A DNA stretch of 35,572 nt, from contig JAAVCJ010000025.1 in assembly GCA_014802385.1 (NCBI GenBank), positions 190,853-226,424 on the forward strand, read 5' to 3'. The stretch comes from Bacteroides sp. Lineage in GTDB: Bacteria; Bacteroidota; Bacteroidia; Bacteroidales; Muribaculaceae. The stretch's first letter is position 1; the number at the start of each line of letters is the position of its first letter. Made by a program: the position numbers and the translations under genes. This document shows positions 1-35,572 of this stretch, piece by piece. A model generated the notes under the pieces. It made no database searches, was not told the DNA's origin, and saw only the letters and a list, made by a program, of their open reading frames with translations.

Positions 1-249
1 TTTGCATTCAGGGGCTATCTGGGTTCACTTAGCGATAAAAACACCCCTTCGGTTGAAAACGGACTGTACGAATTTCCGGCATTGGCCTTGGCAACGCCGA
101 TGCATGGACGTCCTTACATGGAAGCCAGTGCCGGACTCGATAATGTTTTCAAATGCCTGCGCATAGACTATGTGTGGCGTCTCACTTATCGTAACACTCC
201 GGGCATAGACCGTTCGGGCCTGCGCATCGCCTTCCACGTCACATTCTGA
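1..249 (+). CDS. C-terminal end of an outer-membrane protein, probably DUF5686 family (partial)
   Basis: Frame 1 is open from the first base to a TGA at 247-249, giving 82 residues of a protein whose start lies outside the window. The visible part alternates polar and hydrophobic residues like beta-strands and ends in HVTF with a terminal Phe, as outer-membrane barrels do. The segment with YVWRLTYRN followed by GLRIAFHVTF resembles the C-terminus of Bacteroidetes DUF5686 or carboxypeptidase-regulatory-like barrel proteins. That family call is from memory of the pattern. Being the end of a beta-barrel outer-membrane protein is the safer statement. Its transcript would end before the promoter at 296-329. 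Confidence 0.6.
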   Translation, partial: FAFRGYLGSLSDKNTPSVENGLYEFPALALATPMHGRPYMEASAGLDNVFKCLRIDYVWRLTYRNTPGIDRSGLRIAFHVTF

Positions 250-295
250 AATCGCATTATATTAACACCACGATACAGTAAAAAGCGTTGCTATT

Positions 296-329
296 TTTGT
301 GTAGAATTCAAAAATAACGCTTATCTTTG
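296..329 (+). promoter_or_regulatory. Bacteroidota-type promoter for the structured RNA
   Basis: A -7 box TATCTTTG (322-329) fits TAnnTTTG exactly. A TTTG at 296-299 lies 22 nt upstream, slightly longer than the usual 19-21. Transcription would start near 335, where the closing helix of the downstream RNA begins. A second match to the -7 consensus, TATTTTTG at 292-299, overlaps the -33 element. Confidence 0.6.
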
Positions 330-330
330 C

Positions 331-682
331 ACCAACGGTCAGCCCGGAGGGGCCGGACCGGTTACATAACAATAAGCGTTTCAACGCGTTTTATCTTCTG
401 CCACTTCAAATTCTCGCAAAATTTAAAGACAGAGAAGAGAAACAGCAACGAAACAGCTATTGCGCTAATATGGATTGGCGTAAGGAAATGTCTATTTTCC
501 ACAGTCTCTTCATAACCGTGCAGGTGCCGGAGCTTGCTCCTCCACTTGTATAGTTGTGTAGTGGACTTAAATCCATATTCAAGCGTGGGCTGACCGTCGT
601 TGCTTATCCTCTGTCGATGGCAATGCGAGAAGCCTGAAGTGCGGGATAAGCATGGTGATGTAGGTCCTCGCTTTTTTTGTAT
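331..682 (+). ncRNA. Structured non-coding RNA, identity unassigned (6S/Bacteroidales-1-like architecture)
   Basis: There is no plausible gene between 250 and 788, but the stretch is highly structured. ACGGTCAGCCC (335-345) is perfectly complementary to 587-597, an 11-bp closing helix over 240 nt. Inside it AATATGGATT (467-476) pairs perfectly with 570-579, and 463-466 pairs with 582-585. Local hairpins include GGAG-CTTG-CTCC around 520-540 and 598-603 with 620-625. The 3' end is a GCGAG/CTCGC hairpin followed by seven T (about 625-682). A promoter sits just upstream, so this looks like an independent transcript. It lacks the RNase P and tmRNA signature sequences I know. A 6S-type RNA or the Bacteroidales-1 motif is my best guess, not a recognised match. 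Confidence 0.6.
625..682 (+). terminator. Terminator-like hairpin and T-tract at the end of the structured RNA
   Basis: GCGAG near 625-629 can pair with CTCGC just before a run of seven T (about 671-682). The arms are separated by roughly 40 nt that contain smaller pairings (GCCT/AGG, TGC/GCA). The large imperfect loop makes this less certain than the other terminators here. Its position at the end of the folded RNA supports the call. Confidence 0.45.
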
Positions 683-788
683 TGTAACAGTTCATTTTTT
701 TAGCTAAATATTTGCATGCGCCCCGGGACCTGTCGCAACTTAATCGTTAAAGGTTGTGCCCGACACGAACTCGCAGGGCAATTGTATT

Positions 789-1331
789 ATGAACATTAAC
801 CGATTGTTGACAGTCTTGTTCGTCGCAAGTCTGTGCATGGCTGGTAATGATGCCATCGCGCAGAAGAAGAAAGAGGTCAAAGCCTGGGAAGAATCGAGCG
901 CTCGAAAGATTGAGCCCGAGATTCGTATGTTTGTCACCCCTCAGATCTGCGACATGAAAATGTTAAGTTCTACACGAGAAGTATACGGCCCGTATGCTAT
1001 GGACGTGAGACTGTTCTATGCCAAGTCATTTAGTGAAATGACCAACTCCCAGCTTGAAAACATGCAGAAAAACGCTGCCTATCTCGCCACTAAAGAGTCT
1101 GATGCCGATGCTATTATAGAACCGGTTTATCACTCGTGGGTAAATGAAAACGACGATAAAACTGTATATATAGAGATTTCGGGATACCCTGTCAGCTATT
1201 ACAACTTTCGCCCGGCTACCAAGTCAGATATAGAAATGATTGGTGTAGTATATCCCACATCAGCCTCGTCAATAATGGTAAATACAGGCAATGCGCCCAA
1301 TACCAACCAACAGTCACAGCCGACTAAATAA
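789..1331 (+). CDS. Secreted protein of unknown function, Bacteroidales family
   Basis: 180 residues. I chose the ATG at 789 rather than the one at 756 because it places a classic signal peptide at the N-terminus: Asn-Arg, a hydrophobic core, then AIA before Gln as a signal peptidase I site. The mature protein is polar, with a segment ADAIIEPVYHSWV followed by ISGYPVSYYNFRPA. That pattern (Ala-Asp-Ala-Ile... then Gly-Tyr-Pro...Tyr-x-Asn-Phe-Arg) recurs in small secreted Bacteroidales proteins of unknown function. The C-terminus is a low-complexity Asn/Gln/Thr tail. It lies 34 nt upstream of an outer-membrane barrel gene and probably shares its transcript. A weak promoter-like AATATTTG sits near 710-717. 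A periplasmic or surface role is inferred from the signal peptide and neighbours only. Confidence 0.75.
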   Translation: MNINRLLTVLFVASLCMAGNDAIAQKKKEVKAWEESSARKIEPEIRMFVTPQICDMKMLSSTREVYGPYAMDVRLFYAKSFSEMTNSQLENMQKNAAYLATKESDADAIIEPVYHSWVNENDDKTVYIEISGYPVSYYNFRPATKSDIEMIGVVYPTSASSIMVNTGNAPNTNQQSQPTK

Positions 1332-1365
1332 CCCAATACACTTCACTTAAAGAAATATTATAACA

Positions 1366-2004
1366 ATGAAAAAACTTTTTGCAATCATTATAATAGCAGT
1401 ATCAGTACTCTCAGCATCAGCCCAGATGATGACTTCACGCACACTCATGAAACGTGAAAACCCGACGACGTGGTACGTGCGTCTCGGGTTGGGTATTAAT
1501 TCACTTAACGGTCCTTCGGGTGACGACAAAGATTATTATGATGTTTCTACTGGATCTAAGGCAGGCTTTGATATAGACTTTGGGTTCAACAAGCCTATGG
1601 GTAAATCGGGCACCTACTGGGGTATGGACCTTGGATTGCTTAACCGTGGAGGAACGGTCACATCAGATGATTCAGACACCTCGATCAACATCAACACATG
1701 GTCTATCAAATATTCACCGCTTATGTTCGGATACAAATATTCGGTTACCGATGACATTAAGATTGACGGTCATATAAGCGGCTATCTCCTCGCGGACGTT
1801 TCGCAGAAAGCCAAGTATGGCGACAGGGAATTAGATAATGATGCGTTTGACTCGTCATTCGATGCCGGCGTCCAGATAGGTATCGGTGTTTGGTATAAGA
1901 AATTCAACTTTGACCTGTCATATCAACGTGGTTTCATGCCATTAACCGGCAGCCCGAATTTGACGACCTCAACATTTTTGATACGAGTAGGCTACGCATT
2001 CTGA
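1366..2004 (+). CDS. Outer-membrane beta-barrel protein (PorT/OmpA-barrel-like)
   Basis: 212 residues. A clear signal peptide (MKKLFAIIIIAVSVLSASA before Gln) is followed by a region rich in alternating strands and aromatic residues (WYVRLGLGINSL, GFDIDFGFNKPMG, YWGMDLGLLN, FNFDLSYQRGF). It ends in IRVGYAF with a terminal Phe, the usual outer-membrane sorting end. Length and pattern fit the 8-strand outer-membrane beta-barrel family (OMP_b-brl) widespread in Bacteroidetes. The ligand or function cannot be read from the sequence. Its stop codon overlaps the next start by one base (TGATG at 2002-2006), so the two are translationally coupled. Confidence 0.75.
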   Translation: MKKLFAIIIIAVSVLSASAQMMTSRTLMKRENPTTWYVRLGLGINSLNGPSGDDKDYYDVSTGSKAGFDIDFGFNKPMGKSGTYWGMDLGLLNRGGTVTSDDSDTSININTWSIKYSPLMFGYKYSVTDDIKIDGHISGYLLADVSQKAKYGDRELDNDAFDSSFDAGVQIGIGVWYKKFNFDLSYQRGFMPLTGSPNLTTSTFLIRVGYAF

Positions 2005-2795
2005 TGAAGCAATTTCTAATTATCAGTGTGGCAATCATTGCCTCAGTAACCGACAGTTTGGCAATCAATTTATTCAAGAAAAACGATGCTGAATATTTCG
2101 ACTACACAGCGTGGGTGGATACGACAGAACTACCTTCCTCTGCCAATAATGGCAGGCCACTCTTTTATCCTGCCAGTGGAGCTGACGGTGCAATTATATG
2201 CGGACAAATTGATTTGCCGGGATTTAGTGCAGATAATATATTTCTTAGTGCATTGAATTACGCTACTGATAACCTCGATGCTACCGACAATCGTGAAATG
2301 ATTGGCGATATTGATGCGACTGAAAACAAATTCGTGTTACGTTTATATTCAAAACAAGGCTCAAATAACACTGAGACCACCTTTACACGTCTCATGCTCA
2401 TCAAGGCCGAAGATAACCGACTGTTGTTTACAGTCTATGAAATTGACGTCAGGTATCGCGAGAAAGGAATACTACCGCGCACATTAGCATTTGAAAAATT
2501 AAATCCTACAATCAATACGCGTCATCGCGAACTTGTCGAACTATTTGCACAAATCAATACCAATTATATTCATGACATGACCGATAATGTAAGTAAATGC
2601 GGCGTGCTTGAGGTTACGCATTGGAATGAAATTCGAGATAAAGTAGTTTCAGTAGGAATGAATGAGCTTGAAGTCAAACTGATTTTAGGCCGGCCCGTAA
2701 CAACTCGCGATGCGGGAGACCGAACGCGGTGGGTATATCCTAACAACTATGTCATAATCTTTCAAAACAATATCGTATCGCGAATTGTAGAATAG
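2004..2795 (+). CDS. Secreted protein with C-terminal BamE/SmpA-like domain
   Basis: 263 residues. The N-terminal 20 or so residues form a signal peptide (KQFLIISVAIIASV...LA). The central region (about 40-200) is unrecognised and mixed alpha/beta. The last 50 residues carry GMNELEVKLILGRPVTT, then RWVYPNNYVIIFQNN, matching the Gly-Met-x-x-x-Glu-Val...Leu-Gly-x-Pro...Trp-x-Tyr...Phe-x-Asn pattern of the small BamE/SmpA fold found in lipoproteins that assist outer-membrane assembly. There is no lipobox, so it should be soluble in the periplasm. The gene is coupled to the preceding barrel gene by a TGATG overlap and followed by a strong terminator. A role linked to that barrel is inference. Confidence 0.7.
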   Translation: MKQFLIISVAIIASVTDSLAINLFKKNDAEYFDYTAWVDTTELPSSANNGRPLFYPASGADGAIICGQIDLPGFSADNIFLSALNYATDNLDATDNREMIGDIDATENKFVLRLYSKQGSNNTETTFTRLMLIKAEDNRLLFTVYEIDVRYREKGILPRTLAFEKLNPTINTRHRELVELFAQINTNYIHDMTDNVSKCGVLEVTHWNEIRDKVVSVGMNELEVKLILGRPVTTRDAGDRTRWVYPNNYVIIFQNNIVSRIVE

Positions 2796-2819
2796 AATTT
2801 TTAAAGACATATCAGCAAT

Positions 2820-2862
2820 ACAGGGATACATGGGCTTAAAACTCATGTATCCCTGTTTGTGT
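2820..2862 (+). terminator. Strong intrinsic terminator after the envelope operon
   Basis: A perfect 13-bp inverted repeat (ACAGGGATACATG at 2820-2832 against 2844-2856) with an 11-nt loop is followed by TTTGTGTTT. It ends the three-gene envelope unit at 789-2795. Confidence 0.85.
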
Positions 2863-2900
2863 TTAGCAATAATGTTTTAACTAAAAATGTTAAATCATTC

Positions 2901-2931
2901 TTTGTTTAAATTTCAAATTATTGTAACTTTG
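2901..2931 (+). promoter_or_regulatory. Bacteroidota-type promoter of sppA-lpxK
   Basis: TTTG (2901-2904), a 19-nt spacer and TAACTTTG (2924-2931) match the -33/-7 consensus exactly. The predicted start near 2938 gives an 80-nt leader before the sppA ATG at 3018. Confidence 0.8.
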
Positions 2932-3017
2932 TGGAGATTGTATGCAATCGTTAGATGTTATACATTCGAAACATCAGTAAAACAATAAATTAAATCAAAT
3001 ATAACAGTACCTGCGTT

Positions 3018-4793
3018 ATGATGAAACGTTTCATATCAGCTTTGTTAGGTTCACTTGCCGCAATATGGATTTCGGTAATATTGCTTTTCTTCCTGCTGAT
3101 ACTGTTCATAGCCGCCATAATATCCAACTCATTCAACTCTCAGACAGTAGCTTTGTCATTCAAAGACAAAAGTATTCTTCATATTGAGTTGGCCGGCACA
3201 TTCGTTGAACGTCCGGCTGAACCCGATTTGATGTCTGAGATTTATGGTACCCAGGAGTCTACTATACCACTCAATGACTTGATTGCATCAATCTCAGCTG
3301 CGGTCGATGATGACAAAATCGAAGGCATTTTTCTTGATTGTAAGGGCAGTTCGGGTGGAATAGCTCAACGCACCGAGTTGATTGAGGCTCTTGAAGAATT
3401 CAAGGAGTCGGGGAAATGGATTGTTGCCTATGCCGATTCATACACACAGGCCGACTACTATATAGCATCAACTGCAACTGAGATTTATCTCAATCCCGTT
3501 GGTATGCTTGACATTCACGGCCTTTCGGCAACAACGATGTTCTATAAAGGCCTTCTTGACAAACTCGGCATTGAAATGCAGATTATCAAGGTAGGTACGT
3601 TCAAAAGTGCTGTCGAGCCATTTATACTGACTTCGGCATCAGAACCCAGCAAACTCCAGCAGCAGGTATTCCTCGACAACATCTGGAACGTGATCACCAA
3701 TCAGATTTCAGCTTCACGTGATATTCCGGTTGAAGAGATCAACACGTTAGCTGACAGCATGATGCTTACGTTCAAACCGAGTGACTATGTTGACTACAAT
3801 TTTATTGATGGTCTAAAATATCGCCGCGAGGTAATCGATATGCTCAAGTCCCAGACCGACATCGACAATGATAAGGACTTGCGTCTCATTAGCCCCGAAA
3901 ATTACGTTCTTGTCGCCGATGTACCCCATGCCAAGCGCAATGATAACCGCATAGCTGTCCTATATGCAGTCGGTGATATAGTTGACGAAGGTAACGGAGG
4001 TATTGTTGCAGCCAAATTAGTGCCTCAGATTCTGAAACTTAAGGAGAATAAAAAAATTGATGGTCTGATTCTCCGTGTCAACTCGGGTGGCGGCAGCGCT
4101 TTTGCCTCCGAGCAAATATGGGAAGCTCTCGAGCAGTTCAAATCGACAGGCCGTCCGTTCTATGTTTCGATGAGCGACTATGCTGCATCGGGCGGTTATT
4201 ATATTTCGTCAGGTGCTGACCGCATTTATGCCGACCCGACAACACTTACAGGCTCGATAGGCATTTTCGGTATGATACCCTGTGCCAAAGAGTTCATGAA
4301 CGATAAACTCGGAATTACCACCGACAATGTAAGCACCAATCTCAACGGTGACTTCCCCACACTGATGGAGCCAATGACTCCATTCCAACGCGAAGCTATG
4401 CAACGCGAAATCAATCGTGGCTACGAAACTTTTGTTGGCCGTTGTGCCAAAGGTCGTCACATGCCCGTTGACTCGATACTTGCCATTGCCGAGGGTCGTG
4501 TTTGGGACGGTCAGTCGGCGCTCCGCATCGGTTTGGTCGACCGTCTCGGCTCACTCAGCACGGTAATCGCCGACATGGCCAACGATCTTGATTTCGGCGA
4601 CAAATATTGTGTGATAGAATATCCTGATCCGACACCTACATTGTGGGAAGCCGTAACTGGTTCTGAAGTTTCCGTGAAAGAACGTATCATACGTCAGGAA
4701 CTCGGTGACTCATATCTCTTGTACAAACAAATTGACTACATTAGAAATGCTGCACATGTTCAGTGCCGTATGGAAGATATCATTGTAGAATAA
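3018..4793 (+). CDS. sppA: Signal peptide peptidase SppA, 67K (double-domain) type
   Basis: 591 residues, the usual length for the long SppA form with two tandem domains of the S49/ClpP-crotonase fold. An N-terminal membrane anchor spans about residues 8-36, and the catalytic body faces the periplasm. The general-base lysine is seen as K196 in GTFKSAVEPF in the N-terminal half. The nucleophile is S391 in YAASGGYY in the C-terminal half, preceded by the glycine-rich RVNSGGGSAFAS oxyanion region (about 353-364). This Lys/Ser dyad split across the halves is the known E. coli arrangement. SppA degrades cleaved signal peptides in the inner membrane. The first of two adjacent ATG codons is used here. 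lpxK follows after 17 nt, almost certainly in the same transcript. Confidence 0.93.
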   Translation: MMKRFISALLGSLAAIWISVILLFFLLILFIAAIISNSFNSQTVALSFKDKSILHIELAGTFVERPAEPDLMSEIYGTQESTIPLNDLIASISAAVDDDKIEGIFLDCKGSSGGIAQRTELIEALEEFKESGKWIVAYADSYTQADYYIASTATEIYLNPVGMLDIHGLSATTMFYKGLLDKLGIEMQIIKVGTFKSAVEPFILTSASEPSKLQQQVFLDNIWNVITNQISASRDIPVEEINTLADSMMLTFKPSDYVDYNFIDGLKYRREVIDMLKSQTDIDNDKDLRLISPENYVLVADVPHAKRNDNRIAVLYAVGDIVDEGNGGIVAAKLVPQILKLKENKKIDGLILRVNSGGGSAFASEQIWEALEQFKSTGRPFYVSMSDYAASGGYYISSGADRIYADPTTLTGSIGIFGMIPCAKEFMNDKLGITTDNVSTNLNGDFPTLMEPMTPFQREAMQREINRGYETFVGRCAKGRHMPVDSILAIAEGRVWDGQSALRIGLVDRLGSLSTVIADMANDLDFGDKYCVIEYPDPTPTLWEAVTGSEVSVKERIIRQELGDSYLLYKQIDYIRNAAHVQCRMEDIIVE

Positions 4794-4810
4794 AGCACCA
4801 TTAATATATA

Positions 4811-5908
4811 ATGCCTCGCAATAAATTCATAGAAAAAGCAATACTGTTACCCATGTCCAAGGTTTACGGCATGGTAACAGGGCTACGCAACTGCTTTTTC
4901 AACTGGGGCATATTCAAACAGCGTTCTTTTGATGTACCTGTAGTTGTTGTCGGCAACATAGCTGTTGGAGGCTCAGGTAAGACGCCACACGTAGAATATA
5001 TTATAGATGCCCTTAAAAACAGTTATAAAATAGGTGTGTTGAGCCGCGGCTACAAGCGCCATACCAAAGGCTTTATTCTTGCAAGCCAACGGTCGACACC
5101 GCTTGACATCGGCGATGAGCCCTACCAGATTTATCAGAAATACGGAAACCGCGTTACGGTAGCCGTGTGCGAGGATCGCTGCAAGGGTATTGACGAATTA
5201 TTGAAGTTAAATAACGGAATCAATCTTATACTTCTTGACGATGCGTTCCAGCACCGTTATGTCAAGCCGGCTGTTTCGATTGTACTCACTGAGTTTAACC
5301 GTCCCATCTTCTTTGACAAGATGCTCCCGCTTGGCCATCTGCGTGAGTCGGCACGAGCACGTTACCGCGCCGATATGATTATTGTGACTAAATGTCCTGA
5401 ATCGATTAAACCTGTTGAATATCGCATATTTAAAAATCACCTGTCGCTGTACCCCTACCAGAAACTTTTCTTCTCGCGGTTCAAGTACAGCACGCTCAAG
5501 CCGGTATTCCCCGACAATGCCCAGCAGGTGCCATACCTTGAATATCTTAGCGACCAGGATCGCATACTGGCGCTCTCAGGTATTGCCAACCCCAAGCCCT
5601 TCGTACGCCACATCAAGAGCTTCAAACCGCTTGTTAAGGTTCAGGTATTCCCTGATCACCACAATTTTTCACGCAAAGATCTCGACCTTATACAGCGCCG
5701 ATTTGACAGCATTAAGGCTCGTCACAAGTATATTATTACGACCGAAAAAGATGCCGTCCGGCTTGCAAACAACCCTTACTTCCCGCCGGCGTTACGTCCC
5801 TACATCTTCTATCTGCCAATAAAAGTAGAGTTTGACAACAACAGTGACGATACTTTTGTAGCCGATCTCAAGAAAATGATTAACCAAAATTCAAGAAGCG
5901 ACCGTTAA
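4811..5908 (+). CDS. lpxK: Tetraacyldisaccharide 4'-kinase (lipid A synthesis)
   Basis: 365 residues. The N-terminal hydrophobic region leads into a Walker A P-loop, VVVGNIAVGGSGKTP (about 45-59). It is followed by the LpxK landmarks SRGY (78-81), GDEP (101-104) and the acidic DDAFQHR motif (143-149). The enzyme phosphorylates the 4' position of the lipid A disaccharide at the cytoplasmic face of the inner membrane, so the organism makes lipid A. The gene follows sppA by 17 nt and shares its promoter. No terminator is visible between it and the nucleoside phosphorylase 109 nt downstream. Confidence 0.95.
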   Translation: MPRNKFIEKAILLPMSKVYGMVTGLRNCFFNWGIFKQRSFDVPVVVVGNIAVGGSGKTPHVEYIIDALKNSYKIGVLSRGYKRHTKGFILASQRSTPLDIGDEPYQIYQKYGNRVTVAVCEDRCKGIDELLKLNNGINLILLDDAFQHRYVKPAVSIVLTEFNRPIFFDKMLPLGHLRESARARYRADMIIVTKCPESIKPVEYRIFKNHLSLYPYQKLFFSRFKYSTLKPVFPDNAQQVPYLEYLSDQDRILALSGIANPKPFVRHIKSFKPLVKVQVFPDHHNFSRKDLDLIQRRFDSIKARHKYIITTEKDAVRLANNPYFPPALRPYIFYLPIKVEFDNNSDDTFVADLKKMINQNSRSDR

Positions 5909-6017
5909 CGTTCGCCGGGCTTGGTTTGGTTTGACTCAATTAAATCAACAATAATACATCTTCGGGTGTTAATTATAAGTCAAAACAATACTAACCTTAT
6001 ATTAAACGTAATCAGAT

Positions 6018-6830
6018 ATGTTAGAAAAGATTAATCAAACAGCCGACTTTATCAGGTCAAAGGTTAACGATATGCCTCGCATAGCCATTATCCTTGGCAC
6101 AGGACTTGGTGCACTTGTAGACCATATCGACGACAAACAGTATATTCCATATAGCGAGATACCCAACTTCCCCATTTCTACAGTCGAGGGCCACAGCGGC
6201 AACCTTATATTCGGTACACTCGGAGGCAAGCGCGTTATGGCCATGCAAGGTCGTTTCCACTACTACGAAGGCTATGACATGAAGCAGGTGACATTCCCTG
6301 TTCGCGTCATGAAAGCTCTCGGTGTAGAGACACTGTTCGTTTCAAATGCTGCCGGCGGTATGAACAAGGAGTTCGTTGTCGGTGATGTAATGGTTATCAC
6401 CGACCACATCAACCTTTTCCCCGAGAATCCGCTGCGTGGCAAGAACTATAACGAGCTCGGCCCGCGTTTCCCTGCTATGACCGAACCCTACAACAAAAAG
6501 TTCATCGCTATGGCCGATGAAATTGCTGCTGAGAAAAAAATCCGTCTTATGCACGGCGTATATGTAGGCACGCCCGGCCCGACATTCGAGACACCTGCCG
6601 AATATGAATACTTCCGTGTAATCGGAGGTGATGCAGTGGGCATGTCGACTGTTCCCGAAGTCATTGTTGCCAAACATGCCGACATGCAGGTGTTCGGTGT
6701 GTCGGTAATCACTGACCTTGGCGGTAAGGACATCACCGAGGTTCCCTCACATGAGGAAGTTCAGAAGGCAGCAATCGTGGCTCAGCCCAAGGTAGTCGAA
6801 ATCATCAAAGAACTCGTTGCCCGTATCTAA
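6018..6830 (+). CDS. Purine nucleoside phosphorylase, trimeric (PNP/MTAP) type
   Basis: 270 residues, typical of the trimeric PNP family. Visible motifs are GTGLG (27-31), GHSGNL (58-63), GRFHYYEGY (78-86), NAAGG (110-114), FETPAE with E193 (the purine-binding Glu201 of human PNP) and GMSTVPEVIVAKH (208-220). It cleaves purine nucleosides with phosphate in salvage. One oddity: the loop that in human PNP contains Asn243 (LITN) reads VITD here, with D233. Asp at this place is characteristic of enzymes that accept 6-aminopurines, so the substrate range should not be assumed to be only inosine/guanosine. The gap to lpxK is 109 nt with no convincing promoter. thiL follows after 41 nt. Confidence 0.9.
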   Translation: MLEKINQTADFIRSKVNDMPRIAIILGTGLGALVDHIDDKQYIPYSEIPNFPISTVEGHSGNLIFGTLGGKRVMAMQGRFHYYEGYDMKQVTFPVRVMKALGVETLFVSNAAGGMNKEFVVGDVMVITDHINLFPENPLRGKNYNELGPRFPAMTEPYNKKFIAMADEIAAEKKIRLMHGVYVGTPGPTFETPAEYEYFRVIGGDAVGMSTVPEVIVAKHADMQVFGVSVITDLGGKDITEVPSHEEVQKAAIVAQPKVVEIIKELVARI

Positions 6831-6871
6831 CACTACTGCCTCATAATATCAATTATCAGGCATCTATAATT

Positions 6872-7924
6872 ATGGAAACTAAAGCAACCGAAATATCTAC
6901 ACTTGGTGAGTTTGGCCTCATAGACCGACTCACCAAGGATATTAAACTCAATAACGAATCATCATTGCGTGGAGTAGGTGATGACTGTGCCGTCATGCAC
7001 TATCCCGACACTGAGGTTCTCGCCAGCACCGACTTGTTGCTCGAGGGAGTGCATTTTGATCTCACGTACATGCCGCTGAAACACCTCGGCTATAAGGCCG
7101 CCGTGGTAAATTTCTCCGACATCTATGCAATGAATGGCACCCCGCGCCAGATTACAGTCTCACTCGGCATTTCAAAACGCTTTACAGTTGAGCATATCGA
7201 CCAACTGTACAGCGGCATTAAACTCGCTTGTGAAATATATGGCGTTGATCTTGTAGGTGGTGATACCACTGCGTCTCGTCAAGGATTGGTAATAAGTATC
7301 ACCTGTATAGGCGACGCGCCTAAAGACAAAATCGTATATCGCGACGGCGCCAAGGATACAGACCTGATTTGCGTATCGGGTGACCTCGGAGCAGCATATA
7401 TGGGACTGCAGTTGCTCGAACGCGAGAAGGTCGCATCGGCCGGTAAGCCTGACTTCGTGCCCGAATTTGGTGGCAAGGAGTATATCATCGAGCGTCAGCT
7501 CAAACCCGAAGCTCGCAAGGACATCATAGCCGAGCTTGATAAGGCCGGTATCGTACCTACTGCAATGATGGACGTGTCTGACGGTTTGTCTTCAGAACTG
7601 CTGCACATCTGCCACCAAAGTCACACCGGCTGTCGTATATATGAAGATCGTATTCCTATAGACTACCAGACAGCAATAATGGCCGAGGAACTCAACATGA
7701 ATCTCGTGACTGCGGCTATGAACGGCGGTGAAGACTATGAGCTGCTTTTTACCGTACCTTTACATTTCCACGACAAGGTAAAAGATTTACCCGGCGTGAA
7801 GATTATTGGTCACATGACAAAAGAAGGCCTCGGGTGTGCAATGATTACACGCGATGGCGAGTCTGAAATACCTATCAAGGCTCAGGGTTGGAATCACATG
7901 GCCCCAACATCAACAACTGAGTGA
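6872..7924 (+). CDS. thiL: Thiamine-monophosphate kinase
   Basis: 350 residues. The N-terminal half has the AIR-synthase-like ATP/Mg motifs of ThiL: RGVGDDCAV (33-41), STDLLLEGVHF (52-62), NFSDIYAMNG (80-89) and a GGDTT segment near 130. Near the C-terminus is NGGEDYELLF. It phosphorylates thiamine monophosphate to thiamine pyrophosphate, the last step of the pathway whose other genes follow from 8272. It lies upstream of the TPP riboswitch and is separated from it by a terminator, so the riboswitch should not control it. It is likely read with the upstream phosphorylase. Confidence 0.95.
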   Translation: METKATEISTLGEFGLIDRLTKDIKLNNESSLRGVGDDCAVMHYPDTEVLASTDLLLEGVHFDLTYMPLKHLGYKAAVVNFSDIYAMNGTPRQITVSLGISKRFTVEHIDQLYSGIKLACEIYGVDLVGGDTTASRQGLVISITCIGDAPKDKIVYRDGAKDTDLICVSGDLGAAYMGLQLLEREKVASAGKPDFVPEFGGKEYIIERQLKPEARKDIIAELDKAGIVPTAMMDVSDGLSSELLHICHQSHTGCRIYEDRIPIDYQTAIMAEELNMNLVTAAMNGGEDYELLFTVPLHFHDKVKDLPGVKIIGHMTKEGLGCAMITRDGESEIPIKAQGWNHMAPTSTTE

Positions 7925-7954
7925 GAACTCAAATAGACACGCTCGAATACTAAT

Positions 7955-7981
7955 AGCCGAACAAATGTTCGGCTGTTTTTT
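7955..7981 (+). terminator. Intrinsic terminator after thiL
   Basis: AGCCGAAC (7955-7962) pairs perfectly with GTTCGGCT (7967-7974) around an AAAT loop, then G and six T. It separates thiL from the riboswitch-led operon. Confidence 0.88.
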
Positions 7982-7991
7982 ATTGTGTATG

Positions 7992-8022
7992 TTTGCTTAT
8001 TCAGCAATTTTAACTACCTTTG
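7992..8022 (+). promoter_or_regulatory. Bacteroidota-type promoter of the thiamine operon
   Basis: TTTG (7992-7995), a 19-nt spacer and TACCTTTG (8015-8022) match the consensus exactly. Transcription would start near 8029, about 20 nt before the TPP aptamer. Confidence 0.82.
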
Positions 8023-8047
8023 TTGCGTACATATACCAACAAGGCTT

Positions 8048-8138
8048 TTAGGGGTGCTTGATTTTGCATTATAAAATGCTGTATCAGGCTGAGATTAGAC
8101 CCATTGAACCTGGGCGGGTAATGCCGCCGAGGAATTGA
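8048..8138 (+). promoter_or_regulatory. TPP riboswitch aptamer (THI box)
   Basis: The conserved THI-box elements occur in order: AGGGGTGC (8050-8057), a variable stem (about 8066-8080), GGCTGAGA (8088-8095), GACCC...GAACCTG (8098-8112), then GCGGGTAATGCCGCCGAGGAA (about 8114-8134). This is the aptamer that binds thiamine pyrophosphate, so end-product feedback on the downstream thi genes is expected. The expression platform (8135-8271) contains several mutually exclusive pairings, described under findings. Confidence 0.93.
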
Positions 8139-8246
8139 CAACGCCATTCGTCCGGCCGTTGCCTGTGCTGTCAAGGATTCTCTTATTCTTTCCCCGTTGG
8201 AAGTTTTTTATGAGGATATGTGACAATCACCGGCGACGGCCGGTGG
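8135..8246 (+). promoter_or_regulatory. Putative expression platform of the TPP riboswitch
   Basis: Between the aptamer and thiD three structures compete. TTGACA (8135-8140) pairs with TGTCAA (8169-8174). ACCGGC (8229-8234) pairs locally with GCCGGT (8239-8244). A 12-bp long-range helix joins 8152-8163 to 8232-8243 (eleven Watson-Crick pairs and one U-G). A weak hairpin CTTTCC/GGAAG with six T lies at 8188-8209 and could be an intrinsic terminator. Which of these is controlled by TPP cannot be decided by eye. Confidence 0.55.
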
Positions 8247-8271
8247 CGTGTTTAATGTCATTAAAAGTCTC

Positions 8272-9063
8272 ATGAAAAAGAAAAAATACAACGTCGTGCT
8301 CACCATAGCCGGATCCGATCCGAGCGGTGGAGCCGGCATACAGGCCGACATCAAGACATGTAGTGCCTTGGGTGCCTACGCGATGAGTGTCATTACGGCC
8401 ATAACGGCTCAAAACAGCCGCGGCGTCATACGTTCAGAGGGCTTATCGCCCGATATGGTCGCGGCACAACTTGACGCAGTGCTCAGCGATGTTACACCTG
8501 ATGCTGTTAAAATTGGAATGATACCTGACGCCTGCGTTGCCGAGGTCATCGCCGACAAACTGGAAAAATATCATGCCCGCAATATTGTTATAGATCCAGT
8601 TGCTATTTCAACCTCAGGCCACAGGCTATCAGCATGTGATACAATCGAGGTGATGCAATCGCAGTTATTTCCGTTAGCAACACTTATTACACCGAATATC
8701 CCCGAGGCGGAATCAATTTTTCCTGATATTAAAACTCTCCTTACCTATAATGTACTGCTAAAAGGTGGTCATGTTATTGGCGCTGATACGTTAACCGATC
8801 GTCTTTATATTAGAGGGAACAGCGAGCCGATACTTTTCACTCACCGCAGAATAAATACCCACAACACCCACGGTACGGGGTGCACGCTCTCATCGGCCAT
8901 CGCTGCATATATGGCACGAGGAATGGATCTTGAGACGAGCGTTGGCAATGCTATTAAATGGTTGTCTGATGCCATAGCCCAAGGGGTCGATTACACCTTT
9001 GGCAGTGGTAACGGGCCTGTCAATCACATATATAATCAAATTGAACAATGGAAATCAAAGTAA
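8272..9063 (+). CDS. thiD: Hydroxymethylpyrimidine / hydroxymethylpyrimidine-phosphate kinase
   Basis: 263 residues from the ATG at 8272. An in-frame GTG at 8248 would add eight unrelated residues and lies in a hairpin. The ribokinase-like fold shows TIAGSDPSGGAGIQADIKT near the N-terminus (substrate site) and HGTGCTLSSAIAAYMARG near residue 200 (anion hole and catalytic Cys in GTGC). It phosphorylates HMP to HMP-P and then HMP-PP for coupling by ThiE. It is the first gene behind the TPP riboswitch. Its end overlaps thiS by 16 bases, so the two are coupled. Confidence 0.94.
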   Translation: MKKKKYNVVLTIAGSDPSGGAGIQADIKTCSALGAYAMSVITAITAQNSRGVIRSEGLSPDMVAAQLDAVLSDVTPDAVKIGMIPDACVAEVIADKLEKYHARNIVIDPVAISTSGHRLSACDTIEVMQSQLFPLATLITPNIPEAESIFPDIKTLLTYNVLLKGGHVIGADTLTDRLYIRGNSEPILFTHRRINTHNTHGTGCTLSSAIAAYMARGMDLETSVGNAIKWLSDAIAQGVDYTFGSGNGPVNHIYNQIEQWKSK

Positions 9064-9257
9064 ACGGCCAGCCGTTAAAGGTAGCCGATGGCACAACGGT
9101 CGCCCAACTCGTTGAATTGCTGAGTGAGGACAATAAATCAGGTGCCGGAATGGCTGTTGCAGTTCAAGGCACTATTGTGCCCAAGAGCGAGTGGAGCACC
9201 CATGAGTTAACCCCACAATCTGATGTTATTATAATTAAAGCAGCCTATGGCGGATAA
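9048..9257 (+). CDS. thiS: Sulfur carrier protein ThiS
   Basis: 69 residues with a ubiquitin-like (beta-grasp) pattern. The protein ends in AAYGG, the C-terminal Gly-Gly that ThiF adenylates and that carries the sulfur as thiocarboxylate to ThiG. The start at 9048 lies inside the end of thiD, and the stop lies 11 bases inside the next gene. This gives a run of three overlapping frames and implies tight translational coupling. Confidence 0.93.
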   Translation: MEIKVNGQPLKVADGTTVAQLVELLSEDNKSGAGMAVAVQGTIVPKSEWSTHELTPQSDVIIIKAAYGG

Positions 9258-10509
9258 TTTTAAAATAGTTGTATTCACCCCTCCAGCTCCAGTCGACAAT
9301 GAGGCACAGAAGATAGAGCGACTTCTCGGCGCGGGGGCAAATATTGTAAGTTTACGCAAACCCGGTATAGGGGTGCGTTACATTGAGTCTGTGCTCAAGC
9401 AATTACGCCCGGAATTACGTCATCGAATCAGGCTACATGATAATCCAGAACTCGCAAGAGCATTCGGTACGGGATTTCAGCTAAATTCGCGTACACCCCA
9501 AGTGACTGATATAGACCACTCATCAATGTCCAAGAGTTGTCACACGATAAATGAAGTTCTCGAGACTAACGGAGTTGATTACGTTACATTATCGCCGATT
9601 TACGACTCCATATCAAAAGCAGGATATAAATCTCAGTTTGACTTATCTTCACTCGACCTTAGCTCGGTAGACGTAAGTGTAGTAGCAATGGGAGGCATGA
9701 CACTTGACCGTATTCCTCTGATACGTGCAGCCGGATTTGCGGGTGCAGCATTTTTAGGAGATGTGTGGCGAGATACCGATTCATTCAATCGCTTCGTCCG
9801 CTACCTTACTATGCGCAATTCAAGACTGCAATATGTGACTGACGGAGATTCACCTGACGATACTGTCAATCTCGCCTTAGCAGCATTGAAAGGTGGTTGT
9901 CGATGGGTTCAAATAAGAATGAAAAACGACTCTCATGAAGCCGTGGCAGACGTAATGACCGAACTTGTACCTAAATTTACTGCACTTGGTGCCACACTCA
10001 TAGTTGACGATCACGTTGATATAGCTGCTACAACCGAAGGCGTAGCCGGAGTTCACCTGGGACAGACCGACATGCCTCCTTCCGAAGCACGTAAAGTCCT
10101 GCCAGCCGACAAAGTTATAGGCTTCACGGTCAACTCGGCAATACAACTTAGAGCCGCTGCCCAACAATATAGACACAGCATCGACTACCTCGGCATCGGG
10201 CCGTTAAGATTTACATCTACAAAAAAGAAACTCGCAACACCACTTGGCCTTGACGGTCTCGAAGATATTCGGTTATTAATGACAAATATCGGCTTCATTC
10301 CGCCTGCTGTTGTAATCGGTGGTGTAATTGATACCGATTATAAACCGCTTGCCCAAATAGGTTACGGTGGGGTAGCCGTGAGTGGCGCTATAGGACATGC
10401 GGCAAATCCGGCAGCATCAGCACATCTTCTCACGACCACAGCGGCCGACCTGTTTGGCCATAGCATAGAAGACGATTACATAAATTTTGTACAACAAATC
10501 AAGATATAA
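9247..10509 (+). CDS. thiE: TenI-like / thiamine-phosphate synthase (ThiE) fusion protein
   Basis: 420 residues made of two TIM-barrel units of the ThiE/TenI superfamily. Residues 1-195 resemble the short TenI-like proteins of Bacteroides: [59 protein letters not shown] and [12 protein letters not shown]. Residues 197-415 are a full Thi[67 protein letters not shown] and GVAVSGAI. The C-terminal half should couple HMP-PP and thiazole phosphate to give thiamine phosphate. The N-terminal half has SPIY where B. subtilis TenI has the catalytic-His segment, so tautomerase activity is uncertain. The frame is open through the junction with no internal stop, so the fusion is real in this assembly. Confidence 0.9.
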
Positions 10510-10519
10510 ATTAACGTAT

Positions 10520-14177
<3,658 letters not shown>

Positions 14178-14181
14178 AGCC

Positions 14182-14907
14182 ATGAATCAACAAATTAATC
14201 TAACAGGTGATATAAAGCGGCGTTACAGTCGCAATATTCTTTTGCCTGAGATAGGACGAGCAGGACAGCTTGAACTCTTGCAGGCATCAGTGTTAGTTGT
14301 CGGTGCCGGGGCTCTCGGATCGATTGTGTCAATGTATCTTGCAGGGTCGGGCATAGGTCGTATCGGACTGTGTGATTTTGACACTGTCGATATTTCCAAC
14401 TTACAGCGACAACTCAGTTTTACAATTGACGATGTCGGTTGTCCGAAACTCGAAGCGACAGTCCGACGTTTGTCATCAATCAATCCTGATTTAATCATTG
14501 AGCCACATGACGGTTTCCTACGTCATGACAAGGCCCGTGAGCTTTTCAAGCGCTATGATGTTATAGTCGAAGGCTCGGACAATCCTGCAACAAAACACAT
14601 GGTTACCGACATCGCCAATGAAGTAGGTAAACCATGTGTTTTGGGTGGGGTAAATGGTTTTGACGGACAAGTAATGACGTTCCTACCTGGAGGCAAACGC
14701 TATCGCGATATATTCCCTGATGCAGTTGCAGAAGGTGGTTACACACCGTGTAGTATTGGCGGTGTGCTTGGGCCACTACCTGGAATAATAGGGTCTATAC
14801 AGGCAGCCGAAGTTATTAAGATAATAACCGGTGCAGGTACTACTCTCGCTGACACTTTACTACTTGTCAATGCCCTCGATATGACATTCACGCGTATAAA
14901 ATTATAG
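14182..14907 (+). CDS. thiF: ThiS adenylyltransferase ThiF (HesA/MoeB/ThiF family)
   Basis: 241 residues from the ATG at 14182. An upstream in-frame start would lie inside thiH. The E1-like fold is shown by RRYSRNILLPEIG (13-25), the nucleotide site VVGAGALGS (39-47), CDFDTVDISNLQRQ and EGSDNPATKHM (130-140). GVLGPLPGIIGSIQAAEVIKII lies near 194-215. It should activate the ThiS C-terminus with ATP. The paired CxxC zinc ligands common in MoeB-like members are absent: the region between the catalytic domain and GVLG reads RYRDIFPD and TPCSIG, with one Cys (C190). No rhodanese domain is present. As last gene of the operon, ThiF is the assignment that fits the context. Confidence 0.9.
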   Translation: MNQQINLTGDIKRRYSRNILLPEIGRAGQLELLQASVLVVGAGALGSIVSMYLAGSGIGRIGLCDFDTVDISNLQRQLSFTIDDVGCPKLEATVRRLSSINPDLIIEPHDGFLRHDKARELFKRYDVIVEGSDNPATKHMVTDIANEVGKPCVLGGVNGFDGQVMTFLPGGKRYRDIFPDAVAEGGYTPCSIGGVLGPLPGIIGSIQAAEVIKIITGAGTTLADTLLLVNALDMTFTRIKL

Positions 14908-14915
14908 CTAAATCA

Positions 14916-14947
14916 ATGGCCCGTTCTCAATATCGAGTTCGGGCCAT
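14916..14947. terminator. Bidirectional terminator between thiF and aguB
   Basis: ATGGCCCG (14916-14923) pairs perfectly with CGGGCCAT (14940-14947), with an inner CTC/GAG. It sits in the 44-nt gap between convergent genes. T-runs on both sides are short, so it probably serves both strands modestly. Confidence 0.65.
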
Positions 14948-14951
14948 CATA

Positions 14952-15842
14952 TTAATCAAGGTATCGTTGCGTAATACCACCATAGGCATCAATGCGCCTA
15001 TCCCTAAGGAAAGGCCACCAGCGTCTCACTTGCTCGCTGCGGCTAAGATTGATTTCAACAATCTTTATATCTTCCTTATCATCGGGCGCTGTATACAGCA
15101 GTTCGCCTTGGGGACCGGCGACAAAGCTATGTCCCCAGAACTGTATGCCGTTTGTCTGACCACTCGGATCAGCCTCATGTCCTACACGATTTACTGTTAT
15201 GACCGGTAGCCCGTTTGCTACAGCGTGACCACGCTGCACTGTAACCCATGCGTCCTGTTGGCGGCATTTTTCGTCAGGTGTATCAGTTGACTCCCAACCT
15301 ATTGCCGTAGGATAGATTAACATCTCGGCTCCGTTCAATGCCATAAGTCTCGCTGCTTCAGGATACCATTGGTCCCAGCATACAAGCACTCCAAGACGTC
15401 CAACCGAAGTGTCGATAGGTTTGAAACCTATATCACCGGGTGTAAAATAGAATTTCTCATAATATGCGGGGTCATCGGGTATGTGCATCTTACGATATTT
15501 GCCAGCGACTGTACCATCTCGCTCAATTACGAGAGCGGTGTTGTGATACAAGCCGGCCGCGCGGCGTTCAAACAATGATATAACAAGAACAACGCCACAC
15601 TCACGCGCCACATCTTTGTACTGCTCTACAATGTCACCTGTGATGTCGATGGCAAGATTACATTCATCGGGGTTTTCGGTCTGGCAGAAGTATAACGAGT
15701 CGTGCAACTCTCGATTTACAATGAGTTGTGCGCCTTGGGTTGCGAGGTCTCTGATTGCTGTAATGATGCGCTCACGGTTATACTGCGTGTCATCAGTGTT
15801 TGATTGCTGTATGATTCCGACTTTGAGTTTTCTATCTTCCAT
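14952..15842 (-). CDS. aguB: N-carbamoylputrescine amidohydrolase
   Basis: 296 residues of the nitrilase fold with the Glu-Lys-Cys triad visible: E45 in NRELHDSLY, K118 in YRKMHIPDD and C155 in GVLVCWDQWYPEAARL. The sequence around PDDPAYYEKFYFTPGD is typical of the AguB subgroup. It hydrolyses N-carbamoylputrescine to putrescine, CO2 and ammonia. The neighbouring upstream gene encodes agmatine deiminase, which makes that substrate, so the assignment is well supported. The genes nearly abut: aguA ends at 15847 and aguB starts at 15842. Confidence 0.95.
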   Translation of the reverse strand: MEDRKLKVGIIQQSNTDDTQYNRERIITAIRDLATQGAQLIVNRELHDSLYFCQTENPDECNLAIDITGDIVEQYKDVARECGVVLVISLFERRAAGLYHNTALVIERDGTVAGKYRKMHIPDDPAYYEKFYFTPGDIGFKPIDTSVGRLGVLVCWDQWYPEAARLMALNGAEMLIYPTAIGWESTDTPDEKCRQQDAWVTVQRGHAVANGLPVITVNRVGHEADPSGQTNGIQFWGHSFVAGPQGELLYTAPDDKEDIKIVEINLSRSEQVRRWWPFLRDRRIDAYGGITQRYLD

Positions 15843-15846
15843 TGTA

Positions 15847-16896
15847 TTAATTATTTGAATTAACTATTACACCGCGAGGCACCTGCATCGTCATACAGTG
15901 CAACGAGCCGTGCTGCTGAATAAGCGATGTGCAGTCAATGCAGCGCACTATGCGGTCGGGGAACAAAGATTGCATAATGAGTCGAGCAAGTTCGTCATTT
16001 TGGGGCTGGCCGTAGACAGGCAGCAACACCGAGCGGGATGCGATCAGAAAATTGGCATACGTAGCCGGCAAACGCTGTCCGTCATTATCAAAAATGGGGT
16101 GGGGCATAGGTAAGCCTACCAGATTGTATGGCATACCATCGCTGCGTCTCAGCTCGGTGAGTTGTTTCTCCATTTGACTGAGTTGCTCATAATGCTCGTC
16201 GGCGGTATCGTCACATTTAACGTATACGATGGTATCATCTGAAACAAGACGCGCCAGCGTGTCTACATGACTGTCGGTATCATCGCCTGCAAGATAACCA
16301 TAGTCTAACCACATTACCCGCTCGGCACCAAGCGCCGATTTGAGATAACGTTCGATTTCGTCACGTGACAGATTGCCGTTACGATTGGGCGACAGCAGAC
16401 ACTCGCTGGTAGTCAGTATCGTTCCTTTTCCATCACTCTCAATCGAGCCACCTTCAAGCACAAAGCCGAGATGATTTTCTCTATTGCCGGCCATATATCC
16501 ATTTTCGATCATATTGAGTGTGATAAGATTATCCTTGTCGGCAGCAAACTTCAGCCCCCAACCGTTGAATTTGAAATCACACAACACTGGGCTGTTATCG
16601 TCTGCAATACATGTTATTACGCCATAATCGCGGGCCCACGTGTCGTTCGTATCAATCTTACACAGTTTCAGGTAGCGCTGATCAATATGCTCGAGCATTG
16701 ATTTAGGCTCTGCAGGGTCGGGTGCGACCAACACAACCGTCATCTCGTCGGCAACGAGAGTCTCGATAATCTCAACAACGGTGTGCTGTACCGTCTCAAG
16801 CATATAGGCCCAATCGCTGTCAGCATGTGGCCAACCAATAATAACGGCCTCATAGTTTTCCCACTCGGCCGGCAATCTTCTATTAGAATGTATCAT
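15847..16896 (-). CDS. aguA: Agmatine deiminase (PAD_porph family)
   Basis: 349 residues. The N-terminus has LPAEWENYEAVIIGWPHADSDW. The core shows DTNDTWARDYG with the substrate-binding acids, VLEGGSIESDGKGTILTTSECLL (about 145-167) and GDDTDSHVDTLARL with the catalytic His. The nucleophilic Cys is C334 in GSLHCMTMQVPRGV. The enzyme converts agmatine to N-carbamoylputrescine and ammonia. It is the middle gene of a minus-strand unit (17144 to 14952), between a small acidic protein and aguB. Confidence 0.95.
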   Translation of the reverse strand: MIHSNRRLPAEWENYEAVIIGWPHADSDWAYMLETVQHTVVEIIETLVADEMTVVLVAPDPAEPKSMLEHIDQRYLKLCKIDTNDTWARDYGVITCIADDNSPVLCDFKFNGWGLKFAADKDNLITLNMIENGYMAGNRENHLGFVLEGGSIESDGKGTILTTSECLLSPNRNGNLSRDEIERYLKSALGAERVMWLDYGYLAGDDTDSHVDTLARLVSDDTIVYVKCDDTADEHYEQLSQMEKQLTELRRSDGMPYNLVGLPMPHPIFDNDGQRLPATYANFLIASRSVLLPVYGQPQNDELARLIMQSLFPDRIVRCIDCTSLIQQHGSLHCMTMQVPRGVIVNSNN

Positions 16897-16904
16897 TAAT
16901 ATAA

Positions 16905-17144
16905 TTATTCCTGTTCATCATAGTCTCGCAGTTGATCCCAAATATCATCTTGCGATTCCATGTATTGTTCACAAAACTCCCGAAAGCCGTCGCGCTCATT
17001 GTAGCCCTCAGACTGGCACCAGTCCGAATAAGCCTCTCTCAAGTCGGGATCATCGTTAAGAATACGCTTGAACTCAGCTTGTGCAATGTCCAAACTTTTA
17101 TTCTGCTCGATGAGTTGTGTAAAAAATTCGGTTATATCTTCCAT
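16905..17144 (-). CDS. Small acidic protein upstream of aguA, function unknown
   Basis: 79 residues, rich in Asp, Glu and Gln, with no signal peptide or membrane segment. It is probably all-helical (EDITEFFTQLIEQN..., DIAQAEFKRILNDDPDLREAYSDWCQSEG...). It lies 8 nt upstream of aguA and downstream of a perfect Bacteroidota promoter, so it is the first gene of the agmatine-putrescine operon. I recall similar small genes near agmatine deiminase in other Bacteroidales but know no function. Regular coding character and operon position support a real gene. Confidence 0.75.
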   Translation of the reverse strand: MEDITEFFTQLIEQNKSLDIAQAEFKRILNDDPDLREAYSDWCQSEGYNERDGFREFCEQYMESQDDIWDQLRDYDEQE

Positions 17145-17185
17145 AAGCAGTTCAATTTAGTCATGTACTATAACGCATAGTTGCA

Positions 17186-17217
17186 CAAATGTAAAAACAT
17201 TATTTGTAAAATACAAG
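17186..17217 (-). promoter_or_regulatory. Promoter of the aguA-aguB operon (minus strand)
   Basis: Read on the minus strand, CTTG (17217-17214), a 20-nt spacer and TACATTTG (17193-17186) match the Bacteroidota -33/-7 pattern. The predicted start is near 17178, giving a leader of about 35 nt. Confidence 0.75.
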
Positions 17218-17321
17218 CTACAAGACATTTAATACATAACATTCAACAATTCTTAAGATGTCATGTAGCCAACTTTACCGCTATTAACCAATATTTTGAA
17301 TTGCATTAATAATATTTAAAC

Positions 17322-17348
17322 AGCATGGGCTACCATCTTGCCCATGCT
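17322..17348. promoter_or_regulatory. Palindrome just upstream of a promoter, possible operator
   Basis: AGCATGGGC (17322-17330) and GCCCATGCT (17340-17348) form a perfect 9-bp inverted repeat with a 9-nt spacer, ending six bases before a -7 box (17355-17362). It occupies the place of the -33 element, which is otherwise poor, so a repressor or activator site is plausible. No T-tract follows, which argues against a terminator. Confidence 0.5.
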
Positions 17349-17354
17349 ATTACT

Positions 17355-17362
17355 TATATTTG
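17355..17362 (+). promoter_or_regulatory. Bacteroidota -7 promoter box for the small gene at 17392
   Basis: TATATTTG fits TAnnTTTG exactly. The nearest TTG (17338-17340) is only 14 nt upstream, too close for a normal -33, so this promoter may need an activator at the adjacent palindrome. Confidence 0.6.
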
Positions 17363-17391
17363 CAACGTAAAAATTAATAAACATAAATGCC

Positions 17392-17616
17392 ATGTGTAAA
17401 ACGATTGTAATCAGCGACGATGTAATCAACACCATCAACTCTCTCAAAGACGAAGACCGCATCATCATGTCGGCAGCCATAGCCGGCGAGCTGATTTGTG
17501 GTAAATCAGTCGAGCAAAATCTAAACTCGATGCAACGTATAATATTCTCGATTATACGTAACTCAGTTCAACGTTCTACCGCTAACTATATCAGTGCGGT
17601 ACAGGCTACTGCCTGA
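17392..17616 (+). CDS. Small protein of unknown function
   Basis: 74 residues, no signal peptide, predicted mostly helical (VINTINSLKDEDRIIMSAAIAGELI, then VEQNLNSMQRIIFSIIRNSVQRST). I do not recognise the family. It stands alone between the divergent agmatine operon and convergent htpG, with its own -7 box 30 nt upstream. The net charge is near neutral with a basic C-terminal half. A small regulatory or adaptor protein would fit the size and the palindrome-bearing promoter, but nothing in the sequence proves it. Confidence 0.65.
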   Translation: MCKTIVISDDVINTINSLKDEDRIIMSAAIAGELICGKSVEQNLNSMQRIIFSIIRNSVQRSTANYISAVQATA

Positions 17617-17646
17617 AATAGCACTGATAACCCTATTTATAGAACG

Positions 17647-17674
17647 AGCCCCGACGATTAATTTCGCCGGAGCT
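17647..17674. terminator. Weak hairpin between convergent genes
   Basis: AGC-CCG-CGA (17647-17657) can pair with TCG-CGG-GCT (17664-17674) with single mismatches. It lies in the 81-nt gap between the small gene and the end of htpG. There is no clear T-tract, so the call is tentative. Confidence 0.35.
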
Positions 17675-17697
17675 TGAGATTACTTATGTATTAAGGT

Positions 17698-19746
17698 TTA
17701 GAGCAGTGAATATGAGCGTCGGATAAACTCGGTAAGTTCCTTTCCTTTGAGCAATCCATTACCTAATAAAGCCAGGTCGATAAGTTGCTTGACTACAGGT
17801 ATGCCTGCACCATAAGCGCCGATAAGTTCAGCCTGTTTGTCGCGCGATGTCTTCACTTCGGCTTCAAGTTTATCAAGTGCGGCCTGCTGCTCGTCGGTTG
17901 GCTTACCGTCTTTTATTTCACCACGGGTCGCCGTTATCTTTGCATTAATATCATCAACGGCTTTCTCCAGAGGCTCAATTTCAGATGCAAGTGCCTTATC
18001 GGCATCAGCGATAATATTCTTGACAAGCTTGTTCTCGGTGTTTACAATTACATTATAGCTATCAGGCAATTCGCCATAGAAACTCATGCCGGGTTGCAGG
18101 GCAGCCATCTCCTTCATGCGTCGCATGTACTCATTCTGAGTAATTTCAACCGGATCAGAATTTTCACCAAGTGCTTCAAATGTCACCAGGAAGTTTGCTT
18201 CTTTTTCTTTAGGCAACTGATTTTGGAACATTGTGGTCAGAATATTCCGCTCTGTCGATGTCAGCTCGGCTTGTTTCCTATCACTCTTGGGTATGAGGTT
18301 CTCTACAATGTCGCTGTCAACGCGCACAAATCTCGACTGTTTCAGCTCTTGCTCAAGCATACCTACAAAGTGACTGTCAAGCTGTCCGTCCATTACCAAT
18401 ACACTATAACCTCTTGATGTTGCGTTGTCGATGTACTTGTATTGTGCTGTTGGGTCGGTAGTGTACAGGTAAACGACATTGCCGTCCTTGTCGGTCTGCT
18501 CGGGTTCAATGAGTGTACGGTACTCTTCGAGTGTATAGTATTTACCCTCGGTATCCTTGACAAGCATAAACTTCATGGCAGCCTCGCGGAACTTGTCGTC
18601 GGTGAGCATACCATACTCAATGAAGATTTTGATATCGTCCCATTTCGACTCATACTCGGCGCGATCATTCTTGAATATACTTTCCAGGCGTGCCGATACC
18701 TTCTTGGTGATATAACCCGAGATTTTTTTAACGGCGCTGTCGCTCTGAAGATAAGAGCGCGATACGTTAAGAGGTATATCGGGTGAATCAATAACTCCTT
18801 GCAACAGCATCATAAACTCAGGAACGACACCTTCAACCGAGTCGGTAACAAATACCTGGTTGCAGTAGAGCTGAATGCGATTCTTAGTAACCTCAAAATT
18901 ATTTTTCAGTTTGGGGAAATAAAGAATACCTGTGAGCTTGAAGGGGTAATCTACATTCAAGTGAATCCAGAACATCGGTTCATCTTGTCCGGGATATAGT
19001 TCATTGTAGAACGCCTTATAATCAGCATCAGTAAGTTCTGACGGTTTACGTGTCCACAATGGTTCGGTGCTGTTAATAACATTATCCCTATCAGTATCTA
19101 CATATTTACCATCTTTCCACTCCTGCTCTTTTCCCGAGATTACGGGTACAGGCAGGAAGCGGCAATATTTCTTAAGCAGGGCATCGATACGGCTCTGTTC
19201 AAGGAACTCCTTGCTATCATCATCTATATACAGCACCATGTCGGTACCACGCTCGGTCTTGTCTCCGGCTGTCATTTCGTATTCGGGAGAGCCATCACAT
19301 ACCCATTTGACGGGTGTGGCACCGTCCTTGTATGACAATGTGTTAATCTCAACTTTCTTGGCTACCATGAAGGCCGAATAGAAGCCAAGACCAAAATGAC
19401 CGATAATAGAATTAGCGGTGTCTTTATACTTTTCAAGGAATTCTTCGGCACCCGAGAATGCTATCTGGTTGATGTATTTGTCAATCTCGTCGGCAGTCAT
19501 ACCGATACCATGGTCGCTGATAGTAAGGGTTCCGGCTTCCTTGTCGATTTTGACCTCGACTTTCATATTGTCCAATTCGCCCTTATATTCACCAAACGAA
19601 GCCAGCGTCTTTAGTTTCTGAGTGGCATCGATTGCATTGCTCACGAGTTCACGCAGAAAAATCTCGTGGTCGCTGTACAAAAATTTCTTGATGACCGGGA
19701 AAATGTTCTCGGTAGTTACTCCGATTGAACCTTTCTTTTGTTCCAT
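17698..19746 (-). CDS. htpG: Molecular chaperone HtpG (Hsp90)
   Basis: 682 residues from the ATG whose first base is 19746. Earlier in-frame starts reach into the clpC terminator and add unrelated residues. The GHKL ATPase domain is clear: catalytic E33 and Mg-binding N37 in LRELVSNAIDA, SDHGIGMT (77-83), and the lid GHFGLGFYSAFMV near 130. The middle domain and a C-terminal dimerisation domain follow, ending near LTEFIRRSYSLL. It folds and stabilises proteins in the cytoplasm as a dimer. It lies 140 nt downstream of clpC on the same strand, separated by a terminator, so it should have its own promoter, although I see no exact consensus. Confidence 0.96.
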   Translation of the reverse strand: MEQKKGSIGVTTENIFPVIKKFLYSDHEIFLRELVSNAIDATQKLKTLASFGEYKGELDNMKVEVKIDKEAGTLTISDHGIGMTADEIDKYINQIAFSGAEEFLEKYKDTANSIIGHFGLGFYSAFMVAKKVEINTLSYKDGATPVKWVCDGSPEYEMTAGDKTERGTDMVLYIDDDSKEFLEQSRIDALLKKYCRFLPVPVISGKEQEWKDGKYVDTDRDNVINSTEPLWTRKPSELTDADYKAFYNELYPGQDEPMFWIHLNVDYPFKLTGILYFPKLKNNFEVTKNRIQLYCNQVFVTDSVEGVVPEFMMLLQGVIDSPDIPLNVSRSYLQSDSAVKKISGYITKKVSARLESIFKNDRAEYESKWDDIKIFIEYGMLTDDKFREAAMKFMLVKDTEGKYYTLEEYRTLIEPEQTDKDGNVVYLYTTDPTAQYKYIDNATSRGYSVLVMDGQLDSHFVGMLEQELKQSRFVRVDSDIVENLIPKSDRKQAELTSTERNILTTMFQNQLPKEKEANFLVTFEALGENSDPVEITQNEYMRRMKEMAALQPGMSFYGELPDSYNVIVNTENKLVKNIIADADKALASEIEPLEKAVDDINAKITATRGEIKDGKPTDEQQAALDKLEAEVKTSRDKQAELIGAYGAGIPVVKQLIDLALLGNGLLKGKELTEFIRRSYSLL

Positions 19747-19831
19747 ATCTATATTGAATTTGAATTGTTTGTTATATTGCTTTTCAATGTATGCGAGCCT
19801 CTGATTAGCTCTCACCACTATAACAAACTGC

Positions 19832-19860
19832 AAAAAAAATGCCACATTAGAAATGTGACA
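19832..19860 (-). terminator. Intrinsic terminator after clpC
   Basis: On the minus strand TGTCACAT (19860-19853) pairs with ATGTGGCA (19847-19840; one G-U pair) and is followed by eight T (19839-19832). It separates clpC from htpG. Confidence 0.85.
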
Positions 19861-19886
19861 TTTTTACTAAAAGTATGTTAAAAATA

Positions 19887-22430
19887 TTATTCACTGACAG
19901 TTTCAGATTCAATATGGCTGACAATCTTGTCATGCTCCTTGTCATAGTCTATGGTAATATGGTCGCCGGCTTTGAGGCTATCGTCTATTATGAGTTCAGC
20001 CAGTTCGTCCTCCAAGAACTTTTGTATTGCGCGCTTCAACGGACGGGCACCATACTGCGAGTCATATCCTTTAGCGGCGATGAAGTTGCGTGCCCCATCG
20101 GTAATAGTCAGCTTATAACCCAGTTGGTCGAGACGTTTATAGAACCCGGCCAGCTCGACATCAATAATGCGTGATATTGCTGCCTCGTCGAGCGAATCGA
20201 ACATGATGATGTCATCAATACGGTTCAGGAACTCAGGCGCGAACGCCTTGTTCAAGGCCTTCTGAAGCACACTATGATTGTACTCTTTGTCGGCTTTGGG
20301 TGTAGTAAAACCTACGCCTGTACCGAAATCTTTAAGTTGACGTGTGCCTATATTTGAAGTCATGATTATAAGCGTATTCTTGAAGTCGATTTTGCGGCCC
20401 AGACTATCGGTCAGTCGTCCCTCGTCCATTACCTGAAGCAATAGGTTAAAGACATCGGGGTGAGCTTTCTCGATTTCATCAAGAAGAACGACCGAATAGG
20501 GGCGACGTCTAACTTTCTCTGTAAGCTGTCCGCCCTCCTCATAGCCTACGTATCCGGGAGGTGCACCCACGAGACGTGAGACAGTAAACTTCTCCATATA
20601 TTCGCTCATATCAATCCTGATAAGCGTGTCGACCGAATCAAAAAGATATTCTGACAGCTTCTTGGCAAGGTGAGTCTTACCTACGCCTGTTGGGCCAAGG
20701 AACAAGAATGTACCAATAGGCTTATTGGGATCCTTTAGACCAGCACGGTTGCGTCTTATAGCTTTGACAATTTTATCAATAGCCTGATCTTGACCTATAA
20801 TAACCGATTTGAGTTCGGGAGCCATCTCTTTGAGACGTTTGCCCTCAGCCTGAGCAATCCTTTGTACAGGCACACCGGTCATCATTGCAACAACCTGTGC
20901 AACATTCTCGCCATCGACTGTTATGCGGTTTTCATTGAGTTCGATTTCCCAACGCTCTTTAGCCTGATCGAGTTCTTCTTTGAGCTTTTGAGCTTTATCG
21001 CGATATGATGCCGCGCTTTCAAAATTCTGCGAACGAGCGGCTTTCAGTTTAAGCTCGTTAGTCTTTTGTACCTCATTTTCGAGCCGCTCAATATCTTCGG
21101 GCACAACAATATTCGATATATGAACGCGTGAGCCGGCCTCGTCCAGAGCATCAATAGCTTTGTCGGGGAAATTGCGGTCGCTCATGTATCGCTGTGTCAA
21201 TGTCACACAAGCCTTGAGTGCATCGTCGGTGTAATTGACATTGTGGTGGGCCTCATATTTCTCCTTGATATTATTGAGAATTTGCAGTGTTTCTTCGGGA
21301 GTCGTAGGCTCGACCATAACTTTCTGAAAACGACGTTCGAGCGCGCCGTCTTTCTCAATATTTTTACGATACTCGTCGAGCGTAGTCGCACCGATGCACT
21401 GAATCTCACCTCGGGCAAGTGCCGGTTTCAGCAGATTGGCCGCATCCATTGAGCCTGAAGGATTGCCCGCACCGACAATTGTGTGAAGCTCATCGATAAA
21501 TAGAATGATATTCGGATTTTTTGACAACTCGTTAAGTATCGCCTTGATTCGCTCCTCAAACTGTCCACGATACTTTGTACCTGCAACAAGCGATGCCATG
21601 TCGAGAGATATAACGCGCTTATCAAACAGTATGCGCGATACCTTTCTTTGTACGATGCGTAGCGCAAGACCCTCGACGATAGCACTCTTGCCGACACCGG
21701 GCTCGCCAATCAAAACAGGGTTATTCTTCTTGCGGCGACTCAGAATTTGGGCAAGGCGTTCAATCTCTACCTCGCGTCCTACAACCGGGTCAAGGCGTCC
21801 TTCCTCGGCAGCACGTGTCATGTCGTTGCCATATTTGTCAAGGGTAGGGGTTTCACCACTGCCGGCCTGGGTACGAGCGGTCGACTGCTGACGATTGCCG
21901 GTCGAACCGGTCGGTTCGTTGCTATATTCATCGTCGTCCTCGTCCATATCACCGTCGGGAGTAGTGTCGGCGCCCATGATGGGACGGCCTGACTCGCGAG
22001 TTATCTGCTGATACATACGTTCATACGAAATGCCTTCCTGTCTGAATGGCGCAATAAAATCCATGGCCTGCACCTCCGAGTTATGGAACAACGCGAGCAG
22101 CAGGTGTACCGGCTCAATAACATCACTCTTAAGCATACGCGCCTCAAGAACGCTTAATTTTATTAGGCGGTTCACAAGCTCACTGACAGCCGGCTCGTTT
22201 TGCTCACGCAGCGTCACTTCAAACAGACTGTCATCAAGCTGATGATTCAGACTGTCTACCGATGAGTTTTTACTGATGTCATTCATCAGTTTTGTTGTCT
22301 GAGGCTGTGACGCATCAGACAATACCAGCAGCAAGTGGGCCGGCGTGATAATATCATTGTTGTGCCTGATTGCCTCTTTGCGGCTGTTCTCAAGCACAGT
22401 TTTAAGTTGCTCTGAATAGTTTATGTTCAT
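19887..22430 (-). CDS. clpC: Clp protease ATP-binding subunit ClpC-type (AAA+ unfoldase)
   Basis: 847 residues. Order of parts: Clp-N repeats (about 1-145); an acidic, low-complexity linker (about 155-195); AAA1 with Walker A GEPGVGKS (242-249) and Walker B ILFIDELH (308-315); a short middle region with a UVR-like helical pair ([20 protein letters not shown], about 461-480); AAA2 with GPTGVGKT (578-585) and [11 protein letters not shown]. The VGF tripeptide (704-706) sits in the loop that docks to ClpP. The short UVR-type middle instead of the long coiled-coil M-domain, plus the VGF loop, separates it from the ClpB disaggregase. It should feed unfolded proteins to ClpP in the cytoplasm. An imperfect -7 (TATTCTTTG, one base too long) lies at 22495-22503 on the minus strand. 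Confidence 0.93.
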
Positions 22431-22643
22431 GCGTGTGTCCTGTATATAATCGTTTTATAATTATTATAACGACTGTAGATAGCAATAATTGTGCCAAAGA
22501 ATACAATCACCGCGATTTACACATCATAATGTTTCTATAACATGAATTAACATTAAAATGTTCAAAAATCAAGCCATTTATCAATAGGGTTAAATTTAAT
22601 ACATTTGTGCAACCGTATAAGCTGATAAACTAATAGACAATAG

Positions 22644-22675
22644 CTTGCTGTTTCAAATGATTTTTACTAATTTTG
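22644..22675 (+). promoter_or_regulatory. Promoter upstream of the AT-rich accessory segment
   Basis: CTTG (22644-22647), a 20-nt spacer and TAATTTTG (22668-22675) match the Bacteroidota pattern. The predicted start is near 22682, about 290 nt before the first gene. Confidence 0.72.
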
Positions 22676-22681
22676 CACTGC

Positions 22682-22912
22682 GTTCAAGAGTGAGCGTACA
22701 TAATTTGAATGAGCATTTGAAAATTATCCCTGTTATGGAATCTGGACAATTTCACAACTGCGTAAGGATAATGGCAAGTCGCTCATGCTTTTGTAGTGTA
22801 TATATTCAACAATATACATTATCGAAGCATGGGCTATTGTCTATTATTTACGCAAAGCAGTCCAGAGCTTCATAACGGTAATAGTCAATAGCTTCATGCT
22901 TTTTCTTTTTGT
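22682..22912 (+). ncRNA. Leader or small RNA able to form competing hairpins
   Basis: The 22431-22973 gap holds no convincing long gene. After the promoter, CATGCTT (22784-22790) pairs with AAGCATG (22825-22831) and TAGTGTATAT (22794-22803) with 22812-22821. The same AAGCATG can instead pair with a second CATGCTT (22895-22901), extended by GCTATTG/CAATAGC (22833-22839 with 22886-22892) and CTATTA/TAATAG (22841-22846 with 22879-22884). The latter is followed by a T-rich stretch, so it is terminator-like. The two folds exclude each other. A 46-codon frame (22735-22875) starts at an ATG before hairpin 1 and ends in the terminator loop. It may be an attenuated leader for the genes at 22974 or a separate small RNA. 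Confidence 0.5.
22825..22911 (+). terminator. Terminator-like long stem with T-rich tail
   Basis: About 20 bp of stem in three blocks (22825-22846 against 22879-22901) is followed by TTTCTTTTTG. It would end the transcript started near 22682 before the first gene of the segment. Confidence 0.6.
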
Positions 22913-22938
22913 GTTATGTAAGTAACACCCTCAATTTG
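22908..22938 (+). promoter_or_regulatory. Possible second promoter in front of the gene at 22974
   Basis: TTTG (22908-22911), a 19-nt spacer and TCAATTTG (22931-22938) match the consensus with one mismatch. If used, the genes at 22974 onward would not depend on readthrough of the upstream terminator. Confidence 0.4.
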
Positions 22939-22973
22939 CTTCATTGGAGCTATGAAGCTATCTGAAATTTGAA

Positions 22974-23408
22974 ATGAGACATCTAAGTATTACTATTTTT
23001 CTTTTTTGCACTTGTATATTGCGAGCGCAAGTACCATTTGTTGAATATAAAGTAGTTCCCAATTATCAAGTAAATGCACAAGGAGGGTTAGTGCCAATTG
23101 AAAGCGGAATGAATATACTACAAAATAATCAGACAAAGAAGCAAGGAGATTTCCCAGTTATTGGGGGCTATACCATTACGCAGAATGGCAAATTGAAGCG
23201 TGTAAAAATTAAAGTAAACCTTGCAACATACAACGGCATCGATTATGCTTATTTAAGAGGTGTGCAAACTCAAAATCCTAATATATGGAATGAGTGTAAT
23301 GTACAGGCAATCAGGATTGACGAATATACGGACAGTGAATTTATAGTCAATAATTTTGAGTGGAAAGTAGATAATGCGATATATGGTACAATTTATTTTA
23401 ACTACTGA
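22974..23408 (+). CDS. Small secreted protein of unknown function
   Basis: 144 residues. A signal peptide (RHLSITIFLFCTCILRAQ, cleavage before Val-Pro or Gln-Val) precedes a polar, probably beta-rich domain with GGLVPIESGMNILQNNQTK, VIGGYTITQNGKLKRVKIKV and FEWKVDNAIYGTIYFNY. I do not recognise the family. Codon use and base content are visibly more AT-rich than in the flanking clpC and gyrA, as in the next two genes, which suggests later acquisition. The downstream gene starts 4 nt after its stop, so the pair is probably co-transcribed. Confidence 0.7.
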   Translation: MRHLSITIFLFCTCILRAQVPFVEYKVVPNYQVNAQGGLVPIESGMNILQNNQTKKQGDFPVIGGYTITQNGKLKRVKIKVNLATYNGIDYAYLRGVQTQNPNIWNECNVQAIRIDEYTDSEFIVNNFEWKVDNAIYGTIYFNY

Positions 23409-23412
23409 TAAT

Positions 23413-23898
23413 ATGAAAAGGCTTTTTTGCGTTTTAGTGGTTGCTGTAATTTCATTGTCTTGTTATGCACAAGGTACATTCAATTACTGCACGATGAGAA
23501 ACGGAATATGGGGAGAATGGGAATCCTCGGTAAATCCCTTTGACCGTTATCTGATTAATAAGATAAATAACAATGAATGGATAATTTACAGATACTGTAA
23601 TCATCCTTCAGACTACATATTTAAGCTAAAAATTAATAATTTCAGTTTTGATAATGACAAAAAATCTCGTAAAGAGCATTTGAAAAATAATCAGTGGTAC
23701 GAATTTACAGGAAGTGTTGAAATATTCACTGATGCAGAAACATTTGCAAAAAAATTTCCTTATGTTCCAACTTATGACAAGCCCGAAATCAGAAAGCTAA
23801 CTATTCCTGCGCGAATCAGAGTAGAGCCATATAAAAAGAAAATTCAAACTATAAACATTCTCTTTGATGAAATCGGATTAGGGTTAAGCTTTTGGTGA
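23413..23898 (+). CDS. Secreted protein of unknown function
   Basis: 161 residues from the ATG at 23413. An upstream in-frame ATG at 23374 would bury the signal peptide and overlap the previous gene. The signal peptide (MKRLFCVLVVAVISLSCYA before Gln) precedes a hydrophilic domain rich in Asn, Lys and aromatic residues (NPFDRYLINKINNNEWIIYR, IRVEPYKKKIQTINILFDE). There is no lipobox with the right spacing. The family is not recognised. It is AT-rich like its neighbours and paired with the gene at 22974. Confidence 0.7.
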   Translation: MKRLFCVLVVAVISLSCYAQGTFNYCTMRNGIWGEWESSVNPFDRYLINKINNNEWIIYRYCNHPSDYIFKLKINNFSFDNDKKSRKEHLKNNQWYEFTGSVEIFTDAETFAKKFPYVPTYDKPEIRKLTIPARIRVEPYKKKIQTINILFDEIGLGLSFW

Positions 23899-23924
23899 AA
23901 TAGATAAAGACATCTTGATGCTCC

Positions 23925-24463
23925 ATGCACAAAAGAACAAACATAAAATTAATAGGGTGGTTAGTTATATGTTTAAGTGGTTTTATACTCCTTATCTCGC
24001 AAATAAAATTGTATAAATGTAGAGATAGGAGTGCGACACCATGCGCCATTACATCCGACTTAAAAACGTCAATAAAGAGAATCTGTAAGTATTCTGATTC
24101 ACCCGAAAAGATAATAAAGGATTGTTTGGAACTTGGCATGTAAAGAACTTTCTTTTACTGTAAAGAACAATATCCCAAACGGTAAAGCAAACTGTGTCGG
24201 ACATGCTCAACCAACCTCTGCCATTATCAATTATGCCTTTCAAGTTAAGATGTTACCTTACAAGGCTAAACCTGTTGTTGGTAAAGTGTATTTGTTCGGA
24301 ATAGACCTCAATAATGTTGCTCAAAAGATATTACCTAAAAAGCATAGACCCTTTTTCAAAGACAATGATTTTGTAGAAGTGGATTTAAAAGATAAGACTG
24401 TATTTGTAGATAGCTCCACATGACCTCACAGGATTATCTTTTATGCAAATCCAAAATCAATGA
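23925..24463 (+). pseudogene. Broken gene with two apparent +1 frameshifts, possibly transglutaminase-like
   Basis: Three reading frames join into one plausible protein. Frame 1 (23925-24134) begins with a membrane segment (GWLVICLSGFILLISQI) and ends in KDCLEL, just before a stop at 24141. Dropping one G of 24135-24136 continues as ACKELSFTVKNNIPNGKANCVGHAQ and runs to VFVDSS. There a second +1 shift at A24418 continues as HDLTGLSFMQIQNQ with a stop at 24461. The middle part has Cys in NCVGHAQ, then KDNDFVEVDL and VFVDSS, which resembles the Cys-His-Asp spacing of transglutaminase-like proteins with Asn where His is expected. The family call is weak; the frame disruption is seen directly. 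Two independent sequencing errors are an alternative. Confidence 0.55.
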
Positions 24464-24748
24464 AGAAGTAGCATATAGCCTTATCTGAACAGCAGACCTC
24501 GTAAAAAACTCGGTTTTTCAAATCCAAAGACAAAGTTTTTCAAACAAATCGCTATTTTTGCACTTGCCAGCTGAACCTGCAATACATTGTGCTGCGAGCG
24601 GCCAAATAAATAATGAGAAAAAATTCCTCTTATTTTTTGAAAAATTATTACCTTTGTAGGATAATTGACACGTAGCTCCAAACCGCTGCCGGCGATAAAC
24701 GTCAGGCAGTCGGTGGCCTCTGCGTTTTAACTGTAATAAAATTAAAAA
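24464..24748 (+). promoter_or_regulatory. gyrA upstream region with -7 box and 5' UTR hairpin
   Basis: No gene is supported here. TACCTTTG (24649-24656) fits the Bacteroidota -7 box, with no good -33 at the right distance. A second -7 match, TATTTTTG, is at 24553-24560. In the likely 5' UTR, CCGCTGCC (24683-24690) can pair with GGCAG-T-CGG (24705-24713). A weak A/T hairpin (AAAAAC/GTTTTT, near 24512-24528) might end upstream transcription. Confidence 0.45.
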
Positions 24749-27331
24749 ATGATAGAAAACGATCGCATTATCAAGATCAATATCGAGAATGAAATGAAAA
24801 CGGCCTATATCGACTACTCAATGTCGGTAATCGTTTCACGCGCACTTCCCGATGTGCGTGACGGCCTTAAACCCGTACATCGTCGTGTCCTGTTCGGCAT
24901 GAACGAGATGGGCAACACATCATCTCATCCCCATAAGAAATCGGCCAACTGTGTCGGTGAAGTCATGGGTAAATACCACCCACACGGTGACTCATCAATC
25001 TACGGCACTGTAGTGCGTATGGCACAGCCTTGGTCACTGCGCTACACCCTCGTTGACGGACACGGAAACTTCGGCTCAATTGACGGTGACGGCCCTGCCG
25101 CCATGCGTTACACTGAGGTTCGTCTCGAGAAAATCGGTGAAGAAATGCTCAGTGATATAGACAGTGACACAGTCGATTTCCAGCCCAACTATGACAACTC
25201 ACGCCGCGAGCCCGTTGTTCTGCCTACACGTATTCCCAACCTGCTGATCAACGGAGCATCAGGTATTGCTGTCGGTATGGCGACCAACATGCCGCCTCAC
25301 AACCTCACCGAATCAATCAACGCATGTGTAGCTTTGATTGACAATCCCGACATGACCATTCACGATTTGATGAAAGTCATTCCGGCTCCCGATTTCCCCA
25401 CCGGCGGCACGATCTATGGTTATGCCGGCGTAAAGGAAGCCTATGAGACAGGTCGCGGTAGCATCACTATTAGAGCCAAAGCAGAAATCGAGCAGCACAA
25501 GGATCATGAAGAGATCATTGTTACCGAGATACCTTATGGCGTCAACAAAGCCAAACTCATTAAAAATATAGCTGATCTTGTCAATGACAAGAAACTCGAC
25601 GGCATCTCTGACCTACGTGACGGCAGTGATTACAAAGGTATGCGCATCGTTATTAAATTAAAGACCGATGCCAATGCCAACGTCGTTCTCAACAAGCTGT
25701 ATAAGCTCACCCAGATGCAGGCGTCGTTTGCTGTCAACAACGTAGCCCTCGTTCAAGGTCGTCCCAAGACCCTTAACCTCAAAGAAATCCTTCAGGCATT
25801 CATCGACCATCGCCATGAGGTAGTGACTCGTCGCACGCAGTTTGAGCTCCGCAAGGCTCGCGAGCGCGCCCACATACTTGAGGGTCTTATCATCGCATCA
25901 CAGAACATTGACGAAGTTATCGCCATAATACGTGCATCATCGACCACCGACATGGCCCGTCAGAAACTCACCGAGCGCTTTGGTCTCACCGATCCTCAGA
26001 CTCAGGCTATTGTCGAAATGCGACTCAAACAGCTCACCGGACTTGAGCAGTCGAAGTTGCAGAATGAGTTCGATGAGATTCAGCACGAGATTGCACGACT
26101 TGAAGAAATCCTGAATAACGATGCCGTTTGTCGCCAGCTCATCAAAGACGAGCTCATTGAGATTCGAGAGACATACGGTGACACACGCGCTACCGTAATC
26201 GACTACACTGCCGGCGACTTCAATGCCGAGGATTTCTATGCCGACGATGATATGATTATCACAATCTCTCACCTTGGCTACATAAAGCGCACACCACTCT
26301 CTGAGTTCCGAGCTCAGAACCGCGGTGGAGTAGGGTCTCGAGGCAGTCACACCCGTCAGGAAGACTTCATCGAGTACATCTATCCGGCATCAATGCACTG
26401 CAACCTGCTTTTCTTCACTGCCAAGGGTCTTGTCTATAAGATGAAGGTATATGAACTTCCCGAGGGAGGCAAGAATACTAAGGGCCGCGCAATCCAGAAT
26501 CTGCTCAACATCGAGTCTGATGACGCTGTAAATGCAGTAATCAGCTGTAAAGGACTCAACGACCCCGAGTTCACATCGAGTCACAATCTCATCTTTGCAA
26601 CCCGCAATGGTGTGATCAAGAAAACATCGCTCAAAGAGTATGCCCGCGTAGATTCTCGAGGCAAGAAGGCGATTGTTATCCGTGAGGGTGACCGTGTGAT
26701 AGGCGTAGACCTTACTGATGGCAATTCTGAGATACTGATGGCTAACCGTAACGGCCGCGCCATTCGCTTCCATGAGTCTAAAGTGCGTGCAACCGGCCGT
26801 GTATCGGCAGGTGTTCGCGGCATGACTCTGGATGATGAGAACGATGCTATCATCGGCCTTATCTGCATGGAGGCCGACTCAACCAACAACGTTATGGTTA
26901 TCTCAGAGAAAGGTTATGGCAAACGCTCACTGCTCGAAGACTACCGAATCACAAACCGTGGTGGTAAGGGTGTCAAGACCATAAATGTTACCGACAAGGT
27001 TGGTTCGCTCGTAGCATTCGACAGTGTTAACGACGATAACGACCTCGTTATCATTAATAAGTCGGGTATAACACTGCGATTCCACGTAAGCGATATTCGC
27101 GTAATGGGTCGAGCAACACAGGGTGTGCGACTAATTAACCTCGATAAACGCGGTGACGAAATTGCATCAGTCTGCTGCGTTGATTCGGATCCCGAGGAGG
27201 AAGTTGAACAGCTCGAAGAAAATCCCCAGGAGCTCCCTTCTACCGACGATATCATTGACGACGTAGTCGATAACGACACAGCTGAAGTTGACGACGAAAT
27301 CACCGACGAAGAGAACGAACAGGAGAATTAA
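24749..27331 (+). CDS. gyrA: DNA gyrase subunit A
   Basis: 860 residues. The N-terminal breakage-reunion domain has [27 protein letters not shown] (20-46), the quinolone-resistance region [17 protein letters not shown] (77-93) and the DNA-linking Tyr Y121 in [10 protein letters not shown]. The C-terminal wrapping domain contains a GyrA-box-like [10 protein letters not shown] (QRRGGKG in E. coli) near residue 528, and the protein ends in an acidic Asp/Glu tail. Together with GyrB it introduces negative supercoils. The box and tail favour GyrA over ParC. At the position of E. coli Asp87 there is Gly86. The next gene follows after 30 nt. Confidence 0.95.
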
Positions 27332-27361
27332 ATCTAAACACAATAACTAAAAACCAAAATC

Positions 27362-28609
27362 ATGAAAAAGAATGTTATTTTGGGTTTATGCGTTTTTGCA
27401 GGTCTTTCTGCTGCCGCTCAGACCAGCCTGGTTAAGGAGGTTGAGCGCAATCTCAAGGCCAAACCCAGCGATTATCCTGCACAAGTAAAGAACCTGCAGC
27501 CCGCCTTCACTAACGAAGAGACTGCCAATACTGCGTACCCCTACTTTGTAGCCGGCAAAGGCGGTTATGACTATCTTGACAATCAGCAAGTAATGCAGGC
27601 CGCCGGTCAAAACGTTGACCTCAAAGCTATGGGTCACTCGGTTATTGACGGTTACGGCTATCTTGTGAAGGCATTGTCATGTGATACGGTCGTTGATGCG
27701 AAGGGAAAAGCTAAAACCAAATATTCGAAAGATATTATAAAGCTCATCAACAACCACTACAACGACTTCAACACTGCAGCCGTTTACTTGTGGGAAGCTC
27801 AGGACTATGATGGAGCATATCAGGCATGGGAGCTTTGCTTCAGCGCACCCGAGAACCCTGTACTTGGCGCCAATGCCCCCAAAGCATTACCCGATAGTAT
27901 ATTGAATGTATATGCTTTCAATCAGGGTCTCGCCGCATACAATCTACAGGATTGGGATCGCACACTGGTTTCATTTGACCGTTCGATTGCTCTTGGCAAT
28001 ACTTCAAAGAACGTATATGACTACGCCATCGCTGCTGCATACAACTATCCCGATAGTGTTCGCACTCCGATCATGGCCAAATATGCTCAGCAGGCACTGC
28101 CTCTCTATGGCGCCGAAGATAACGCTTACATCGGCTACATCATCAACGACATGCTTCAGTCAGGAAAATACAATGAAGCAGAGGCAATGGTCAAACAAGC
28201 AATCGCTGCTACACCCGACAATGCACAGCTCTACTACATTCTTGGCGTACTCTACGAAAACAAAGAGAACGATTCTGATGCAGAAGCAGCAGCACTTGAG
28301 CAATTTAAGAAATGTGTGTCTGTTGACCCCAATCACGCTAACGGTTATCTCCAGTTGGGTTATCTGACATTCCGCAAAGCCGAGGCTCTCGATTCTGCAA
28401 CCGGCGAAATGACCAACGCCGAGTATAATAAATATAAAGATGAAGTGCTCTTCCCGGTTCTGCGTGAGGCAGCCAAGTACCTCGAGAAGTGCTACGAGCT
28501 CGACCCCGAGAATGGTAGCGGTGCCCTCGCCAACCTGCGCAACATCTACTATGCGCTCAATGACGCTGAAAACCTCCAGCGCATTGAGAATATCCAGAAA
28601 GGATACTAA
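27362..28609 (+). CDS. Secreted tetratricopeptide-repeat protein
   Basis: 415 residues. A signal peptide (MKKNVILGLCVFAGLSAAA before Gln) is followed by about 130 residues with few repeats, then helical pairs typical of TPR: FNTAAVYLWEAQDYDGAYQAWELCF, YAFNQGLAAYNLQDWDRTLVSFDRSIALG, AQLYYILGVLYENKEND...ALEQFKKCVSVDPNHANGYLQLGYL, and AAKYLEKCYELDPENGSGALANL near the C-terminus. It probably scaffolds protein contacts in the periplasm; the partner is unknown. It follows gyrA by 30 nt and ends at a strong terminator, so it may be read through from gyrA. Similar TPR genes next to gyrA are familiar in Bacteroides. Confidence 0.85.
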   Translation: MKKNVILGLCVFAGLSAAAQTSLVKEVERNLKAKPSDYPAQVKNLQPAFTNEETANTAYPYFVAGKGGYDYLDNQQVMQAAGQNVDLKAMGHSVIDGYGYLVKALSCDTVVDAKGKAKTKYSKDIIKLINNHYNDFNTAAVYLWEAQDYDGAYQAWELCFSAPENPVLGANAPKALPDSILNVYAFNQGLAAYNLQDWDRTLVSFDRSIALGNTSKNVYDYAIAAAYNYPDSVRTPIMAKYAQQALPLYGAEDNAYIGYIINDMLQSGKYNEAEAMVKQAIAATPDNAQLYYILGVLYENKENDSDAEAAALEQFKKCVSVDPNHANGYLQLGYLTFRKAEALDSATGEMTNAEYNKYKDEVLFPVLREAAKYLEKCYELDPENGSGALANLRNIYYALNDAENLQRIENIQKGY

Positions 28610-28628
28610 TCAACCAAACTGCGACATA

Positions 28629-28665
28629 AAAAAATCCCGGTGTAACATCTACACCGGGATTTTTT
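28629..28665. terminator. Bidirectional intrinsic terminator
   Basis: TCCCGGTGTA (28635-28644) pairs perfectly with TACACCGGGA (28650-28659) around a 5-nt loop and is flanked by A and T runs on each side. It serves the TPR gene and the convergent gene at 28686. Confidence 0.92.
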
Positions 28666-28685
28666 ATGCTTTATAATAATACCAA

Positions 28686-30365
28686 TCAATCGGGGAGCAA
28701 TTCTATCGAGTCAATCTCGATGATTGTTTTACCATCTTTACCTTGACTCTCTATCTGCAAATAAAAAGTGTCACTATTAAATGGCCAGCCTTGGGCATAC
28801 CAAGGTTTAGACGAGTCATACAAATCTTCCTGAATATTGACAACAGCACCATTAATCTTGAATATAATATCATACTCTGTCCACTTACATTCAAGATCTA
28901 TCCATCGATCAATCAGCTTGTCAACTGCGACAATGGATTGCTTTATATTTTTTAGGCTATCATTCATCTGCATCGTTGAGGCTCCGCAAGCAATTTCATT
29001 TGGACACCTTCCATCATACCTAAGCATAAACATTTCTCCACTATTGGGTACCTTTCCGAGATTTTCATGAGATGGTAATAGACGCACAGTTGCCCTACTG
29101 TCTAAAGCAGCCGATTTGATTTTCACTCGAGCTCTGACTGTTCCATACTTAAAGGCATGTATATTACGAGTATCAGCCTGCGCATTCCCTTTCAGAACCA
29201 TACGTTTTCCTTTAGATACCACACTTCCTGTAACATTCCAATCTCCGTCAAGTTTTTCAAATGTAAAGCTGGTTTTAAAATCAGGATTAGCACCCTCAAT
29301 CATACGCCTGCGGCGCTCTTGAACAAACCATGCAACCGTGTCGATAAATTCACGGTCGCGCATATCAGTCTTACGAGAAAAATGATACATTCCCGCACCA
29401 CCTTCATAATAAGCTAATGACGCGTTACGATATACTCCGTTTTTACGGAATGATGTCATGTATTTCAGACCTCGGTCTCGCAAACAGTTTTTTGAATCAA
29501 CTGATGCCGCAAGATCAAACTCCATCTCTAAACCCATATGGTGATTATACGCTAACTCACAGGCACGGTCGACGCGATTATCAGGGATACGCTTATTCCA
29601 AAAATAAGTAGGTTGTATATAAGCTGCGTCAAAACCAAATTGTTTCCATTCACTAAAACCTTGTGCTGTATAATAAGGAATCCAATAGAATAGCTTGCCC
29701 ATTGAATGAATATAATTACCAACAACAGTTGTAACCGGACGGCTTTGTAAAGCCTTCTCCGACATCCAATAGAATCCCGACAACTCAATATTATTTAAAT
29801 CAAGAGAATCAAATCTTGCTGTCAATTGGTCAATATACCACTTACAGGCTGCAACTCGATCTTCATCTTTAGCAAAATCTAGCTGGCGTCCATTCAGTTC
29901 TCCCCAATCTTTTTGCCCTAAAGGTGGCTCAGGAATAGCTATAACTACCTTATGTTTGAATGATGGAATACCAATTTTTTCAATCTCTTGCCCAATACAC
30001 TCGTCCAGGGCCTGAATACCCTTACCATCGGCAAAATGTCGGTCAGCAAGCCATATCCAATCCTCCTTCTTAGACAATGGTGCATCAAGACGTTTCTCAA
30101 ACGACACGCCTCGTCCACTATCAAATTCCAGAAAAAGAAATCCATCAAACAACCAATCACGATTGCCAAATCTATTTTCATGTACAACATAGGGGCGAAT
30201 CTGATCAACCGTAAAATCCATACGTTGAACTCCGCCTTGATAAATCAAAACCAGATCACGAATATCAGTTTTGAGATAATATCCGTCATCACTAAATTGT
30301 GCTACGCACTCACTTGCAGTAAAAATTGATAATGCAGCGAAAATTAACTTAAAATTATTTTTCAT
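28686..30365 (-). CDS. Secreted DUF4855-domain protein with C-terminal lectin/glycanase-like domain
   Basis: 559 residues. The signal peptide (MKNNFKLIFAALSIFTASECVA) is followed by a domain (about 30-340) resembling DUF4855, with DLVLIYQGGVQ, DWLFDGFLFLEFDSGRG, LSGFYWMSEKAL, KQFGFDAAYIQPTYFW and LGLEMEFDLA-type segments (here MGLEMEFDLA). These look like strand-ends of a TIM barrel with acidic residues, as in carbohydrate-active enzymes. The C-terminal 170 residues (FKYGTVRARVKIKSA...WIDLECKWTEYDIIFKINGAVV) look like a concanavalin-type sugar-binding or GH16-like fold. A glycan-acting surface or periplasmic protein is inferred. It is a single gene with no SusC/SusD pair or regulator nearby, and is more AT-rich than the core genes. 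Confidence 0.7.
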   Translation of the reverse strand: MKNNFKLIFAALSIFTASECVAQFSDDGYYLKTDIRDLVLIYQGGVQRMDFTVDQIRPYVVHENRFGNRDWLFDGFLFLEFDSGRGVSFEKRLDAPLSKKEDWIWLADRHFADGKGIQALDECIGQEIEKIGIPSFKHKVVIAIPEPPLGQKDWGELNGRQLDFAKDEDRVAACKWYIDQLTARFDSLDLNNIELSGFYWMSEKALQSRPVTTVVGNYIHSMGKLFYWIPYYTAQGFSEWKQFGFDAAYIQPTYFWNKRIPDNRVDRACELAYNHHMGLEMEFDLAASVDSKNCLRDRGLKYMTSFRKNGVYRNASLAYYEGGAGMYHFSRKTDMRDREFIDTVAWFVQERRRRMIEGANPDFKTSFTFEKLDGDWNVTGSVVSKGKRMVLKGNAQADTRNIHAFKYGTVRARVKIKSAALDSRATVRLLPSHENLGKVPNSGEMFMLRYDGRCPNEIACGASTMQMNDSLKNIKQSIVAVDKLIDRWIDLECKWTEYDIIFKINGAVVNIQEDLYDSSKPWYAQGWPFNSDTFYLQIESQGKDGKTIIEIDSIELLPD

Positions 30366-30417
30366 TGAGAGAGATATAAGAATATGATTGAATTTGCTAA
30401 AATAATCTCATACTTTA

Positions 30418-30425
30418 CAAAAGTA
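30418..30425 (-). promoter_or_regulatory. -7 promoter box for the DUF4855 gene (minus strand)
   Basis: On the minus strand TACTTTTG matches TAnnTTTG, 53 nt upstream of the start codon. No TTTG is found at the normal spacing. Confidence 0.45.
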
Positions 30426-30540
30426 CATTAGATATTTTCAATACGTTATCACATTAATATATCTTATGATTTGTTTTAATTTTATAACTAAGTCATATAT
30501 GAATATTTCAGCTGCAATAACTTATATAGTTACAGGTTAT

Positions 30541-30786
30541 TTAAGAATTATACTTGCTGGCATCGATTATCGTCAGACTCTTGATATCAACACCAAATTC
30601 TCGGGCTTTCGCCATTATGGCACGTGCAAGCTTTGGCTTCAATTCTTCAGGACAGTATCTGAAATAAGCTTCAGCTGCTCTCACATGTGCAGCATCAGGC
30701 ATAGGATATTCACGGCGCTCGGGAAGTCCATATACACTGTCAGGCAATTTTTCTCTTTCGGCTGTAGTTAATTTATCGTTACTCAT
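30541..30786 (-). CDS. Small conserved protein, DUF6582-like
   Basis: 81 residues, no signal peptide. The pattern LPDSVYGLPERREYPMPDAAHVRAAEAYFRYCPEE...KPKLARAIMAKAREFGVD matches a short domain (Leu-Pro-Asp-Ser...Leu-Pro...Arg-x-Tyr-Pro-x-Pro-Asp...His-Val/Ala-Arg-x-Ala) that I know from phage-associated and chromosomal proteins, often annotated as DUF6582. The function is unknown. No phage genes are adjacent, so this is a standalone chromosomal copy. A longer frame on the opposite strand over the same bases lacks any family pattern. Confidence 0.7.
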   Translation of the reverse strand: MSNDKLTTAEREKLPDSVYGLPERREYPMPDAAHVRAAEAYFRYCPEELKPKLARAIMAKAREFGVDIKSLTIIDASKYNS

Positions 30787-30846
30787 AATTATAAATGTTT
30801 GTTTCTTGTAAATTTAACATATAATACAACTTTTTGTTTCATAATA

Positions 30847-30878
30847 ATTGCATAATTAAATTTTATGTAATATTTTTG
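30847..30878 (+). promoter_or_regulatory. Promoter of the arginine operon
   Basis: ATTG (30847-30850), a 20-nt spacer and TATTTTTG (30871-30878) match the Bacteroidota pattern. The predicted start near 30885 leaves a leader of about 245 nt before the first gene. Confidence 0.75.
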
Positions 30879-30884
30879 CATGGA

Positions 30885-31128
30885 ATTTAAGAATAATGAC
30901 GACCATTAAATCAATAAATATTATCTCATCTTTCGTGTCGCGCGATACTTTGGCAGTATTGCGACGACGATAATGGTCGTGTCAACATCTCTATTATTTC
31001 CTGATACATACATCTATTAAACTTAACCCTGACAATTATCAGGGTCAATGTGTATTCTTTGAGACCAGGAAATTTCCCAAATCAATTAACATTACACTTT
31101 ATATCATTTATAAAACAAACATCAAGAA
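30885..31128 (+). ncRNA. Structured 5' leader of the arginine operon, unassigned
   Basis: The leader has no gene but two well-defined folded domains. Domain 1: ACGACCATTA (30899-30908) pairs perfectly with 30971-30980 and encloses GTCGC/GCGAC (30937-30941 with 30961-30965, extended by CGT/ACG) and ATACT/AGTAT (30945-30949 with 30955-30959) around a TTGGC loop. Domain 2: ATTTCCTG (30996-31003) pairs with CAGGAAAT (31066-31073), then ATACA/TGTAT (31004-31008 with 31051-31055), enclosing ACCCTGA/TCAGGGT (31026-31032 with 31039-31045). No terminator T-tract is visible, so control would be translational or by an RNA-binding factor. A riboswitch or other cis-regulatory element for arginine synthesis is a reasonable inference; I recognise no known motif. 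Confidence 0.55.
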
Positions 31129-31689
31129 ATGGATTGTTTAGTACGTGAAGCTACAGCCAACGATATCAAACACGCTGAGCACATTTGCGATCTTATTTAC
31201 GAATCGGCACTGCAACGCGGTACCGGCATAGCACGCCGCTCACCCGAATACATTGCTGAAAAGATGAATGGTGGCAAGGCTATTGTCGCACTTGACGGCG
31301 ATCGCCTTGTCGGCTTCAGCTACATCGAGAGTTGGGGGCATGGCGATTTCGTAGCAACCAGCGGTTTGATAGTCGATCCCGAATACCGCCATCAAGGTCT
31401 TGCTGAGAGAATTAAGCGCAATACCTTTGCATTGGCCCGACGCAAATTCCCTGATGCAAAACTATTCAGCATCACGACCTCATTGCCTGTTATGAAACTC
31501 AACACCCGACTCGGTTATGTCCCGGTAACCTTCTCCGAGCTCACTGATGATGAAGAGTTTTGGTCAGGTTGTAAAGGCTGCATAAACTATGATATTCTGC
31601 AACGTAACAACAATGTTCGTTGCATTTGCACCGGCATGCTGTTCGATCCTAAAGAACACACGACCGATAATAATATTGATAAACAATAA
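31129..31689 (+). CDS. GNAT-family N-acyltransferase at the head of the arginine operon
   Basis: 186 residues of the GNAT fold. The acyl-CoA site is seen in TSGLIVDPEYRHQGLAERIKRN (78-99) with the RxxGxA loop R87-H-Q-G-L-A92. The C-terminal third has KLNTRLGYVPVTFSEL and a Cys pair in SGCKGC. It is the first gene of the arg operon, 13 nt before argG. No argA- or argJ-type gene is visible in the window, so it is the natural candidate for the enzyme that acylates glutamate (acetyl- or succinyl-glutamate synthase). The position supports this; the substrate is not proven by the sequence. Confidence 0.8.
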   Translation: MDCLVREATANDIKHAEHICDLIYESALQRGTGIARRSPEYIAEKMNGGKAIVALDGDRLVGFSYIESWGHGDFVATSGLIVDPEYRHQGLAERIKRNTFALARRKFPDAKLFSITTSLPVMKLNTRLGYVPVTFSELTDDEEFWSGCKGCINYDILQRNNNVRCICTGMLFDPKEHTTDNNIDKQ

Positions 31690-31702
31690 AAATACCTGCA
31701 TT

Positions 31703-32902
31703 ATGAGCACTCCCCAAAAAGTTGTTTTAGCATATAGTGGCGGCCTTGACACATCATTTGCCGTCAAGTATCTCACTCAAGATTTAGGCTATGAGGTGCA
31801 TACAGCCCTTGCCAACACTGGAGGTTTCACCAAAGCCGAGTGTGAAGCCATCGGAGAGCGTGCCCTGCAATTAGGCGCCGCATCACATGTCACTCTTGAC
31901 ATCGAACAGGAATACTATAATAAATGTATCAAATACATGGTATTCGGTGACATACTGCGCAACGGCACATATCCTATCTCGGTGAGCAGTGAACGTACGT
32001 TCCAAGCTATCGCTATTATCGAATATGCCAAGAAAATAGGCGCTGATGCTGTGGCTCACGGTTCTACCGGTGCCGGTAACGATCAAGTTCGATTTGATCT
32101 TACATTTGCAATCCTTGCTCCCGAGATTGAGGTCATCACACCCACACGTGACATGACTCTCACACGCGAATATGAAATTGATTATCTCAAAAAACATGGT
32201 TATGAGGGAGACTTCAAACGTATGGAATATTCTATCAATAAAGGTTTGTGGGGCACGTCAATCGGTGGTAAAGAGACATTGAAATCAGAGCTCACACTCC
32301 CAGAGAGCGCATATCCATCACAAATTACCGAGCACGGAGAGGAGACTTTGAAAATCGGATTTGAAAATGGCGAGATTGTTAGCGTCAATGGCAAAAATTA
32401 CGCTGATAAGGTCGACGCTATTCGTGAAGTCGAGGCCATAGGCTCACGTTACGGCATAGGTCGTGACATGCACATTGGCGACACAATCATCGGAATCAAG
32501 GGTCGAGTTGGATTTGAGGCCGCAGCTGCCATGCTCATTATCGGTGCACATAAAATGCTCGAAAAGCACACGCTCACCAAGTGGCAACTCTATTGGAAAG
32601 ATCAGGTTGCAAACTGGTATGGTATGTTCCTGCATGAAGCGCAGTACCTCGAACCCGTCATGCGCGACATCGAGGCTATGCTCGACAGTTCACAACAACT
32701 CGTTACCGGTGAGGTTGAACTCACTTTGCGACCATACTGCTTCCAGTGTGTCGGCGTATCATCTCCCTACGACCTGATGAAAACCGATTTTGGCGAGTAT
32801 GGCGAAGTCAACAAGGCTTGGACAGCCGACGATGTCAAAGGATTTACCAAAATCATGGGTAACCAGATGAAGATTGCCTACATGAAACGTAACAAGAAAT
32901 GA
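31703..32902 (+). CDS. argG: Argininosuccinate synthase
   Basis: 399 residues from the ATG at 31703. Upstream in-frame codons lie inside the GNAT gene. The N-terminal ATP-pyrophosphatase loop AYSGGLDTS (10-18) is followed by the argininosuccinate-synthase landmarks AHGSTGAGNDQVRF (about 114-127) and EYSINKGLWGTS (about 177-188). It joins citrulline and aspartate with ATP. Its stop overlaps argC by four bases (ATGA, 32899-32902), so translation is coupled. Confidence 0.96.
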   Translation: MSTPQKVVLAYSGGLDTSFAVKYLTQDLGYEVHTALANTGGFTKAECEAIGERALQLGAASHVTLDIEQEYYNKCIKYMVFGDILRNGTYPISVSSERTFQAIAIIEYAKKIGADAVAHGSTGAGNDQVRFDLTFAILAPEIEVITPTRDMTLTREYEIDYLKKHGYEGDFKRMEYSINKGLWGTSIGGKETLKSELTLPESAYPSQITEHGEETLKIGFENGEIVSVNGKNYADKVDAIREVEAIGSRYGIGRDMHIGDTIIGIKGRVGFEAAAAMLIIGAHKMLEKHTLTKWQLYWKDQVANWYGMFLHEAQYLEPVMRDIEAMLDSSQQLVTGEVELTLRPYCFQCVGVSSPYDLMKTDFGEYGEVNKAWTADDVKGFTKIMGNQMKIAYMKRNKK

Positions 32903-33867
32903 TTAACGTCGGCATAATAGGAGGCGCCGGCTATACTGCCGGTGAATTAATACGTATTCTCGTCAATCACCCCGAGGTTAACTTGGTGTGGATACACAGT
33001 AACAGCAACGCCGGACAGCCTATTACAGCTGTTCACTCAGGCCTTGTTGGTGATACTGATTTGAGTTTCATCGATACATATAACTTTGACAATATCGACG
33101 TTATGTTCCTGTGCTCAGGACACGGTGCAAGCACTAAGTTTCTTAATGAGCATACCGTTCCCGAGTCACTTCATATCGTTGACCTATCGCAGGATTTTCG
33201 CGATGAGACCAATAACTTTGTCTACGGCCTTCCCGAAGTAAATGCTGACCGTACAAAGGGGGCATTACGTGTTGCCAATCCGGGTTGCTTTGCCACGGCA
33301 ATACAGTTGGCGATACTACCGGCTGTAAAAGCAGGGTGCATTGATGGCGAAATTCATGTCACTGCTGTCACCGGTTCAACAGGTGCGGGAGTTAAACCTA
33401 CGTCAAAGACTCATTTCAGCTGGAGAACGGACAATATGTCGACCTACAAGGAATTTGAGCACCAGCATCTGCTTGAAATTGGCCGTACTATTAACTCGCT
33501 TACACCCGAAGGCACAGCGACTCCAGACGTTAACTTCGTCCCTGTGCGCGGTGACTTCGCCAGAGGAATCTTTGCATCGGTCTACTTTGACACCGAACTG
33601 ACCGCCGAACAATTAATAGCATTGTACAAATCGTTTTATAGCGACGCCACGTTTACACATGTTGTTGATTTTGACCTTGACCTGAAGCAAGTTGTCAATA
33701 CAAACAAGGCATTGATAAGCGTGACCAAACATGGTCGCAAGGCTCACATTGTCAGCGTTATCGACAATCTGCTCAAAGGCGCTTCAGGCCAGGCAGTCCA
33801 AAACATGAATCTGATGTTCAATCTCGACCAGGCCTGCGGTCTTAGACTCAAGGCCTCCGGCTTTTAG
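32899..33867 (+). CDS. argC: N-acyl-gamma-glutamyl-phosphate reductase
   Basis: 322 residues. The N-terminal NADP-binding fold starts VGIIGGAGYTAGELIRIL (4-21). The catalytic Cys is C130 in RVANPGCFATAIQL, and the His region GDFARGIFASVY lies further on. It reduces the acylated gamma-glutamyl phosphate to the semialdehyde. Length and spacing fit the type 1 family. In this organism the acyl group may be succinyl instead of acetyl, judging from the ArgF' in the same operon. Confidence 0.95.
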   Translation: MINVGIIGGAGYTAGELIRILVNHPEVNLVWIHSNSNAGQPITAVHSGLVGDTDLSFIDTYNFDNIDVMFLCSGHGASTKFLNEHTVPESLHIVDLSQDFRDETNNFVYGLPEVNADRTKGALRVANPGCFATAIQLAILPAVKAGCIDGEIHVTAVTGSTGAGVKPTSKTHFSWRTDNMSTYKEFEHQHLLEIGRTINSLTPEGTATPDVNFVPVRGDFARGIFASVYFDTELTAEQLIALYKSFYSDATFTHVVDFDLDLKQVVNTNKALISVTKHGRKAHIVSVIDNLLKGASGQAVQNMNLMFNLDQACGLRLKASGF

Positions 33868-33894
33868 ATACAAACAACACTAAAACTTTTTGAC

Positions 33895-35010
33895 ATGAAT
33901 TGCTTTGATGTATATAGTTTATACGAAATAGAGCCGGTTAAAGGCGTGGGCTCATATGTGTTCGACGCCGATGGAAACAGCTATCTTGATCTTTATGGCG
34001 GTCATGCTGTGATTTCCATAGGTCATGCTCACCCTCGGTATGTCGAGGCCATATCCAATCAGGTCGCCAAACTTGGCTTCTACTCCAACTCGGTGCTTAA
34101 TTCACTTCAGCAGCAACTCGCCGAGAAATTAGGTAAATTATCGGGTTATAGCGACTACAGCCTGTTTTTGTGTAATTCAGGTGCCGAGGCCAATGAAAAT
34201 GCTGTAAAGCTCGCATCATTCGTGACCGGTCGTGACCGCATACTTGCATTCGCCAAGTCATTTCATGGACGCACGTCAGGTGCAGTCGCACTCACTGACA
34301 ACCCGCGCATCGTGTCACCTTTCAACTCCACCGATAAGGTTACTTTTGTGCCGCTTAACGATATCGAAGCCGTCGAAAAAGAACTATCGACCCAACAGTA
34401 TGCCGCCGTTATTATCGAGGGCATACAGGGTGTTGCAGGAATTTACATGCCCGATGATGATTTTCTTGTAAAGTTACGTGAACTGACACTTAAATACGGT
34501 ACCAAGTTAATTCTTGATGAGGTGCAGTCTGGTTACGGTCGTACAGGTCGTTTCTTTGCCCATCAATACTCGGGTATTCGTCCCGACATTATCTCTATGG
34601 CCAAGGGAATGGGCAACGGCTTCCCAGTTGGAGGTATCCTTATTGCACCCGATATCAAACCGATCAAGGGCATGCTCGGAACCACATTTGGTGGCAATCA
34701 TTTGGCATGCGCCGCTGCGATTGCCGTGCTTGATGTTATTGACAGCGAGAAACTCATTGAGAATGCGGCTGAAGTAGGACAATACGCAATCGAGCAATTA
34801 AATAAACTTGGCACACCGGTCAAGGAGGTTCGTGGCCGAGGCCTCATGATTGGTATTGAAATTGATGGTGACGCATCTGCCGCTCGTCGCAAACTCTTGT
34901 TTGACAACCATATCTTTACAGGCGGAGCCGGTGCCACAACAATACGACTACTGCCTGCTCTTAATGTCACCAAACAGCATATAGATCAATTTATTGAAGC
35001 TTTCAAATGA
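33895..35010 (+). CDS. argD: Acylornithine aminotransferase (acetyl- or succinyl-ornithine)
   Basis: 371 residues of the class III PLP aminotransferase fold. The phosphate-cup NSGAEANENAVKLA (94-107), the LILDEVQSGYGRTG strand (205-218) with the PLP-binding Asp, and the Schiff-base lysine K237 in SMAKGMGNGFPVGG are all clear. It transfers an amino group to the acylated glutamate semialdehyde. It lies 27 nt after argC. Its stop overlaps argF' by four bases (ATGA, 35007-35010). Confidence 0.95.
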   Translation: MNCFDVYSLYEIEPVKGVGSYVFDADGNSYLDLYGGHAVISIGHAHPRYVEAISNQVAKLGFYSNSVLNSLQQQLAEKLGKLSGYSDYSLFLCNSGAEANENAVKLASFVTGRDRILAFAKSFHGRTSGAVALTDNPRIVSPFNSTDKVTFVPLNDIEAVEKELSTQQYAAVIIEGIQGVAGIYMPDDDFLVKLRELTLKYGTKLILDEVQSGYGRTGRFFAHQYSGIRPDIISMAKGMGNGFPVGGILIAPDIKPIKGMLGTTFGGNHLACAAAIAVLDVIDSEKLIENAAEVGQYAIEQLNKLGTPVKEVRGRGLMIGIEIDGDASAARRKLLFDNHIFTGGAGATTIRLLPALNVTKQHIDQFIEAFK

Positions 35011-35572
35011 AAAAATTTACTACCGTAAACGATATAGGCCCTCTTGACAAGGCCGTTAAAGAGGCGCTTGAAGTCAAAGCCAACCGATTTGGCTACAGTG
35101 ACCTGGGGCGCAACCGCACACTGCTGATGGTTTTCTTCAACTCAAGCCTACGGACACGCCTCTCAACTCAGAAAGCAGCACTTAATCTCGGCATGAACGT
35201 TATTGTCCTCGATGTCAACCAAGGCGCTTGGAAGCTAGAGACCGAACGTGGTGTGATCATGGACGGAGACAAGGCCGAGCACATGCTCGAGGCAATCCCC
35301 GTCATGGGTTCCTACTGCGACATAATCGGAGTACGTTCCTTCGCCCGATTTGAAGACAAGAATGCCGACTATAATGAGGAGATTCTCAATCAGTTCATAA
35401 AATATTCGGGTCGCCCCGTATTCTCGATGGAGGCAGCTACACGTCACCCTCTGCAAAGCTTTGCCGACCTCATTACAATCGAGGAATACAAACAAACCAA
35501 GCGTCCAAAAGTGGTGTTGACATGGGCACCGCACCCCCGTGCATTACCTCAAGCGGTACCGAACTCGTTTGC
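35007..35572 (+). CDS. argF': N-acylornithine carbamoyltransferase ArgF', probably N-succinylornithine-specific (partial)
   Basis: 188 residues are present before the window ends. The carbamoyl-phosphate loop is FFNSSLRTRLSTQKA (43-57), the ArgF' form of the STRT motif. NQGAWKLETERGVIMDGDKAEH (71-92) and SMEAATRHPLQSFADL follow. The whole visible part closely resembles B. fragilis succinylornithine transcarbamylase. The residue that separates acetyl- from succinyl-ornithine specificity (Glu92 in Xanthomonas AOTC, Pro90 in B. fragilis SOTC) is Ala90 here. Ala is not the acetyl-specific Glu, so succinylornithine is the likely substrate. It would yield N-succinylcitrulline, which needs a deacylase not seen in the window. 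Confidence 0.93.
   Translation, partial: MKKFTTVNDIGPLDKAVKEALEVKANRFGYSDLGRNRTLLMVFFNSSLRTRLSTQKAALNLGMNVIVLDVNQGAWKLETERGVIMDGDKAEHMLEAIPVMGSYCDIIGVRSFARFEDKNADYNEEILNQFIKYSGRPVFSMEAATRHPLQSFADLITIEEYKQTKRPKVVLTWAPHPRALPQAVPNSF

Follow-up and report, generated by a model that had tools for sequence, protein, structure and literature searches.

Attenuators are classic for the his, trp, leu and thr operons, and arginine synthesis is usually credited to repression by ArgR. In Proteobacteria, the leaders of those four operons are amino-acid attenuators: a short ORF carries a run of codons for the end product, and the ribosome controls the hairpins of the leader RNA. The leader described here, which lies ahead of an arginine operon in the genome of a gut bacterium of the Bacteroidota, resembles these systems in its short ORF with end-product codons, in hairpins that the position of the ribosome would control and in the biosynthetic operon downstream. 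It differs from them in phylum, in being arginine-specific, in that the proposed sensor consists of the last three codons, and in that no canonical terminator/antiterminator pair is seen in the leaders of the genus.

Leaders with arginine codons have been described in other settings. In the Salmonella speF leader, orf34 contains consecutive arginine codons, and ribosome pausing at low arginine permits downstream expression, with the involvement of Rho; the RR pair is internal (codons 12–13), and arginine codon 34, beside the stop, is dispensable (PMC6386406). The leader reported here likewise has a short ORF with consecutive arginine codons, and a role for Rho is a candidate feature. However, the speF leader controls ornithine decarboxylase, whereas the present one precedes arginine synthesis, and no sequence relation between the two is seen. 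In Escherichia coli tnaC, a ribosome stalled at the end of the leader blocks Rho from a rut site (PMC8429421). In that catabolic system free tryptophan is the inducer and TnaC works as an arrest peptide, whereas starvation for charged tRNA-Arg is proposed for the genus leader. The rbfL uORF of Staphylococcus aureus (MVLKYRKR) also senses arginine limitation through ribosome pausing on arginine codons (PMC13009471); unlike the genus leader, it controls how a biofilm regulator is translated, by covering the regulator's ribosome-binding site, and lowers expression. Within the same phylum, leader-peptide attenuation has been inferred for amino-acid biosynthetic operons of Flavobacterium psychrophilum, although the main text contains no arginine example (PMC9723704). 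Searches of the open-access literature turned up no described attenuator for an operon of arginine biosynthesis.

The arginine operon and its leader ORF

The window is the whole stretch of DNA that was analysed, 35,572 nt of contig JAAVCJ010000025.1 (assembly GCA_014802385.1, family Muribaculaceae). Its GNAT–argG–argC–argD–carbamoyltransferase cluster is an arginine biosynthetic operon (Table 1). A gene for a 559-aa DUF4855 protein (PF16147) lies upstream of the leader and is read from the other strand (28686–30365).

Table 1 Leader elements and operon genes, in window coordinates
Feature	Position	Strand	Evidence or remark
Bacteroidota-type −7 element (TAnnTTTG form, ...TATTTTTGC)	30869..30879	+	sequence; TTTGC kept in 5/5 genus leaders
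Leader-peptide ORF, product MTTIKSINIISSFVSRDTLAVLRRR	30896..30973	+	equivalents of 23–25 codons, same end, in L002–L005
Closing helix P0 (10 bp, domain 1)	30899..30980	+	30899–30908 (codons 2–5) pairs with 30971–30980 (stop codon and next 7 nt)
Inner hairpin P1 (domain 1), 3′ arm encoding V-L-R-R-R	30936..30969	+	30936–30949 pairs with 30955–30969; present in 5/5 leaders
Proposed sensor codons CGA CGA CGA, adjoining TAA stop	30962..30970	+	unchanged in 5/5 species
C-rich, G-poor, mostly unpaired RNA past leader stop; candidate Rho-loading (rut) region	30981..31025	+	
Domain 2, 8-bp closing helix and inner 7-bp hairpin 31026–31045	30996..31073	+	no canonical U-tract
GNAT-family N-acyltransferase, first operon gene	31129..31689	+	Pfam PF00583
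argG, argininosuccinate synthase	31703..32902	+	TIGR00032
argC	32899..33867	+	TIGR01850
argD-type acyl-ornithine aminotransferase	33895..35010	+	TIGR00707 subfamily match, below its cut-off
N-acyl-ornithine carbamoyltransferase, truncated by window end	35007..35572	+	PF02729, PRK04523

Reading of the sequence ahead of GNAT reveals an ATG ORF of 25 codons that ends in three arginine codons. The pairings of this leader had been described in an earlier note as non-coding; that description is incorrect for domain 1, which overlaps the ORF that was then missed. In our opinion, the leader is very probably an attenuator of the arginine operon that works through an arginine leader peptide. On the best reading of the sequence, the signal would be charged tRNA-Arg, with attenuation mediated by the ribosome, and a riboswitch is not favoured.

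The −7 element containing TATTTTTGC, which we take to be of the Bacteroidota promoter type, marks a putative start site. About 20 nt separate this element from the start of the leader ORF, and 155 nt separate the ORF stop from GNAT; by comparison, the 5′ UTRs of Bacteroides thetaiotaomicron have a median length of 32 nt (PMC7366714). A second conserved sequence, TTGCATAA, is found upstream of the −7 element, near position −33. In the region 30845–30880 and the matching sites of L002–L005, it is kept past the TTG in four leaders; the fifth, L003, has TTGCATAT. Together with TTATGTAA, it forms an imperfect inverted repeat in the window, a possible operator.

The arginine content of the ORF is high: each 23–25-codon leader ORF contains 4–7 arginine codons, compared with 6.5% arginine in the genes of the window. 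CGA is not a rare codon here (43 of 202 arginine codons), and background short ORFs seldom end in RRR (4 of 1578).

Distribution and conservation

The sample of the genus comprised eight genomes, five of which have argG and GNAT. The sequence TTGCGACGACGATAA occurs once in each of these five and in none of the three without argG, two of which are just 56% and 85% complete, and it is always the end of the leader ORF. The suggestion of the earlier note that this is a candidate regulatory RNA thus holds to the extent that a regulatory leader accompanies argG and is missing where argG is missing. The five peptides are MTTIKSINIISSFVSRDTLAVLRRR, MTVYTLYYISSSNKSRYTLSVLRRR, MTNFTTHNILSFVSRDTLTVLRRR, MTPASKHIVNVLVSRNASRVLRRR and MTYTKTYRQIRSIRNASRVLRRR. 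Their lengths (25, 25, 24, 24 and 23 codons) differ by whole codons, with the ATG and the TAA retained. The N-terminal halves have diverged; the five species nevertheless share an invariant 19-nt leader end, AGTATTGCGACGACGATAA, even though four-fold degenerate sites of the adjoining GNAT gene show just 27–51% identity between them.

No arginine leader was found before GNAT among the 43 other family members examined, where two looser matches to the RR rule are not leader-like; nor was one found ahead of argR in argR–GNAT operons. Searches with an 18-mer of the leader end, exact in 84,980 species and allowing one mismatch in 393 genomes of the order, gave matches outside the genus in unrelated sequence with other neighbours. 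When a looser leader pattern was applied to 397 genomes of the family, the only arginine leaders matched were that of L004's genome and those of two species of a second genus, g4 (L019 and L024); the remaining matches appear to be chance matches in coding sequence. The g4 leader peptide, MTSI[AV]DT[HN]SYLRRTVKVRR, precedes the same operon, and the g4 stop region CGACGATgATGCTCTGT nearly matches CGACGATaATGCTCTGT of L004. The leaders of the two genera may have one shared origin or may have converged. The earlier note had called for a comparison of leaders across Bacteroidales; the conservation to be expected at that breadth is not borne out, the leader being limited to one genus and to two species of a second genus of the same family. 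It should be mentioned that the leader is also present on a contig, record JAMPBP010000001.1 (L082), that equals contig C11 of G003 in length; the title of this record, 'Clostridiales bacterium', looks wrong.

Fold of the leader RNA

The two folded domains that had been described from the sequence were both recovered by folding. The whole leader has a folding energy of −49.9 kcal/mol (z = −4.1), a value equalled by none of 200 dinucleotide shuffles. Domain 1, in which the closing helix P0 surrounds the inner hairpin P1, is located within and just past the ORF.

The 3′ arm of P1 holds arginine codons in all five leaders. In a MAFFT alignment of these leaders, 91% of the P1 pair cells are standard and there are no two-sided changes. 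The changes are one-sided (A–U to G–U and the like) because the 3′ arm is invariant; therefore, pair counting can neither show two-sided covariation nor prove this helix. The P0 sites pair in each of the five species, and the sequence of the helix is different every time. The native energies sum to −57.8 kcal/mol, whereas shuffling of the partners gave −28 ± 5 and, in 2000 trials, never so good a sum; when partners were swapped between species, an equal or better sum was obtained in 4 of 120 arrangements, the native one included; the weakest native P0 is that of L005 (−6.1). These five related sequences lend moderate support to co-evolution of the two P0 arms.

Domain 2 is less firmly defined. 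Folded alone, it forms the closing helix 30996–31003/31066–31073, a further 7-bp helix and the hairpin 31026–31032/31039–31045 (z = −2.55, 3 of 200 shuffles as good), but when the leader is folded as a whole, an alternative takes the place of the 8-bp helix. The folding of domain 2 is only weakly better than that of shuffles in three of the five species (L003–L005), and its helices have no common sequence across the five, in all of which a hairpin occupies the corresponding downstream place.

Proposed mechanism

The leader ORF is hidden in the fold and ends in three arginines, so ribosome stalling probably senses arginine shortage. Transcription would begin shortly ahead of the 25-codon ORF. 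With ample charged tRNA-Arg, the ribosome would complete the ORF and depart, upon which P1 and P0 could close, P0 burying the region of the leader start. The C-rich RNA past the stop would then be left open, and transcription would stop before GNAT–argG, with Rho as the most likely agent. A shortage of charged tRNA-Arg would instead stall the ribosome on CGA-CGA-CGA, where it would cover the start of P0 as well as the 3′ arm of P1. The stalled ribosome would also shield the RNA that follows, allowing the polymerase to read through.

Termination and the possible role of Rho

A terminator scan of the window found no canonical terminator. In the genus leaders, moreover, folds of the downstream RNA with a stalled ribosome and without a ribosome were largely alike, with no clear terminator/antiterminator exchange. 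For this reason, the claim made here is one of attenuation by ribosome position and not of the classical two-hairpin form. Over the 90 nt that follow the stop, C exceeds G in all five species (percentiles 76–99.6 of 90-nt windows), the excess being strong in one species and moderate to weak in the rest, so that the identification of a Rho-loading region is suggestive only. Rho is encoded in the source genome (TIGR00767, 614 bits). The lack of a terminator, the excess of C over G after the stop and the presence of Rho together favour Rho over an intrinsic terminator. We give the Rho step of the attenuation about an even chance of being correct.

The most serious alternative is a variant of the same explanation, a classical attenuator in which the hairpin of domain 2 acts as an intrinsic terminator, in competition with an antiterminator that escaped detection. 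A hairpin does lie at the corresponding place in every genus leader, CCTGAT at 31000–31005 could compete for ATCAGG of the inner hairpin, and both g4 leaders have a terminator-like hairpin, with a T-rich tail after its GC stem. However, the hairpins of the genus itself lack a U-tract, the constrained folds show no switch, the scan of the window is negative and the leaders L003–L005 fold weakly. We therefore regard this variant as unlikely, while allowing it perhaps one chance in a few.

A ribosome could also be arrested by the peptide itself. TnaC senses tryptophan, and the fungal AAP senses arginine, in the exit tunnel of the ribosome; by analogy, the C-terminus of the nascent leader might sense free arginine or ornithine there. 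The pattern SR[DYN]...VLRRR is partly kept in residues as well as in codons, and the C-rich region past the stop is reminiscent of tnaC. The C-terminal residues, though, double as arms of P1, and their conservation thus has another cause, whereas the N-terminal two thirds, which would be expected to matter, are divergent. Moreover, a feedback-repressed pathway would need arginine-induced stalling to mean off, the reverse of the tnaC wiring. An arrest peptide is accordingly improbable.

ArgR in the genus

In many relatives, argR lies directly ahead of GNAT; in the leader-bearing genus it is located elsewhere (in the source genome at G000:C25:236992-237192, L077). ArgR genes were found in four of the five leader-bearing genomes of the genus. 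The search gave no match in the fifth, G003, which keeps the leader; this genome is 91% complete, and the absence of ArgR from it is therefore uncertain. The effector motif GTI.G and the preceding GYA..........D stretch are kept in all 13 ArgRs sampled outside the genus, with small departures in single sequences. This core is lost in all four ArgRs of the genus (L077, L108, L109 and L110), where it is replaced by ATAVLGDLL, ATAVLGDLL, ASISVTDTL and ASIPIGDLL, and the DNA-binding motif QATLSRDL is retained in all four. The source-genome ArgR aligns with solved ArgRs over both domains, with GTIAGDDT replaced. We infer that the ArgRs of the genus have probably lost arginine binding, although some acidic residues remain. 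Four genomes retain an argR gene with the DNA-binding motif intact, so ArgR may still act.

An ordinary ArgR-regulated promoter followed by a long passive leader is very improbable. The ArgR genes of the four genomes would fit such an arrangement, and the conserved TTGCATAA could be half an operator. It does not account, however, for the conservation of the ORF with its RRR end, and it has to accommodate both the loss of the effector core and a genome, G003, with the leader and no ArgR match.

In the leader-bearing genus, the proposed attenuator has probably assumed the role of ArgR, which has lost its conserved effector core. The search for ArgR gave no match in the two g4 genomes (L019 and L024) as well, but other relatives have neither an ArgR match nor the leader, and loss of ArgR alone therefore does not bring the leader. 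As a tentative proposal, which we hold with less than even confidence, arginine sensing may have moved from ArgR to a CGA-ended leader peptide guarding a Rho site, that is, a starvation-induced attenuator that dispenses with an intrinsic terminator. The genus would thus display a closely bounded evolutionary switch, with a repressor core lost and a leader gained, in a phylum in which leader-peptide control is little studied.

Comparison with riboswitches

A search of 4227 Rfam families, at gathering and relaxed thresholds, gave no credible match to the leader. In the aligned promoter-to-P0 region, leaving aside the coding 3′ arm of P1, the ATGAC start and the promoter bases, only scattered columns are kept and no conserved aptamer core was found. 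A riboswitch, in which the two domains would bind arginine or a pathway intermediate directly and the ORF would be incidental, would suit the strong folding, the two compact domains and the site ahead of an amino-acid operon, but it is the least probable reading, given that a conserved ORF ending in arginines underlies domain 1, that no conserved unpaired core of the kind an aptamer would show is present, that the domain 2 helices have no sequence in common across the five species, that the leader has no Rfam match, and that the element is limited to one genus. A ligand-binding arginine riboswitch is thus not supported; of the fold, only the coding 3′ arm of P1 is invariant, and the other helices vary freely in sequence. 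An ORF-based sensor can be mistaken for a riboswitch if folding alone is examined.

Other observations on the source genome

No hisG was found in the source genome (G000, 99.6% complete); the organism may therefore be a histidine auxotroph, though it is an arginine maker. A search for chorismate-binding enzymes in this genome returned two chorismate-family genes.
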